Source: an uncultured Phycisphaerae bacterium
Lineage (GTDB): Bacteria > Planctomycetota > Phycisphaerae > Sedimentisphaerales > Anaerohalosphaeraceae
Length of the DNA stretch: 64,000 nt
Direction of reading: 5' to 3'
Assembly: GCA_937949545.1 (NCBI GenBank)
Contig: CALEDR010000007.1
Location: 1 to 64,000, forward strand
Part shown: positions 1 to 64,000 of the stretch, piece by piece
Layout: every line of letters starts with the position of its first letter
How positions within the stretch are numbered: the first letter of the stretch is position 1
The notes under the pieces: model-generated
What the model saw: only the letters and a program-made list of their open reading frames with translations
Told to the model about the DNA's origin: nothing
The model's database searches: none
Translations under genes and position numbers: made by a program

Positions 1-442
1 GCCGCTCTTTTCAAACTGCATCCGATAATCAATTCGCCCCCTGTTCCAAAGTCGGCCGGTTGAAAGAAATCCTCCGCCGGCCCTTATTCTTTCCCCCTTT
101 GGCTTCTCCCTTGGTTTCTGATAACACCCTGCGCTAACCCATCAGCCCTGGCAAAGCCCGGAGAAATGAACATCCACCCCTTTGTTTTTATGGTTACTGA
201 TGATTCGGGCGTGTTTTTCCTTTCTTCATTCTTTATTCTCAATTTTTCCCTTTCCCAATCTGTGTAATCCGCGGTTCAAGATTGGCTCCCATATACGGAA
301 AGCTCTCGTTCTCCGCCTTTGCACCGGCTTATCCATTTTTTCTGAAATGCTCACGGTTTTTGAATCGTCTAATCCAGTGTCTGCTTCGTAAAAAAGAAAG
401 AGCGGATATTTTGTATTCAACAGAATAGAGAGGGGATATGTC
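1..442. other. Left-edge stretch without a recognisable gene
   Basis: I see no convincing gene here. Two short open frames overlap each other on opposite strands around 182-444, but neither has a ribosome-binding site, a recognisable domain or a membrane pattern that would favour it. The right end carries the purine-rich AGAGGGG that serves as the ribosome-binding site of the gene starting at 443. Confidence 0.5.
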
Positions 443-793
443 ATGAATACAGATTTTTATTCTGATTATTCACCGACAGAACTCATCGTTCGGTACCGCA
501 GTCTGCTTCTGCTGTACGGCCTGGCAATCTTTTTTGACACTGTCAGTACCATTCATTTTATGCATCGGGGGGGTGTGGAGATGGAACTGCACCCTCTGGT
601 CCGCTGGGGCTCGATTATCTACGGCCCTGTGGCGGGCCCCCTGCTGTTTGCCTTTCTCTTTAAATTCCTGGCCGGTCTGATAATCCTGTTTTATATCCGC
701 CGGCTGGCCCCTTCGATTTTGCGTCTGGCCGCCCTCATATCCGTCCTGGCCGGGATTTTGAACCTCTGGGGAGAATCGCTCCTGATTCATTAA
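443..793 (+). CDS. Small integral membrane protein (DUF5658-like)
   Basis: A 116-residue protein with about three hydrophobic helices (near residues 20-40, 65-82 and 92-112) and no signal peptide. The first helix and following loop read D-T-V-S-T-I-x-F-M and E-L-H-P-L-V-R, then G-P-V-A-G-P, a spacing typical of the small DUF5658-like membrane proteins of Planctomycetota. AGAGGGG lies about 8 bases before the ATG. No enzymatic residues are apparent; the role is unknown and it should be located in the cytoplasmic membrane. It stands alone, with the next gene 186 bp downstream. Confidence 0.7.
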   Translation: MNTDFYSDYSPTELIVRYRSLLLLYGLAIFFDTVSTIHFMHRGGVEMELHPLVRWGSIIYGPVAGPLLFAFLFKFLAGLIILFYIRRLAPSILRLAALISVLAGILNLWGESLLIH

Positions 794-915
794 AAATTTC
801 TATCCGTTTCTTCATTTTTTTGAATAGAAGTCCGATAAAATCGGACGCCTGAGCACTGCAGCGCATTGTTTGCCCTCTTGAAGTCTGTCAGCCGCCCCGC
901 ATCTGCGCTGCCGTC

Positions 916-944
916 TTTCCCAATCTGTTTTGTGAAGATATAAT
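916..944 (+). promoter_or_regulatory. Candidate sigma70 promoter for the C39-like gene
   Basis: A perfect TATAAT lies at 939-944, 17 bp after a weak -35 (TTTCCC, 916-921), placing the start near 951, about 30 nt before the ATG at 980. The -35 is poor, so this rests on the -10 box and its position. Confidence 0.35.
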
Positions 945-979
945 GGAGTTTAGAAGAAACTCTTATAAGGTCCCGTCAA

Positions 980-1813
980 ATGATATTATGGATACAGGCC
1001 CTTGTGGTAGTCATCGCCGCGGCAGCCGCCCTTTTTCTGGGCCGTTTTTATTTCGCCCGCACCTATCAGCGGGCCGTTTGGGGAGGATTGGCGGCAATCG
1101 CATGGCTCGCATTTGTCCTGACGGCCCATCTGGTACATCTGAACACCACCTACAGCGGGCTTGACTGGGTTGCCGGTTCCCGAAATAAGTTTCTTCTGAT
1201 CGGTTTCGCCTTGTGTTTTGGGCTTCTGGGCCCGATTCCCCACCTGAACCGTCCCTGGAAAAAGACCTTTACACTGTCTATGCTGATGGTGTTTCTGCTG
1301 ATTTTCCTCGGTCTGCCGTTTCTTGTGCCGGCATTGTACAGTCATCGTCTTCGCCAGATGCCGGTTTATCTGGATGAGAACGGGGTCTGTCGGCAGTCCA
1401 CCTCGTTTACCTGCGGCCCAGCCGCCGCCGTGACGGCCCTGAAAAAATTGGGGCTGGAGGCCACCGAATTCCAAATCGCCGTGGCCGCCGGCACCATCCC
1501 CGCCGTTGGTACCGGAATGTGGGATCTCTGTCAGGGACTGCAAAAACTCTTTCCCCCCGAACAATTGCAGTGCCGCTATCTCCGCACAGAGTCGCTGGAC
1601 GACCTGCCCGACGGACAGGTTATTCTGGCCGTTTTGCGGCAGACGTTCTGGCTGGACCACTGCGTTGCGGTCCTCGAAATTACGCCGGAAACCGTCGTGT
1701 TTGCCGACCCGAGCAACGGACTGTGCTCGCTGCCGAGGCGGATTTTTGAGGCCTCCTGGCGAAAAACCGCTTTGGTTCTGGCCCGCCCGGAAAATCCCTG
1801 GGCAGATCTCTGA
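980..1813 (+). CDS. Membrane-anchored C39-family cysteine peptidase-like protein
   Basis: 277 residues. The first 120 form about four hydrophobic helices; the rest is a compact domain of the peptidase C39 type. The catalytic set is visible: Gln139 before the nucleophile, Cys145 in T-C-G-P-A-A-A, His227 in L-D-H-C-V-A-V and Asp243 in F-A-D-P-S-N. C39 domains usually cut double-glycine leaders inside ABC exporters. Here the domain follows a membrane anchor without an ATPase, as in the stand-alone C39-like proteins common in Planctomycetota. The membrane topology puts the domain outside or inside depending on helix count. The substrate is unknown. An AAGG at 972-975 precedes the ATG. Confidence 0.75.
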   Translation: MILWIQALVVVIAAAAALFLGRFYFARTYQRAVWGGLAAIAWLAFVLTAHLVHLNTTYSGLDWVAGSRNKFLLIGFALCFGLLGPIPHLNRPWKKTFTLSMLMVFLLIFLGLPFLVPALYSHRLRQMPVYLDENGVCRQSTSFTCGPAAAVTALKKLGLEATEFQIAVAAGTIPAVGTGMWDLCQGLQKLFPPEQLQCRYLRTESLDDLPDGQVILAVLRQTFWLDHCVAVLEITPETVVFADPSNGLCSLPRRIFEASWRKTALVLARPENPWADL

Positions 1814-1838
1814 TTCATTCGCTTTTCTCATCCGCCGC

Positions 1839-1867
1839 TTTCCAATCGCCGGCGCTGCTGGTATAAT
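1839..1867 (+). promoter_or_regulatory. Sigma70-like promoter with extended -10
   Basis: TTTCCA (1839-1844), a 17-bp spacer, and TATAAT (1862-1867) preceded by TGG, i.e. an extended -10. It would start a transcript with a leader of about 20-25 nt for the gene at 1897. Confidence 0.5.
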
Positions 1868-1896
1868 ACCCGACAAACTTTGCGCGGAGAAAAATA

Positions 1897-2475
1897 ATGA
1901 AACTGCCGAAAATGGATAACCCTCAGCAGTACAGCGGGTTATATATTGTCGATTTCGGGGATCACAGCGGAGTCGGCTTCCTGGCCGAAGAAGTGGCGGA
2001 ACTGCTCGAAAGCGAACAGTACGCCCACATCACAATTTATAAGATTCACCGGGCCTTCCCGGACGGCACAATGGAAATTCGCGGGGTTCGCCGGGAAATC
2101 TTTCAGCTGGAATCGGGAATGTTTTTTTACGCCGCCGATGAGAAAACCGCCCGCGAGGACTACGGCCGTCTGGCCGCTTGTGCCGGACAGATTGAGCCCC
2201 CTGCCCGGGCCAAACTCCATTTGGCACAACTGCCGTCCGAACAATATCTTACGGCCCTGATTTACCCGGCGGAATACGAGGACGAGTTCAGCCGATGGCT
2301 GCTGGATTGTGATTACAGAACTGCCGGGCCTGCGGCAGGCGGCGTCGGCCAGGTGGAGCTGTATTACCGACAGAACCCTGCCGTTCTGGAACGAACACAG
2401 CTCTTTAACAGCCGGTCTGTTGCTTTCCGCGGGCAGGCGCTTCTGGAGGCAGCGAAAAAGGCACTCGTTCGATGA
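1897..2475 (+). CDS. Conserved hypothetical protein, soluble
   Basis: A 192-residue soluble protein with no signal peptide or membrane helix. GGAG eight bases before the ATG supports the start. The sequence alternates short beta and alpha segments (for example Y-S-G-L-Y-I-V-D-F-G near residue 12 and a long terminal helix). I do not recognise a catalytic motif or family. It has its own promoter just upstream and is followed, with a four-base overlap, by a doubtful 61-codon frame. A planctomycete-specific protein is likely, but function cannot be assigned. Confidence 0.65.
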   Translation: MKLPKMDNPQQYSGLYIVDFGDHSGVGFLAEEVAELLESEQYAHITIYKIHRAFPDGTMEIRGVRREIFQLESGMFFYAADEKTAREDYGRLAACAGQIEPPARAKLHLAQLPSEQYLTALIYPAEYEDEFSRWLLDCDYRTAGPAAGGVGQVELYYRQNPAVLERTQLFNSRSVAFRGQALLEAAKKALVR

Positions 2476-2657
2476 ATCCAAAATATTCCCTCAAACAGCG
2501 GGTTTTCGGGTTGGCCGCAGGCCTGTTCCTCGGCACGAAAACCCCTCCTGTCGATACAAAAACAAGCCTTTTTAAGGATTCTGCACAGCGAATCGGCGTC
2601 CGATTCACGGAACAAATCCGAGACATCTTCCGGAAAAATTGGCTCAAAATCTGGTAA
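2472..2657 (+). CDS. Doubtful 61-codon reading frame
   Basis: This frame starts on the ATGA that overlaps the stop of the preceding gene, an arrangement seen in translationally coupled genes. The product has a short hydrophobic stretch (F-G-L-A-A-G-L-F-L-G, residues 12-21) followed by a basic region. There is no family match I know and no separate ribosome-binding site. It may be a real coupled small membrane-associated peptide, or chance. Confidence 0.25.
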   Translation: MNPKYSLKQRVFGLAAGLFLGTKTPPVDTKTSLFKDSAQRIGVRFTEQIRDIFRKNWLKIW

Positions 2658-2684
2658 AATTTTCTTTTTTATTGGGGATTTTTC

Positions 2685-2713
2685 TTGACATCGTCCTATA
2701 AAACCACTATTTT
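2685..2713 (+). promoter_or_regulatory. Strong sigma70-like promoter upstream of a small RNA
   Basis: A perfect TTGACA (2685-2690), exactly 17 bp, then TATTTT (2708-2713). No gene follows on this strand before a terminator at 2848-2888, so the promoter appears to make a short RNA of about 170 nt. Confidence 0.6.
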
Positions 2714-2719
2714 TCACAA

Positions 2720-2888
2720 AATTTTTGACTGCTTTCTATGGAGTGAGGTTTTTTAGGACAGAGAATGATTTCCGGCATAGGGTTTATTATTAAAGAAAAA
2801 TAAAACCCATAGCCGAAACATTAAAAGCAAGAGTTTTCTCCCCTCCGGAAAACATCAGGAAATCAGAATTTCCTGATGTTTTCTTTTT
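2720..2888 (+). ncRNA. Candidate structured small RNA A
   Basis: Bounded by a good promoter and an intrinsic terminator. Three helices can be read: a closing stem TGCTTT (2730-2735) with AAAGCA (2824-2829); an inner hairpin CGGC 2773-2776 with GCCG 2812-2815 and GGGTTT 2780-2785 with AAACCC 2803-2808, separated by a symmetric 3x3 internal loop; and the terminator hairpin. A 12-codon frame with AGGA before it starts at 2765 inside the inner hairpin, but its peptide shows no attenuator-like residue run. The length resembles 6S RNA, but I cannot show 6S features. Confidence 0.5.
2848..2888 (+). terminator. Intrinsic terminator
   Basis: A 16-bp perfect inverted repeat (2848-2863 with 2868-2883), a 4-nt loop and a following run of five T on the plus strand. 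It ends small RNA A and lies tail-to-tail with the lipoprotein gene. Confidence 0.85.
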
Positions 2889-2905
2889 CTAAAGAAAAGA
2901 CCTTG

Positions 2906-3334
2906 CTATTTTTCACCCAGCTTAAATTTCGAAATGTCGCCGCCCTTTTCGGCAATGTACTGCACATAAACATTCAGCCGGGCTGTCAAGTCGCTGACGG
3001 CATTGGTCAGGTTGAGAATATCTTTCTGGATGGCCTGGGCTTCGTTGCCCGCCTTCTGTGCCAGCGGAATGACGGCAAATTTTTCCATCAGTTTTTCCAG
3101 CTGGGCCTGTTTGGAGGTGATTTCATCCACATACTTCTGGGCGGTTTTTTCGAGGGAGGCCAGGTCCATCTTGGCGGCGGCTTGTTTGAGCTGCTCGATG
3201 GAGGAGGTCAGATCAATCCCCGCTGTTTCGGTTTGGGATGAAGCGGAAGGCGATGAGACCGATGAAGACCCTTTCTTTGAGCAGCCCCAGACCGCCAGCA
3301 TAACCGCCGCTGTGAGAATCAGAAACTTTTTCAT
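2906..3334 (-). CDS. Small coiled-coil lipoprotein
   Basis: 142 residues with a lipoprotein signal (M-K-K-F then a hydrophobic stretch ending A-V-W-G-C, Cys18), a Ser-rich linker and then a helical domain with heptad-like spacing (about residues 45-135, many Lys, Glu, Gln, Leu). It should be lipid-anchored in the envelope, possibly as a trimeric or dimeric coiled coil. No enzymatic motif is present. It has its own promoter and is flanked on both sides by candidate small RNAs transcribed from the opposite strand. Confidence 0.75.
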   Translation of the reverse strand: MKKFLILTAAVMLAVWGCSKKGSSSVSSPSASSQTETAGIDLTSSIEQLKQAAAKMDLASLEKTAQKYVDEITSKQAQLEKLMEKFAVIPLAQKAGNEAQAIQKDILNLTNAVSDLTARLNVYVQYIAEKGGDISKFKLGEK

Positions 3335-3378
3335 AAGGGTGGCCTTTCAAAAATACCAATATAAGACTACATATATCC

Positions 3379-3406
3379 AGTATATATAGGCTTTCCCTTA
3401 ATTCAA
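3379..3406 (-). promoter_or_regulatory. Promoter of the lipoprotein gene
   Basis: On the minus strand TTGAAT (3406-3401), 16 bp, and TATACT (3384-3379). The expected start is near 3372, about 40 nt before the ATG at 3334. Confidence 0.5.
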
Positions 3407-3479
3407 GAAAAAAATTTTGGGAAAATGAGTGGATGTGTCCTGAACTAATTTAATTTTTTTAAAAAAGGCGGAATTTCTC

Positions 3480-3508
3480 TTGCAAATTTCTCCGGCAGCC
3501 GATATAGT
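3480..3508 (+). promoter_or_regulatory. Sigma70-like promoter upstream of small RNA B
   Basis: TTGCAA (3480-3485), 17 bp, TATAGT (3503-3508). No open frame follows on this strand before the terminator at 3612-3641. Confidence 0.6.
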
Positions 3509-3514
3509 AATGGT

Positions 3515-3641
3515 AGATTTAATGCTCTTTTTCTTTAATACCCTATTCAGCGGGTCAAGACGGATTTGAGTAAATAAGCTTGTTCTATTTATTGAAACCC
3601 ACGTCTTGCCCAGGCAGATACGAAAGTATCTGCCTTTTTTT
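3515..3641 (+). ncRNA. Candidate structured small RNA B
   Basis: About 127 nt between a promoter and a terminator in an intergenic region without genes on this strand. A long stem pairs GGGTCAAGACG (3552-3562) with CGTCTTGCCC (3602-3611), one base bulged. Nested inside, AGTAAATA (3569-3576) pairs with TATTTATT (3586-3593). The terminator hairpin follows directly. I do not recognise a known RNA family. It could be a trans-acting regulator or an antisense RNA. Confidence 0.55.
3612..3641 (+). terminator. Intrinsic terminator with GAAA tetraloop
   Basis: AGGCAGATAC (3612-3621), GAAA loop, GTATCTGCCT (3626-3635) and a run of seven T (3635-3641). It ends small RNA B. Confidence 0.9.
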
Positions 3642-3674
3642 ATGCGCCCCCTGTGCCGGTCCGCCCTGCTACCC

Positions 3675-3872
3675 CTAAGAAATTCCGTACTCCGTCAGAT
3701 ACACCGCCAGCAGGATATGCCGCAGTTTGTCATCCGATAGACTGTCCAGACAGGGCTCGGTAAAATCCAGTTTCAGCCGACCCTTGAAATGAAGCAGCCG
3801 ATCCTTCAATTCCTGACGGGATAGAGAGGCCACCTCTGAACAAATGCTTTCATAAGTGATTTGCACACCCAT
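3675..3872 (-). CDS. Small conserved-looking hypothetical protein
   Basis: 65 residues, soluble and helical, starting M-G-V-Q-I-T-Y with a good ribosome-binding site (GGAGTG about 8 bases before the ATG). No Cys pair, membrane segment or HTH is obvious. It ends just past the terminator of small RNA B, so the two are transcribed toward each other. Function unknown. Confidence 0.55.
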   Translation of the reverse strand: MGVQITYESICSEVASLSRQELKDRLLHFKGRLKLDFTEPCLDSLSDDKLRHILLAVYLTEYGIS

Positions 3873-4052
3873 TTTGCATCACTCCGAGTTTTGAACATCC
3901 TTTGGATGTATCGTGTTTTCAGGCAGGCGGAATAATCATGCGGACAGAGAAAAAAGATTTTTTTGGCCGAGGCCGTCCCTACAAACGCTACAGGTATTCC
4001 AGATGAAAAAAAACGTTGTCTATTGCCCCCAAAGATGATACCTTCTAGGCCG

Positions 4053-5102
4053 ATGAGAACGGACCAATTGGATTATGATTTGCCGGAAGAGCTGATTGCC
4101 CAAAGGCCGTCCGAGCGGCGGCCGCAGTCACGGATGCTGGTCCTGCATCGTGCCGACGGATGGATTGAAGACCGCCATTTTACCGACCTGCCCAACTATC
4201 TTCGCTCGGGCGACTGCCTGGTCCTCAACGATACGAAGGTGCTGCCGGCTCGTTTTTTCTGCCGCAAGTCCACCGGCGGACTGCTGGAAGGGCTGTTTCT
4301 CGAAGAGACCGAAAGCGGATGCTGGAAAGTCCTGCTGAAAAACGCACGGAACATCAAGGCGGGAACCCGGCTGACTTTTTTAGACCGAAAGGGGCGGCTG
4401 TGGCAGGATTTCGATGTTCTCGAAAAACTCCCCGAAGGGCAATGGGTCATTCGTCCGACTCTGCAGGCAAGCGTGGAAATGATTCTGGAGGCCATCGGCA
4501 CGGCTCCCCTTCCGCCTTATATCAAACGGCCCGCCGCCCCCGAACACCCTGAAGAAGACCTGGCCCGCTATCAGACGGTCTATGCCCACAGGCCGGGAGC
4601 CGTGGCCGCGCCGACCGCGGGTCTTCATTTTGACAAGACTCTGCTGGCCCGCCTGGAGGACATGGGGGTTCGAACGGCGTATCTGACGCTTCATGTCGGA
4701 ATCGGAACCTTTCGGCCTGTCCAGACCGAGACCCTCGAAGAGCATACGATGCACAGCGAGCGGTATGAAATCAGCCCGCAGGCGGCAGAAATCATCAATA
4801 CGGCGGCTAAAGAAGGCGGACGCATTGTTGCTGTCGGCACGACCTCGGTGCGGACTCTTGAAACGGTCGCGGAAAACCGACAGGTCCATGCGGCCTCGGG
4901 CCGGACCGATTTATTCATTACGCCGGGGTATTCCTTCAAAATTGTAGATGCGATGATTACGAACTTTCACCTGCCGCGTTCGACCCTCCTGGCCCTCGTT
5001 GCCGCTTTCGCCGGTCTGGAAACGATTCTGGACGCCTACCGCCGCGCTGCGCGCGAGCGCTACCGTTTTTACTCCTACGGCGATGCAATGCTGATTCTGT
5101 AA
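4053..5102 (+). CDS. queA: tRNA preQ1(34) S-adenosylmethionine ribosyltransferase-isomerase
   Basis: A 349-residue protein that transfers and rearranges the ribosyl part of S-adenosylmethionine onto preQ1 at position 34 of tRNAs (Tyr, His, Asn, Asp), giving epoxyqueuosine. The family start M-R-T-D-x-x-D-Y-x-L-P-E-E-L-I-A-Q fixes the ATG at 4053; in-frame ATGs lie upstream at 3963 and 4035. Other signatures are A-A-P-T-A-G-L-H-F near residue 188, the H-V-G-I-G-T-F-R-P stretch, and F-H-L-P-R-S-T-L near the end. Length is normal for the family. Other queuosine genes are not in this window. The next gene follows after 13 bp. Confidence 0.95.
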   Translation: MRTDQLDYDLPEELIAQRPSERRPQSRMLVLHRADGWIEDRHFTDLPNYLRSGDCLVLNDTKVLPARFFCRKSTGGLLEGLFLEETESGCWKVLLKNARNIKAGTRLTFLDRKGRLWQDFDVLEKLPEGQWVIRPTLQASVEMILEAIGTAPLPPYIKRPAAPEHPEEDLARYQTVYAHRPGAVAAPTAGLHFDKTLLARLEDMGVRTAYLTLHVGIGTFRPVQTETLEEHTMHSERYEISPQAAEIINTAAKEGGRIVAVGTTSVRTLETVAENRQVHAASGRTDLFITPGYSFKIVDAMITNFHLPRSTLLALVAAFAGLETILDAYRRAARERYRFYSYGDAMLIL

Positions 5103-5115
5103 AAAGAAATCGCAC

Positions 5116-6120
5116 ATGACAAGTCCGAAATCGTTGCTGGACCTGACCGCAACCGGACAGCTGTCCGTCCGTTTTCTTCTTCTGCTGGCGGCGGCAGGGT
5201 TGTATCTTTTCTTTCTGTATCAGCGCTTTCGGAAGGGCCGATGGATGAGTGTACTGATGTCTGTATTGGGCGCTGCGGCGGCGGTGTATGTCGGCCTGGC
5301 CCTGATGCTTTGGCTGTTGCAGCCGCGGCTTGTCTTTTATCCAGCCCGGGAACACGATTGGCGCCCCGAAGAGGTCGGTCTGCCTTATGAACCCGTCAGA
5401 ATGTACACGGAGGACGGGATTGAACTGGACGCATGGTTCGTACCCGCCCAAAACGCTTCTTATACCATTCTTTTCTGTCACGGCAATGCGGGCAATATCA
5501 GTCATCGGCTTGATTCGCTGCTGCTGTTTCGAGAATGGGGTCTGAATTGTCTGATTTTTGACTACCGCGGGTATGGACACAGCAGCGGGCGGCCTTCCGA
5601 AAAAGGACTCTATCAGGATGCGGCGGCCTGCTGGAAATGGCTCACAGAAGTTCGGCAGATTCCGCCGGAGACCATTATCCTTTACGGGCAATCGCTGGGC
5701 GGGGCGGTTGCGGCCAATCTGGCCGCACGACTGGCCGAGCAGGGAGGGCCTCAGCCGGCCGGATTGGTGATTGAAAGCTGCTTTAGTTCTCTTGTTGACA
5801 TCGGAAGGCATTATTACCCGTGGTTTCCCGTCCGCTGGTTTGCCCGCTTCCGGTTTGATACAGTTCAGGCTGTGCGAAAGGTTCGCATTCCCATCCTTGT
5901 CATTCACAGCCCGGACGATGAAATAGTTCCATTTGAATTCGGACACAAAATCTTTGAAAACGCCAACCCTCCCAAACAGTTTTCCCGAATTTCCGGCAGC
6001 CACAACGAAGGATTTCTTCAGGATTTACAAACCTATCAAACGATTTGGACGGAATGGGTGGAACAACTCAAAAATCACACCTCGTCCGCCTCGAAGAAAC
6101 TGAATGATAGCTCTTTGTAA
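5116..6120 (+). CDS. Membrane-anchored alpha/beta hydrolase (ABHD13/17, YfhR-like)
   Basis: 334 residues. Two hydrophobic helices (about 18-36 and 45-68) precede an alpha/beta-hydrolase fold. H-G-N-A-G-N (122-127) forms the oxyanion loop, Ser193 in G-Q-S-L-G-G is the nucleophile, one of Asp267/268 in S-P-D-D is the acid, and His296 in G-S-H-N is the base. This layout matches the BEM46/ABHD13-17 group of serine hydrolases, often lipases, thioesterases or peptidases. The substrate is not predictable. It follows queA closely and probably shares its transcript; the hairpin at 6294-6329 could end it. Confidence 0.85.
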   Translation: MTSPKSLLDLTATGQLSVRFLLLLAAAGLYLFFLYQRFRKGRWMSVLMSVLGAAAAVYVGLALMLWLLQPRLVFYPAREHDWRPEEVGLPYEPVRMYTEDGIELDAWFVPAQNASYTILFCHGNAGNISHRLDSLLLFREWGLNCLIFDYRGYGHSSGRPSEKGLYQDAAACWKWLTEVRQIPPETIILYGQSLGGAVAANLAARLAEQGGPQPAGLVIESCFSSLVDIGRHYYPWFPVRWFARFRFDTVQAVRKVRIPILVIHSPDDEIVPFEFGHKIFENANPPKQFSRISGSHNEGFLQDLQTYQTIWTEWVEQLKNHTSSASKKLNDSSL

Positions 6121-6258
6121 AAAAAGGAGATGTCGCTTTTCCCTGCCGGCCGGAATCGAGCGGGCGATCTGTAGAAACTGATGGGGAAAATAATTTTCAA
6201 AAATAGGGGTTTTTCCTTATTGCGAAAAACTCGAAAACGTGCGATATATAATATGGAC

Positions 6259-6329
6259 GGTGAGCCAAGGGAGGTTTGGCTTATTTTGGCGGGACCTTCG
6301 GCAGGATTGTTTCTGCCGAAGGTTTTTTT
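6259..6329 (+). ncRNA. Candidate short RNA or 3'-UTR element with GGGAGG loop
   Basis: AGCCAA (6263-6268) and TTGGCT (6276-6281) form a stem that presents GGGAGGT in its loop, followed by a strong terminator. A TATAAT at 6247-6252 precedes it, but the only -35-like TTGCGA (6220-6225) is 21 bp away. A G-G-A in a hairpin loop is the binding mode of CsrA/RsmA. It may also just be the 3' end of the hydrolase transcript. Confidence 0.3.
6294..6329 (+). terminator. Intrinsic terminator
   Basis: ACCTTCGGCAG (6294-6304) pairs with CTGCCGAAGGT (6313-6323), an 8-nt loop, then a run of seven T (6323-6329). It separates the hydrolase from enolase. Confidence 0.85.
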
Positions 6330-6383
6330 ATGGACTGCGGGGGATTCTGATATTTTGCGTCCGATTTTCTCCAAAAACACTTC

Positions 6384-6412
6384 TTGACGCATTCGGTTTC
6401 ATCGGATACAGT
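6384..6412 (+). promoter_or_regulatory. Enolase promoter
   Basis: TTGACG (6384-6389), 17 bp, TACAGT (6407-6412). It predicts a leader of about 80 nt before the ATG at 6501. Confidence 0.5.
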
Positions 6413-6425
6413 CTGGCTCCGTTGA

Positions 6426-7796
<1,371 letters not shown>

Positions 7797-7815
7797 CCAG
7801 ACCGAAAAATGACAG

Positions 7816-7852
7816 CAGAGGCCCTTGGATCCCCAAGGGTCTCTGTTTTTTT
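7816..7852 (+). terminator. Enolase terminator
   Basis: A 13-bp stem (7816-7828 with 7833-7845, one G-T pair), a 4-nt loop and seven T (7846-7852). Reading frames that begin upstream of it for the next gene are therefore unlikely. Confidence 0.9.
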
Positions 7853-7886
7853 AGTCTTTCGGCAGTCCAGAACCGATAGAATTTTT

Positions 7887-8402
7887 ATGCCGACTCGAAT
7901 CAGTTTGATAATTCGTTTTCTGTTTTTTTGCATGTTTTTCAGCATCGGGGCCGGCACCATCACGTTTTCCATTCTTCTGGAACCGGAATTGAGCACCTAC
8001 TTTCGAAACCGTCAGGCCCTTGCTCAGCTGGAGGCGGAAAACAAACGGCTGGCGGAACTGACGGAAAAATACCAGATGCAGATTGACCTGATTCATCAGG
8101 AGCCGAATCTTCTGCGCCGGCTCGAATGGGTCACATTCGGAAGGGCTTACCGATCCGGGAGCGAGGATGCAGCAACAGTGCCGACATTCGACAGAAGTCT
8201 GCAGGAAACCGCCAAAGCCGTACTGGAGGAGATTGACTCCAAACCCGAGCAGGCCCCGCTGCCGGAATGGTTTGAACGATGCATCCAGCCCCGAATCCGC
8301 CTGTCTCTCTTTCTGGCCGGCTGCGGCCTGGTTCTTATCACATTCCTTTTTTTCGGAAGCCCCGCGGAATCCGACAATTCCTCAGGCAGGCACTTCAATT
8401 AA
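7887..8402 (+). CDS. FtsB/DivIC-like septum formation initiator protein
   Basis: 171 residues from the ATG at 7887, placed after the enolase terminator. A membrane helix (about residues 7-28) is followed by a coiled coil rich in Leu, Glu and Gln (about 38-75) ending in an N-L-L-R-R-L-E-W segment, the plan of FtsB/DivIC, which links FtsL and FtsQ at the division site. Adjacency to eno, as in many bacteria, supports this. Unlike FtsB it has a second membrane helix near residues 137-156, so the middle may loop outside between two anchors. The ribosome-binding site is weak. Confidence 0.65.
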   Translation: MPTRISLIIRFLFFCMFFSIGAGTITFSILLEPELSTYFRNRQALAQLEAENKRLAELTEKYQMQIDLIHQEPNLLRRLEWVTFGRAYRSGSEDAATVPTFDRSLQETAKAVLEEIDSKPEQAPLPEWFERCIQPRIRLSLFLAGCGLVLITFLFFGSPAESDNSSGRHFN

Positions 8403-8573
8403 ATGGTTTTTCCCGCCAAATTTATAGGGAATGCGGCTCTGCTATGTCTGTTTTTATGAAAATAGGAACCTTTTCAGTGAAAAGGGAGGGAATGCCGATA
8501 TACTTCTTAGAACCGTTAAACAGCTTATCAGTGTTGAAATCTTTGTTTTTGGATGATTATAGGACCGAAAGCA

Positions 8574-11162
8574 ATGGCTCCAAAAAGTAAAAAGAGAATA
8601 CGTGACCGCCAGAGTCGTTCCGCAGAGCAATCGGCTCATTTGTATAAACTGGCTATAGAGGGCATCCTGCTGGCTTTTTGTATTTTCCTTTTCTTCAGCT
8701 TGATCAGTTTTCATCTCGGGGATGAACCGGCCGGGTATATCTGGCCGGCTAATACTCCGGTCAGCAACTGGTGCGGGCGTGTCGGGGCTTTTTGCGCCTA
8801 CTACCTGATGGTGTATGTCGGCCCGGGGGCCGTCCTGGCGGTGTTTGCCGCCGCTCTGATGCTGGTGATTCATCTTAGCGGTCATCCGATTCCCCAAATC
8901 AATCTGCGTCTGATTGGTCTGCTCCTGCTGACCGTCTCGACTTCGGCAAGCTGGTTTCTGCTGTGGCCGCACGAGCCCTTTCTTTTGTACCGCCACGGGT
9001 CCTTCCCGAGCGGCAACGGCGGGATTCTCGGCATGGCCGCCGGAATCTTTCTGCGAAAAAATCTGGCGCTGTTCGGTACGGCTCTGATTTTGGTCTCGGC
9101 CTGGGTCGTGGGAGCCGTCCTGCTGGCGGACAGCCTTGTGCTGGCTGCCGTCCGCGGCTTCGGTCATCTGACGCTGCGCATCTTCGGGCTTGCCGGTCCG
9201 GCCTGGACGGCGGCGCAAAAGCATTCGCAGGCCCTGGGAGACATCTGGTCGCGCCTGAGCGAAAAACAAAAGAAAGAAACCACGAAACTCCAGGAAGCCC
9301 TGCGTCAAAAACGGGAGGCATCGCACACTGCTGCTGCCGCAGAGAAAGAGAAGGAAAAGGAGAAACCGGTTCTGCCGCCCAAACCGGTTCCGCCCAGCGC
9401 CGAGGAAAAACCGATGGAGCCGGCAGCTGCTTCAGAACCGGTCTCTGCCGCCTCAAAGGAGCAGGAAGAGCGAGCCGTCGTTCCGGCAGAACCCGCCAAA
9501 AAGCCCAAACAGCCGGCGGCCAAACCGGAACCCTATATCCCGCGAACCTATGATGACTATCAGTTTCCGCCGCTGGAGCTGCTGCGGGAACCGGAGCCGA
9601 ATTTTACCGCCGTTCAGGAAAAGATGGTGGAACAGAAGGCCCGCACGCTGGAGGAACTGCTGCAGGAATTCGGCATCGAGGCAGAGGTAGTCAATGCGGA
9701 GCCGGGGCCGGCGATTACAATGTATGAACTCCAGCTGGCAGCGGGCGTCAAAGTCAATCAGATTTCGAATCTGGCCAACGACATCGCCCGGGCCCTGGGT
9801 TCGGGGATGGTGCGGGTGGTGGCCCCGCTGGCGGGCAAGAGCACAATCGGCATCGAGGTGCCCAACAGCCAGCGGGAAATTGTCCGGCTGCGGGATTTGA
9901 TTCTCAAAGGGGGCGCCGCAGCAGCCAAGATGCAGATTCCGCTGTTTTTGGGCAAAGGATCCTCAGGCGAGGTGCTCGTATCGGATTTGGGGGCGATGCC
10001 GCATCTGCTGATTGCAGGCACGACCGGTTCCGGCAAGAGCGTGTGCATCAACAGCATCATCACTTCAATTCTGATGACCCGCCGGCCGGACGAGGTCAAG
10101 CTGATTCTGATTGACCCGAAGATGGTGGAGATGGCGGCCTTTGAATCCATTCCGCACCTGATGTGTCCGACGGTGACGGAAATGCGCCGGGCCGAACAGA
10201 TTCTTCAGTGGGCAATGGAAAAAATGGACGAGCGGTACGAACTGCTGGCGGAGGCCAAGGTGCGCAATATCGCCTCCTACAACAAACTGACGCCGGAGGA
10301 GCTGATCGAACGCTTCCAGCCGGGCACACAGGAAGAAGAGGCCCAAATCCCCAAGAAGCTGCCTCATATTGTCATTGTGATTGACGAGCTGGCCGACCTG
10401 ATGATGACCAGCGCCAAAGAAGTGGAATCGTACATTGTGCGGATTGCTCAGAAGAGCCGGGCGGTCGGAATTCACCTGGTCTTGGCGACGCAGCGTCCGC
10501 AGGCAACGGTCGTCACCGGCCTCATCAAGGCGAATATGCCCGCCCGCATCGCCTTCCGGGTGGCGGCTCGGATGGACAGCCGAATCATCCTCGACCAGAA
10601 CGGCGCCGAATCGCTCCTCGGGCAGGGCGATATGCTGTTTCTGATTCCGGGCACAAGCGACCTGATTCGCGCACAGGGTGCGTATCTGGAAGATGACGAA
10701 ACCCGCAACATCGTCACCTTCCTGAAGGATGTGGCCCAGCCGCAGTTCCATCCGGAGCTGATGCAGCTGAACCGGGCCGACCTGACCGCCGGCCAAAAGG
10801 ACGAGCTGTTCGATGAAGCCGTGCGGATTGTGCTGGAAACCCAGCGGGGCAGCGTGTCGCTGCTGCAGCGGCGGCTGAGCATCGGATATGCCCGGGCCTC
10901 CCGAATCATTGAAATGATGGCGGCAGCCGGAATCCTGGGCGAATACAAGGGCAGTCAGGCACGGGAAGTCACGATGACCCTCGAAGAATATGAGGAAATG
11001 AAGCGCAATCAGCTGCCGGAAGAAGTGGCCCAGTACGAAGACCTTTCCGGACGAGAGGAAAAACACGACGTCCGAACTGATGAAGAGGACGAAGAATCGG
11101 AGGAGTCGGACGAAGATGAGTATCTTTCCCCAACGGAAATCATCAATGAGGACACTCCTTGA
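8574..11162 (+). CDS. ftsK: FtsK/SpoIIIE DNA translocase
   Basis: 862 residues. About four N-terminal membrane helices (roughly 20-205) anchor it at the septum. A Pro/Lys/Glu/Ala-rich linker (about 220-325) leads to the motor: Walker A G-T-T-G-S-G-K-S near residue 483 and Walker B I-V-I-D-E-L-A-D-L near 602. A winged-helix gamma domain (S-V-S-L-L-Q-R-R-L-S-I-G-Y-A-R-A, near 760) reads chromosome orientation sequences. The tail is very acidic. It pumps DNA to the right cell at division. The ATG at 8574 has AGGA at a good distance; an ATG at 8553 is possible. It follows the FtsB-like gene and ends at a shared terminator. Confidence 0.95.
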   Translation: MAPKSKKRIRDRQSRSAEQSAHLYKLAIEGILLAFCIFLFFSLISFHLGDEPAGYIWPANTPVSNWCGRVGAFCAYYLMVYVGPGAVLAVFAAALMLVIHLSGHPIPQINLRLIGLLLLTVSTSASWFLLWPHEPFLLYRHGSFPSGNGGILGMAAGIFLRKNLALFGTALILVSAWVVGAVLLADSLVLAAVRGFGHLTLRIFGLAGPAWTAAQKHSQALGDIWSRLSEKQKKETTKLQEALRQKREASHTAAAAEKEKEKEKPVLPPKPVPPSAEEKPMEPAAASEPVSAASKEQEERAVVPAEPAKKPKQPAAKPEPYIPRTYDDYQFPPLELLREPEPNFTAVQEKMVEQKARTLEELLQEFGIEAEVVNAEPGPAITMYELQLAAGVKVNQISNLANDIARALGSGMVRVVAPLAGKSTIGIEVPNSQREIVRLRDLILKGGAAAAKMQIPLFLGKGSSGEVLVSDLGAMPHLLIAGTTGSGKSVCINSIITSILMTRRPDEVKLILIDPKMVEMAAFESIPHLMCPTVTEMRRAEQILQWAMEKMDERYELLAEAKVRNIASYNKLTPEELIERFQPGTQEEEAQIPKKLPHIVIVIDELADLMMTSAKEVESYIVRIAQKSRAVGIHLVLATQRPQATVVTGLIKANMPARIAFRVAARMDSRIILDQNGAESLLGQGDMLFLIPGTSDLIRAQGAYLEDDETRNIVTFLKDVAQPQFHPELMQLNRADLTAGQKDELFDEAVRIVLETQRGSVSLLQRRLSIGYARASRIIEMMAAAGILGEYKGSQAREVTMTLEEYEEMKRNQLPEEVAQYEDLSGREEKHDVRTDEEDEESEESDEDEYLSPTEIINEDTP

Positions 11163-11202
11163 CAGGGGGCTGTCCATGAATCGGGACTGTCCGTAACCGA
11201 AT

Positions 11203-11238
11203 AAAAAAACCCGGCCGCTCCAAGGGCCGGGTTTTTTT
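11203..11238. terminator. Bidirectional terminator
   Basis: ACCCGGCC (11209-11216) pairs with GGCCGGGT (11225-11232), flanked by seven A on the left and seven T on the right, so it works for both strands. It ends ftsK and the convergent ParA-fusion gene. Confidence 0.9.
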
Positions 11239-11260
11239 GTTCATTCAGAACGGACTCGGT

Positions 11261-12496
11261 TTATTTGACGTGCAGAACAGAATTGTACTCTCCGAACGGA
11301 TTGGGCTCGGCGTTTTCGTTGTAAGGGTCCTGCTGCCACTGACCGTCTACAACCAGCCGATACCGGTAAGTTCCTTTGTTGAGCGGGAGCTTGAGAATCC
11401 ATTTGCCGTTTTCTCCGGCCCGCTGCATCGGGGTCTGCTCCGGAATCCAGTCGTTGAAGTCGCCGGCAATCTGGACGGTCTTGGCCCGCGGATAAAGGGT
11501 TGAGAAGATGACCGTATCGCCTTCCTGACGAACACCGTAGAAGTCGGCGATTTTCTCTTCGAAGGTGCGGGTATCCCTGGACGGCGGCGTTGCCGCGGAG
11601 GCCGCCGCAGGTTCTTCCGCCGCCGCTTTGCGGGGTTCTTTGATGGTAGCCAGCAGTTCTTCAGCACTGGCGCTGATAGACTGGATGCGTGCCTCGAGGG
11701 TATCCACCAGTTCGGCCTTATGAACCAGGGTGTCTGTGCCGATCAGTTCGTCGGCCAGATTGAGAAAATCCTTATAGCCCTTGCTGGCCGGGTCGTATTC
11801 GCTGATGGGCTGTCCGAGACTGGCGGCTTCTTTGAGTTTTGTATTGAAGTTGACGACTGTCTGGAACATCCGGTCTCCGAAGTGTTTGCGAAGTTCGGCC
11901 AGAATCTCGCGTCCCATTTTGGTGCGGATGTCATACATGCTGGCCAGCACCATCAGGTTGACTTTCTGTCGGCACTGCTCGCAGAGAACCTGAAGGGTTT
12001 CCAGCTGCTTGCTGAGGCCGTGCAGAGAGAAATAGCCCATTTCAACCGGCACAATCACATCGGAAGCCGCCCGCAGGGCGTTGAAGGTTAACAGTCCCAC
12101 GGAGGGCGGGCAGTCAATGATGACATAATCGTAATCGGCCCGGACCTCCTCGAGAACGGACTTGAGGCAGTTTTCTCTGTCCATAATACCGGCCATTTGA
12201 GACTCAAAGGCCGCCAGGTCAATGCTGGAAGGGGCCAGTTCGAACCGATCGCTGATTTGCCAGAGGACTTCCTTAAGCCGGAGCGGTTCGCCGCGTGCCT
12301 TGCCGATTAAAACATCGTAAATGCTTTGTTCAATCTGCTCTTCCGGAACGGCCAGCCCTACCGCACAGTGAGACTGCGGGTCCAAATCCACCAGAAGCGT
12401 CCGATAACCTTTTGCGGCCAAAGCGCTGGAGAGGTTAATGGAGACGGTGGTTTTGCCGCATCCTCCTTTTTGATTGATGATGGCTACGGTTCTCAT
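11261..12496 (-). CDS. ParA/MinD-type ATPase fused to a glycogen-binding CBM48/AMPK-beta domain
   Basis: 411 residues from the ATG at 12496, which has GGGAG six bases away. The N-terminal 250 residues are a ParA-family P-loop ATPase: deviant Walker A K-G-G-C-G-K-T (10-16), D-L-D-P-Q (37-41), Walker B Y-V-I-I-D-C-P-P-S (124-132). A helical linker (about 255-310, Ala/Glu-rich) leads to residues 318-411, which match the carbohydrate-binding module of AMP-kinase beta: D-F-N-D-W (Trp350), Arg380 at the usual Lys, V-D-G-Q-W (Trp387) and Asn405. ParA proteins position DNA or organelles; this one should bind alpha-glucan. No ParB lies nearby. A direct role in glycogen-granule placement is inference. 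Confidence 0.9.
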   Translation of the reverse strand: MRTVAIINQKGGCGKTTVSINLSSALAAKGYRTLLVDLDPQSHCAVGLAVPEEQIEQSIYDVLIGKARGEPLRLKEVLWQISDRFELAPSSIDLAAFESQMAGIMDRENCLKSVLEEVRADYDYVIIDCPPSVGLLTFNALRAASDVIVPVEMGYFSLHGLSKQLETLQVLCEQCRQKVNLMVLASMYDIRTKMGREILAELRKHFGDRMFQTVVNFNTKLKEAASLGQPISEYDPASKGYKDFLNLADELIGTDTLVHKAELVDTLEARIQSISASAEELLATIKEPRKAAAEEPAAASAATPPSRDTRTFEEKIADFYGVRQEGDTVIFSTLYPRAKTVQIAGDFNDWIPEQTPMQRAGENGKWILKLPLNKGTYRYRLVVDGQWQQDPYNENAEPNPFGEYNSVLHVK

Positions 12497-12776
12497 AGAA
12501 ACTCCCTTTTCTAAGTCCCGCAAGGGGCTGCTGTTATTTGGCGCTCGTAATTTTATTTTCGTCAAAGTATGGCGGAATCTTTAGTTTTTTATCGGACAAA
12601 AAAAGAAAAAAGCTGTTTTTAGTATTAAGAATGGGGCCTGTTTGAAGACATTTGAAATCGGATTCATTCCGCAAGCGGCCGGAAAAAGTAGATGATTTCG
12701 CGGCCGTTTGCCGATAATATGGGAGGTTTATTCCTGCTGAAAAGTTGATTCAGAGGGAAATCAGGAGATTTCTGAG

Positions 12777-12980
12777 ATGACGGAAGAACAAATCATCCAA
12801 TGGATGTATGAGAAGATTAAACGGGACGGTTTTACGAACGCGACTTCTCTGGCGGAAAGTTTTCTTCAGGAGCATCGAATCACCGATGTCTTAGACCCGA
12901 CTTTTTCTCTGACACTGGATGTCGGGTTTAAGGTGGCTCAGGAAATCAAAGACCGCCAAATGGCTTCATTTGCCAGTTAA
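12777..12980 (+). CDS. Small hypothetical protein
   Basis: 67 residues with a clear ribosome-binding site (AGGAG, 8-9 bases before the ATG). The peptide is mostly helical and acidic at the start (M-T-E-E-Q-I-I-Q-W-M-Y), with no membrane segment or metal-binding Cys. It stands alone between the divergent ParA-fusion gene and the convergent GH5 gene. The 280 bp before it hold no other gene. Function unknown. Confidence 0.6.
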   Translation: MTEEQIIQWMYEKIKRDGFTNATSLAESFLQEHRITDVLDPTFSLTLDVGFKVAQEIKDRQMASFAS

Positions 12981-13036
12981 GGCGGTTTAACGTTTCTCTA
13001 TTTTAACAAAAGGTTTCAGCGGAGATTTTCTGTTGT

Positions 13037-14041
13037 TTACGGAATCAGGGCATTGTATATCGGTTGGACCCACTTTTCGTTGTTCACATCATAGAGAATA
13101 AAATCGGAATCAAACTGCCAATAGGCCCAGCTGAACCCGCATTTCTCGGCTGTGCGAGCGACAAAAGAGATATAACGGACGCGTGAGTCCATATCGGCCT
13201 TGTCATACGCTCCGAACTCGCCAAGGTAGATGGGGCGATTGTTTTTTTGGGCCCATTCCTTGACTTTTCGGAAATCTTCCACAATGGCTTCCTCATCGGC
13301 GGCGTTCCTCGGCCAGATGATGCCGGTTTTGTCGGCGTAGGCGGGTGTCCAGCGAGCTCCTTGATGGGTAAACTCCATCGGCTTGTAATAGTGAACGGTG
13401 ACAATCAGATTGCGGTCATCCTCCGGCAGCTGCAACAAAGAGAGGGCATCGACGGAGTTGTAATGGGCCGGACCGATGAGGACGGCCCGGGTCGGATTGG
13501 ATTTTCGAATGACGGCCAGGGCTTCACGAAAATAGTCATTCCAGAGCTCCTCCGTCAGCTGCCGGTTGGGTTCATTGAGAATCTCAAAGAGCACAGTCGG
13601 CGGGGCGGCCGCAAACTCGGAGGACATCTGCCCCCAAAAGGCCAGAAACTTGCCCCTGTGCGCAGCCGGGTCGGAGCCCATTGCATTGTATTCGTGCAGA
13701 TCGAGGATGGCGACCAGACCAGCGGCAAGGGCCTTCTCTACGGCCCAGCGGAGGGTTTGAAGCCACTGCGGGTCCAGAGAATGCGGCGGCTCATCCCGCA
13801 TAAACCGGAACGGATGAAGATTGATGCGGACGCTCGAAAAGCCGCCTTCTTTGAGCATTTTGAAATACGGCTCTTTGAAGCGGGCCTGCTGGGGCGAGCG
13901 CCAAATCGGGTCATAGCCGATGATGTTCACGCCGCGTCCGATTTTCTGATTGAGGGCAAAAATGTCCATTTCGTCTGAAGCCGCCTGAAGAACACCCGTT
14001 AACAGAATTAGTCCCGAAAAAACCAGGATTACTTTCCGCAT
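13037..14041 (-). CDS. Secreted glycoside hydrolase family 5 (cellulase-type)
   Basis: 334 residues with a Sec signal peptide (M-R-K-V then hydrophobic to about residue 21, A-A-S cut). The GH5 barrel carries the acid/base Glu157 in F-E-I-L-N-E-P and the nucleophile Glu275 in Y-L-G-E-F-G-A-Y-D, plus R-I-N-L-H and V-H-Y-Y-K. These enzymes hydrolyse beta-1,4-glucans, mannans or related links with retention; the exact substrate cannot be told. It lacks a CBM or dockerin. AAGGAG before the ATG is good. It lies 76 bp behind the sugar porter gene and probably belongs to its transcript. Confidence 0.9.
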   Translation of the reverse strand: MRKVILVFSGLILLTGVLQAASDEMDIFALNQKIGRGVNIIGYDPIWRSPQQARFKEPYFKMLKEGGFSSVRINLHPFRFMRDEPPHSLDPQWLQTLRWAVEKALAAGLVAILDLHEYNAMGSDPAAHRGKFLAFWGQMSSEFAAAPPTVLFEILNEPNRQLTEELWNDYFREALAVIRKSNPTRAVLIGPAHYNSVDALSLLQLPEDDRNLIVTVHYYKPMEFTHQGARWTPAYADKTGIIWPRNAADEEAIVEDFRKVKEWAQKNNRPIYLGEFGAYDKADMDSRVRYISFVARTAEKCGFSWAYWQFDSDFILYDVNNEKWVQPIYNALIP

Positions 14042-14117
14042 AAATACTCCTTTTTGTCAGCCGCAAGTATTTACATTTCCGCCTTTATACTATCTCTTTT
14101 CCGGCTCAAAGTCAAAA

Positions 14118-15557
14118 TCAACTCGCTTTGTCTGCAAACTGCCGCTCGATTTCTTCCAGCGACTTGCCTTTGGTTTCCGGCAGGAATTTGAGGAGGACAA
14201 AGAAGCCGAAAAGACAGATGCCCCCGTACAGCCAGAATGTTCCGTGAGGCCCCAGCGAGCGGTTCAGGTAGGGAAAGGCGAGGGTCAGCAGCGTGCAGGC
14301 AATCCAGAGGGAAAGGACGGCAACGGACATGGCCGCCCCTCGGATGCGGTTGGGGAAAATCTCCGAGATAATCACCCAGGTAATCGGGGCCAGAGACATT
14401 GCATAAAAGGCGATGGCCGACAAGACCAGCAGAAGCATAAAAAAGCCGCGAACCTGCAGGAAATAGCCCATGCCGAGGACGGTATAAATGCCGGCCAGAC
14501 CGCCGGACCCGAGGAGCATCAGGGCCTTGCGGCCGAGACGGTCCACGGTGTAAATCGCCGCAAAGGTAAACAGCAGATTGACCGTGCCGGTGATGACAAT
14601 GTTGAACAGGATATCGCCGACGGAATAACCCGCAGCGGCGAAGATTTCCTGCGCATAATTGAAAATGGAATTGATGCCGCACCATTGCTGGAAGACTGCC
14701 AGAAAGACGCCTAGGGCGATGATTTTCAGCAAACTCGGCTCCAGCAGGTCGCGGAAGCGGACAGAGGCGATTTCCTCTTTGGCCAGGGTTGCCTGAATGC
14801 TGTCGGCTTCCTGGCAGGCATATTCCCACCCGCCGACTTTGGCCAGCACGGTTCGGGCCTGATGGAGTTTGCCGTATTTGACCAGCCAGCGAGGGCTTTC
14901 CGGCAGCAGGAACATCAAGACAAAAAAGCCGAAGGCGGGCAGGGTTTCGGCTCCAAACATCCACCGCCAGCCGGCCTGACCGTGCCAGCCCGCCAGGATA
15001 TCCGCAGAGGAGGCCTCCGGCGATAAGGGATGCGAGCGGGCCAGCATCCAGTTGACCCACTGGGCCGCCAGAACGCCGATGACGATGGTCAGCTGATTGA
15101 GGGAGACCAAACGGCCTCGAATGGGTGCCGGAGACATCTCGGCAATGTACATCGGGGACAGATTGGAGGCCAGCCCGATGCCCAATCCGCCGAGGATGCG
15201 GGCCAGTGAATAATCCGTCAGAGTTTGGCTGAAGGCCGTCCAGAGAGCCGAGGCGGTAAACAGAAATCCCGCCCCGATCAGCAGGCGCTTGCGTCCGAAC
15301 CGGTCGGACAGCACGCCGGACAGGACGGCCCCGAAGATGCAGCCGACCAGTGCACTGCTCTGCGCCCAGCCTCGCAGAAACGGGGTGTTATCCGTGATTT
15401 GGAAATAGGGTTCGTAAAAAGGTTTGGCGCCGCCGACAACCACCCAATCATAGCCAAAGAGCAGCCCTCCCATGGCGGCCACCAGACATACGCGCCATAA
15501 AAAGGCCCGGTTGTATTCAACGGCCCCGGCATCCAAATTCGTTTCTGTGTGTGTCAC
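14118..15557 (-). CDS. MFS sugar porter (XylE/GLUT family)
   Basis: About 479 residues, twelve membrane helices. Sugar-porter signatures are present: G-L-L-F-G-Y-D in helix 1, D-R-F-G-R-K between helices 2 and 3, P-E-S-P-R-W-L in the central loop, V-D-R-L-G-R-K between 8 and 9, and P-E-T-K-G-K-S after helix 12. It imports a monosaccharide by proton symport. I chose the GTG at 15557 because GGAG lies four bases before it; an ATG at 15587, overlapping the end of the upstream gene, is the alternative. The neighbours suggest uptake of sugar released by the GH5 enzyme. Confidence 0.9.
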   Translation of the reverse strand: MTHTETNLDAGAVEYNRAFLWRVCLVAAMGGLLFGYDWVVVGGAKPFYEPYFQITDNTPFLRGWAQSSALVGCIFGAVLSGVLSDRFGRKRLLIGAGFLFTASALWTAFSQTLTDYSLARILGGLGIGLASNLSPMYIAEMSPAPIRGRLVSLNQLTIVIGVLAAQWVNWMLARSHPLSPEASSADILAGWHGQAGWRWMFGAETLPAFGFFVLMFLLPESPRWLVKYGKLHQARTVLAKVGGWEYACQEADSIQATLAKEEIASVRFRDLLEPSLLKIIALGVFLAVFQQWCGINSIFNYAQEIFAAAGYSVGDILFNIVITGTVNLLFTFAAIYTVDRLGRKALMLLGSGGLAGIYTVLGMGYFLQVRGFFMLLLVLSAIAFYAMSLAPITWVIISEIFPNRIRGAAMSVAVLSLWIACTLLTLAFPYLNRSLGPHGTFWLYGGICLFGFFVLLKFLPETKGKSLEEIERQFADKAS

Positions 15558-15573
15558 TGTGCTCCTTTGTTTG

Positions 15574-16863
15574 TTATTTCCGTGCATCATCAATGGCCCG
15601 AAACATCGCCAGGAGATTTTCAGTCGGGACATTGCTCTGGACATTGTGGATGCTGTTAAAGACATAGCCGCCGTTTCGGCTGAAGATGTCGATGCGCTCC
15701 CGCACCTGCCGATAAACCTCTTCAGGGGTGCCGAAAGGCAGGGTCTGCTGGGTATCGACGCCGCCGCCCCAAAAGACCAATTGGTCGCCGAACTCGTTCT
15801 TGAGCCGGACAGGGTCCATGTCCGCCGCAGAACCTTGGACAGGATTGAGCACATCGAATCCCGCATCAATCAGATCCGGAATCAGCGGGTAAATGGAGCC
15901 GCAGGAATGAATGAAGATTTTCCATTTCGTCAGTTTATGGATTTTGTCATTTACGGCCTTCTGGAAGGGTTTGTACAAATCGCGGTACATCTGCGGGCTG
16001 ATAAACAGCCCCCGCTGCGTGCCGAAATCCGTGCCGCTCACAAAGACCACCTGCACCTTGTCGCCCAGCGCTGCGGCCAGCCGTTCGATGTTCTTAAGCC
16101 CGATTTCACACTGATACTCAAACACCTTATACACATAATCCCGGCGGGTGACCGTAGAGACGTACCATTCTTCGACATCCCGGATGCCCCGAGGGTGTTT
16201 GAGCCAGGGGGCGGGCACGAGGGCGATATCCCCAAAGGCCAGCCCGGGGAAGGTCAGGTAGATTCCGGCGTCGGTGTTTTCGTAATACCAATCGACCTGC
16301 CGCTTGAAATGGACGATGTCGGCCTCCGTGAGCAGCCCGAACTCCTCCCAGTTGTCCCGCCAGTCCAGTTTCTCCTCTTCTATCGGCTCCTGACGTCGAA
16401 CCGAATCCCAGAACCAGCTGTGTTTGGGCATTTTGGCGCAGGGCGGGACCGTCGTATCGCCCTGCGGGTACATCAGCAGGTCGCCTTTGGCATCCGTCGT
16501 CCAGTTGAAACATTCCGGCACGAGAACTTCGGTGCCGTCAGCGGGCACTCGGAAGGGTTTCCAGCCGGTGTTTTCAAAGCCGAACATATTGCAGCGGGGA
16601 TGAACGCCTACGACATCCAGACCCAGCGCCAAACGGAGCGGCTCGTCAATCTCGCCGAGCATCTGATAAGGCTCGATGACCTTAACCCGAAAATCCGGCT
16701 CTCCCAACACCGCCTGGCGGAGACGATGAACGGCACAGACCCCCATTCCGGTCTGCCCCCCGGCTCCGAAATCCACACAGAGCCGATCGGGTATCTTGCG
16801 GTCCAGAACCGCCTGAAGCCGCTGTCGAGATGTCCAGGATTGTGCATTTCCCTTTTGATTCAT
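15574..16863 (-). CDS. Uroporphyrinogen decarboxylase (URO-D) superfamily protein
   Basis: 429 residues, starting at the ATG at 16863 with GGAG eight bases upstream. The barrel has an I-H-S-C-G-S motif near the C-terminal third, as in URO-D-related methyltransferases that hold zinc for methyl-thiol transfer (MtaA/CmuA-like), and G-G-G-V-D-T-Q-Q further on. It lacks the compact length (about 340) of true HemE. Members of this subfamily abound in Planctomycetota and Verrucomicrobiota next to carbohydrate genes, with no proven reaction. It lies 16 bp before the sugar porter gene, so a role in the same sugar pathway is inferred. Confidence 0.8.
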   Translation of the reverse strand: MNQKGNAQSWTSRQRLQAVLDRKIPDRLCVDFGAGGQTGMGVCAVHRLRQAVLGEPDFRVKVIEPYQMLGEIDEPLRLALGLDVVGVHPRCNMFGFENTGWKPFRVPADGTEVLVPECFNWTTDAKGDLLMYPQGDTTVPPCAKMPKHSWFWDSVRRQEPIEEEKLDWRDNWEEFGLLTEADIVHFKRQVDWYYENTDAGIYLTFPGLAFGDIALVPAPWLKHPRGIRDVEEWYVSTVTRRDYVYKVFEYQCEIGLKNIERLAAALGDKVQVVFVSGTDFGTQRGLFISPQMYRDLYKPFQKAVNDKIHKLTKWKIFIHSCGSIYPLIPDLIDAGFDVLNPVQGSAADMDPVRLKNEFGDQLVFWGGGVDTQQTLPFGTPEEVYRQVRERIDIFSRNGGYVFNSIHNVQSNVPTENLLAMFRAIDDARK

Positions 16864-16932
16864 CTGGTTTCTCCGCACCGGTGCGGCTTTTCGCCTCACT
16901 TCTTTTTACCCTTCCGCAGTGAGAGCCGGCCA

Positions 16933-19900
16933 TCACACCGTTTCTCCATCTGAAACCGCCAGAATGGACGACGGCTCCGAAGGAACAAACCGCCGAATCC
17001 ATCGGAAGGCATCGTCCACCATTACATACAGACAAGGCACCAGAATCAGCGTCACCACCGTGGAAAAGAGAATTCCAAATCCCAGCGAGACAGCCATCGG
17101 AATCATAAAGCGTGCCTGCCGGGAGGTTTCAAAAATCATCGGCGCCAGTCCGCCGAAGGTCGTCAGCGTGGTGAGCATCACAGGCCGGAAGCGGCGGACA
17201 GCCGCCTGATGCATCGCCTCAAAGGCTGAAAGAGCAGGGGTGTCCCGCCGGAGCCGGTTGGCATAATCGATCAGCACCAGCGAATCATTCACCACCACGC
17301 CGGACAGCGCTACAATCCCCATCATGCTCATCACCGACAGCTCATAGCCCATCATCAAATGGCCCAGAACCGCCCCGACAATTCCAAAGGGAATGGCCGC
17401 CATCACAATCAGCGGCTGGACATAACTGCGGAAGGGGATGGCCAGCATCGCATAAATGGCCGCCAGAGCCATCAGAAATCCCCGCCAGAGCGACTGCATG
17501 CTCTCCGCCCAGTCGGCCTGGCGGCCCTCCCAGGCATACGAAAGCCCGGGGAAATCATACTGAAGTTTCGGGAGAATCTCCTGGACCAGGGTCTCTTTGA
17601 CCTGATTGGTCTGGCCGATGGGTTCAACATTGGCGGTTACGGTCACCGTTCGGCGTCCGTTGCGCCGATTGATGCTCGTATAGGAGCGTCCGCGCTCCAT
17701 GGAGGCGGCCTGACGGAGAGGAATCTCCGTTCCGTAGGGCGTTCGAATCAGCAGCTCTTCGACATCGTATTCACTGTGGCGCTGCTCCGGGGGAAATTTC
17801 ACTCGAACCCGAATTTCATTGCGTCCCCGCTGCTGGCGGAGGGCTTCGGCCCCGTAAAAGGCGTTTCGAATCTGTCGGGCGATTTCCCGAACCGTCAGAC
17901 CGACGCTCTGGCCTTCCGGGGTAATGCGGAAATTGAGCTGCTGCTTGCCGGGGGTGTACCCGTCGTTGATATCCTTGACATTGGGAAAATCGGCCAGCAG
18001 GGCCGCCAGTTTCTCGCTGGCCCGGTCCAGCACCTCAATATCCCGATGACTCAGCTCAATCGTCAGCGCCGCTCCCGAGCCGGGCCCGCCGCGGTCGGCC
18101 TCAAAAAGAATGGACTCCAGACCGGGAATCGAACCGACCTTCTCCCGCCACAGCTGCGCAACGCGAGTGGTGCTGATGGGCCGCACACCCGGGTCCGTCA
18201 AAAAGATGCGGACATCGACGCTGTCTTCATCCACGACGGCAAAGACTCCTTTGCTGAGCCGCTCCTTTCCGTTTTCCTCAATGATTTCCTGCGCTTTTTC
18301 CATCAGCAGCCGGCAGACCGTCATCACCCGCTCCTGATCGCTTCCGAAGGGCAGCGTCGCCCGCACAGCGGCAAAATCCGACTCAACGCGCGGCATCAGA
18401 ATCATCCCGATTCGTCCGCTGAGCACAATCCCCAGCACAATCAGAAAACCGGCGAACCCGACGGCAACGGCCAGAAACCGCACGTGGATGCTGCGGTCAA
18501 TCAGCGGGGCAACAACCGACTCCACAAATCGCTCAAACTGACGGCTGAAGGCCCGCTGGCGGCTGTGCAGAAAGACCGCCAGAGGATGACGGCTTCGCGG
18601 GCGGGCGTGAGCCAGATGAGTCGGAAGAATCAGCGTGCTCTCAATCCAGGAAATCGTAAAAACCGTCACGACCACCAGCGGCACAGTCTTCCAGATTTTG
18701 CCCATCATGCCCGGGATAAAGTAGAGAGGCAGAAACGCCGCGATATTGGTTAAAATGCTGAAGCTGACGGGCATAGCGACATCCCGGGCCCCCTGAACAG
18801 CCGCCCGAAAGAACCCCATGCCCCGATTCCGGTATTCGTAAATATTTTCCCCGACCACAATCGCATCATCCACCACAATGCCCAGGGCGATGATGTAGGC
18901 AAACATAGAAATCATATTGATGGTGACATCCAGACTGGGCAGGAAGAGAAAGGAACCGAGAAACGATATCGGAATGCCGAGCATCACCCACAAAGCCAGC
19001 TTGATTTCCAGAAACAGCCCCAACAGCAAAATCACCAGCATCAGGCCGTAAAAGGCGTTTTTCAAAAGCAGAGCCAGCCGCTGCCGATAGACATCCGCCC
19101 GGTTCTGCGTAATGACCCAGCGGACCCCCTCGGGCAGCTGCGGTTCCAGCCGCCTCATTGCCCGCTGCACAGCCTCGGAGACTCCGATCGGGGTTTGGTC
19201 CCCCACCCGAAAGATGCTGATGCCGACGGCCCGTTTCCCGTTAAAAAAAGCCATCTGATCCACATCGGCAAAATCATCCCGCACTTCGGCAATATCCTCC
19301 AGATGAATGACCGTGCCGGATGCGGTTGTGACAATCGGAATTCGGGCAAACTCCCTCGCCCACAGGCGCCGTTCGGTCACCCGCAGCAGGATTTCTCCGC
19401 CGCTGGTTTCCACATGGCCGCCGGGCAGCTCCAGCGCCGCCGCCCGAATGCGGTCCGCCACCGCCTGAAGCGTCAGACCATACGCCCGAAGCGTCTCCTG
19501 CGGAATCAAAACCTGCAATTCATAATCGCGGGCACCGGCCAGCTCCACCTGGGTAATGCCCGGCTCCTGCAGCAGCCCGTCGCGGACTTCCTCGGCCATC
19601 TCCCGCAGAACCCATTCGGACACATCCCCGTACAGCTGAAGTTCGACAATCTGCTGACGGCGCATGGCCAATGAGACCCTCGGCCGTTCGGCATCCTCCG
19701 GAAATGTTGTAATGCGGTCGATTTCCTGCTTGATATCCTGATAGACGCGCTGGCGGTCAAATCCTTCAATAATCTCCGCCGTGACGGTGCCGAATCCTTC
19801 GGACGCCACCGCGGTAATTTCCTTGATTCCCTCCAGGCCGCGAATGGCCTCCTCGACCGCCAGAATGATGCCCTGCTCCACTTCCTCCGGACTGGAGCCG

Positions 19901-20085
19901 GGATAGGGCACACGGACAATCACCAGATCCAAATCAAATTCGGGAAAGACTTCCTGACGGACGTTCAGGGCGAAAAAGAAGCCGCCGACCAGAAAGACAA
20001 TCATCATCAGGTTCGGCGCGACGCGGGTGTCCGTCATCCAGCCGATCAGACCGCGGGTATCTTCCGGTGCCGGACAGTGGCTCAT
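16933..20085 (-). CDS. RND efflux pump inner-membrane permease (HAE1/AcrB family)
   Basis: 1050 residues, the normal length. It has the RND plan: helix 1 at about 23-42, a first periplasmic loop, helices 2-6 (near 340-480, containing the proton-relay D-D-A-I-V-V-G-E-N stretch), helix 7 (near 540), a second loop, and helices 8-12 at the end. G-R-I-G-M-I-L-M-P and the P-Y-P-G-S-S-P-E-E-V-E start are typical. It exports small toxic compounds by proton antiport. GGAGG precedes the ATG, which overlaps the stop of the adaptor gene by four bases (ATGA). Confidence 0.93.
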   Translation of the reverse strand: MSHCPAPEDTRGLIGWMTDTRVAPNLMMIVFLVGGFFFALNVRQEVFPEFDLDLVIVRVPYPGSSPEEVEQGIILAVEEAIRGLEGIKEITAVASEGFGTVTAEIIEGFDRQRVYQDIKQEIDRITTFPEDAERPRVSLAMRRQQIVELQLYGDVSEWVLREMAEEVRDGLLQEPGITQVELAGARDYELQVLIPQETLRAYGLTLQAVADRIRAAALELPGGHVETSGGEILLRVTERRLWAREFARIPIVTTASGTVIHLEDIAEVRDDFADVDQMAFFNGKRAVGISIFRVGDQTPIGVSEAVQRAMRRLEPQLPEGVRWVITQNRADVYRQRLALLLKNAFYGLMLVILLLGLFLEIKLALWVMLGIPISFLGSFLFLPSLDVTINMISMFAYIIALGIVVDDAIVVGENIYEYRNRGMGFFRAAVQGARDVAMPVSFSILTNIAAFLPLYFIPGMMGKIWKTVPLVVVTVFTISWIESTLILPTHLAHARPRSRHPLAVFLHSRQRAFSRQFERFVESVVAPLIDRSIHVRFLAVAVGFAGFLIVLGIVLSGRIGMILMPRVESDFAAVRATLPFGSDQERVMTVCRLLMEKAQEIIEENGKERLSKGVFAVVDEDSVDVRIFLTDPGVRPISTTRVAQLWREKVGSIPGLESILFEADRGGPGSGAALTIELSHRDIEVLDRASEKLAALLADFPNVKDINDGYTPGKQQLNFRITPEGQSVGLTVREIARQIRNAFYGAEALRQQRGRNEIRVRVKFPPEQRHSEYDVEELLIRTPYGTEIPLRQAASMERGRSYTSINRRNGRRTVTVTANVEPIGQTNQVKETLVQEILPKLQYDFPGLSYAWEGRQADWAESMQSLWRGFLMALAAIYAMLAIPFRSYVQPLIVMAAIPFGIVGAVLGHLMMGYELSVMSMMGIVALSGVVVNDSLVLIDYANRLRRDTPALSAFEAMHQAAVRRFRPVMLTTLTTFGGLAPMIFETSRQARFMIPMAVSLGFGILFSTVVTLILVPCLYVMVDDAFRWIRRFVPSEPSSILAVSDGETV

Positions 20086-21335
20086 AGAGTGCCTCCTGAC
20101 GAACCAGAAAGAACTTTCTGGGGCCCGGAGGGCTCTTCCGTCCGAAGAAGCATCCCGTCCACTGCACCGGACAAATCAGTGGTGACAATCCGCTCTCCGT
20201 CTTCCAAACCGTCGCGGATGTAAAGCACCTCCCGGCCCCGAAACACCGTCCGGATGGTGCGAATCCGCAGCCGGTTCTGGTCATCCATCACCCAGACCTG
20301 ACTGCCGTTTCGAATGTATTCCCGCGGAACGGCAAAGACATCGCGGGCCGTCCGTCCGATGATTTCCGCCCGCACATAGGAACCCAAGAGCAGCGGCGGC
20401 AGCGTCTGTCCTTCCGGCGACTCCAGCGGCGAAGGTACGGAAACCAGAAGCCGGGCCATTCGTCCCTGCTCTTCCAGATGCGGCAGAAGCCGCAAAACCC
20501 TGCCAACCCGAAACACATCCTGTCCCCATGCCGGGTCGGTTATGCGCACCTCTGCTCCGCCCTCGAACCCGTCCGCAGGAATCTCAATCCAGTCGAGCTG
20601 ATCGACCGGCACCAGCGCCTGGACCCAGAATTCATCCACCCCGACCAACGCAGCCACCGGGGCGGTCGGGGAAACGCGGGAGCCCCGTTCTGCGTATTTG
20701 GTTCGAACGACGGCCCGAAACGGGGCGCGGATGAAGCACCGCTGCAGATCCAGCTGCGCCTGCCGCACGGCTGCCTCCGCCGCCTCTGCGGCCGCTTTTT
20801 TGGCGGCCAGATAGGGCCGGCGAAGAATCAGATCCTCATCCGCTTCGTCCGGAATCTCCCCGAGCATCCGATATTCCCGCTGGGCAACCCGCTGACTGCC
20901 CTCCTCAATCTTCAGAGCCAGCCGCGACTGCTCCAGTTCGCTTTGCTGCTGAGCCAGGGCTGTCTCATAGTTGCGCCGGTCAATCTCATACAGCACCTGC
21001 CCCGCCTCTACAATCCCGCCGGGCAGAACCTCAGGAGCCGTTTTTTCCACCAGGCCGGACACCTCCGGATACAGCACAACCTCCCGGGCCGCCGTGACGG
21101 TCCCCATCGCCTGAATCACCACCGGCAGCGTCTGACGGCGGATGGTCTGCACTGTCACCAGCCGCGCCTGCTGGTCGGCCGGACGACGCGGAGCCCGGGG
21201 GCGGGTTTCCAGTTGATACCGAAAATACAGAACCGCTGCCGCCGCAATCCCCAGCGGCAGAAGATACCGCACAAAGAACCGAAACGCCTTTTTCCGCGTT
21301 CCGGCTGACGGAGACAATTCCTCACAATTTTGCAT
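20082..21335 (-). CDS. RND efflux periplasmic adaptor (membrane fusion protein)
   Basis: About 417 residues. One N-terminal membrane helix (near residues 23-40) is followed by the lipoyl/hairpin/beta-barrel plan of membrane fusion proteins: V-L-Y-P-E-V-S-G-L-V near residue 85, a coiled-coil hairpin rich in Gln, Glu and Ala (about 115-200) and the returning half I-R-A-P-F-R-A-V-V. It bridges the permease and the outer-membrane channel. The ATG at 21335 has GAGG six bases before it; a GTG at 21347 overlapping the upstream stop is possible. Confidence 0.92.
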   Translation of the reverse strand: MQNCEELSPSAGTRKKAFRFFVRYLLPLGIAAAAVLYFRYQLETRPRAPRRPADQQARLVTVQTIRRQTLPVVIQAMGTVTAAREVVLYPEVSGLVEKTAPEVLPGGIVEAGQVLYEIDRRNYETALAQQQSELEQSRLALKIEEGSQRVAQREYRMLGEIPDEADEDLILRRPYLAAKKAAAEAAEAAVRQAQLDLQRCFIRAPFRAVVRTKYAERGSRVSPTAPVAALVGVDEFWVQALVPVDQLDWIEIPADGFEGGAEVRITDPAWGQDVFRVGRVLRLLPHLEEQGRMARLLVSVPSPLESPEGQTLPPLLLGSYVRAEIIGRTARDVFAVPREYIRNGSQVWVMDDQNRLRIRTIRTVFRGREVLYIRDGLEDGERIVTTDLSGAVDGMLLRTEEPSGPQKVLSGSSGGTL

Positions 21336-21343
21336 CGAAAACC

Positions 21344-22741
21344 TCACTGTGAAGGTTCACTCATCGGCCAGGGACCGGCGATAGCCCGGCACAAATCAAT
21401 CCGCCGCTCCAGCAGGACACGCTGCGCCGCCAGAAACTGACGTTCCAGCGTCTGTTCAGACAAAAGAGATTCAAGCACGCGCAGGTAATCAACCTGTCCC
21501 TGCAGATATTTGGTCTGAACGGTCTGACGGGCCTGCCGGGCCAGCTGGAGCTGAAGACGAAGATTGTCCGCCAGCTGCTGCTGACTTCGGTTTTCCTCGA
21601 GGGCTTCTTCAGTTTCCTGCAGAGCCGTCAGAAGTTTCTGCGCGTACTGATGAATGCGTTCGGAACGAACGGCCTTTCGTTTTCGCACCTCGGCCTGACG
21701 GTATCCGGCATCCCAAAGGGGTCCGACCGCATCCGCCGCCAGCCGACCCAGCCAGTCTTCAAACAAATCGCGCACCCGCTCGGCGGAGGTCTGCGCCGAA
21801 GCCGTCAATGTGATTTTGGGATACTGGTCGGCAATCGCCGCGGCCAGCCGCTGGTCAGCCGCCGCGACCGCTTTATAGGCGGAGGCCACATCGGGCCGGC
21901 GCAGGAGGGTTTGGACGGGCAGTCCGACATCCGGCAGCGGAGGCAGTGCAGGCAGCGAATCCGGGACGTCAAAAGAGTTCTGAGCCGGCGTTCGGCCCAG
22001 CAGAACCGCCAGCTGATACTCCAAAAGCGTCCTTGTTTTTCGGGCCTCAATTTCCTGACCGCGGGTTGATTCAACCAGCTGCCGCTGGCGGAGGACATCG
22101 GCGGCAGTCCCCTGCCCTTGTCCAAAGCGCATCTGCACAAGCTCCAAAACCTGCTCATTGGTTCGCCGCTGCTCCTGCAAAAGGGCCTGCTGAAGCCGGG
22201 TCTCCAGAAGACGATACCAAGTTCGAGCCGCTGAGGCGCTGAGCGAAACAGCCGCCGCCGCCAGGTCATCGCGGGCTGCCTGTGCATCCAGCAGGGCCGC
22301 CTGACGAGCCGAACGCACACGGCCCCACAAATCCGCCTCGTAAGAAGCGGTCAGACCGGCCGAGTAGCCGCTGGAATACAGAACCTGTTCGGACACCTCG
22401 CGGCGCGTTCGGGCCGCCTGAGCAGAATACTGAACAGCGGGAAACAGAGAGGCCCCCGCCTGGACCGCCGCCTCTTCGGCCTGCCGAAGCCGGTCCCAGG
22501 CGGAACGAATCGTAAAATTGTTCCCAAGAGTCTCCTCTATCAACCGGTTCAGTTGAGGGTCATGGAACGACTCCCACCACTGTTCCGGCAAAGGAACCGT
22601 ACCGCTTTGGGAAAACTGCTGCGGGATTTCGAGGGGAATCGAAGGCGATACGGGCTGCCGGCAGCCGATGCAGAACAAAACCGCTGCCAGAACTCCCAAA
22701 CCCGCCGCGGATGGTTTCTTTCGAGTCCGCCCGTCCATCAT
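21344..22741 (-). CDS. Outer-membrane efflux lipoprotein (NodT/TolC family)
   Basis: 465 residues with a lipobox L-F-C-I-G-C (Cys27) and two repeated OEP halves, each with long helices (for example Q-W-W-E-S-F-H-D-P-Q-L-N-R-L-I near residue 54, the usual family start). It forms the trimeric outer-membrane channel of the pump. It is the first gene of a three-gene operon: outer channel, adaptor, permease. No regulator is adjacent. An ATG three bases further in is equally possible from the position of AGGGG. Confidence 0.92.
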   Translation of the reverse strand: MMDGRTRKKPSAAGLGVLAAVLFCIGCRQPVSPSIPLEIPQQFSQSGTVPLPEQWWESFHDPQLNRLIEETLGNNFTIRSAWDRLRQAEEAAVQAGASLFPAVQYSAQAARTRREVSEQVLYSSGYSAGLTASYEADLWGRVRSARQAALLDAQAARDDLAAAAVSLSASAARTWYRLLETRLQQALLQEQRRTNEQVLELVQMRFGQGQGTAADVLRQRQLVESTRGQEIEARKTRTLLEYQLAVLLGRTPAQNSFDVPDSLPALPPLPDVGLPVQTLLRRPDVASAYKAVAAADQRLAAAIADQYPKITLTASAQTSAERVRDLFEDWLGRLAADAVGPLWDAGYRQAEVRKRKAVRSERIHQYAQKLLTALQETEEALEENRSQQQLADNLRLQLQLARQARQTVQTKYLQGQVDYLRVLESLLSEQTLERQFLAAQRVLLERRIDLCRAIAGPWPMSEPSQ

Positions 22742-22989
22742 TCCCCTAAAACTGTCAACGCCGCTCTGGAGGTCTTCTATCCATTAGCCCCATTTCTTCG
22801 CCAGCTGACAAAGCCCCCCCCGCCCTGGCTTCCAACACAAGAACGCTGAATCCTAAAGCAATCTTTCAAAAAGAATCAACTGTTTTTTTGAATGCAAGAA
22901 AAATTGCCGAAAGGCGGAAAGTACCGGCGTGTGCTCCAGTCGGGACCGCCGTTTCCTCAATCACCCGTCCGTGAAATTCGGCGGCCGAA

Positions 22990-23065
22990 TCGGGGAGACA
23001 GGATTTGAACCTGCGACCTCTGCGTCCCGAACGCAGCGCTCTAAGCCAAGCTGAGCTACTCCCCG
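22990..23065 (-). tRNA. tRNA-Pro (anticodon CGG)
   Basis: Read on the minus strand the cloverleaf is complete: acceptor CGGGGAG with CTCCCCG, D arm GCTCAGC...GAGC, anticodon stem CTGCG/CGCAG with loop TTCGGGA (anticodon CGG, G37), T arm GCAGG-TTCAAAT-CCTGT, discriminator A. CCA is not encoded. It lies 96 bp behind efp on the same strand. Confidence 0.97.
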
Positions 23066-23161
23066 CATCCTCACAGGACCCCGAAGAGTCTGCTGGGTGC
23101 GAAACCGGAATATTACCAAAAATCCGCAAAAAATACCAGTCTTTTCTGCCGACGGCGGGGA

Positions 23162-23722
23162 TTATTCCTTCACACGGGTGACATACTCGCCCGTGCGGGT
23201 ATCCACGCGGACCACTTCCCCCACCTTGACAAACGGCGGCACCTGAATCACCAGACCGGTCTCGAGGGTGGCGGGCTTATACTGATTGGTCGCCGTGGCT
23301 CCCTTGATTTCCGGCGCCGTATCCACCACTTTCAGGTCCACCGTGTTGGGCAGCTGGACAACCACGGGCTTGCCGTTGTACATATTGATCAGAATCGGGG
23401 TGTTCGGCTTGCAGTACTTGGGGCCTTCACCGAAAGCATCGTCATCCAGCGTAATCTGGTCATACGTCTCCAGGTCCATAAAGACGTGCTCATTGCCCGT
23501 CGAGTAAAGGTACTCAAAGTTCCGCTTTTCGAGAAAGGCTTCTTCGAGCACTTCTTCGGCCCGGATGCGGACATCGCGGATGCCGCCGTCCGTCAGATTC
23601 TTCAGTTTGGTCTGATAGACCGCTCCGCCTTTGCCGAGCTTGACATGCTGATAATCGACAATCACATACAGGACGCCATCCATCTTGATGGTCTGTCCTT
23701 TTTTCATTTCCGACGCTTTCAT
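23162..23722 (-). CDS. efp: Translation elongation factor P
   Basis: 186 residues, normal length, with the KOW-like N-terminal domain and two OB domains. It binds between P and E sites and relieves ribosomes stalled on proline runs. The domain I tip loop reads V-K-L-G-K-G-G (Lys31 at the tip) where most bacteria have K-P-G-K-G; the Lys usually modified is kept, the Pro is Leu. The C-terminal stretch G-L-V-I-Q-V-P-P-F-V near residue 158 resembles the usual family ending. GGAG before the ATG is good. No epmA/epmB-type modification gene is in the window. A tRNA-Pro gene follows on the same strand. Confidence 0.95.
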   Translation of the reverse strand: MKASEMKKGQTIKMDGVLYVIVDYQHVKLGKGGAVYQTKLKNLTDGGIRDVRIRAEEVLEEAFLEKRNFEYLYSTGNEHVFMDLETYDQITLDDDAFGEGPKYCKPNTPILINMYNGKPVVVQLPNTVDLKVVDTAPEIKGATATNQYKPATLETGLVIQVPPFVKVGEVVRVDTRTGEYVTRVKE

Positions 23723-23827
23723 ACCTTATCTCCGCTTTGAGGAGGCCCACAACCGCAGCCAAGCCTTTTTATCCCGATTCATCTGATGCGGCAAAGTGCC
23801 GCAGTATGGCAAACCCGCCGGAAAAAG

Positions 23828-26800
23828 TCAAGAGGACAGGTCAACTGGAATGGATTTTGAATGAGCAAGGAAATACAAATAAGCCCGCTGAGGCATCCGA
23901 CCGAGAACCTTTTCAACCGCCAAAGTATACAGCCGCAGTTGCGGACGATACCGTTCAACTCGCTCCGGCCATTCCCCTTCAGAGACACGATCTGTCTTAA
24001 AATCGACCAAAATCAGCCCATCAGGACTGTCCAAAAGAAGGTCAACAATCCCCTGAATGATGATTTTTTCATCCGCCGGAGCTATTCGCGCCTGTCGGGC
24101 GGAAACCGATATGGTAAAAGCCCATTCCCGATGACACTTGTCCGGATATTGCAGGATTCGTTGCCCCACCTCACTTTCAAAAAAGGCTGCAATCCATTCC
24201 GGCTCGAGCGCAGCGGCCGTTTGTGAATTGATAAGTCCTTCTGAAACAAGGGTTTCTATTGTATTTTCCACTTGTTGACGGTTGGGTTTGGAACGCAGAT
24301 CCAGCCGAGCCAAAAGCAGATGAACCGCCGAACCGATTTGGGCAGGAGAGATTCTGCCTTTTTTCCCGGATTGTTCCAGAACGGCCTTCGGCACAGACCC
24401 GAACGAATCTGTCCCGACGGCCGGTGCAAATTCATCCATCATCTCCAGCGCCCCGCTGACCGACAGCTTGGCAACAAGCCCAACGGCCGAAGAAAAAGGA
24501 TATTCCCACTCGAGTATCCGTCGGCATTCTTCAATGACGGGCTGATGCCGTTTTCGTTCGGCCTCTGTCAAAGTCGGCACAGATGCGGTAAGCTTTCTCT
24601 TACAAGCGGCCTCAATTTCCCGGCTGCATGCCTCCAGACTGTCTCGCTCCACACACTGGACGGTAAAAAACGTCGGACCCGCAGGGGGCTCGTTCAGAAA
24701 GACCTCTTTCATCGGCGGCTGATGGCCCAACCCAAACAGAATCCAGTCCATCGGACAGGACACTTCCAAAAGGCGTCCGTCGGGAACGGCCTTACCGCCC
24801 AGCAGGGCGCATTCCTGCACAATCCGTTCACAAGTCGACCGGCGTCGGGAGGCCGTCAGAATCAGCTTCTCCCGGGCGCGGGTGAGGGCCACGTACAGAA
24901 TCCGCATTTCCTCTTCGAGCATTGTCTTTCGCTTGCGTTCCTGCAGCACCTGCCAGGCCAGCGTGGGAAACTGGATAGTGCGTTCGGGACAGACGGCCTG
25001 AATGCCGAGGGCATCTTCATCGGCCAGACACGTCCGCTTCAAATCCCGGAAATTCCATCCCGCATTCAGCTCCGCCAGAAAGACAACGGGGAACTCCAGC
25101 CCCTTGCTTTTGTGCACGCTCAAAAGCCGCACGGCGTTTTCGGCGGCACTGTCAGGCTGCGCCGGGGCCCAGTCCTGCTTTTCCCGGCGTATATCTTCGA
25201 GAAACTCCACAAATCGAGCCAGAGAGACCGACTGCGGGCCTGTGCTGAAATGTTCAAACTGGACGGCCCGCTGATGAAGTTTGAGCAGATTCGCCCGCCG
25301 CTGCCGGCCGTTGGGCAGGGCCGAAACAAAGGCCAGATAGCCGGTCTGGTCCAGAATCGAGCCCAGCACATCCGACAGCGAACCGATTCGAATCCTTCGG
25401 CGCCAGTCGGAAAGCTGCTCGAGAGCCCGGCGGGCTTTTTCGGCCAGGGGACCACCGGCTTCAGCAGCCTTCTGTACGCATTCATAAAACGTATCGGTCT
25501 TGCCGGCAGACAGGCGAATCCGGGCCAGCTCGGAATCCGTAAAATTGAACAGAGCACTGCGGAGCACGGCGGCCAGCTCAATATCCCGAATGGGGTTGTC
25601 GAGAACCTTCAGCAAAGCCAGCAGGTCGGCGATTTCCGTCGTTTCAAAATACCCCTCCGAGGTTTGAGAGTGCAGCGGAATGCCCGCCAGCCGGAGGATT
25701 TCCGTATACGTCTGGGCCCGATTGGCCGGGGAACGCATCAGAATCACAATGTCGCGATACTGGACATCGCGGCGGCAGCCCAACTCTTTGTCGAAAATCT
25801 GAAACTCAGGTTTTCCGCTGTCGGCCCCGACGATTTGACGGATGCGCCGGGCTATCCACATCGCCTGACGCTGCTCCGCAGACAAATTCTCCGCTTCCGG
25901 CAGCACAGACTCCGAACTCTCTTCGGTCCCGTTCTCCTCTCCGTCGAACTCATCTTCTCCGGGCTCCGGCGCTTCTTCGTCCAGCACAACCACCTCCACC
26001 GGCATCAAAATCTCATCCGGCTTAACATCGTTCCGCCCGCAGACCAGAGCCGCCCGCTCGTCATAATCCATCGAGGCGGTCTCCTGCGTCATAATCCGCC
26101 CAAACACCGCATTCGCAAAGGCCAAGATTTCCGGGCGCGAGCGGAAATTGTCTCCCAAGTCAATCCGCTGCGGGACCAGCGGCTCTGTCGGGTCCTCTCT
26201 GGCCTCTTGCAGCGCCTCCAGAAACAGCTCCGGCCTGCTTCGGCGGAAGGCATAGATGCTCTGCTTGACATCGCCGACAACAAACACATTGTCCGGACGG
26301 CGGATGCTGTCGAGGATGCGCTTCTGGACGGCGTTGATGTCCTGAAACTCATCCACAAAAATAAAATCGAACCGGCGGCGAAGTTTTTCCGCAACCGCCG
26401 GATGCGCCTCCAGCAGCCGCACTGTCTTGTGCTCCAAATCCGAAAAATCCAGCGCCGCAATCTGTTCTTTGGCCTGCGTGTAATGTTTGACGTATCCCTT
26501 CAGCAGCTCCAGAATTGTCCGCAGCTGAAGCCGCACGGAATCGTCCTCCAGCGACGCGTACACAGGATGAACGGCCGCCAGATCGTTCAGCCCTTTCAAA
26601 TCATCTTTCACCTCTTTGAGAGGGGCTTTGATTCGGTCGGCTGTTTCCTCCGGTATTTCCTTCGGCCGGTTGGGGGCTTTGGAAATCTCAAACCCTGCAA
26701 GAATCTCCCACAACTTTGCACAATCTCCCTGCCGAACGGCGGCCTCCAGCAAATTGAGAACGGAATGGTATCCCGCCAAATGGCCTGTCAGCCAGTCCGG

Positions 26801-27523
26801 CACTCCGAATGCATCCTGCAGAAGCTGAACCAATTCTACCTTCTGCCGGGCGTGCCGCAGCCGCCGCTCTATCATCCGGAGCTGCTCCTGACGAAGCGCA
26901 TCCGCCGGCGAATATTTCCCTGTGCAGATGTCCTCCACCCGTTCCAGAAACCGCTGCGGTTCCGGAATGCTCTCCAGAAAATCCGCCAGCGTAAAAATCT
27001 CCTCCACAAACCCCTTGGTGCCGTACAGCGTGCGGCCGAACAGCAGCACCCGCAGCCCCTCCGCCAGCGTCGGTTCTCCCCAGGCCTCTTCGAGCGTCTG
27101 GGCAAGGGCATCGGTCTGGAGCAGCGTCTGCTGGTCAGGGTCCACAATGCCGAAATCCGGCGCAAGGTTCAGCAGATAAAAATGCTCGGCCAGGATGCGT
27201 TTGCAGAAGGCGTGAAAGGTGCTGATGGAGGCAGCATCCAGCAGAAGCATCTGCCGCCGCAGCATCGAAGAGGGCCGGTCGTTGCAGGCCTTGCGCAGCG
27301 TGCGGGCGATGCGGTCGCGCATCTCTTCAGCGGCGGCGTCTGTATAGGTCAACAGCAGCAGCCGGTCCACATCCGTCGGACGCTGAACATCGCACAGCCG
27401 CTCCAGACACCGCTGGGCCAGCACCGCCGTCTTACCCGTGCCCGCCGAGGCACTGACCCGCACATCCCGCCCAACGGCGCCAACGGCCTTCTCCTGCGCC
27501 TTAGTCCATTTGACTTCACCCAT
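23828..27523 (-). CDS. addA: ATP-dependent helicase/nuclease subunit A
   Basis: 1231 residues. A UvrD-type superfamily 1 helicase: Walker A S-A-G-T-G-K-T (near 23-30), motif II F-V-D-E-F-Q-D-I near residue 390, a motif V/VI region V-H-K-S-K-G-L-E-F-P-V near 805 and A-L-T-R-A-R-E-K. The C-terminal RecB-type nuclease shows G-I-V-D-L-L-L and L-V-D-F-K-T-D. With AddB it resects double-strand ends, stopping at Chi-like sites, for RecA loading. GGAGGAGG precedes the ATG, which overlaps addB by eight bases, so the pair is translationally coupled. Confidence 0.95.
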   Translation of the reverse strand: MGEVKWTKAQEKAVGAVGRDVRVSASAGTGKTAVLAQRCLERLCDVQRPTDVDRLLLLTYTDAAAEEMRDRIARTLRKACNDRPSSMLRRQMLLLDAASISTFHAFCKRILAEHFYLLNLAPDFGIVDPDQQTLLQTDALAQTLEEAWGEPTLAEGLRVLLFGRTLYGTKGFVEEIFTLADFLESIPEPQRFLERVEDICTGKYSPADALRQEQLRMIERRLRHARQKVELVQLLQDAFGVPDWLTGHLAGYHSVLNLLEAAVRQGDCAKLWEILAGFEISKAPNRPKEIPEETADRIKAPLKEVKDDLKGLNDLAAVHPVYASLEDDSVRLQLRTILELLKGYVKHYTQAKEQIAALDFSDLEHKTVRLLEAHPAVAEKLRRRFDFIFVDEFQDINAVQKRILDSIRRPDNVFVVGDVKQSIYAFRRSRPELFLEALQEAREDPTEPLVPQRIDLGDNFRSRPEILAFANAVFGRIMTQETASMDYDERAALVCGRNDVKPDEILMPVEVVVLDEEAPEPGEDEFDGEENGTEESSESVLPEAENLSAEQRQAMWIARRIRQIVGADSGKPEFQIFDKELGCRRDVQYRDIVILMRSPANRAQTYTEILRLAGIPLHSQTSEGYFETTEIADLLALLKVLDNPIRDIELAAVLRSALFNFTDSELARIRLSAGKTDTFYECVQKAAEAGGPLAEKARRALEQLSDWRRRIRIGSLSDVLGSILDQTGYLAFVSALPNGRQRRANLLKLHQRAVQFEHFSTGPQSVSLARFVEFLEDIRREKQDWAPAQPDSAAENAVRLLSVHKSKGLEFPVVFLAELNAGWNFRDLKRTCLADEDALGIQAVCPERTIQFPTLAWQVLQERKRKTMLEEEMRILYVALTRAREKLILTASRRRSTCERIVQECALLGGKAVPDGRLLEVSCPMDWILFGLGHQPPMKEVFLNEPPAGPTFFTVQCVERDSLEACSREIEAACKRKLTASVPTLTEAERKRHQPVIEECRRILEWEYPFSSAVGLVAKLSVSGALEMMDEFAPAVGTDSFGSVPKAVLEQSGKKGRISPAQIGSAVHLLLARLDLRSKPNRQQVENTIETLVSEGLINSQTAAALEPEWIAAFFESEVGQRILQYPDKCHREWAFTISVSARQARIAPADEKIIIQGIVDLLLDSPDGLILVDFKTDRVSEGEWPERVERYRPQLRLYTLAVEKVLGRMPQRAYLYFLAHSKSIPVDLSS

Positions 27524-30500
27524 TGGCCTCCTCCTCCAAAGCCCTCAGCACATCTTCTTTTCGCATCGGAGAAAGCGTCCGATACCGATTGAGTTCCCAG
27601 TCAAACTTGCAGACGGATTGATAATCACATTCTTTGCAGGGGCTTTTGCGGCTCAGGCGATACGGAGCGGCGGAAATCTCCCCCCGGCGGATTTGTTCTG
27701 CAATCTGCTGAACCTTCCGCTGCGAGGCCGCCAGCAGCCGTTCAAACTGCTCGGGGTAAAGAACCCCGCTCCGCCCAAAATCACTGTAGGGCTGTCGGTC
27801 TTTTGTACGGAATGCAAAATTATAATAGGCGCTCCTCTGGCGGGCCTGCCTGTCCAGGTATTCGGCAAAGTGCCCGTTGAAAAAACCCCTGGCTTTGAAG
27901 GGAAATCCGGCCGGCTCTTCTACTTTTGCCAACTCCCTCCGCTTAATGGAATGCTGAATGGGGACATAAAAGGCCCCCGCCGCCTGCGCAATCGGCACCC
28001 CTTCGACTGTCTGACCCAGCAGCGCCTGCAGATACACCGGCATCTGCAGGTCCAGACCGTAGTGCCACTTGCCCCAGACAAACGGGTGCTCCCCAGTTTT
28101 GTAGTCAAAAATCACCGCTGCCGCTCCCTGCGGTGTTTCCAGAACATCAATCCGGTCAATCTTGCCGCGAACCTCTATTCCGACCGACGGAAAGCTCATC
28201 GCCGGCAGACCGCCGCTGCCGAACTCCAGCTCCGTGGCCAACGGACGAAGGTCTCCGGCGGCCGTCATTGCTTTAAGGCCCCCGGCCAGCTGAACCAGCT
28301 GTTCGATCGCCGTTTGCAGCAGAAACCGCTGATGAGCCGAATGCCGCTGAAAACTCTGGAGAAATTCGCTCCGGTCAATCACCTGCCCGCTCACCCGACG
28401 GACGAGTTGGGCAATCTGCTCGTCCGTCAGCTGCCGCCAATCGAGCCCTTCCTGCCGGACGGTCTTAAACAGCGCATCGAGAACCGAGTGATAAAATGAA
28501 CCCAAAACGACCGGCTCCATCTGCACCAGCCGACGTTTTTTCAGACGAAGAACATACGAAGCAAAATGCCGATACGGGCAGGCGGCAAAAGTTTCCAGCT
28601 GGCTTACCGAGGTCTTCAGCGGCTTGCCGCCGAGCTGCTCAATCACCTCCGGCTCCAGCCGGGCCGGATTGCGGTACTCCAGAGCCCGCCGAACCAGTCC
28701 GGCCGACGCACCGTCCGCCGATTCGAGCAGGGCCGCCGCCGTCCGCCGCGTCGTCTCCTCCGCCGTACTATCACGGCCGAGCACCTGACACAAATACAAG
28801 GCCCACTCCGACTCCGTCTGAATCTCCTGCGGCGTCTGCGGCTCCGGGGCGGGCTTGAGAGTCTTCAAGTCCGCAAACATCCGTTCCAGCATCTCCAGCC
28901 CGCTCCAGGGTTGCAGGGGGCTGCCGTTTTCATCCGCCAAAGGCCTCGTGATAACCACACGCCTCCGAGCTCGTGTCAGAGCAATATAGGCCAAATACCG
29001 CCGACGCAGAAGCTGCCGATCCAGCGGTTCCGCAAAATCCGCCTCAAATTGCTCCAGAACCACCCGATCATCTCGGCTGAAAAAGCCCTCCGATTCAAGC
29101 GGCACAGGAAACTGCTTTCCAGTCGCCCCCAGCAGAAATACAACCTCCACCTCCGGATGGCGGCTTCGCTCAATCTGACCAATCAGCACCTGATCCAGTG
29201 TCGGCGGTATCAGCTTAACTGTCAGCGTGCTCAGCGCCGTCTCCAGCAGCCGAAGATACGTCCCCGCCGGATGCCGACGTCCTCGATACACCAGGCACAA
29301 TTCATCCAGCACCTGCACCAGCTTTTCCCACATCTGCCGATGGCCGTACCGCTGGTCCGAGGGGTCCTCCCGCGCCCATTCGGTCAACACCCTGCGGACT
29401 CCGACGGCCTCCAGAAACTCCCAGAGCCCCTCGACAAACTCCTGCGGGTCTAAGGAATCTTCCTGCCGGATTTTCAGCCGCTCGCGCAGCTGCCCCAGCG
29501 GCCCGGCGATTCGCCGCCGCAGCCGGTCAATCCATTTTTCATTAAAACCATCCTGCGGGTCGGCAAACCGCCAGGGCTCTGATTGAAACCAATCATCCCC
29601 TTCAATTCCGCAGGCCCGGCAGTAGTTGTCCAGCCAGTCGGCCTCTTCCTCGCTTAAGCCCGTCAGATCCGTCTTCAGATACGCCGTCATATCCTGCAGG
29701 CGGAACTGGAAGCAGACCGCCCGCAGGGCATTGTCCAGCAGCTCGGCGGCCGGATGCGTCCGAAGCGGACGGGGCTGGTCAAGAAAATACGGAATCTGGA
29801 GCCGCTCAAACGCCCACACGAGCAGATGCTGATACGAGGCCATTTCCGGCACCACGACGGCAATCTGCCGATAGCGAAGGTTTTCCTGCCGAACCAGCCG
29901 GCGGATTTCGCGGGCCGTCCACAGACACTCGCCGCGTACATCCGGCAGCGCCGCCGAGACGACCGCCCCGCCGGATGAAGGCATGCTCGGCGGCCATTCC
30001 TCGACAAAATGCCGTTCCAGAAACTCCAGCGCCGGCGTCTGAGACCACCGCCGCGGGGCATCCAGCACAATCGGCTCTTCAATCCGGAGCCCCGACCGGC
30101 GAATCTGCTCACAGAGCCGCTGATAAGTCCGCTCCGTCGGAGCAAAGATGCTGAAGGGGTCCGGAGGACCGTTCAGGGCCGGTGGATCCAGACACAGCGC
30201 AATCTGCGAGTGTGCACAGACCTTCAGCAGTTCCAGCAGCACCGCCTCCTCGCGGGCGGTAAATCCGGAAAAACCATCCACCCACAGCTGCGCTCCTTTG
30301 AGAAACTCCGCCTCTGCAATCCGCCGGCTGACCTGCCGGAAAAGATGTTCCGCATCGTAAAAGTCCTGATTGGCCTCCAGAAATTCCTGATAGGCCCCCA
30401 GCAGGACAGCCAGGTCTTTGAGTTTGGCATCGGTTCGAGAGCTGCCGGCCGAGGCGGCCAGTTCGCGGGCCATTTCCTCCAGCCGCTGCGGAGTCATCTG

Positions 30501-30887
30501 GGCGCGGTACAGCTGAGCCAGCACGTCGGCCATTTGGCCGGCCGAGCCGGAAAGGTCGTCGTCCGAGCCGAGCAGTTTCAGCCGCTGCCGGCAGTCGGCC
30601 AGAAGCCGCCGGACAATCATCTGTCGGCCGACGCGGCTCAGCTCCCAGCGTCCGCCGACGGGGGAAAGCCAGTACCCCAGCCGCTGAAACGACAGAATCC
30701 GCAGGCGGTGGTACCCTTCAATGCCCGACAGTGAGAGCATCGCCTGCTCCATCTGGTAGGTGGCCTGTTCGGGCACCAGCAAAATCAGCGTCTGCAGTTC
30801 ATCGCGGCGCAGGGCCTCCGCAGCGGCCTCCAGACACAGCCGCGTCTTGCCCGTGCCCGCTCGACCAAGAATGAACTGAACCGCCAT
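27516..30887 (-). CDS. addB: ATP-dependent helicase/nuclease subunit B
   Basis: 1123 residues. The N-terminal Walker A G-R-A-G-T-G-K-T (8-15) is kept. The C-terminal nuclease has I-F-D-Y-K-T-G and four cysteines for a 4Fe-4S cluster: one in F-A-A-C-P-Y-R-H-F and three in C-K-E-C-D-Y-Q-S-V-C, the AddB arrangement. It reads the Chi-like strand and cuts the 5'-ended strand. It is the first gene of the addB-addA pair, with GGAGGAAG before the ATG. Length agrees with the family. Confidence 0.95.
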   Translation of the reverse strand: MAVQFILGRAGTGKTRLCLEAAAEALRRDELQTLILLVPEQATYQMEQAMLSLSGIEGYHRLRILSFQRLGYWLSPVGGRWELSRVGRQMIVRRLLADCRQRLKLLGSDDDLSGSAGQMADVLAQLYRAQMTPQRLEEMARELAASAGSSRTDAKLKDLAVLLGAYQEFLEANQDFYDAEHLFRQVSRRIAEAEFLKGAQLWVDGFSGFTAREEAVLLELLKVCAHSQIALCLDPPALNGPPDPFSIFAPTERTYQRLCEQIRRSGLRIEEPIVLDAPRRWSQTPALEFLERHFVEEWPPSMPSSGGAVVSAALPDVRGECLWTAREIRRLVRQENLRYRQIAVVVPEMASYQHLLVWAFERLQIPYFLDQPRPLRTHPAAELLDNALRAVCFQFRLQDMTAYLKTDLTGLSEEEADWLDNYCRACGIEGDDWFQSEPWRFADPQDGFNEKWIDRLRRRIAGPLGQLRERLKIRQEDSLDPQEFVEGLWEFLEAVGVRRVLTEWAREDPSDQRYGHRQMWEKLVQVLDELCLVYRGRRHPAGTYLRLLETALSTLTVKLIPPTLDQVLIGQIERSRHPEVEVVFLLGATGKQFPVPLESEGFFSRDDRVVLEQFEADFAEPLDRQLLRRRYLAYIALTRARRRVVITRPLADENGSPLQPWSGLEMLERMFADLKTLKPAPEPQTPQEIQTESEWALYLCQVLGRDSTAEETTRRTAAALLESADGASAGLVRRALEYRNPARLEPEVIEQLGGKPLKTSVSQLETFAACPYRHFASYVLRLKKRRLVQMEPVVLGSFYHSVLDALFKTVRQEGLDWRQLTDEQIAQLVRRVSGQVIDRSEFLQSFQRHSAHQRFLLQTAIEQLVQLAGGLKAMTAAGDLRPLATELEFGSGGLPAMSFPSVGIEVRGKIDRIDVLETPQGAAAVIFDYKTGEHPFVWGKWHYGLDLQMPVYLQALLGQTVEGVPIAQAAGAFYVPIQHSIKRRELAKVEEPAGFPFKARGFFNGHFAEYLDRQARQRSAYYNFAFRTKDRQPYSDFGRSGVLYPEQFERLLAASQRKVQQIAEQIRRGEISAAPYRLSRKSPCKECDYQSVCKFDWELNRYRTLSPMRKEDVLRALEEEANG

Positions 30888-31224
30888 CGAACTTCCTCCG
30901 GGCCCTTTCTACCACGCCGCAGCCGTTTTGGCAATGAAAAGACAGGCAAACACCGGCATCTCAGTCATCAGAACAACCCGCTTCGCAGGAGCGGCAGGCT
31001 GCGAACTTTCCCTATTGTTCCACACATCTCAGACCGGACCGTCGGAATTCCTGCGGTCCGATGCTGCAGATCCGATAAAAAACTCCAAAGCCGGTCCGGA
31101 TTTGCCAACACCCTATAAAACACTTTCTAACGCTAAGTAAACGTTTACTAAAAAAAATAAATAAACCCCTTCACCGACGTTTCCGATAGACCGAACCGTC
31201 AGAATTAAGGAGAGGAACACAGAA
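30888..31224. other. Divergent intergenic region between addB and the TonB receptor
   Basis: No gene seen. It must hold the addB promoter (minus strand, not clearly readable) and the receptor promoter. An AT-rich part from about 31110 contains TATAAA (31114-31119) and the palindrome at 31136-31149. The receptor's ribosome-binding site AAGGAGAGG lies at its right end. Confidence 0.6.
31136..31149. promoter_or_regulatory. LacI/GalR-type operator palindrome
   Basis: AGTAAACGTTTACT is a perfect 14-bp palindrome with the central CG of LacI-family operators. It lies 76 bp before the TonB-receptor ATG, where a bound repressor would block transcription. No LacI-type regulator gene is in the window, so the regulator must be elsewhere. 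Confidence 0.55.
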
Positions 31225-33558
31225 ATGAAAAGGCAATTCTTCAGAACTGTCGGATGGATATGGGCTGCCGGCTGGGCGCTTTCTATTTTGGCCGCGGCAG
31301 AACCGTTGCCGGAAAAGCGAGACCTGTTTGAGCTGTCCATTGAAGAATTAATGGAAATTCCTGTCTTTTCTTCGGCCTCGCTAACCAAAACCAAACCGCG
31401 GCTGGTTCCGGCTGCCGTAACCACCATCACACAGGAAGAGATTGCCGCCTCCGGGGCCAGGAACCTGTTTGAACTGCTGGACATTTATGTGCCGAATTTC
31501 CAATGGATTCGTCATCACTGGGAGCCCGACCATATGGGCCTTCGCGGCATCATGAGCGACCATAAGTATCTGCTGCTGGTCAACGGCCGGAATATGAATC
31601 ACCGCACACACGTCGGCGCCTTAAGCGAACGGGACCTGGTTCTGCTGAGCGACATTCATCGCATCGACATCATTCGCGGGCCGGGCTCCGCCCTGTATGG
31701 TCCCGGGGCCGTCTCAATGGTCATCAACATCATCACACACAATCCTTCCACCTTTGAAGGAACCGAAATCATAACCCGTGCCGGCGCGGGAGAAGAGTTT
31801 TACTCCATCGAAATCAAACAGGGCCGACCGTTCAGCGACGGCGACGGCGGATACTTCTGGTATGCAGGCATCGGCAAATACCTGGGGGCCAAATCCGACA
31901 AGGCCCAGCAGATTTTCCCCTTGGATTTCCCGCAGGAAATGGATGTTCCGTGGTGGGATAACGAGCCGTGGCCTGACGGCTGGGGCCCTAATCCGGCCAA
32001 TCCGCCCCGTCTGCCGACAGACGGACTGAAAGCAGGCCAGCCGCTGACCCAAGGCCCCATCAGCCGCGACGGCGCGTCGTATCGCGGTCTGCCGCCGGTG
32101 AAACTGCATTTCCATTTCCAAAAAGACAACTGGGACATCTGGGCCCGCTATACACGCGGGGGCAAAGACTATGTGATGTCGCCCCAAATCTGGGCCCGTC
32201 CGAGCTGGGGGTACGCCGATTATGTCTTTTACTCGTTCGACTGGGACACATGGACCGGCACCTACAAAAAAGTGCGAACCAATACATACGGCTACCAGCA
32301 GGGAACCGTCTATATCGGATATACCCAGGAACTGACCGATTCGCTGTCGCTCCAATACGCCTTCAGTTATGATACGTTTCATCTGGTGCAGCGCCGGCAG
32401 AATTGGGTTGACGAGGCATCCCGAGAAGACGAATACTACGGGAAAGCCGTCGTGCAGTGGCAGCCGCATGACAAACACCGATTCGCCTTCGGCGGCGAGC
32501 TGTCGCATCAGGAGCTGGGCCTGAAAGCCCACGGCTGGCCGGATATTCCGCCCACCAGCCCGCGGCTGCCCTCCATGCCGCGCTGGTCCACAAATCTGTA
32601 TTCCATATTTGGAGAATACCAATGGACGCTCACCGACCGCTGGACGGTCTTTCTCGGCGGGCGGGCGGATGATCATACCTATACGGAGCGGATGTATTCC
32701 CCCCGCGCTGCGGTCGTCTATAGCCCCACGGACCATGACACGGTCAAATTGATGTGGTCCCGCTCGGTTCGGGCGAATATCGAGACAGAAATGAGAGCCT
32801 CCGCCATGGCCGGAAGCGGGAACAGTGCGCCGGAAAAACTGGACAGTGTCGAACTGCGCTGGGAGAAAAAGCACAGCAAAAATTTGGAGACGGCTCTGAC
32901 CGGATTTGTCCACTACAGTCTGGAGCTGTTGGGATGGAATGTCGAGCAGTCGCGCGTAACCCCGGTCGGAAATCAGAGAGAATACGGAATAGAATTCGAG
33001 ACCGCCTATCAGACTTCGACAACCCAGGTGGTTTTCTCGCATGCCTACACCCAGTTGTATGACTTTGACCTGGTGGAAGGAAGCCGCACATACGTAACCG
33101 CTGAACCCTACGGCTACGGACGCGACCTGGCCGACTGGTCCGACCACGTATCCAAAATCGCCTGGAGACAGAAACTCAGCGAACAGCTGACGCTTGACGC
33201 CTCGCTGCGGATCTATTGGGGATTCCCGGGAATGAAAGACTACAACGAGTATTATCCGTATGCGTTTGACGGAGCCCGCAGAAGTTTTGAGTATGACGGA
33301 ACCACCTACCCGGACGGTCGGCCGTTTCCGGAACATCGGTTCTTTGAGCCGGGCTGGAAAAAATCCTATCGGGGCAATTACTATCTGAATGTCGGGCTTC
33401 AGTATAAGCCCTCCAAAAATCTGACCATCGGAATACACGGATACAATCTGCTGGGGATTTTCGACAAAAATCTGAACAAACGGAACTATCTGGCCGTGTA
33501 CGGCGACTACCGAACCCATGCCCCCGCCGCAGCGGTTTCGATTTCCTACCGATGGTAA
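31225..33558 (+). CDS. TonB-dependent outer-membrane receptor
   Basis: 777 residues. A signal peptide (to about residue 25) is followed by a short segment D-L-F-E-L-S-I-E-E-L-M, typical of a receptor subfamily, the plug domain (about 55-170, with I-R-G-P-G-S-A-L-Y-G-P-G-A-V) and a 22-strand barrel ending in Trp, the usual outer-membrane signal. It imports a ligand using TonB energy. The LacI-type operator upstream suggests a sugar or oligosaccharide. The barrel is intact, in contrast to the related broken copy at 54138-56376. No SusD partner or TonB/ExbBD genes are nearby. Confidence 0.92.
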   Translation: MKRQFFRTVGWIWAAGWALSILAAAEPLPEKRDLFELSIEELMEIPVFSSASLTKTKPRLVPAAVTTITQEEIAASGARNLFELLDIYVPNFQWIRHHWEPDHMGLRGIMSDHKYLLLVNGRNMNHRTHVGALSERDLVLLSDIHRIDIIRGPGSALYGPGAVSMVINIITHNPSTFEGTEIITRAGAGEEFYSIEIKQGRPFSDGDGGYFWYAGIGKYLGAKSDKAQQIFPLDFPQEMDVPWWDNEPWPDGWGPNPANPPRLPTDGLKAGQPLTQGPISRDGASYRGLPPVKLHFHFQKDNWDIWARYTRGGKDYVMSPQIWARPSWGYADYVFYSFDWDTWTGTYKKVRTNTYGYQQGTVYIGYTQELTDSLSLQYAFSYDTFHLVQRRQNWVDEASREDEYYGKAVVQWQPHDKHRFAFGGELSHQELGLKAHGWPDIPPTSPRLPSMPRWSTNLYSIFGEYQWTLTDRWTVFLGGRADDHTYTERMYSPRAAVVYSPTDHDTVKLMWSRSVRANIETEMRASAMAGSGNSAPEKLDSVELRWEKKHSKNLETALTGFVHYSLELLGWNVEQSRVTPVGNQREYGIEFETAYQTSTTQVVFSHAYTQLYDFDLVEGSRTYVTAEPYGYGRDLADWSDHVSKIAWRQKLSEQLTLDASLRIYWGFPGMKDYNEYYPYAFDGARRSFEYDGTTYPDGRPFPEHRFFEPGWKKSYRGNYYLNVGLQYKPSKNLTIGIHGYNLLGIFDKNLNKRNYLAVYGDYRTHAPAAAVSISYRW

Positions 33559-33645
33559 GAGAGCACACGCAAAAGATGTTTTTTCTTGCCGACAGCGTCC
33601 GAAGCGTGTATAGAAGGACGAAAAACCATCGGCAGGAATGTTGTC

Positions 33646-34275
33646 ATGGAAGCGGCGGCAGAAAAAGAACAAATTCAACACCGGGCGGAAAGCCCGTTTT
33701 ATATGCAGGTCCGTAAAGTCAATGAGGCGGGCTATGAGGCGGCTCTGCTGGGACTGTCGCACAACAAAAAACAGCGTCCGGAGAAGATGGAGGCCGTCGC
33801 CCGCCGACTGGCCGACAAGGACGGCGGCCACAACAAGTTTCTCGAGAGCATTATCGTCTGGCTGGATGTCCGTGCCCCCCGCTATTGGTGGCAGGAGGCT
33901 GACACGTTCCGGCTGTCCACCAAGCAGTCCGAAAGCACGATGCACACGCTCAGCGGCGAACTGCTGGCGGTCAATCTGGACGATGCAGACGCTGTTGCCG
34001 CTTTTTTGGAGGCCAATTTTGAGCCGGACAGCTGTTCGCTGGAGACGCTGCGTGCGATTCATCAGGCCGCCGTACGGCAGGATATTGTGGGGGTCAAAAA
34101 ACGCCTGCCGGAAGGATTCCTTCAGACCCGGCTGTGGTGTATGAGCTATCGAACGCTGCGCAACATCATCCTTCAGCGCCGCACGCACCGCCTGCCTCAT
34201 TGGCGGGAATTCATTCGCCAGACCCTCGAGCAGGTGGACCATCCGGAGCTGCTGCCGGGTCTGATAAGCGAATAA
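33646..34275 (+). CDS. Phage-like protein related to flavin-dependent thymidylate synthase (ThyX)
   Basis: 209 residues from the ATG at 33646 (AGGA nine bases before; in-frame ATG at 33703 is possible). The core reads R-A-P-R-Y-W-W-Q-E-A-D-T-F-R-L, then S-E-S-T-M-H-T-L, and later L-P-E-G-F-L-Q-T-R and Y-R-T-L-R-N-I-I-L-Q-R-R-T-H-R-L. From memory this pattern belongs to a ThyX-related family found mostly in phages of Firmicutes. The strict ThyX signature R-H-R-x7-S is absent, so thymidylate synthesis is doubtful. No phage genes surround it. Its 3' end overlaps the convergent sulfite reductase gene by 65 bp. Confidence 0.6.
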   Translation: MEAAAEKEQIQHRAESPFYMQVRKVNEAGYEAALLGLSHNKKQRPEKMEAVARRLADKDGGHNKFLESIIVWLDVRAPRYWWQEADTFRLSTKQSESTMHTLSGELLAVNLDDADAVAAFLEANFEPDSCSLETLRAIHQAAVRQDIVGVKKRLPEGFLQTRLWCMSYRTLRNIILQRRTHRLPHWREFIRQTLEQVDHPELLPGLISE

Positions 34276-35602
34276 CCCGTTCGCAGTCTGCCGATTGTTC
34301 CAGATAGTTTCGAAGCCAGGATTCAATCTGGTCTGCCGGAACGGTTCCGGCCTTTTGTCCCAGTCGGGGGGATTGCCCCTGTCCGCCGTTCAGGTACACA
34401 TCAAAACACGCCTGCTGCCGGCCGTTGAGAGTTTTCCGCCGTCCAATCAGTCCGATGTCGGCCACGGCGCTTTGGGCGCAGCCGTTGGGACAGCCGGAGA
34501 CAGCAATGGGACGGCCGACGGAACGAAGGGCGGCTGTCTGCTGGATTTGTACCCCGATTTGCTGGGTCGAAACAAGGGCCCGCGGACAGCTGTCTGCTCC
34601 GGGACAGACAACCACACACGGCAGGTTCGCAAGGGGGTTTAGAGATGCCGGCAGCGGGAACAGGGTGTCCCCGTATAATTCCAGGCTGTGAGAGAGGGTG
34701 ATTCGCAGGACGGCTCCCGCCGATTGAGCCGCCCGAGCCAGTTCCAGTGCCGCCTGAGCCGACAAATTGCCTCCGGGAAGCTGGAGGGCATAAAGCCGCC
34801 GATATCCGCTGCGTCCGCGCGGCAGCGGCATAGCCGGCCGGTTCTGCCGCTTGCAAAATGTTTGGAATCGCCGGTCCAGTTCCTTTCGAAACGGTTCATC
34901 TCCCAGCCGCTCCCGAATGTGCCGCAGCCGCGCCCGGGAGCGGTTGTTTCGCTCGCCCAGCTCGATGAACATCTCCAGGGCCGCCGCCGCCAGCGGCAGA
35001 ACCGCTTCCGCAGGCACCTGTTCATACAGGTCCAGGCCGGTTCGAGGTATGGGCCCCAGGGAACCGGCCCCGACGACTCGAAAGGTCCCGTCCGGACGGA
35101 CAAGAAATCCCAAATCGCTGATGTAAGGTACCCCTCGACTGTCCCGCAGCCCGCAGAAGCTGATCTTGAATTTCCTCGGCAGCGGCCGTTCGGCGGCCTG
35201 TTCGCTGAGCATCTGATGAAGCAGCCGGGCCGCCGGCAGCAGATCAAAATCATCCGGATCCAGGTCGCAGGCGGGCGAAACGGTGATATTTCGGATGGAG
35301 TCGCCGCAGGCGCCGTAGGTGCTGATGCCCGCCCTCTCCAGTTCCTGATAGAGAACGGGCACATCGGCCTGACGGACATTGTGCAGCTCGATATCCTGCC
35401 GAGTCGTCAGATGCAGCGGCACATCCGGCGTAAACCGCTCCGCCAGCTCGGCGACCGCCCGCCACTGCTGCCAGCTGATTCGTCCGCCCAAAAACGGAAT
35501 CCGCTGCATAGAGAGCCCCTCCTGCTTTTGCGGGTAAGTGCCCCAAAGCCGCTGAGGCTCCTGCGGCACACCTTTGTTTTTTTGCGAATCCGGCTGTCCC
35601 AT
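34211..35602 (-). CDS. Siroheme-iron-sulfur nitrite/sulfite reductase, probably assimilatory sulfite reductase
   Basis: 463 residues from the ATG at 35602 (AAAGGAG eight bases before). Two ferredoxin-like half-repeats (near 40-110 and 265-325) and the siroheme/4Fe-4S cysteines are visible: C-P-G-A-D-S-C near residues 333-339 and C-P-N-G-C near 368-372. It reduces sulfite to sulfide with six electrons. Nitrite use is possible for the family, but its place as last gene of a sulfate operon argues for sulfite. It is shorter than most ferredoxin-dependent sulfite reductases (about 550), and its last 20 residues are a Pro/Ala/Gly-rich tail. Confidence 0.88.
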   Translation of the reverse strand: MGQPDSQKNKGVPQEPQRLWGTYPQKQEGLSMQRIPFLGGRISWQQWRAVAELAERFTPDVPLHLTTRQDIELHNVRQADVPVLYQELERAGISTYGACGDSIRNITVSPACDLDPDDFDLLPAARLLHQMLSEQAAERPLPRKFKISFCGLRDSRGVPYISDLGFLVRPDGTFRVVGAGSLGPIPRTGLDLYEQVPAEAVLPLAAAALEMFIELGERNNRSRARLRHIRERLGDEPFRKELDRRFQTFCKRQNRPAMPLPRGRSGYRRLYALQLPGGNLSAQAALELARAAQSAGAVLRITLSHSLELYGDTLFPLPASLNPLANLPCVVVCPGADSCPRALVSTQQIGVQIQQTAALRSVGRPIAVSGCPNGCAQSAVADIGLIGRRKTLNGRQQACFDVYLNGGQGQSPRLGQKAGTVPADQIESWLRNYLEQSADCERVIRLSDPAAAPDGPPARGSGE

Positions 35603-35627
35603 CGGCGCACTCCTTTCCCGACACACT

Positions 35628-37463
35628 CTACAAATGATATTCGAGCAGATAGTGTTCACGAGTCAGCAGACATTGGATTTTCTCAATCACCTCCGGAACA
35701 TCGTCCGGCTTCTCAATGTGCAGGTCGGGCCGACTCTGCGCCAGCCGATGAGAACCGATGGCCACAACCAGGCAGGGATACGGCTGATTGAGAGTTCGAA
35801 TCGCCTGAAGTTCATAGTCATCCAGATGGCTGATGGTGGTAATCAGAATCAGACCGGCATCGGTGAACAGATGGGCGATTTCGCCGAGCCGGCGGATGTA
35901 CTCATCCCGCTCGTCCGTCGTCTGCAAATCGGAATCAACACCGAGCAGAGAATTATCCAGCCCCAGATAATAGACCATTCTACCGGCATCAAAGAGCTGC
36001 TCTTCGAGGGCCTTGGCGATTTCAGATTTTCCGACGCCGGGTGGGCCGCACAGCAGAACCAGGGCGGCCTGCTGTTTATAGCGATCCGAACGGTTCTGCG
36101 GGCGGATGCGGCTTCGCTGCCAATACTTCTGCCGTCTGTGTACATGTTCAGAAATCGAATCTCGCTCCGCAGACAGGGCCTCCAGAATGATGCCGCCACC
36201 GGCGATTTCATAGTTGTCGATAATCACAAACCGTCCGGTCTGGGCGATGTCCGAAACCGCATCAAAGGCCACTGGACGAAACGTTTCCAGCAGGCATTCG
36301 GCCGCATCATGCCGTTCAATCTGACGGCGGCGGCTGTCCATGCTCAGGTCAGTCGCATCCAGTATGGTGTAAATCTCTCGAAGCCAGACGGACTCCCGGG
36401 CGGCCGCCAGCTTGATCTTGTACCGTTTTCCGATAACCATCGGCTGCCGGCCCATCCAGAACAGATTGACCTTCAGACAGGTTCCGGTTCGGGCAGCCGG
36501 TTGGTCGGCTCGGCAGAGAATCTGATTGGGCGGTATGTAAACCTGCTCAGTGAGCGTAAAACCGGTGGACTGGCCCGCATAGGCTTCGGTCTGCGGCGGC
36601 CGGTTGAACCCTTCGATGGAAGCAATCCGGGACCGTTTTCCCGACGGAAGGAAAACGACCTCATCGCCCGCCCGGACGGTTCCGGTTTCCACACGCCCGG
36701 CCACAATCCGGCGGTCGTCGCCTTCCTCCGTGAACTTGTACACATCCTGCACCGGAAATCGAAAGGGTTTTTCGCGTCCGGCGGGCTCTTTTTCAAAACG
36801 GTCCATCGCTTCCAAAACCGTCGGGCCGCCGTACCAGCTCATCTGCGCCGAGCGGGTGCACAGATTGTCACCGAAGCGGGCGCTGACCGGTATGAAAAAA
36901 CGCGGCGAAAGGTGTACCTGCTGCAGAAACGCTGTATAGTCCTTTTGAATCGTTTCAAAGACATCCCGGCGATAGTCCACCAAATCCATTTTGTTGACAG
37001 CCACAGCAATCTGCCGAATGCCCAGCAGGCTCAGCAGATAACCGTGGCGGCGGGAGTTTTCCCGGATTCCTTCTTTGGCGTCAATCAGCAGCAGCGCCGC
37101 TTCCGCCCGGGCCGCACCGGATATCATGTTCTTGAGAAATTCGACATGACCGGGAGCATCCAGGATGATGTATTCCCGCCGGGAGGATTTGAAAAAGCAT
37201 CGGGCCGTGTCAATGGTGATGCCCTGCGCCTGCTCTTCTTTCAGGGCATCCAGCAGAAAAGCATACTCAAAGGGTTTGGCGTTGCGGGCGCAATAGGCCT
37301 GAACCGCTTCCAGTTTTCCCTTGGGCAGCGAGCCGGTATCGGCCAAAAGCCGCCCAATCAGCGTACTCTTCCCGTGATCGACATGTCCGATCACAACAAT
37401 ATTCATCTGCTGACGATCCCGTCCGGACGCAACCGGTCCGACGGAGGAGGGGGCTGTAAACAT
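35628..37463 (-). CDS. cysNC: Sulfate adenylyltransferase large subunit with APS-kinase-like domain
   Basis: 611 residues from the ATG at 37463 (AGAGGAG upstream). The first 440 are an EF-Tu-like GTPase: G-H-V-D-H-G-K-S-T (G1, near 26), D-A-P-G-H-V-E-F (G3), N-K-M-D (G4). It drives ATP sulfurylase with CysD. The rest resembles APS kinase: P-loop G-P-P-G-V-G-K-S near residue 470 and the [12 protein letters not shown] helix. The D-G-D-N-V-R motif has become L-D-N-S-L-L, and I-S-P-x-R-x-x-R has become I-S-H-L-D-D. This divergent kinase half may be inactive or have another substrate. Confidence 0.9.
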
Positions 37464-37482
37464 AGGTTCTCCTCTTTCTGAA

Positions 37483-38364
37483 TTACATATATCCGCTTCG
37501 GCGGAGAGTTTCCAATCCGCTGCCGTCTTCTTTGTCCTGCTGCCGTCCGGAGCGTTCTGCAATGTTGGCAAATTTCCCGCTTCGAAGCTCTTCAATAATC
37601 TCCGCCACGGTTTTGGCTGTGGATTCAACGGGAGCCGTGCACGGCCAGCATCCGAGAGAGCGGTAGCGTTTGCCGTCTCCCTGATCAAAATACAGTGAAA
37701 CGACAGGGATGTTTTCCCGCTGGATGTACTCCCAGATGTTCAGCTCGGTCCAGTCCAGCAGCGGATGAATCCGCACATGCGTCCCCGGGGCGAAATCCGT
37801 TTTGAACTGATTCCACAGCTCCGGCGGCTGGTCGCTGACTTCCCAGTCGCTTTCCTGTCCCCGCGGAGAAAAATAGCGCTCTTTGCTGCGGCTGCCCTCT
37901 TCATCGGCGCGGGCCCCGACAATCACACCCGTAAAGGGAGTGCCGTTTTCCACCGTATAAAATTCGCCGCTGTCCGGGTCCAAGACGCGCCGCGGCCATC
38001 GGCCGCTGAGGGTATGCTTGAGGGCATCGGTTTTCAGAGCGGCGCAGCACTGGAGACGACTGACGGCTCCGTCGGGAAACGTTTGTCGGCTGTCAATCGC
38101 CTCCCGATTCATCCCGACAATCAGTTTGAGCTTCCATTCCCGGGCAAACTGGTCCCGATATTCAATCATCTCCGGAATTTTAAAAGAGGTATCAATGTGC
38201 ATCAAAGGAAACGGAACGTGGCCGAAAAAGGCTTTGCGGGCCAGCCACAGAAGGACCGTGCTGTCCTTGCCGATGGACCAGAGCATCACCAGATCCTTGA
38301 AGGAACGGTAGGCCTCTCGAAAAATATAAATGCTTTGAGATTCAAGTTCATCCAGATAATCCAT
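37483..38364 (-). CDS. cysD: Sulfate adenylyltransferase small subunit
   Basis: 293 residues from the ATG at 38364, which has a near-perfect GGAGGTGAT ribosome-binding site. It is a PP-loop ATP pyrophosphatase with [12 protein letters not shown] near residue 30, and the CysD-typical [11 protein letters not shown] and G-C-W-P-C-T near the end. It forms APS from ATP and sulfate together with CysN. The longer frame reaching to 38688 overlaps cysH and is not the real start. One base separates it from cysH and 19 from cysNC. Confidence 0.95.
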
Positions 38365-38365
38365 A

Positions 38366-39106
38366 TCACCTCCGCAAGCAAGACCGTTGATTCCAGTGCA
38401 GTCCGCATTCTTTCTGTTCGGGCTTCTCCCACCACCAGCGACCGGACCGCTCGTCCTGACCCGGCGAAACCGCCCGGGTGCAGCAGGCACAGCCGATGCT
38501 CGGGTATCCTCGGTCGTGGAGTTTGTTGTAGGGGACCCGGTTCGTGCGGATATAGTCCCAGACCTGCTCGCAGGTCCAGTCGGCCAGCGGACAGATTTTG
38601 ACCAGACCGAACTGTTCGTCCTGCTGCACAATGTCCACCGCGCTTCGAGTCTGCGACTGGCCGCGCCGAAGACCGCAAATCCACGCATCCAGAGAAGACA
38701 GCTTCCGCTTCAGCGGTTCAATTTTTCGGATTCGGCAGCACAGGGTGCGAAGCTCGACACTCCGATAGAACAGATTGATTCCGTGTTCGGCCGTCATCGC
38801 CTCAACTTGCTGAAAATCCGGAAACAACCCCTCAATCCGGATGCCGTAATGCGTTTCTGTTTCCTCCCAGACCTCATAGGTCTCCTGGGGCAGACGCCCG
38901 GTGTCCAGCGTAAAGACAGCCGGCAGCTTTTGAAGACGGCAGAGCATATCCGTCAGAACCTGGTCCTCCGCCCCAAAACTGGTCGCCAGAGCGATACGGC
39001 TTCCAAACTGTTCCAGGGACGTCCGCAGAATCTCCTGCGGGGACTGGCGCTGCGTTTTTCGACGGATTTCTTCGAGAACGGAGTCCATGTTTTTTTCCGC
39101 TTTCAT
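38366..39106 (-). CDS. cysH: Adenylyl-sulfate (APS) reductase, assimilatory
   Basis: 246 residues. The PP-loop-like A-T-S-F-G-A-E-D-Q (41-49) and L-D-T-G-R-L (67-72) mark the family. Cys123-Cys124 and Cys206/Cys209 are the four ligands of the 4Fe-4S cluster found in APS-specific reductases; Cys234 in E-C-G-L-H is the catalytic residue. It reduces APS to sulfite and AMP using thioredoxin. The first codon lies on the ATGA overlap with the stop of the preceding DUF2061 gene, indicating coupling. A Met at codon 7 is an alternative start. Confidence 0.93.
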
Positions 39107-39336
39107 ATTTCATATTCCGGGGATTTCAGTTTTCCAATGGGAACACGATTCCATACTCGTTCGTGACAGTAGAAGACAAACACCTTAATGAGAACATCCA
39201 GCAGACCGATTTTCAGGGCCGAGCTGGGATAACCTGTGACCACCCACGCGGTGAAAATGGTGATCACCGTTCCGGTTAGGCGGTAGCTGACGGCCTTCAA
39301 TACACTGCGATAATGCGTTTCCATACAAAAATCCAA
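39103..39336 (-). CDS. DUF2061 membrane protein
   Basis: 77 residues with two membrane helices (about 17-33 and 41-58) and the DUF2061 pattern S-V-L-K-A-V-S-Y-R-L-T-G-T, then K-I-G-L-L-D-V-L-I-K and Y-C-H-E-R-V-W-N-R. These small proteins are often found in sulfate-assimilation operons, as here, where it is the first gene. A role in sulfate uptake or membrane support of the pathway is conjecture. A second in-frame ATG at codon 5 may be the true start. Confidence 0.85.
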   Translation of the reverse strand: MDFCMETHYRSVLKAVSYRLTGTVITIFTAWVVTGYPSSALKIGLLDVLIKVFVFYCHERVWNRVPIGKLKSPEYEI

Positions 39337-39350
39337 TATTTGCTTGTTTT

Positions 39351-39366
39351 CCTATTAATTTATAGG
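39351..39366. promoter_or_regulatory. Possible Rrf2 operator before the sulfate operon
   Basis: CCTATTAATTTATAGG has 5-bp dyad arms (CCTAT/ATAGG) around six bases. It lies 15 bp before the first sulfate gene and just behind the Rrf2-type regulator gene, a sensible place for its binding site. I could not find a clear second copy before the regulator gene, so the assignment is weak. Confidence 0.3.
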
Positions 39367-39383
39367 TGTATACTTGAAAAAAT

Positions 39384-39836
39384 TTAAATCATGTAGTTGG
39401 CTACATACGAGCTCATTCGTTTTTGCTCTTGGTGAGCCAAATCTTCAAGACTTGCAGAATCCAATATCCGAGAAATGGAGGCATTGACCCGTTCGAGAAG
39501 CTGTCTTTCACTGGAAGGCCCCTCTGCCGGAAGACCGCTGCTTTCCGATTGTTTGCCGGAGGATTCCAAAAAACGGATGATTTCTCCTGCAGAGATGTTG
39601 CGGGGATTTTTAGCAAGAATATATCCGCCCTGCTTGCCGCGGACTGCCAGAACAAATCCTCCCTGCCGGAGTTCATTCAGAATCACCTCCAAAAAACGAG
39701 TAGGAATCTGCTGGGCCTGAGCCAGTCTGCTCACAGAAGCCGGCTGCCGTTTGTCCAGCATAGCCAGCTGCAGAAGTGCCCGCAGGGCATATCGGCTTTT
39801 CTGCGAAATCTGAAAGTACTCAAATTGGTTCACCAT
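39384..39836 (-). CDS. Rrf2-family transcriptional regulator (CymR-like)
   Basis: 150 residues. The N-terminal winged helix shows S-Q-K-S-R-Y-A-L-R-A-L and I-P-T-R-F-L-E-V-I-L, then the wing V-R-G-K-Q-G-G-Y. There is no cysteine at all, so it cannot hold the Fe-S cluster of IscR or NsrR. Cys-free Rrf2 proteins such as CymR control cysteine and sulfate assimilation through a partner protein. Its location directly before the sulfate operon on the same strand, 47 bp away, supports such a role. Confidence 0.85.
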   Translation of the reverse strand: MVNQFEYFQISQKSRYALRALLQLAMLDKRQPASVSRLAQAQQIPTRFLEVILNELRQGGFVLAVRGKQGGYILAKNPRNISAGEIIRFLESSGKQSESSGLPAEGPSSERQLLERVNASISRILDSASLEDLAHQEQKRMSSYVANYMI

Positions 39837-39924
39837 TTCTATACCTTACTAAAACGGTCGGAATAATGATATATAGATTAACCCTTTTTCGGCACCTCCG
39901 CAAGAGAAAATTGAAGAAATTTTC

Positions 39925-39952
39925 TTGTAATTTTATAACTATTTTGTATGAA
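39925..39952 (+). promoter_or_regulatory. Candidate promoter of mgtC-like gene
   Basis: TTGTAA (39925-39930), 16 bp, TATGAA (39947-39952) in a very AT-rich stretch, about 40 bp before the ATG at 39995. Confidence 0.35.
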
Positions 39953-39994
39953 AGACTTTATAAACCAATAATTTTTTGGGAAAGGAATCCGAAG

Positions 39995-40456
39995 ATGGAG
40001 CAGGACTTCTGGGATTGGCATTTTTGGATGCCGTTTGTCATGTCTGTTTTGCTCGGCGGTCTGATTGGTTTGGAACGGGAAATTCGCCGCAAACCGGCGG
40101 GCCTAAGAACCAATATTCTGATCTGCCTGGCAGCCGCTCTATTTACCCATCTGGGCCTGTCAATCAGCGAGGACTCCCTCGAGACCGCCTCCCGCATCCT
40201 GCAGGGCGTCATCACCGGCGTGGGCTTTATCGGAGCCGGAGCACTCATTCGCGGCACCCACGAGATACACGGCATCACCACGGCGGCCACGATTTGGCTG
40301 GTCACCGGCGTCGGCATTGCCTGCGGGTTTGGACTGTATGAGGCCGCCGTGGGGGTCACGGGTATCGCCCTGATTATCCTCTGGGGCCTGATCCCGCTGG
40401 ACCGGCGAATCCGAAGTCTGGAAAATGACCGGACAGGTCCGGATAATCCGGCCTGA
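39995..40456 (+). CDS. MgtC/SapB-family membrane protein
   Basis: 153 residues from the ATG at 39995 (AAAGGA upstream). Four to five membrane helices and the family signature: G-G-L-I-G-L-E-R-E near residue 20, K-P-A-G-L-R-T-N-I-L, G-V-I-T-G-V-G-F-I-G-A-G-A-L-I and T-T-A-A-T-I-W. MgtC proteins modulate the F1Fo ATPase and help cells survive low magnesium. It lacks the C-terminal ACT-like domain of Salmonella MgtC, as in SapB-type members. The DRTGG gene follows 81 bp downstream. Confidence 0.9.
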   Translation: MEQDFWDWHFWMPFVMSVLLGGLIGLEREIRRKPAGLRTNILICLAAALFTHLGLSISEDSLETASRILQGVITGVGFIGAGALIRGTHEIHGITTAATIWLVTGVGIACGFGLYEAAVGVTGIALIILWGLIPLDRRIRSLENDRTGPDNPA

Positions 40457-40537
40457 AAGCCGCCTTTTTTATGGTTTTTCTTTGAGTGCGGCGGTATGAT
40501 TTTATTTTTATCCAGAAAATCCACAGGAATCGAAGGT

Positions 40538-41623
40538 ATGAAACCGATTTACATAGGCGCTACCCTTCGCGACAGCGGCAAGACCTCCGTTTGCCTGGGC
40601 CTGATGCAGCTGCTTCAGGAGCAGGGGCTCAATCCCGGTTACTGCAAACCGGTCGGCCAGCATTATGTCCGCTATCACGATAAAAATATTGATGAAGACG
40701 GCGTGCTGATGCATCAGGTCTTCCATCTGAAGGATGACCCTTATTACCTCAGTCCGATTGCCATTGAAAAAGGCTTCACGCAGCGGTTTATCGAAAATCC
40801 CGATGTCCGTCCGCTGGAGGAGCAGATTCTTCAGGTGCATCAGAAACTCAGCCGGGAGCATCCGATGCTGATTTACGAAGGAACCGGACATGCAGGCGTG
40901 GGCAGCTGCTTTGGGCTTTCCAACGCCCGGGTGGCCCGTCTGCTCGGAGCCAAAGTGGTCATCGTCACCGAAGGCGGCATCGGGCGGCCCCTCGATGAAA
41001 TCGCTCTGAGTCTGGCCCTGTTTGCCGACCACCAGGTTGAAGTGCTCGGCGTCATCCTCAATAAGATTCTTCCGGAAAAATACGACAAGATTCGACAGAC
41101 CGCCGCAAAGGGACTGCGTCTTCTGGGGACGGAGCTGGTCGGCGCCATGCCGTATGAACCGTCGCTGGCGGAGTTTACCGTCGGACAGGTGGCGGAGGAG
41201 TTCGGCTATAAAATCCTGTGCGGCACCGACGCCCTGACCAACCGAATCAACCATACGATTATCGCCGCGATGGAGCCCCAGCACGTCTTCCGGCACATTG
41301 AAGACCATACCCTTGTGATTATCCCCGGCGACCGAATCGACAACATCCTGATTACGATTCTGCTGCTGTCGCGATACGGCGACAAAACGGGCGGGATGAT
41401 TCTGACCGGCGGATTTGAGCCGCACCCGACCATCGAACCGCTCCTTCGGGCCAGCCAGATTCCGGTGCTGCTCAGCGACGACGACACGTTTACCGTCAGT
41501 GCCCGGATGAAAGACCTGGGCTTTAAGATTCGCTCTTATGATACAGACAAGATTATCCAGCTCCATCAAATGGTGCGGGATTACGTGGATACCGACCGCA
41601 TCTTAAAAGCCCTGTCCGAATAG
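40538..41623 (+). CDS. BioD/Pta-N-like ATPase with DRTGG domain
   Basis: 361 residues from the ATG at 40538. The N-terminal half is a dethiobiotin-synthetase-like P-loop domain (G-A-T-L-R-D-S-G-K-T-S near residues 6-16, Y-C-K-P-V-G-Q, Y-E-G-T-G-H). Residues from about 215 on form a DRTGG domain (Y-G-D-K-T-G-G-M-I-L-T-G-G near 285). The same pair of domains makes the N-terminal part of long phosphotransacetylases, but the catalytic PTA domain is missing. It may bind nucleotide and sense acetyl-phosphate or related metabolites; this is inference. Confidence 0.8.
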   Translation: MKPIYIGATLRDSGKTSVCLGLMQLLQEQGLNPGYCKPVGQHYVRYHDKNIDEDGVLMHQVFHLKDDPYYLSPIAIEKGFTQRFIENPDVRPLEEQILQVHQKLSREHPMLIYEGTGHAGVGSCFGLSNARVARLLGAKVVIVTEGGIGRPLDEIALSLALFADHQVEVLGVILNKILPEKYDKIRQTAAKGLRLLGTELVGAMPYEPSLAEFTVGQVAEEFGYKILCGTDALTNRINHTIIAAMEPQHVFRHIEDHTLVIIPGDRIDNILITILLLSRYGDKTGGMILTGGFEPHPTIEPLLRASQIPVLLSDDDTFTVSARMKDLGFKIRSYDTDKIIQLHQMVRDYVDTDRILKALSE

Positions 41624-41629
41624 CCGCCT

Positions 41630-42493
41630 CTACAAAACGGCGGAGGCGTGGCGGTGGGCGTGGCATTCGATATTGACGGCCGCCGGCAGCGAGGCAATAT
41701 GACAGGGAGCCGTTTCAATCTGAACCCCCAGAGCGGTGGTATCTCCGCCCAGCCCCTGCGGCCCTACACCGAGAGCGTTGATATCCCGAAGCAAATCCTC
41801 CTCGAGGGCGGCGTAAAACGCATCCGGATGCCGACTGCCTAAGGGACGCAGCAGCGCCTTTTTGCTCAGCAGACAGCAGATTTCAAAATCGCCGCCCAGA
41901 CCAACCCCGACAACAAAAGGCGGACAGGCATCCGCTCCGGCGTTTCGGACCTGCTCCACAATCCATCGGCAGACGGTCTGGGGCAGTTCGGTCGGCTTGA
42001 ACATTCGAAAAACGCTTTTGTTCTCGCAACCGCCGCCTTTGAGAATGACGCTGAGCCGCAGCTGTTCACCGGGGACAAGACTCCAATGGACAAAAGCAGG
42101 GGTATTGGTGTTTGTGTTGCGCCGCTGATGCAGCGGTTCGGCAGCGACGCTTTTGCGAAGCAGGCCTTCCTGTGCGGCCAGTGCGACGCCCTGCTGAATT
42201 GCATCCGTCAGGGTGACTGAGGGATTGTCCGCCGGCGGCTCTATCATTACGCGGCTGCCCAATTCGGCAAAAACAATCGTAAGCCCCGTATCCTGACAAA
42301 TCGGGATGCGTTCGGCGGCGGCAATCCGTGCGTTGTCCAGCAGCTGTTCAAGAATCTGCTTGGCCCGCGGATTGGATTCAGTGTGGGCAGCCCTGCGGAC
42401 GGCCGCCAACACATCCGCCGGCAGTTCGTAGGCAGCGCGAATACACAAATCCGCAACAGTCCTGACGATGGACTCAAATGCCAGCGAGCGCAT
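41630..42493 (-). CDS. Class I fumarase / tartrate dehydratase alpha part
   Basis: 287 residues matching the N-terminal (alpha) domain of Fe-S hydro-lyases such as two-subunit fumarase or TtdA. Cluster cysteines are in P-I-C-Q-D-T-G (near 65), G-G-G-C-E-N-K-S (near 154) and F-E-I-C-C-L-L-S-K-K-A (near 205). The enzyme needs a beta subunit, which is not adjacent or elsewhere in this window. It lies two bases behind the propeller gene and ends beside the convergent DRTGG gene. Fumarate versus tartrate use cannot be told from sequence. Confidence 0.88.
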   Translation of the reverse strand: MRSLAFESIVRTVADLCIRAAYELPADVLAAVRRAAHTESNPRAKQILEQLLDNARIAAAERIPICQDTGLTIVFAELGSRVMIEPPADNPSVTLTDAIQQGVALAAQEGLLRKSVAAEPLHQRRNTNTNTPAFVHWSLVPGEQLRLSVILKGGGCENKSVFRMFKPTELPQTVCRWIVEQVRNAGADACPPFVVGVGLGGDFEICCLLSKKALLRPLGSRHPDAFYAALEEDLLRDINALGVGPQGLGGDTTALGVQIETAPCHIASLPAAVNIECHAHRHASAVL

Positions 42494-42495
42494 CC

Positions 42496-44766
42496 CTATC
42501 CGTCCTGGCCGATGGTAAACTCAAAACTCTGATATCGCGTATTGCCCGGGCTGTCGCTGACCGCCAGCGTCAGAACATGATCGCCCGGCTCCAGATCCTC
42601 CAGCCGCAGCGTGAAGGATTCTTCGGTTGTGTCAAACACCCGGTCATCCGGCAGAAGACCCGCCCAATCCTCCCGGCCGTCGAGCGTATAGCGGGCTTCG
42701 GCAATGGCGGAAAAGACATCCGCGGCACGGAAGCGAAACTCAAGCACGCGGCCTTGGAGATTCTGACGCACATCGCTGAACACCGGGGCGGTGTTGTCCA
42801 CAACCACTGTATCACTGATGCGCGAGACCGTCAGAGCTTCGGAAGGATGATTGGACCGTTTGTCATCCGCCGTAATGCGAATCTCATACCGCCCGTCTTC
42901 CACCGTCCGGCTGTCCCATTCATACACGGGTTTGTCGGAGTCTTTTTTCAGGGAAATCCAGCGTTTGCGGCCTTGTTTGCGAAAATCAAAATGAAACATC
43001 AGTGTATCGCTGTTTTCATCCGACGCCCGCGCCAGGATTTGAAACAGATAGGGTTTTTGCTTGTCTTTGGACTGCTGAACCTGCAGGGACTGAATCTGCG
43101 GGGGAAGATTCGGAATGCTGTGAGCAATCGCCACTTCCTGCAGCAGAGGCCCCTGAGCGGCTTTTCCGCGGACCAGGGTCAACCGGTACTGCAGGTATCG
43201 GGCGACCGGACAGCCCAAATCCGATGGACCGGTCAACTCCTGCTCCGGTGTCCACGTCGAGAAGGTCGGGTCGTGGGGTTCTTTCAGATTGCCGCTTCGG
43301 GCGGAAAAACGAATTGAGGTCCCCTCCGGCAGACGGGCCTGGGTCTGGATTTTGCCCCAGCGGGCAGGCTGACCGGCATCAATCAGATCAGACGTATAGG
43401 TTCCCTCCTGAGCCGGTTCCGGAGCCAGACGAATCAGCTGAGGCGGGTTGGACAGCGCCAGCCAAAGCCCCTTGTCAGCTCCGGCAAACAAGGCCGTAAT
43501 CTGAGCGGATTTTTCGCTTTGATACAGGATGGAGCGATGATCAATCACCGGGTCAAGGCCGAACAGACGTCCCTGATTGCCGGTGGCGGCCAAAAGGGTG
43601 CCGTCCTGATACAGCAGGGCATAAAAGATAACGCGGTCGGAAAAGATTTCCCGGGCAAAACCGTCCGGGGTAATCCGGACCAGCAAGCTGGCGGCTCGCG
43701 GTCCCGGACCAACCGGCGGAGCCGGCGGGGCAGTCGGCGGCAGCGGACGCTGCTCTTCGACCGTATTGGCCGTGGTCATATGAAACTCATCCGGCTCCCC
43801 TTCCTCCTCTCCTCCTTCATCCCCCTCTCCTTCCTGAGGTTCCTGCGGTTCAGCCGGTTCCGGTTCGAACTGCGGTCTTCCGGGCGATTTGGACAAGGCC
43901 TGAGCGGCGGAATCAATCCGTCCGGCTACCGCCGCCGCACTGGATGCCGCCAGGTACACATTCCCCTCCGGGTCGGTGGTAACAGCCGTAATTTCTTTCT
44001 GCTGGCTGTCGTACAGAACTCGCACAGTGCGGCTTTTGACATCAATCTGATACAGCAGACCGCGGGTGTCACTGCCGGCCAGCAGGGAACCGTCTTTGGC
44101 CCAGGCCAGTGAGAGGATGTTTTTGTCGCGGCTTTCGTAAATGATTTCGGCGTTTCCGCCGAAAGGCGGAAGGCGGTAAATCCGCCCTTTGGGACCGGTG
44201 CCGATGTACAGCATCCCCTGGGAATCCGCAAGAACGGCATAAATATAGCGGTCGGTGTCAGACTGAAAGAGCACGGTCGGTTCTTTGTCAAACCGAATCA
44301 GTCGGGCCTGTTTGCCGCTGATGCCCGCCAGCAGGCGGCCGCCCGCATCAAATGCCAAAGCAAAGACATGCTCATTGCGCAGCGGAGCAGCCAGGGCCGC
44401 CGCGGTATCTTGGGGAAGCGAAGGGCTGTCCGTCGGATACAGGACCTCCGTCTGTCCGCTGGCATATTTAAAAATCGTCCCGTTGGGGCTGGTCCCCAGA
44501 TACACCGCCGAGCCGTCCGGCTCCGCCAAAATCGTGTTGATGGTCCAGACGCCGACCAGCGCATCCGGCGCCAGAAGAATCTCCGCCCGACGGGTCAGAC
44601 GCAGATTCCCGTCGGAATCCACCATCAGATTCTCCAGCTTGCCCTTGAGGAAATGTTCACTCTTGGAATGACGGGTAATCACGGAGGTCACGGCCTTTGC
44701 GGGGCCTGACAGAACAGCTCCGGCGGCCCAAACCGCCGTCAAAAACAAAAACGGCCTTTTTCCCAT
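42496..44766 (-). CDS. Secreted beta-propeller protein with Ig-like C-terminus
   Basis: 756 residues with a signal peptide (cut near A-K-A, residue 25). Repeated blades such as A-V-Y-L-G-T-S-P-N-G, M-L-Y-I-G-T-G-P-K-G and L-L-A-G-S-D-T-R-G form a propeller over about residues 60-450. It is interrupted near 300-350 by an acidic, Glu/Pro-rich low-complexity insert. A beta-sandwich region follows (about 530-756, with V-D-N-T-A-P-V-F-S). No catalytic motif. It is a likely periplasmic scaffold or binding protein, 11 bp behind the S55 peptidase gene. Confidence 0.75.
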   Translation of the reverse strand: MGKRPFLFLTAVWAAGAVLSGPAKAVTSVITRHSKSEHFLKGKLENLMVDSDGNLRLTRRAEILLAPDALVGVWTINTILAEPDGSAVYLGTSPNGTIFKYASGQTEVLYPTDSPSLPQDTAAALAAPLRNEHVFALAFDAGGRLLAGISGKQARLIRFDKEPTVLFQSDTDRYIYAVLADSQGMLYIGTGPKGRIYRLPPFGGNAEIIYESRDKNILSLAWAKDGSLLAGSDTRGLLYQIDVKSRTVRVLYDSQQKEITAVTTDPEGNVYLAASSAAAVAGRIDSAAQALSKSPGRPQFEPEPAEPQEPQEGEGDEGGEEEGEPDEFHMTTANTVEEQRPLPPTAPPAPPVGPGPRAASLLVRITPDGFAREIFSDRVIFYALLYQDGTLLAATGNQGRLFGLDPVIDHRSILYQSEKSAQITALFAGADKGLWLALSNPPQLIRLAPEPAQEGTYTSDLIDAGQPARWGKIQTQARLPEGTSIRFSARSGNLKEPHDPTFSTWTPEQELTGPSDLGCPVARYLQYRLTLVRGKAAQGPLLQEVAIAHSIPNLPPQIQSLQVQQSKDKQKPYLFQILARASDENSDTLMFHFDFRKQGRKRWISLKKDSDKPVYEWDSRTVEDGRYEIRITADDKRSNHPSEALTVSRISDTVVVDNTAPVFSDVRQNLQGRVLEFRFRAADVFSAIAEARYTLDGREDWAGLLPDDRVFDTTEESFTLRLEDLEPGDHVLTLAVSDSPGNTRYQSFEFTIGQDG

Positions 44767-44777
44767 GAATTCTTCCT

Positions 44778-46559
44778 TTACGGTTCAACTTGGATGGGGA
44801 CGGATATATTCCCGCTCGGAATCCAGTCCATTGACGTCTGTGTTTCTAGCCAGTTCTGCAGAGGCATTGCCGGCGTGAAGCGGCGATTATCCTGCAGGAG
44901 AAGCACCCGGCTTGACGGAAGGTCCGGCAGGTCCTGATGGCGAATGGCGATGCCGCCCCGGCCCAACAGAAGGACGGCGGTCAGCTGGTTGCGGGGCATC
45001 TGTACAATACGGCGCACCGCTTCCAGCATCGACGGCAGGTCTTCGGCGGTAAACTGATGCGGCGATGCTTTCTGAAGGAATGCCAGATATTCCCCCCGGT
45101 CCAGCACCTGAAGCATATACGTGCCTGCTTTCAGTTCCGTCGGAATCGGCAGGTAAATAGTGTGAATGGTTTTGTCGGTTCGGAAGGATTCCAACACCGT
45201 GCGGATGGTGACAGACTGGCCGGGCTTGGGTTTGTCATCGGATAATTCAGCCGCCCAGATTTCTGCAGCACGGGACCGGCCGAAAATGCGGAGGGAAAGC
45301 TCTATTGAGCGAATGCCGGCCGGCTGATAGGGATTGTTCATCAGAAGGTTGGCAATCCCGGAAAGTTCCGATGCCGGCACGAGGGCTTCCGAATCTGTGC
45401 TGATATTTTTGAACTGAATGGGTTCCTCCCCTTCGATTTCGACAGTCCCCTGATACTCCAGAGAATGTTCCTGAGGCAATTCCCCATAATAAAGGGCTGC
45501 CGACATAATGACGACCCGCAGAATTAAGGGGGTCAGCATCGGATGGACGGCCACACGGCAGTTAAACTCTTTGGTCTGTCCCAGGTCCGCACGCTCCAGG
45601 TGAATTCGCAGTGGAAGCATCGGGGGTTCCTGTCCGATTCGTCCGAAGACACCGGCGGCCTGATCCGATGTGAGTGTTCCGAGAATCGGCCCGGGAGAGC
45701 CGAATTTGAACGAAATAGACCGTCGGGCAATCGTGGTATGGATGTAGCCGGCCGCCATCGGCAGCTGGACGGCTCCAGTCCCCAGCAGACTGTGCCCGTA
45801 TCCATAAACGGTGTTTCCGACTACATCGGTGGCTGTTCCAATGGCGGCAATCGAGATGTCCCCTCCGCACAGAACGACGGACAGGACGCCGCCTGGTGTG
45901 ATTTGCCCCTGGCCCTGAGCCCCTGCGGATTCATCAGCGGCTGCGCCGGTGAATGCTGCAAAGCCAAGCGATTCAAATATCGGCTGGACGGACTGAACAG
46001 CGCCGGCGGGTGCCGACATCATTAGGGGAAGCATTGTGCGGCGGCTGGAGCAGGTCTTTCCAAGCCAGTCCAGATACCGCTTCTGGGCTTTTTCAGGATG
46101 GATGAGGTCTTTCGGTTCCGGAGCAAGAGAGGGGACCTGCCCGGAGGGTGCGGGAGTTTCTATATTCAGCATATCCTGAATTGGACGGACTAAATAAAGC
46201 GGCTCAAGTGCATCTGACCAACCGGCCGCCAGGGCCCCGGCCAGTCGTCCGTCCAGATAGACCGGCGAACCGCTGCATCCCTGAACGGACCCAACGGTTT
46301 TGAATCGCTCATCTGTGCCGACGACAAGGATGAAATCCGACCCGGGCTCGGCATTGCGGACAATGCTGAGCACCTTCAAGGGGAATCGCTCTACGGCCGT
46401 TCCCGCCAAAACCGTCAGACAGTACCCTTCCATCCCCGGCCGAACCTGCTCGAGCGGAATGTGTCGGTCGGGGTCCAGCGTCCCCGAAAGAACCGATGAA
46501 CCGGTCCCGCCGAGCAGAGAAAATATTGCCGCAACCCAAACCTGCAGGGATTTTCTCAT
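44778..46559 (-). CDS. Exported SpoIVB-type (S55) serine peptidase domain protein
   Basis: 593 residues from the ATG at 46559 (GAGG nine bases before; the ATG at 46577 has it too close). After a signal peptide (to about residue 26) comes the S55 domain: G-S-V-Q-G-C-S-G-S-P-V-Y-L-D-G (90-104) carries the serine motif, and R-P-G-M-E-G-Y precedes it. In sporulating Firmicutes SpoIVB signals across membranes; here, in a Gram-negative non-sporulator, the target is unknown. The C-terminal 350 residues are beta-rich. First gene of an apparent S55/propeller/fumarase series. Confidence 0.82.
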   Translation of the reverse strand: MRKSLQVWVAAIFSLLGGTGSSVLSGTLDPDRHIPLEQVRPGMEGYCLTVLAGTAVERFPLKVLSIVRNAEPGSDFILVVGTDERFKTVGSVQGCSGSPVYLDGRLAGALAAGWSDALEPLYLVRPIQDMLNIETPAPSGQVPSLAPEPKDLIHPEKAQKRYLDWLGKTCSSRRTMLPLMMSAPAGAVQSVQPIFESLGFAAFTGAAADESAGAQGQGQITPGGVLSVVLCGGDISIAAIGTATDVVGNTVYGYGHSLLGTGAVQLPMAAGYIHTTIARRSISFKFGSPGPILGTLTSDQAAGVFGRIGQEPPMLPLRIHLERADLGQTKEFNCRVAVHPMLTPLILRVVIMSAALYYGELPQEHSLEYQGTVEIEGEEPIQFKNISTDSEALVPASELSGIANLLMNNPYQPAGIRSIELSLRIFGRSRAAEIWAAELSDDKPKPGQSVTIRTVLESFRTDKTIHTIYLPIPTELKAGTYMLQVLDRGEYLAFLQKASPHQFTAEDLPSMLEAVRRIVQMPRNQLTAVLLLGRGGIAIRHQDLPDLPSSRVLLLQDNRRFTPAMPLQNWLETQTSMDWIPSGNISVPIQVEP

Positions 46560-46632
46560 TTTTTTAATCCTCAACATCTTCCTGATGCCTTCCTTTTTAC
46601 GGAAGGGAGTTTATAGTATGGGCAAAGAGTTC

Positions 46633-46661
46633 TTGCCTGTCAAAAGCAAACTTTTTATAAT
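46633..46661 (+). promoter_or_regulatory. Strong promoter of the TPR-rluD operon
   Basis: TTGCCT (46633-46638), 17 bp, perfect TATAAT (46656-46661). Transcription should begin near 46668, giving a leader of about 100 nt that starts with a small AGGTT/AACCT hairpin. Confidence 0.6.
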
Positions 46662-46767
46662 CAGAGGTTTTGAGAACCTTAATTCATGAACAAGCAGGCG
46701 GCTTTGAAGCCGGGAAAGCCGAACAGACCTGCCGAGCAGCCGGCATAAGCCGAGAACAGGAATTGTT

Positions 46768-47541
46768 ATGGATGCAGAACATCGTCATGAACTGAAGACC
46801 AACGAACTGGCGGAGTTTTTTGCCCAGCTGCCGGATTTTGTGCGGAAGTATTCCAACCAGATCATCGGGATTTGTCTGATTTTGACGGCCCTGGTTGTTA
46901 TTCCGCTTTGGAAGCACTGGCGTCAGGAAAGCCGTCGGGCTCAGCAGGCGGCTATGGTCTCCCGGATTCAGACCGCCCGGGAGGCTGTTACGAATGCGAC
47001 TCGGCAGACGGAGGGAGTTCAGCCGGCCTCTTTGCTTGACTCGGCGGCGGAAGAACTGAGAACTGCCTCTCAAACCGCTCCGCAGAAAGACCTTGCGGCT
47101 CTGGCACGCATTGAGGAGGCCAAACTGCTCCGCTCCGCTCTGCACCTGCAGTCAGATATGAGCCCTGAGGAAGTCTCCTCCAGACTGGCCAAAGCCCAGG
47201 AGGCCTGTCAGCAGGCCCTCACCCTGGCTCAGTCCCCGACCCTCAAAGGGCTGGCGGAGCTTCAATTAGGACTTTGTGCGGAAGAAAGCGGCCAGTACGA
47301 GCAGGCCCGCGATATCTATACTCGAATTGTGCAGAACACGGCCTATCAGGGAACATCGGTCACCGAACAAGCCCGGCAGCGGTTGGAGCAGTTGGAGGAT
47401 AATTCAGTAAAGGTTGTTTTTGCTCCAGCCCCTCCGCAGGAAAAGGAATCATCTTCCGTTGCCCTTGAAGAGCCGCAGGCCGCCCCCGCTGCACAACAGT
47501 CTCTGGTGCCGGCTCCTCCTGCTGAATCGGCAGCCCAATAG
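46768..47541 (+). CDS. Membrane-anchored TPR protein (YfgM-like)
   Basis: 257 residues. A short cytoplasmic N-terminus is followed by one membrane helix (about 30-48, I-I-G-I-C-L-I-L-T-A-L-V-V-I) and a helical TPR-like domain (about 55-210). The tail is Pro/Ala/Glu-rich. The plan resembles YfgM, which works near the Sec translocon and periplasmic chaperones, but sequence identity to YfgM cannot be judged here. AGGAA before the ATG supports the start. The pseudouridine synthase gene begins four bases after its stop. Confidence 0.75.
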   Translation: MDAEHRHELKTNELAEFFAQLPDFVRKYSNQIIGICLILTALVVIPLWKHWRQESRRAQQAAMVSRIQTAREAVTNATRQTEGVQPASLLDSAAEELRTASQTAPQKDLAALARIEEAKLLRSALHLQSDMSPEEVSSRLAKAQEACQQALTLAQSPTLKGLAELQLGLCAEESGQYEQARDIYTRIVQNTAYQGTSVTEQARQRLEQLEDNSVKVVFAPAPPQEKESSSVALEEPQAAPAAQQSLVPAPPAESAAQ

Positions 47542-47545
47542 CCGT

Positions 47546-48619
47546 ATGATAATGGACGAGGAATATCCTCTTTCAGAAAACGGCTCCGAACCGGAAACGG
47601 AGGGGTTCTCTGAACAGTCAGACGAAACGGAAGAGCTGGCGGGGGAGCGCCTTCGGTTTCGCGTGGGCTCCAATCTGAAGTTTCGCCGGCTGGATAAATA
47701 TTTGTGCGGCCGGTTTAGTCATTTCAGCCGTACCCGTCTGCAGAAACTTATCAAAGAGCAGGGGGTCAATGTCAACGGCCGGCCTGCCAAACCCAGTTAT
47801 CAGCTGCGGGCCGGCGATGAAATCGACTTGATTTTACCCCCAAGGCCTCTGCGGGAACTGATTCCGGAGAATATTCCGCTGGATGTGCTCTATGAAGATG
47901 AGCAGATTTTGGTCATTAATAAGCAGGCCGATTTGATTGTGCATCCTGCCCGGGGTTATAAACACGGTACTCTCGTCAATGCGCTGGTCTATCACTATCA
48001 AAAACTCGCCAAAGGCAGTGACGACTGGCGGCCGGGCATCGTCCATCGGCTCGACCGCAACACCACCGGTGTTCTGGTTGTGGCCAAAGACGACACATCC
48101 CACTGGAAATTGTCTCGCCAGTTTGCCGACCGCAAGACCCGCAAGACTTACCTGGCCATTGTGCACGGTACGCCGGCTCTGCGGGCGGACTGCATTAATC
48201 AGCCCTTGGGCGTGCATCCGTTTATCCGGGAGAAATTTGCTGTCCGTTCTGATATTGGCAAGGAGGCGATTACAATTTATGAAGTGCAGGAGGCCTTTCG
48301 CGGATACAGTCTGCTCAAACTCGATTTAAAAACCGGCCGCACCCATCAGATTCGTGTGCATCTGTCCTGGATGAAGCACCCGATTGTGGCCGACGACCTT
48401 TACGGCGGCAAGGTCGTCTATCCCTGGCAGATTGAAGACCGCCAGCCGGCGCCGGAAAGCCCGCTGATGGCCCGCACGGCCCTTCACGCCTGGAGGCTCG
48501 AACTGACCCATCCGGCCACCGGAGAGCCGATGACCTTTGAAGCCCCGCTGCCGGCGGATATGCAGGCCTTTCTCGATGCCCTCCGAAAATACCGCCGTGC
48601 TGACGTTCAAAAACCGTGA
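47546..48619 (+). CDS. rluD: RluA/RluD-family 23S rRNA pseudouridine synthase
   Basis: 357 residues. An acidic start (about 1-35) precedes an S4 RNA-binding domain (L-D-K-Y-L-C-G-R-F, N-G-R-P-A-K-P-S) and the catalytic domain. The catalytic Asp is in H-R-L-D-R-N-T-T-G-V near residue 170, with G-R-T-H-Q-I-R-V-H-L later. It isomerises uridines in 23S rRNA, likely the helix 69 sites if it is RluD proper; RluC or RluA-type specificity cannot be excluded. It is cotranscribed with the TPR gene. The ATG at 47552 is an alternative start. Confidence 0.9.
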   Translation: MIMDEEYPLSENGSEPETEGFSEQSDETEELAGERLRFRVGSNLKFRRLDKYLCGRFSHFSRTRLQKLIKEQGVNVNGRPAKPSYQLRAGDEIDLILPPRPLRELIPENIPLDVLYEDEQILVINKQADLIVHPARGYKHGTLVNALVYHYQKLAKGSDDWRPGIVHRLDRNTTGVLVVAKDDTSHWKLSRQFADRKTRKTYLAIVHGTPALRADCINQPLGVHPFIREKFAVRSDIGKEAITIYEVQEAFRGYSLLKLDLKTGRTHQIRVHLSWMKHPIVADDLYGGKVVYPWQIEDRQPAPESPLMARTALHAWRLELTHPATGEPMTFEAPLPADMQAFLDALRKYRRADVQKP

Positions 48620-48626
48620 TTGACCT

Positions 48627-51600
48627 TTATGGGCCGGGGGCGCGGTACATCAGTTTAAAGCGGGCGCCGTTGCGGGGATACAGAGCACGGGTTGTGGAAG
48701 TCAGCATGGCCCACTGCCAGTCATCGACTGAGCCGCCTTCGACTCCGAGGTCCAAATCGCACGTGTAGGTCCCGCGAATCACAAGCCCTGTGCCGGTGGA
48801 ATAGATGGTTCCGTCGGCATTGTACGTCGTCCAGCCGAGCGTCAGCCGGTGATTGCTTGCCGGTTCGTATTTTTCCACGATGAACTTGCCGTATCGGCCG
48901 CTGTTGGTGATGTAGGCAAAGTACGTTCCGGGCCAGAACGGGCTGCCGTCCGAACCGTCAATCGGCGAAGCGGACAGCTGGGCATCGATTGCCGCAATGG
49001 CAGTCCGGTCGAGCGCTCCGTATCCTTCCCACAGCCAGTCGTCCGTCCATGCCTCCGCATCCGTCAGGTCAATTCCGCCTGAATAATTCAAATCCGTCAG
49101 ACCGCACCAGTCGGGCGGCGTGCAGTCTGCGCGGAGCCAGACTTGAGCCAGTTGGGCGAAATCCGCCAGATTCACCCGATAATCGCGGACAAAGTCGGAA
49201 GGACTCAAATCCGTGTAAAAGCCGGCAATCCGGAAATTGTAATCCCACGTGGAGGTCCCCCATAAGCCCCAGGTTTTCATATCATAAGGTGCCGTGGAGT
49301 TGTTCAGCACATACCCCTGACTGTCCGGCCACGGGTTGTCCGTACGGGCGGCAATCGAAGAGGACAGATTGTTCAGATGACCATCCTGGACATACGAGGT
49401 GAAAATATAGGTTTTCTGTCCCCACAGATCCATGTTGACCGGGAAGAAGACCCATCCGCCGTTAAAAGAGGCAGGGACATCTTTTGTCACCGTTTTGATG
49501 ATTGTCCCGTCTGCGGCCCGTACATCCAGCACCAGCGTGACCGCGTGGCCCATTCCGGTCGGATTATAGACGTAGTCGAATCGCTTGGTGAATTGGAAAC
49601 CCGCATAGACAACCTGTGCACTGCGGGGCAGGACGATGCTTTGTCCGCAACCGACATTTCGAGGTGTCCAGTCCGGTCGGTCATCGCCGCCGAACCAGCC
49701 CTGGGCATTGTAGGTTTCTTCTTTCCGTTCAAATTCATACACCGTCAGTGCATGAGGTCCCCAGATATTATTGTTCTCATCGGCTTCTGCAATGTATTGG
49801 TCTGCATCTACCTGCACATAAATGGACTGGGGTCCCGGAATCGGATAGGAATAAGTAAGGTTCCAGGTGTATGTCTCGTTCGGCGCCAGACCCGGAACAT
49901 AGGCATAACTCTCTCCGTATTCATAGTTGCCCGGCGGGCTGGAGCGGTTAGGATAAAAGTCCAGATAGAAATTGCCGGCATTTTGGGACCCGATATTCCG
50001 TACAGTACAATGAAATGTCAGTGGCTGGTCCTGAATAGCGGTTTCTTGCTGGTCGCAGACAAACGACTCAATCACCAAATCCGGCCGAGCCGGTGTAATT
50101 CGGAACGGCTGGTCGCTTAAGTCATGTGGGTCGCCGTCGGAGGCATCCTGAATACGGATGAGGCAGTTGTTGCCGGAGGTGTTCGGCACCGTCCACAGGA
50201 AAGAGCCGTCATTGGCTGTGGAGACTGCAATCGGCGGGTCCACCCAGTGGCTGCCGCCGTCCAGGGAATAATCAATCCGCACAAAGGGAATGGTGCCCCA
50301 AGAGTTCCAAGTGATTTCCCGCGTCGCGCCCGCCGGCCAGCCCTCCCCCCCGTTGGGCTGCGTAACAGTAATCGAATACAGGAAGAATCCATTCAAGACG
50401 CTTGCTGTGTTGGAGTAGTCGGAGAAGCCTTGACTGTTAAAAGCACGAACCCGGAATTTGTAGTAGTAGTTGAAGACCAAAATCTCATTCATCTGATAAG
50501 ACATTGCATTGGGGTCGACGCTGTCTAAAACCGTCCAAGAAGAGGGCTCTGCCGCATAGCGAGACCATTTTTTGTATTCAATCTCAAAACCGCTTTCATT
50601 AGCAGAGTTGTCTTTCCACTGCAGATGAATCTGCGGAGAGGTAATGGCCGCCGTCAGGTTGGAGGGAGCCAGGGGCAGCTGCATCGTGTTGATCTCCATC
50701 TTCTGGCAGTAATTGGCGCGGGCTGCCCGCTCATCATTCCAGGCGACAACGGCTCCGAAAGGCGATGGGCCGTCTTTGGCAAAGAGGATTTTCGGATATT
50801 TCTGGTGAGCACCCGGGGTGGATGGGTACACGTCATCGTCCATCACCCAGTTTGACCACATCAGCCCTCCGGCCGCATTGACCCGGCAGGCCCGAATGTT
50901 GTAACTCAAGCCCCAGTAGTCCTGCCAGGCGGCAATCATTCCGCCTGTCGTGTCGGCACAAACCGCAGGATTTCGCTGCGAGCCGGGTGTCAGATTGTTG
51001 ATGCGGATGCCGTACAGCGCCCACTGGATATTGCCGTCGCGGTCAATGTGCTGGGCGTAAATATCGCTGTTGCCGCCCATAGCCGGCTCGTTCCGCCAGT
51101 CCGTCCAGACGGCATAGGCCCCTTCCGCTCCGTTGCTGCAAACGTCGGAGCTGATACCGTATGTCCAGGCGCTTCCGCCCACTGCCGACGCCGAGACCAG
51201 CTCCAGTCCGCCCGCCGCCCAAAGCACCGTGCCGGCATAATTGACCCGCTGAATCCGCACGTTGCTGCTCGTATTCCAGCAGACAATTGCTCCGCCCTGA
51301 CCGTCGGAGGCGGCATGAATTTCTGTAATGGTGTTGGTGGTACTACCTATCGTGACGGCGGTCCCCCAGAGCGGCACGACGGAACTGCCGCTGACGGTCG
51401 CTCGTTGGGCGACAACCTGCAGGCCGTTCAGTCCGGCGACAATCACGCCGCCTGCTCCATCGGATACGGCATCCCCCGGTTTGAAGCCCAGATTCAGGCC
51501 GTCCACGCCGCCTGTCAGGACTCCGCTGCTGTTAAAGTGCACCAGACGGTAAACCGCACTGCACTGCAGAGCAGCATACGCACCGCCGGCTCCGTCGCCA

Positions 51601-52103
51601 ACCAAAATCGGCTTGGGCTGGCTGGAGCCGCCGTCCATATATGAAGTGGTTAACACAGTCGCCGTGGCCCACAGTTTTGTGCCCAGCTGGTTGACCCGTT
51701 GGGCCTTATAAACCCACGTTTTGATGGGTGTATCGCTGATTTTCTCTACCCAGGCGACGATTGCTCCTCCGGCGCCGTCGGATATCACATCCGGATTTTG
51801 GTTGTCCAGCCCGGAAGAAAGAACTACCTCCGAAGACCAGGCCGGACCGGGAATCGGAAAGCCCCCGCTGGTTTGGCCGGTATAGTCAATCCGCTGCAGG
51901 AGAACCTGATAGCCGATATCGGCTTCCCATGCAAAATAAATCCCTCCGTCCTGGTCCGTGGCAATATCGAAACGGGAAGCTGTGGTACCGTTGACCGTAA
52001 TCGGGACGCCGCCGGAATACCAGAGCTTATCCCCATCAGCAGCAAACAATGGAGCCAATACATACAAAAGAATAAAGACCGGAAATGTATATTTTGCGGA
52101 CAT
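48627..52103 (-). CDS. Large secreted protein with propeller repeats, FnIII, CARDB and dockerin-like region
   Basis: 1158 residues, signal peptide to about residue 22. Repeats of the type D-G-A-G-G-A-I-V-A-W over residues 40-470 suggest a beta-propeller. A fibronectin-III-like domain follows (about 480-570), then a CARDB/Ig domain starting R-P-D-L-V-I-E-S-F. Near residues 1000-1060 lies a pair of calcium-loop segments (D-Y-R-V-N-L-A-D-F-A and D-L-N-Y-S-G-G-I-D-L-T-D-A-E), as in the dockerin-like modules of planctomycete surface proteins. A unique beta-rich end of about 120 residues closes it. GGGAGGGT precedes the ATG. Likely an adhesin or surface-attached protein; no catalytic motif seen. 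Confidence 0.85.
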   Translation of the reverse strand: MSAKYTFPVFILLYVLAPLFAADGDKLWYSGGVPITVNGTTASRFDIATDQDGGIYFAWEADIGYQVLLQRIDYTGQTSGGFPIPGPAWSSEVVLSSGLDNQNPDVISDGAGGAIVAWVEKISDTPIKTWVYKAQRVNQLGTKLWATATVLTTSYMDGGSSQPKPILVGDGAGGAYAALQCSAVYRLVHFNSSGVLTGGVDGLNLGFKPGDAVSDGAGGVIVAGLNGLQVVAQRATVSGSSVVPLWGTAVTIGSTTNTITEIHAASDGQGGAIVCWNTSSNVRIQRVNYAGTVLWAAGGLELVSASAVGGSAWTYGISSDVCSNGAEGAYAVWTDWRNEPAMGGNSDIYAQHIDRDGNIQWALYGIRINNLTPGSQRNPAVCADTTGGMIAAWQDYWGLSYNIRACRVNAAGGLMWSNWVMDDDVYPSTPGAHQKYPKILFAKDGPSPFGAVVAWNDERAARANYCQKMEINTMQLPLAPSNLTAAITSPQIHLQWKDNSANESGFEIEYKKWSRYAAEPSSWTVLDSVDPNAMSYQMNEILVFNYYYKFRVRAFNSQGFSDYSNTASVLNGFFLYSITVTQPNGGEGWPAGATREITWNSWGTIPFVRIDYSLDGGSHWVDPPIAVSTANDGSFLWTVPNTSGNNCLIRIQDASDGDPHDLSDQPFRITPARPDLVIESFVCDQQETAIQDQPLTFHCTVRNIGSQNAGNFYLDFYPNRSSPPGNYEYGESYAYVPGLAPNETYTWNLTYSYPIPGPQSIYVQVDADQYIAEADENNNIWGPHALTVYEFERKEETYNAQGWFGGDDRPDWTPRNVGCGQSIVLPRSAQVVYAGFQFTKRFDYVYNPTGMGHAVTLVLDVRAADGTIIKTVTKDVPASFNGGWVFFPVNMDLWGQKTYIFTSYVQDGHLNNLSSSIAARTDNPWPDSQGYVLNNSTAPYDMKTWGLWGTSTWDYNFRIAGFYTDLSPSDFVRDYRVNLADFAQLAQVWLRADCTPPDWCGLTDLNYSGGIDLTDAEAWTDDWLWEGYGALDRTAIAAIDAQLSASPIDGSDGSPFWPGTYFAYITNSGRYGKFIVEKYEPASNHRLTLGWTTYNADGTIYSTGTGLVIRGTYTCDLDLGVEGGSVDDWQWAMLTSTTRALYPRNGARFKLMYRAPGP

Positions 52104-52211
52104 TTTTCTACCCTCCCTTTTTTTAAGAAAAAAACCAATCGCTCTTTGCTCATTTCAGCAGGGCGGAACTTGGGAAAATCAGAGATGTTTGATGCCGTCC
52201 TTTTTTGAACA

Positions 52212-52239
52212 ACTATACAAAATTGGTGTTCGATTTCAA
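52212..52239 (-). promoter_or_regulatory. Promoter of the large secreted protein gene
   Basis: On the minus strand TTGAAA (52239-52234), 16 bp, TATAGT (52217-52212). It overlaps the last codons of the ABC exporter gene and predicts a leader of about 100 nt. Confidence 0.5.
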
Positions 52240-54040
52240 GAAGTTTCCGGATTAAAAAGAGGAGGAGCAGCAAGTAAATCCAGAGGAGCGGATTCCAATT
52301 GTCGGCGGAAGAAATCCCGATAAATTCCGTTTTGACTGACCAGCTGCGAGTGGGTTCCCTGCTCTACAATTCGTCCGTTTTGAAGCACAAGAATCCAGTC
52401 GGCGCCCATTACAGTGGCCAGACGATGGGCAATAATAAACGTTGTTCGTCCGCGAATCAGATTCTGCATGGCTTGCTGAATCCAGTACTCCGATTCTGAA
52501 TCCAGCGAGCTGGTGGCCTCATCAAAAATCAGGATGGGGGGATTTTTTAAGAAAGCCCGTGCAATCGTAATTCGCTGTTTTTGTCCGCCGGAGAGCATCA
52601 GTCCCCGCTCACCGACTTCCGTATCAAACCCCGCTGGCAGGGACTGAATGAACTCCAGCGCGTGAGCGGCTTTGGCGGCTTCCATCACCTCCTGGTCTGA
52701 GGCGGAAGGATTTCCGTAAAGGATATTTTCTCGAATGGTTCCGCTGAAAAGCACCGGCTCCTGCAGAACCATTCCAACAGCCTTCCGCAAAGAGGACACC
52801 TTGAGGTCCCGCACATCGATGCCGTCAATCCGCACGGCGCCGGACTGCACATCGTAAAATCGCGGAATCAGACTGACCAGGGTGCTTTTGCCCGACCCGC
52901 TGGGGCCGACCAGGGCAATCCGGCTGCCCGGCTCGGCTGTAAAGTGGATATCCTGCAGAACGGGCCGGTCCGGCTGATAGCCGAACCAAACGTGTTCGAA
53001 TTCCACGCGGCCCTGGACCGAAGGCAGGTCCACCGCATCCGGACGGCTTCGGATGTCGGGCTGCTCGTCCATAATCTGAAAGATGCGGTCCAGTGCCGCC
53101 AGGGCGTTGGCCATTACCACATTCAGCTCAGAAAACCGCTGCATCGGCAGGTACAGCGGCCCCAGATACATCATCAGCGCAACCAAATCGCCTACGGTCA
53201 TTGCTCCCTTGAGCACGCGCATTCCGCCGAATGCAATGACCGCAAGCGGAGCCAGCCCAATCAGCGTGCCGGTGACGGCCTGATTGAGTCCCTGCATCAG
53301 AATCCGCTGCATATTGATGGAAAAGAGCTTCTCGGACTGCCGGCGAAAACGCCGTTTTTCCGTCCTTTCCCGCCCGAAGGCGTGGATGACCGCCGCAGCC
53401 GAAATCCGTTCACTCACATCGCCGGACATGACAGCCAGTTCATCCTGAATCCGCATCGTCGTTGCCCGGATGCTGGTGCTGAAACGGCGGAAGAAAAACA
53501 GATAAACCGGATAGGTCGCCAGCGCCGCCAGAGCCGTCGGCACATCGATTCGAAGAATAAAGAAAAGAATCGCAATCAGGGCCGCCGCATCCATCCACGT
53601 ATTGGTCAGAGCCGTGCCGACCAGATTTTGAGCCAGCGCGATATCGCTGATGAGGCGGGAGACAATTTCCCCGCTGCGGTGCCGGCTGAAAAACGAGGCC
53701 GAAAGCCGCAGGATTCGCCAGTACAGCTCATACCGCAGATGAAACACCGCCCGGTGACTGGCCTTATCTGCATAGATGTGCCGGATGTACACAAACGGCG
53801 CATAAAGAAACAAGTACACGGCAGCCATCGCTCCGGTGCAAATCAGCAGCTGCCGCATTTTTTCTCCTGACGGCAGGGTTGGATTTAAGAATACCTGATC
53901 CACCAGATAACGCGTCACCTGCGGGGTGAGCAGCGGCACCGTAAATTTGACAATCCCCCCATCACCGCCAACACCAGATATCCGCTGTACGGCCGCACAT
54001 ATCCCAGAAAACGAATAAAATTGTTTCTCTTTTGAGCCAT
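52236..54040 (-). pseudogene. ABC exporter (MsbA-like), frameshifted near its start
   Basis: From residue 30 on, this is a normal half-size ABC exporter: six membrane helices, then an ATPase with Walker A G-P-S-G-S-G-K-S, signature L-S-G-G-Q and Walker B I-L-I-F-D-E-A-T-S-S-L-D. The proper N-terminus (M-A-Q-K-R-N-N-F-I-R-F-L-G-Y-V-R-P-Y) starts at 54040 in another frame. The frames meet at a run of six C (53955-53960, G on the coding strand); a seventh base would restore one continuous protein entering helix 1. It is either a real one-base deletion, slippage-controlled expression, or a sequencing error. Substrate unknown; lipid or drug export is typical. Confidence 0.85.
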
Positions 54041-54137
54041 TCGGATTTTGCAAAAAAAGGTCTGCCTCCTCGCAGAAAGATTCTATCCGAAAGAGGCGGC
54101 GGAAGAAAGCCCTCTTTGCAGGCGGTCTGCTCCGCCG

Positions 54138-56376
54138 TTAAAAGGTGTGGATAACCTGAAATCCCAGGGCTGCCGGCTGAATGCGGTACATTCCCGGGAA
54201 GTCATTGGTAAAGCCGAATTTGCGTTTGCCCAGGTCCTTGTCAAACCAGCCCAGAATGTTGTAGGCATCCAGACGGAACGTGGTGTTGGCGCTGTATTGG
54301 TACTCCAGACCCATATTCCAGAACCAGCTTGGCTCAAACGATTCCAGACCGTTTTTCTGGTCAAACCGGGCCGGACTCCAGGCAAAAAGACGTGCATAGT
54401 CTTTGCCGCCGGGTCAGCCCCAATAAACAATCGCCGAACTGCTCAGCAGCCACTTGTCCTCGAATCGCCACGTCAGGCGCAGTTTCGTCTCATGATTGGC
54501 CCAGTTGGCAAAATTATTGCCGCGCCCGCTGTAAGCCGCCGTTTCTTCGATGGATGAGATACCCTTGAAAAGCGATACGTCGTCCAGTTGGGTGTAGGTT
54601 TGCGATGTCGAAAACTCCAGCCGGTCGCTGGGTTTATAGAGAATTTCCCCTTCGGCTCCATAGGATTTCAGATTCGCTACCAGACCTGTGCCGCCCAGAC
54701 TGCTTGAATAACTGACCAGGTCCTGGTCGTGAATAAAGTAGCCGGCCGCCAGCCACAGATTCCGGTTGTGCTGACGTTCATAGCGGATTTCAAAAGCATC
54801 GAGTGTTTCATAATCGCTGTTGTGTTTTCCGGCCATATCGCTGCGCTTCATATTTTCCGCCACATCTGTACGGGAAGCACGACCCAGCATCAGTTTAATG
54901 GTATCCTCGGAAGAAGGGGTCAAGACCAGCGTTCCCCGCGTCGAAAACATCTGTTTCACAAACGTATGGTCGTCCATACGAGCGCTGAAAAAGGCCGTCA
55001 GCCAGGTATTGACTGTCCATTGATATTCACCGATCAAAGACCGCATATCAGTGCCCCAGCGAGGCATTTCGCGACGGTTGCCCATTATGTAATTGAGCGT
55101 CTGGTCTTCCCCAATGGGGTCCAGACCGAATTCTTCGTGGCTCCATTCGCCTCCAAAGGCCGCCTTGTGATTTTCATTCAGGTTCCAGTTGGCCATGATT
55201 CGTCCGTTGTATTCATCTTCGCGATAGGCCGCTTCTCGGCTGAATCCCCATGGGGTGGACTCAAACTGAGTCAGGTCATAGCTAAACCGGTACAGCACGC
55301 TGAAAGCATCAGAAATGTCCTGTTTGTATTCGGCGGTGAGGGTTCCCTGTGCATAGCCGACCCCGTACGCGATGTCCCGCTGCGGCCAGCCGCCTTCGAG
55401 CGGACGAAATTCGCATTGGTCCACGTATTCGCCGCCCTGTGTAAAACGGGCCCACACGTTCAAATCCCCCAGTGTATAATGGGCATGCAGTTTCATCCGC
55501 GGCCTTCCTCGGTAGGCCTCATTATAGTTTTTCATGAAATCCGGGTTGTGGTAATATTCATCTACTCCCAGCTGATAGCCCGGCTGATTTGGAGTTCCCC
55601 ACCAGCCGGAGGGGCCGCCTTCTTTGTATGCACCCGGTCCGCAAAGATACCGCAACGGCGACTTGGAGGGTTCGGCGCCGGGATACAGGGAACCGCCGGC
55701 ATACACCAGAAGCCCTTCGTCCTCCGAGAACATCCGACCCCATTTTAGTTCTGCAGAGTAGTATTCTTCCATGATTCCCGACCGAAACGATGCTTCCGTT
55801 CCCTGAAATGTTTTCGGGTCATCGATGATTAAGTTGATGACCATCGACAGGGCCCCGGCTCCGTACAGGGCGGAGCCCGGACCGCGAATGACTTCAATCC
55901 GCTGGAATGTCGCGGAGCATCGGCAAATCCCGCTCGCTGTACACGCCGAAGTCTGTCTTTTCATTCATCACGCGTCCGTTAACCAACAGCAGATATTTAT
56001 CATCTTTGCCGATAATGCCCCGCAGTCCCATGTGCCGCGGTTTGGTGCCGGTAAAGACCCACTGAAAGTTCGGCACATAGATTTCCAGCAGCTCGAGCAG
56101 ACTTCGTGCTCCGGACTGGAGAATCTGCTGACGTGTGATGATGGTCATTGTCATCGGCGTCTTGCGTTTGGTGGTTTCGGTCAATGATGCTGTGCTGATT
56201 TCCACATTCATCAGTTCTTCCAAAGACATTTCGAATAAGTCCGGGGCGGCCGTCCGGTCTTCAGCAGCGGGATTCGGGGAAGAGGCGCTGCCGTCCGGAA
56301 GGGTCTTTCCGAAAGAAATCCGGACAAAAAAAACCATTAATCCTGTATGAAACAACACGATTGCTGTCCGCTTCAT
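54138..56376 (-). pseudogene. Broken TonB-dependent receptor, paralogue of the one at 31225
   Basis: Starts at 56376 (GAGGA eight bases upstream) with a signal peptide, D-L-F-E-M-S-L-E-E-L-M, a plug domain and a barrel ending V-I-H-T-F. Two lesions interrupt it. Near 55904-55905 one extra base breaks R-D-I-Q-R-I-E-V-I-R-G-P in the plug. At 54414-54416 an in-frame TGA replaces the residue after V-Y-W-G, where the paralogue has Phe in I-Y-W-G-F-P-G-M-K-D-Y. After the TGA the frame continues for 91 further sense codons to the true end at 54138. As it stands no functional receptor can be made. Confidence 0.88.
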
Positions 56377-56639
56377 AAAAGGGTCCTCGCCTGCCTGTTG
56401 CTCTGTTTGGAGAGACTCCTTCCGTGCGATTTCGGAGAAAAAAGGAGAGCAATAAACCATTTTTTTGCGAAAAACAGCAATTTTTGCTGGACGGAAAACC
56501 AGCGTCCTATAATAAACGGGAGCGGTGCAGCGGACCGATGGAAAGATGGTATGGTCTTAGGAAATTAAGGGAATAAACAAGTCTGATAATTCCTTTTTCT
56601 CTGAACAGGGGATACCCTATATTTTAATGTGAAATCATG

Positions 56640-57500
56640 TCATGAAATCATGGAAAATGCCTGCCGGATATAATCAACCACAGCATCTTCCTCGTTGGAG
56701 GCGATGATTTCATCGGCATAGGATTTCAGGGATTCGTGGGCATTGGCCACGGCTACAGCACGGCCGGCGGTTCGAAACATCTGTATATCGTTGATATGGT
56801 CGCCAAACACCACGACATCCTCCATCGCAAATCCGTACATTCGAGCCAGTTCTGCTATGGCCTTGGATTTGCACGCGGCGGCATCGTGGATTGTCAGCCA
56901 CCAGTGTCCGTTGGAGTAGGGATTTTGAAAATGAAACCATTCGAGCCGTTTGCCGTATTGCTCCTCCAGACGCCGGGCAAGCCGCTCAACCTGCCGGTCC
57001 TCCCCCATCACCGCAAACGAGACCACCTGCAGCGAAAGCGCCTTTTCCAGCGGTTCCATCCGGCACAGACGGGCACGGCTGTGCTCCATCAGCACCCCGT
57101 GAAACCAGCGCATCTGTTCGTTCAGCAGGTCCTGATAATACAGTTTGTCGGAACGGCCGTCGAACCCGCAGATAAACGGAACCAGCCCGGCGCGGCGAAT
57201 TTCTTCATACACCGATTCGGCCAGATTTTTTTCAATGGCTTTGACCTGCAGCACCCGGCCGGTGGCGAAATCCGACAGAAACGCCCCGTTGACGGCAATC
57301 ACCGGCAGACGCAGCGGAACCCCTTCCAGCAGCGGCACAATCTCGCTCCAGGTGCGGGCGCTGGCTACGGTGAAGTTGACCCCCGCTTCCAGCAGCTCAC
57401 ACAGCCGGCGGCGGCTGGTTTCGGAAAGCGTTCCGTCGCTGCGCAGCAGCGTGCCGTCCAGGTCGGATACATACAGGATGCGGCGAATATCCGAGTCCAC
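56640..57500 (-). CDS. HAD-superfamily phosphatase (Cof type)
   Basis: 286 residues starting at a GTG (57500) with AGGA seven bases upstream. Motif I is D-L-D-G-T-L-L (13-19), motif II V-A-S-A-R-T, motif III a Lys in A-C-K-S-K-A, and motif IV F-G-D-H-I-N-D-I-Q-M. The large C2 cap domain (about 85-190) places it in the Cof subfamily, which acts on sugar phosphates or pyridoxal phosphate. It lies three bases behind ktrA and probably ends this minus-strand series. Substrate unknown. Confidence 0.9.
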   Translation of the reverse strand: MDSDIRRILYVSDLDGTLLRSDGTLSETSRRRLCELLEAGVNFTVASARTWSEIVPLLEGVPLRLPVIAVNGAFLSDFATGRVLQVKAIEKNLAESVYEEIRRAGLVPFICGFDGRSDKLYYQDLLNEQMRWFHGVLMEHSRARLCRMEPLEKALSLQVVSFAVMGEDRQVERLARRLEEQYGKRLEWFHFQNPYSNGHWWLTIHDAAACKSKAIAELARMYGFAMEDVVVFGDHINDIQMFRTAGRAVAVANAHESLKSYADEIIASNEEDAVVDYIRQAFSMIS

Positions 57501-57503
57501 GTC

Positions 57504-58184
57504 TTATTCCTGCGGAAGTTTGGCCAGATCTCTGTCCGTGCCGGCCACCATCAGAATATCGCCGGCATAAATCACCGTATCGGGCATGGGGACGTTGATG
57601 ATGCTGTCCTCGTCCTCTGCATGGGGGCTGCTTTCCCGCTTGATGGCTACCAGGTTTACGTTGTATTTCTGGCGCAGCTGCAGCTCGCGGACGGTCTTGC
57701 CGTGGAAACTGTCGGCGGCTTTCACTCGCGCCAGACTGTAGCCCGGCGCAAAGTCGATTTTTTCATCAATGTGCGGGGCAATCAGCTTGTATGCCCATCG
57801 CTGGGCTGTTTCAATCTCCGGATAAATCACCTCCGTGGCTCCCACGGCACTGAAAACCTCGCCGGCTGTCAGGTCCGCCGCCCGGGCGTAGATTTTCGGA
57901 ACGCCCAGCTGCCGAAGATTGACGACTGTCAGAATCGCCGATTCAAAGGCTCTTCCCCGTTCGCCCATGCCGACGATGGCGACATCGACCTTGTCCACAC
58001 CCTGCGCGCGGAGGGCTTCCATATCCGTGCTGTCTAGACGAACGGCATGGCTGACCTGGTCGCGGATGTCTTCAATAATCTCCCGCTCCCGGTCGATGGC
58101 AATCACTTCCGCCCCGCTCATAGCCAGGGCAATCGCCAGCTTTTTTCCGAATCGTCCCAGCCCGATGACTGCAAACCGTTTCAT
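57504..58184 (-). CDS. ktrA: Potassium uptake regulatory subunit (KtrA/TrkA, RCK domains)
   Basis: 226 residues from the ATG at 58184 (GAGGAGA upstream). RCK-N has the dinucleotide loop V-I-G-L-G-R-F-G-K (7-15) and Asp31 at the end of strand 2; RCK-C fills residues about 140-226. These rings bind ATP/ADP or NAD(H) and gate the membrane subunit. It lies 13 bp behind the ktrB-like gene, the typical pair. The longer frame up to 58232 runs into ktrB and is not used. Confidence 0.92.
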   Translation of the reverse strand: MKRFAVIGLGRFGKKLAIALAMSGAEVIAIDREREIIEDIRDQVSHAVRLDSTDMEALRAQGVDKVDVAIVGMGERGRAFESAILTVVNLRQLGVPKIYARAADLTAGEVFSAVGATEVIYPEIETAQRWAYKLIAPHIDEKIDFAPGYSLARVKAADSFHGKTVRELQLRQKYNVNLVAIKRESSPHAEDEDSIINVPMPDTVIYAGDILMVAGTDRDLAKLPQE

Positions 58185-58197
58185 AAGGTCTCCTCGG

Positions 58198-59976
58198 TTA
58201 CCCCACCACAACCGGCTCCGACGGGTACTCAAAGCCGGCCGGCTTGATTTCGTGCGTCAGTCCCGCCAGAAGCGTCAGCGGTCCCAGACGCCCGATCAGC
58301 ATGGTGAATATGATAATCCATTTGCCGGCATCTGTCAAAGACGGTGTAATTCCCGTGCTCAGTCCCACAGTCGCCAGCGCCGAAGCCGCCTCAAACAGCA
58401 AATCCAGAAGGGCAAAATGGCTGTGCCGTTCGGTAATCGCTAGCCCCAGCGTCGCCGTCAGGAGCGTCAGCCCGAACAGGAACACCACCGTGACCGCCCG
58501 GCCCACGACCAGAAGCCGAATCGACCGGCGAAACATCTCCACGTCCCGTCGTTTGCGGATTGACGCCCACGCAATCATCACCACGACCGCAAAGGTAACG
58601 GTTTTGATGCCGCCGGCGGTAGAGCCGGGCGAGCCGCCGATAAACATCAGCACAATCAAAATAAACCGCGAGGCCTCCGAAAGCGAGGCAATGTCCACCG
58701 TATTGAAGCCGGCGGTTCGAGCGGACACGGAATGAAAAAAGGCCGTCAGAACATCCCCCTTATACGGGCCTTCCGGACGGCAGGTTTCAAACAAAAACAG
58801 CGCCCCTGTTCCGGCGGCAATCAGCAGCGCACTGACGGTCAGAACAATCTTGGTCTGAAGCTGCAGACGAACCGGCGAGCGGGCCGTAAACACAAAACCC
58901 GGATGCTTCAGCCTGTAAACAAACCGAACCAGATGGTCCTGGGCCACGCTGAGCAGATTGTACAGCACACTGAAGCCCAGACCGCCCAGAACAATCAGCG
59001 GAGCAATCACCAGATAGACGCGGGCGGTCGCTTTGTAGCTCATCAGATTGTCCGAAAACAAACTGAATCCTGCATTGCAGAAGGCGCTCACCGAGTGAAA
59101 AATGCTGCAGAACCACCGACCCTCCGGGGCGGCCAAACGCCCGTCTGCCTCCTCCCACATCGAATACAGCGCCAGGGCCCCGACGGCCTCCACCAGCAGG
59201 GTAGTCAGAATGATAAACGCAATCATCCGAACAATGCGGCTGAGGGTTTGGGTATTCAGCAGGTCCTGCATGGCCGCCGACTCCCGCACACTCAGCGCCT
59301 GGCCCAAAATCATCGCCATCACCGCCCCGAAAATCACAATTCCCAGGCCGCCCAGCTGAATCAGGGTCAGAATAATCATCTGCCCCATCGGCGTAAAATC
59401 TTTCCCGGTATCTTTGACAATCAGACCGGTCACACAGGTGGCGCTGGCGGCGGTGAACACCGCATCCGTAAAAGACAGCGGCTCCAGATGGTGAGAGCGC
59501 GGCAGCATCAGCAGACCGGAGCCGGCGGCAATCAGCACCACGAACAGACTCGCCAGCGCCCGCGGAGGATTTTTCCCCGTCGCCGCCGCCGCCACCATCG
59601 TCCGGCACAGTTTGACAATCACCTGGAGCACCAGATACGTGTCAATTGCAACCAGAATCGCCAGCCTCGCCCCGCCGGCGGAAAACCAGCGCCCGGCGCC
59701 GACCACCGACAAAAACAGAATCGACAGCAGCGGAAGTTCAAACCAGTTGTATTTCAAAAACTCCCGACGGGATTCCGCATTCCAGAAGCGGACCGCTTTC
59801 TCCGTCAGAAAAACAGCCAGACAGACAAACTGAATGCCGTACAGCACCGTCGCCGGCAGCAGCAGCCGGTCAAAGCCGTACAAGAGTACAAACGTAGCGG
59901 CCACCGTCGCGACCGCCAGACCATTGGCGGCCATCACGACCCGCTCCACAGCAGCATTTTTGTAGTGAATCCTCAT
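58198..59976 (-). CDS. ktrB: Potassium uptake membrane subunit (KtrB/TrkH) with N-terminal membrane extension
   Basis: 592 residues. The C-terminal 450 are a KtrB/TrkH channel with four pore loops: T-A-A-S-A-T-C-V-T-G-L, S-A-F-C-N-A-G-F-S-L-F, S-A-R-T-A-G-F-N-T and S-A-L-A-T-V-G-L-S-T-G. The first 130 residues add about four extra helices not found in KtrB of Bacillus or Vibrio; similar long forms exist in other phyla. The extension has no regular Arg/Lys ladder, so voltage sensing is not supported. It imports K+, with KtrA controlling it. The start codon has only a weak ribosome-binding site. Confidence 0.9.
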   Translation of the reverse strand: MRIHYKNAAVERVVMAANGLAVATVAATFVLLYGFDRLLLPATVLYGIQFVCLAVFLTEKAVRFWNAESRREFLKYNWFELPLLSILFLSVVGAGRWFSAGGARLAILVAIDTYLVLQVIVKLCRTMVAAAATGKNPPRALASLFVVLIAAGSGLLMLPRSHHLEPLSFTDAVFTAASATCVTGLIVKDTGKDFTPMGQMIILTLIQLGGLGIVIFGAVMAMILGQALSVRESAAMQDLLNTQTLSRIVRMIAFIILTTLLVEAVGALALYSMWEEADGRLAAPEGRWFCSIFHSVSAFCNAGFSLFSDNLMSYKATARVYLVIAPLIVLGGLGFSVLYNLLSVAQDHLVRFVYRLKHPGFVFTARSPVRLQLQTKIVLTVSALLIAAGTGALFLFETCRPEGPYKGDVLTAFFHSVSARTAGFNTVDIASLSEASRFILIVLMFIGGSPGSTAGGIKTVTFAVVVMIAWASIRKRRDVEMFRRSIRLLVVGRAVTVVFLFGLTLLTATLGLAITERHSHFALLDLLFEAASALATVGLSTGITPSLTDAGKWIIIFTMLIGRLGPLTLLAGLTHEIKPAGFEYPSEPVVVG

Positions 59977-60020
59977 ACCAGAGTTCTTACCGTCTTTGGG
60001 CGGCTTTTTCCAGCATATTT

Positions 60021-62123
60021 TCAGCCGACATCCGCCAGCCCCAGTGACGCTCCGAACCGCTCAATCAGGGCCTTGCGCAGGGCCGCCTGTTCCGGCCCGG
60101 ACAGAACCGGATCCCTCCGAATCAGCTCAAACGCCTGCTTGCGGGCGAACGTCAGCAGGTCAAAATCCTCGACAATATTGGCGATTTTCAGATCCGGCAG
60201 GCCGTGCTGGCGGGTACTGAACAGCTCACCCGGCCCGCGAAGACGCAAATCCTCCTCGGCTATCTCAAAACCATCGCCGGTGCGCGTCAGCACATCCAGA
60301 CGCTGCCGGGCCTCCGGATTGTCCGTTTCGGCAAACAGCAGACAATACGAGCGGTTCTGCCCGCGTCCGATTCGGCCGCGCAGCTGATGCAGCTGGGCCA
60401 GCCCGAACCGGTCGGCATTCTCAATCACCATCAGCGTCGCATTCGGCACATCCACACCCACTTCAATCACCACCGTGCTGACCAAAATCTGAATCCGTCC
60501 CGCCCGAAACTCCGCCATCATCTGCTTCTTTTCCTCGGCCGGCATTTGTCCGTGAAGAAGCCCCACCCGGAATTCCGGAAAAACGGCTTTGGACAAAAGC
60601 TGATATTCCTCCGCTGCGGCTTTTCGCCGGCCGTTTTCATCCGAGCCGTTTTCGCTTTCGATGCGGGGATACACAAAATAGGCCTGTCGGCCCGCCTGAA
60701 TCTGCCGACGCAGAAACTCCATCGCTTCGCGGCGTTTGTCCGGCGGAACCCATCGCGTAATCACCTCCCCGCGTCCGGGCGGGCGATTCCGAATCACCGA
60801 CACATCCAGGTCCCCGAAGACCGTCATCGCCAGCGTTCGGGGAATGGGGGTGGCCGTCATTACCAGACAATGCGGGGCGGCTCCTTTGCGGAGCTGGGCC
60901 CGCTGATGCACGCCGAACTTGTGCTGTTCATCAATCACCGCCAGCCCCAGATCCGCAAACGCAATATCCTCCTCCAGCAAGGCAACGGTGCCCACGACAA
61001 GGTCTATCTGTCTGCTCCGCAGCTGTTCGGCAATCCGCTCCCGCTCCGCCGGCGGCATTCCGCCCACCAGCAGCGCCCGGCGGACCCGGCTGCCTTTCAG
61101 ATAGCGTTCGATGCTCTCGGCGTGCTGTCGAGCCAGAATCTCCGTCGGCGCCATAATCGCCGCCTGCTTGCGGTTGGCGACCGCCAGCAGCGCCGCATAC
61201 AGCGCCGCAACGGTTTTGCCGGAGCCGACATCCCCCTGAAGCAGCCGGTTCATCGGAACCGGACGGCTCATATCCTGCACGATTTCCCGGATGACCGTCT
61301 CCTGGTCCTCTGTCAGAATGAACGGAAAACGCTGTCGAATCCGCCGGTCAATCGCCTCCGTCCAGACCATCGGAAAGGCGCGGCACTGATGCTCCATCTG
61401 GTGCCGGCGCACGGCCAGTCCCAGCTGCATCAGAAACAGCTCATCGTATTTGAGCCGCCGAAGAGCCCGCTGAACGGCCTGTTCATCCTCCGGCCGATGA
61501 ATCTGCCGATACGCCTCCGACCGCCCGCAAAAATCATTCTTTTTCAGAAACTCCTGCGGATAAAACTCCGGCAGCTGCTCACAGAGAACATCGAGGGAGG
61601 ATTGAATGATTTTCTTGATTTGCCAGGAAGGAAGTTTGGCACTGGCCGGATACACCGGGCCGCTGAAGGCTTCGATATCCTGCGGCTCATCCGCCCGCAG
61701 AATGTGAAATTGGGGATTGGTCAGCTGCAGCTGGTGCTTGTATTCGCTCACCGTCCCGATGGCCGCCAGACGCTGACCGGGCTCAATCTGGTTCATCAGG
61801 TATTTGCCGTGAAACCACACAATCCGGCAAACCCCCGTCTCATCCGCCAGCATCACTTCAAAGAACGGAGTCTTCCGATGCGCCTGATAATCCGTCTGCT
61901 CGACAATTCCGATTATGCAGACGGTTTGACCCTTTCGAAGGCCGCCGATTTTCGTCGGCTCCGGCGCAAACCGCCAGTCGCGCGGAAAATAATTCAGCAG
62001 ATCCTGAGCCGTATGGACCCCCAGTTCCGCCAGGGCCTCGGCCCGGGCCGGCCCGACCCCTTTCAGATACTGAACCGGTGTTGCCGGTGTTACGGCTGCT
62101 TTTGGATGCATCGATTCAGACAC
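60021..62123 (-). CDS. recG: ATP-dependent DNA helicase RecG
   Basis: 700 residues, normal length. An N-terminal wedge/OB domain ([10 protein letters not shown] near residue 19) precedes the SF2 motor: Walker A G-D-V-G-S-G-K-T near 292, D-E-Q-H-K-F (motif II), T-A-T-P-I-P-R-T-L, and the C-terminal Q-L-R-G-R-I-G-R-G. It remodels stalled forks and Holliday junctions. The start is a GTG at 62123; an ATG four codons in is possible. It follows pcm by 24 bp and precedes ktrB by 44 bp, probably in one transcript. Confidence 0.95.
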
Positions 62124-62147
62124 GCCGCCGAACTCTCCGCCTTCCCG

Positions 62148-62816
62148 TCATACCTCGCCAAATCCGTACTGCCCGATGAGTCTGACAAACCGGCACCCGC
62201 AGACACTCATAGGATGCAGAATGCCCTTTTCTTTCCGATAAACCGTCAGTGTCTGGGTCCAGGATTCCCCGATCGGGGCGACCAAAAGCCCCCCTTCGGC
62301 CAGCTGTTTTTCCAGCGGCGGAGGCACCGACGGCACAGCCGCTGTCAGCAGAATCCGCTCAAAGTGCATCTTCTCCTCCGGCCAGCCGACGCTGCCGTCT
62401 CCGACAAAGAACACCGCATTTTCGATTCCCAAACGCGCCAGTACGGCCTGCGCCCGCACCGACAGCTCGCTGAACCGTTCAATGGTATAGACCTTCTTGC
62501 ACAGCAGCGCCAGCACGGCCGTCTGATAGCCGGAGCCCGTGCCGATTTCCAGCACGGTCTCATCGCCTGTAAGACGAAGACACTGCGTCATCAGCGCCAC
62601 GATATACGGCTGGCTGATGGTCTGCCCCAGCCCGATGGCCAGCGGATAATCCGAATAGGCCTGGGCCGCATATTCCGGCTTGACAAACCACTCCCGCGGC
62701 AGACGGCCCATCACCTCCAGCACCCGCGGGTCGGTAATGTCCCGACCTTTCAGGTCCTGCTCAACCATCTGACGCCGCTGTTCGGCAAAACGAACATGCT
62801 CCTCAAAACTGACCAT
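62148..62816 (-). CDS. pcm: Protein-L-isoaspartate O-methyltransferase
   Basis: 222 residues from the ATG at 62816. It has the PCMT signature: R-E-W-F-V, G-Q-T-I-S-Q-P-Y-I-V-A-L-M (about 82-94), and the SAM-binding V-L-E-I-G-T-G-S-G-Y-Q-T (about 107-118). It methylates isoaspartyl residues to repair aged proteins. The ribosome-binding site is weak, and a frame reaching further upstream overlaps the divergent lipoprotein region. First gene of the pcm-recG-ktrB-ktrA-HAD series. Confidence 0.93.
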   Translation of the reverse strand: MVSFEEHVRFAEQRRQMVEQDLKGRDITDPRVLEVMGRLPREWFVKPEYAAQAYSDYPLAIGLGQTISQPYIVALMTQCLRLTGDETVLEIGTGSGYQTAVLALLCKKVYTIERFSELSVRAQAVLARLGIENAVFFVGDGSVGWPEEKMHFERILLTAAVPSVPPPLEKQLAEGGLLVAPIGESWTQTLTVYRKEKGILHPMSVCGCRFVRLIGQYGFGEV

Positions 62817-62876
62817 ATCGTTTATTTTGATAGAGAAATCCCTTTTTTGCAAAGTTTTTTTAAGACCCGTTCTTCC

Positions 62877-62905
62877 TTGCAAGACCTCCTTTCGAAGACC
62901 ATAAT
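62877..62905 (+). promoter_or_regulatory. Promoter of the lipoprotein gene
   Basis: TTGCAA (62877-62882), 17 bp, CATAAT (62900-62905), about 37 bp before the ATG at 62942. It lies in the divergent region shared with pcm. Confidence 0.5.
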
Positions 62906-62941
62906 GTACAGATAGAGCACATTCAGAAAAGGAGAAACAAG

Positions 62942-63538
62942 ATGCGGAAAACACGAAAGTATCTGCCGGTGTTTCTGATGGCCTTCGGGATGGGCTGTGT
63001 GCCGTCTCTGTATGAACTGTACACGGAGGATACGCTTGTCTTTGACCCAAAACTGGTGGGCTGCTGGCAGACGGAAAAGGGGGAGCTGTGGTGCTTTACC
63101 CGCCGTGCGAACACCAGCGGTTATGACCTGACGATTGTCGAGGAAAGCGAGAAGCGAAGCTACATGCTGGCCTATCTGGTTGAAATCGGGCCTCATCGCT
63201 TTCTGGATATCTCCCCGAAGGAATCGAAACGGCCCGACCTGGGCGGCTGGCAGGAGTATCACCTCCAGCCCGTTCATACCTTCTATCTGGTGGAGGCGAC
63301 AGAGCCCAATCTGATGCTGGCGGCGATGATGCCGGAAGCAATGGAGAAGCTCCTCGAGGAAAAACCGACTCTGCTGAAGCATGAAAAGGTCCGCGACCGG
63401 CTGATTCTGACGGCCTCCACACCGCAGCTGCAGGAGTTTCTCAGCAAACCGGAGATGGTGGACCAGGTTTTCGGTGAGGCCGCCGCTCTGAAGCCGTACA
63501 AATCCGGCGCGGCTGAGGAAAAAGAGCAGCCGAATTAG
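62942..63538 (+). CDS. Hypothetical lipoprotein
   Basis: 198 residues. A lipoprotein signal (M-R-K-T-R-K then hydrophobic, ending F-G-M-G-C, Cys19) leads to a soluble domain with G-C-W-Q-T and E-L-W-C-F-T early on, resembling lipocalin-like or beta-sandwich lipoproteins, followed by helical segments (about 125-180). AAGGAG before the ATG is good. It should be anchored in the outer or inner membrane. No known family is recognised. The tail is charged and low-complexity. Confidence 0.75.
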   Translation: MRKTRKYLPVFLMAFGMGCVPSLYELYTEDTLVFDPKLVGCWQTEKGELWCFTRRANTSGYDLTIVEESEKRSYMLAYLVEIGPHRFLDISPKESKRPDLGGWQEYHLQPVHTFYLVEATEPNLMLAAMMPEAMEKLLEEKPTLLKHEKVRDRLILTASTPQLQEFLSKPEMVDQVFGEAAALKPYKSGAAEEKEQPN

Positions 63539-63555
63539 GGCGAAATACGGGGTGT

Positions 63556-64000
63556 TTACGGATAGAACCGCTCGAAGGGGAAATTGCGAATCATATAGGC
63601 TAAATCCGTCCCTTCTCCGGCCGGAATCTCATTGAAATTGACCCGCTGTTCTTTGGCCATCTTGAGGGTGGATTTGTCCACCCAGCGGTGTTTTTCTCCG
63701 TGTCCATCGGCAAACCCGAGGATGCTTCGCCCCAGATGGGCAATCGAAATCGGATCAATCCAGGTATTGGGCGTCTGGGGCTTGATGACCCAGGAATTGA
63801 CATTCATCCCGCGGCCGTCCACTTCTTCCACGAGAATGTATTTGTCTCCGGGTGATTTAATGGTGGTGGTCTTCAGGTGGGGATAATAGCCCTGCCACTG
63901 GATTTCTGAGGAGGAGTTGGGGCCCACGCCTGCAGCGAGGGAATAACTGCGGTATCCGCCGACACCGGTGCCGTTGGCCGTTGTCGGGGGATGCAGGTGG
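63556..64000 (-). CDS. Type II secretion pseudopilin-like protein, H-X9-DG type (partial)
   Basis: The frame stays open to the right edge, so the N-terminus is missing. The visible 147 residues include Y-R-S-Y-S-L-A-A-G, a later I-L-V-E-E-V-D and the C-terminal block A-H-L-G-R-S-I-L-G-F-A-D-G-H-G-E, which has the F-A-D-G-H of the H-X9-DG prepilin domain. Such proteins (DUF1559-like) are numerous in Planctomycetota and start with a prepilin cleavage site and one helix. Role: probable minor pseudopilin or surface fibre; individual function unknown. Confidence 0.85.
   Translation of the reverse strand, partial: HLHPPTTANGTGVGGYRSYSLAAGVGPNSSSEIQWQGYYPHLKTTTIKSPGDKYILVEEVDGRGMNVNSWVIKPQTPNTWIDPISIAHLGRSILGFADGHGEKHRWVDKSTLKMAKEQRVNFNEIPAGEGTDLAYMIRNFPFERFYP

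What the first reader, a model, noticed from the sequence alone, without database searches (positions are those of the whole stretch)
3480..3641. Second independent structured RNA unit (B) with nested stems and GAAA-capped terminator
TTGCAA, 17 bp, TATAGT, then a 127-nt segment with a long stem (3552-3562 with 3602-3611), a nested stem (3569-3576 with 3586-3593) and a 10-bp GAAA-capped terminator. Together with unit A it brackets a small lipoprotein gene on the other strand, which may be a target or a neighbour in envelope stress control.
Basis: partly seen in the sequence, partly recalled or inferred. Interest (0 to 1): 0.58.

Follow-up and report, generated by a model that had tools for sequence, protein, structure and literature searches.

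The report
Order-wide small RNA in Planctomycetota
A stretch between genes turns out to be a stand-alone gene for a small folded RNA, probably a gene regulator, that is kept across one order of planctomycete bacteria but is in no RNA catalogue searched here.

Summary
The promoter-like boxes, long stem, nested stem and GAAA-capped terminator are there, and the RNA folds far better than shuffles (z -5.2). It belongs to a family with no gathering-level Rfam match. A covariance model finds it in 106 of 161 genomes of the window's order, nearly always single copy, and nowhere else among 397 class and 392 phylum genomes. The 107 RNAs share a sigma70-type promoter, an unpaired 5' pyrimidine tract (UCUUUUYUUCU type), a main stem and a G+C-rich terminator. 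16 of 17 tested pairs show compensatory changes. It is not 6S RNA, not a conserved ORF, and its neighbours change between clades.

The lipoprotein/envelope-stress idea is not: the lipoprotein is a neighbour in 3 of 107 loci and pairing with its start region is no better than shuffles. Most likely it is an Hfq-independent, trans-acting sRNA whose pyrimidine tract pairs with purine-rich ribosome-binding regions. No target was shown and the target tests were inconclusive. Expression is inferred, not measured.

The parts
3480..3485 (+). -35 box TTGCAA
   Evidence: promoter-like pair of at least 9/12 in 101 of 107 homologues, TTGCAA the commonest first hexamer
3503..3508 (+). -10 box TATAGT (TATAAT in 80 of 107 homologues)
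3515..3642 (+). small RNA gene; start at about 3515 inferred from the -10 box, end at the terminator T-run
   Evidence: folding; covariance model hit 3513-3642, 93.2 bits
3524..3536 (+). conserved 5' single-stranded pyrimidine tract GCTCTTTTTCTTT, candidate seed
   Evidence: GCTCTTTTTCTT identical in 4 of the 5 genus RNAs, the fifth (G001) shorter; tract of the same type across the family; more unpaired than shuffle controls
3552..3562 (+). 5' arm of main stem
3569..3576 (+). 5' arm of nested A/U-rich stem (predicted; covariation not tested)
3577..3585 (+). apical loop of nested stem
   Evidence: resembles UUG-containing interior segments in many homologues by eye
3586..3593 (+). 3' arm of nested stem
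3602..3611 (+). 3' arm of main stem
3612..3641 (+). intrinsic terminator: 10-bp stem, GAAA loop, T-run
   Evidence: 8 of 8 tested pairs covary

Best explanation
A stand-alone gene for a roughly 127-nt noncoding RNA, transcribed from a sigma70-type promoter and ended by an intrinsic terminator, conserved across one order of Phycisphaerae. Inferred mechanism: the unpaired pyrimidine tract near the 5' end is a seed that pairs in trans with purine-rich ribosome-binding or start regions of several mRNAs, blocking translation or changing stability. The closed main stem and the terminator protect the RNA and keep the tract exposed. Hfq was not found, so it would work without it. Shown here: gene anatomy, structure by covariation, distribution, predicted exposure of the tract. 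Inferred: expression, base-pairing action, targets. Rough odds: noncoding RNA gene 0.95; acts by base pairing through the tract 0.6.
For: Fold z -5.23. 106 of 161 order genomes, 51 of 66 high-quality ones, mostly one strong copy; no hit outside the order in the class and phylum samples. Covariation on a MAFFT alignment not fitted to the structure: 95.7% of cells paired, 16 of 17 pairs with double changes, 354 double-change cells against 95.9 in shuffles and at most 68 in slid controls. Promoter of at least 9/12 in 101 of 107 against 12.9% of shuffles. 5' tract kept and exposed: mean unpaired 0.74 against 0.65 with the rest of the RNA shuffled. No conserved ORF. Neighbours differ between clades, pointing to an independent gene. 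No Hfq found in 21 of 21 relatives.
Against: No transcript data. No conserved perfect target: the 11-nt antisense followed within 20 nt by ATG is absent in G002, which has the RNA. Seed matches near starts in 372 genes exceed shuffled seeds only weakly (41 against 24.3, 11% of shuffles as high). The tract's U-run length varies between families, so exact pairing may be less strict than within one family. A pyrimidine tract could equally bind a protein. 55 of 161 order genomes gave no match, including all 13 of family f5 and one same-genus genome (G003, 99% complete).
Confidence: 0.6

Rival explanations
1. A noncoding RNA that acts by binding a protein through the pyrimidine tract and/or stem-loop, as a sponge or scaffold, not by pairing with mRNAs.
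For: The tract type is kept while its exact U-run length varies between families; no conserved base-paired target was found; no Hfq.
Against: Within family f1 the sequence GCTCTTTTTCTTCTTATA is kept letter for letter in many species, more than a loose pyrimidine-binding site would need. No candidate protein: PF13083 (KhpA/B) gave no hit over its cut-off in 21 genomes.
Confidence: 0.25
2. A cis-acting leader or attenuator of a downstream gene.
For: In some f7 genomes a same-strand prepilin-like ORF lies 200-400 nt downstream; a stem before a terminator resembles attenuators.
Against: In the window the next ORF is convergent (3675-3872, minus strand). That arrangement holds in 37 of 107 loci, and queA beyond it reads the same way as the RNA in 34. 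Neighbours differ between clades.
Confidence: 0.06
3. A small mRNA for a leader-type or regulatory peptide (M-L-F-F-F... from the ATG at 3522).
For: A 15-codon reading frame exists in the window species (read by eye).
Against: The letters before the tract are not a conserved start codon: TG before the first tract letter in only 49 of 107 (TGC 38, TGT 11). The longest contained ORF varies from under 5 to over 40 aa.
Confidence: 0.04
4. A diverged 6S RNA or another known family.
For: Order-wide, single-copy, structured RNA.
Against: Canonical 6S is found in all 21 genomes tested (20 over the cut-off), in G000 on contig C11, a different place. No other Rfam family at gathering level here; the permissive scan of 18 homologue loci gave only non-significant overlaps.
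Confidence: 0.02
5. An sRNA that regulates or is titrated by the neighbouring RNA unit A (about 2720-2890), a Yfr1-Yfr2-like crosstalk.
For: 13-nt perfect complement TATTAAAGAAAAA of the RNA B 5' region in unit A of G000 and G004.
Against: Longest complement only 6-7 nt in G005, G001 and G002, where both RNAs exist. Duplex energy unremarkable even in G004 (41% of shuffles as good) and only suggestive in G000 (8%).
Confidence: 0.04

Closest known systems
Yfr1 (cyanobacterial sRNA)
   Same: Taxon-wide small RNA whose most conserved part is a short single-stranded motif flanked by structure; targets many mRNAs (PMC6778093: abstract and passages seen).
   Different: No sequence relation tested; Yfr1 has its motif between two stem-loops, here the tract lies 5' of the first stem. 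Targets are unknown here.
Classical trans-acting sRNAs of Gram-negative bacteria (5' seed plus Rho-independent terminator)
   Same: Own promoter, single-stranded 5' region, stem, terminator with U-run.
   Different: Those often rely on Hfq or ProQ (PMC9029176, passages seen); Hfq was not found in 21 of 21 relatives; ProQ was not tested.
OmrA-B (RF00079)
   Same: Weak permissive hit over 3555-3640 (19.3 bits, gathering 40, E 0.88).
   Different: Far below threshold, and no OmrA-B hit in 18 homologue loci: a chance match.
6S RNA (RF00013)
   Same: Conserved single-copy structured RNA.
   Different: A separate canonical 6S gene exists in all 21 genomes tested.

Membership tests
Independent bacterial small noncoding RNA gene | Own promoter | tested here: met
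   101 of 107 with at least 9/12 promoter match against 12.9% of shuffles
Independent bacterial small noncoding RNA gene | Intrinsic terminator at the 3' end | tested here: met
   stem pairs 97.6% formed, all 8 with compensatory change
Independent bacterial small noncoding RNA gene | Conserved secondary structure by covariation | tested here: met
Independent bacterial small noncoding RNA gene | No conserved coding sequence | tested here: met
Independent bacterial small noncoding RNA gene | Discrete transcript | not testable with these tools
   no RNA-seq held
Trans-acting base-pairing sRNA | Accessible conserved seed | tested here: met
   by prediction only: tract mean unpaired 0.74 against 0.65 with the rest shuffled; sequence conservation
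Trans-acting base-pairing sRNA | Complementary target mRNAs, conserved | tested here: inconclusive
Hfq-dependent sRNA | Hfq encoded in the genome | tested here: not met
   0 of 21 genomes, control positive in 5 of 14
6S RNA (RF00013) | Match to the 6S model at this locus | tested here: not met
   the 6S of G000 lies on contig C11
Any Rfam 15 family | Score at or above gathering | tested here: not met
   (only a tRNA at 22990-23065)
Cis-acting leader or attenuator | Conserved same-strand gene directly downstream | tested here: not met

The most novel reading that the evidence does not exclude
A global, Hfq-independent regulator of one planctomycete order: a single ancestral sRNA whose anti-purine tract tunes translation of many purine-rich start regions at once, comparable in reach to Yfr1 in cyanobacteria.
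Probability: 0.3. Interest if true: 0.75.

Novelty: new member of a known kind. Interest (0 to 1): 0.55.

Why it matters
Few regulatory RNAs are catalogued from this part of the tree: a 2022 review table lists 8 for the whole Planctomycetes-Verrucomicrobia-Chlamydiae group against 345 for Proteobacteria (PMC9029176, table passage seen). An order-wide RNA with a conserved seed-like tract, in genomes without a detectable Hfq, would be a ready handle on how such bacteria regulate translation. The alignment found here is enough to define an RNA family.

Tried and rejected
Lipoprotein as target: duplex -13.6 kcal/mol, shuffled mean -14.7: rejected. The 65-aa ORF and queA start regions: same result. 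Unit A as pairing partner: kept as a weak rival only. Antisense pattern with ATG across the order: 125 of 161 genomes have some match; the listing was cut, so own-genome hits were not seen. Purine-rich codons (Lys/Glu) make this test noisy; the backwards-pattern control looked lower, but I did not sum it. Seed enrichment at 372 starts, from home-made ORF calls on 464 kb: weak at best. For the 20-nt version, one region (-60 to -10) reached 1% for 7-mers and 2.5% for 9-mers, the other tests 4.5-43%; 18 tests were run in all, uncorrected. PF13083 hits (14 of 21, none over the cut-off) lie in open frames of about 580-750 aa, so I read them as PNPase-like KH domains, from recall. Nested-stem covariation: dropped because MAFFT puts f1 and f7 partners in different columns. 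The genome contigs motif scan gave 24 records; 9 are real members, all titled as planctomycete MAGs, and 15 scored E 0.017 or worse or had no match. Three weak second hits (L233, L234, L235: G154, G121, G001) were dropped before the 107-sequence counts. L028, L035, L055, L059, L060, L064 and L067 were left out there too, being other extracts of RNAs already counted under another locus id. Paper searches; one search was too broad to be useful, and no paper on this RNA was seen in any listing. Scripts failed and were corrected in 62 and 68.

Full report
Observation. The reverse strand folds almost as well (z -4.80), so strand is assigned from the promoter and the T-run. Rfam has no gathering-level hit at this place; the permissive scan gives only OmrA-B at 19.3 bits against a gathering score of 40.

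Relatives. A DNA search of 59 genomes (own included) found it in 4 of 5 other genomes of the genus (single copy in its own genome). A further match, in G038, is 24 nt of stem sequence inside other DNA and was not counted. In G005 BLAST matched the opposite strand because the stem is nearly palindromic; the true RNA is on the other strand. All five carry promoter boxes, the tract, main stem and terminator. A first model from five sequences matched 40 of 161 genomes of the order at E<=1. A second model from 34 MAFFT-aligned sequences matched 106 of 161 at E<=0.01: 51 of 66 high-quality genomes and 60 of 84 genera. In the class sample 68 of 397 genomes match and in the phylum sample 8 of 392, every one of them in the window's order. 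Misses within the order: 55 of 161, including G003 of the same genus and all 13 family-f5 genomes. The larger searches used stricter filters that lose weak matches, so misses are not proof of absence.

Names. A motif scan of named genomes gave 9 true members among 24 records, titled Sedimentisphaerales, Phycisphaerales/Phycisphaerae, Planctomycetales or Planctomycetota MAGs.

Structure. On the 34-sequence alignment 95.3% of cells pair and 16 of 17 pairs change on both sides. On the 107-sequence MAFFT alignment the figures are 95.7%, 16 of 17, and 354 double-change cells against 95.9 in shuffles; slid controls give at most 68. The structure given to both counts was written from one homologue (L044, L165), which favours it somewhat in the percentage of cells paired. 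In the window species the main stem keeps its place with different letters.

Anatomy. Promoter match of at least 9/12 in 101 of 107, exact TATAAT in 80; the pyrimidine tract usually starts 16-20 nt after the -10 box, that is, about 10-13 nt from the inferred start. The tract is GCTCTTTTTCTTCTTATA in many f1 genomes and TTCTTTTCTTCTTATA or CTCTTTTTTTCTTATA in other families. It is more exposed than when the rest of the RNA is shuffled (0.74 against 0.65, Wilcoxon p 5e-5, sequences not independent). A UUG-containing interior segment between short A/U stretches was seen in many; a rough pattern for it matched 55 of 107.

Neighbours. The 65-aa ORF lies within 600 nt downstream, convergent, in 37 of 107, and queA lies within 1000 nt in 36; 40 of 107 have one or the other. 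Some other clades have a cupin-like ORF upstream or a prepilin-like ORF downstream (names from recalled motifs, not from a family search). Of 107 loci, 98 hold at least 700 nt downstream, so some adjacency may be missed. The lipoprotein is adjacent in 3 of 107.

Function. Hfq was not found in 21 of 21 relatives while the control rang in 5 of 14 named genomes. 6S RNA is separate. Pairing tests against the lipoprotein, the 65-aa ORF and queA failed. The genome-wide pattern and the 372-gene seed test are inconclusive. I therefore hold the RNA gene as well supported by comparative evidence, and its action as an inference.

Noticed in passing
window 2685-2890 (+): Unit A: its 3' part (about 2812-2888, AAGAGTTTTCTCCCCTCC plus a long terminator stem) is 84-92% conserved in four other genomes of the genus; the fifth, G003, has no significant match. 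A second candidate RNA, unrelated in sequence to this one by eye.
   Followed up: partly
window 3675-3872 (-): Uncharacterised 65-aa protein with no Pfam match but found in 47 of 59 genomes searched; often convergent with the RNA and next to queA.
   Followed up: partly
window 2906-3334 (-): Small lipoprotein-like protein with only a sub-threshold OmpH-like match (E 0.0018, below the Pfam cut-off).
   Followed up: no
L204 2029-2152 and L211 2081-2204 (genome G040): Two strong copies of the RNA in one genome (67.5 and 65.8 bits), the only clear duplication seen.
   Followed up: no
order-wide, family f5 (13 genomes) and G003: No match to the RNA in any f5 genome nor in one same-genus genome that also lacks a match to the 65-aa protein: loss, divergence or misplacement.
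   Followed up: no
L176 1826-1898 (-): tRNA gene near the RNA in this genome.
   Followed up: no
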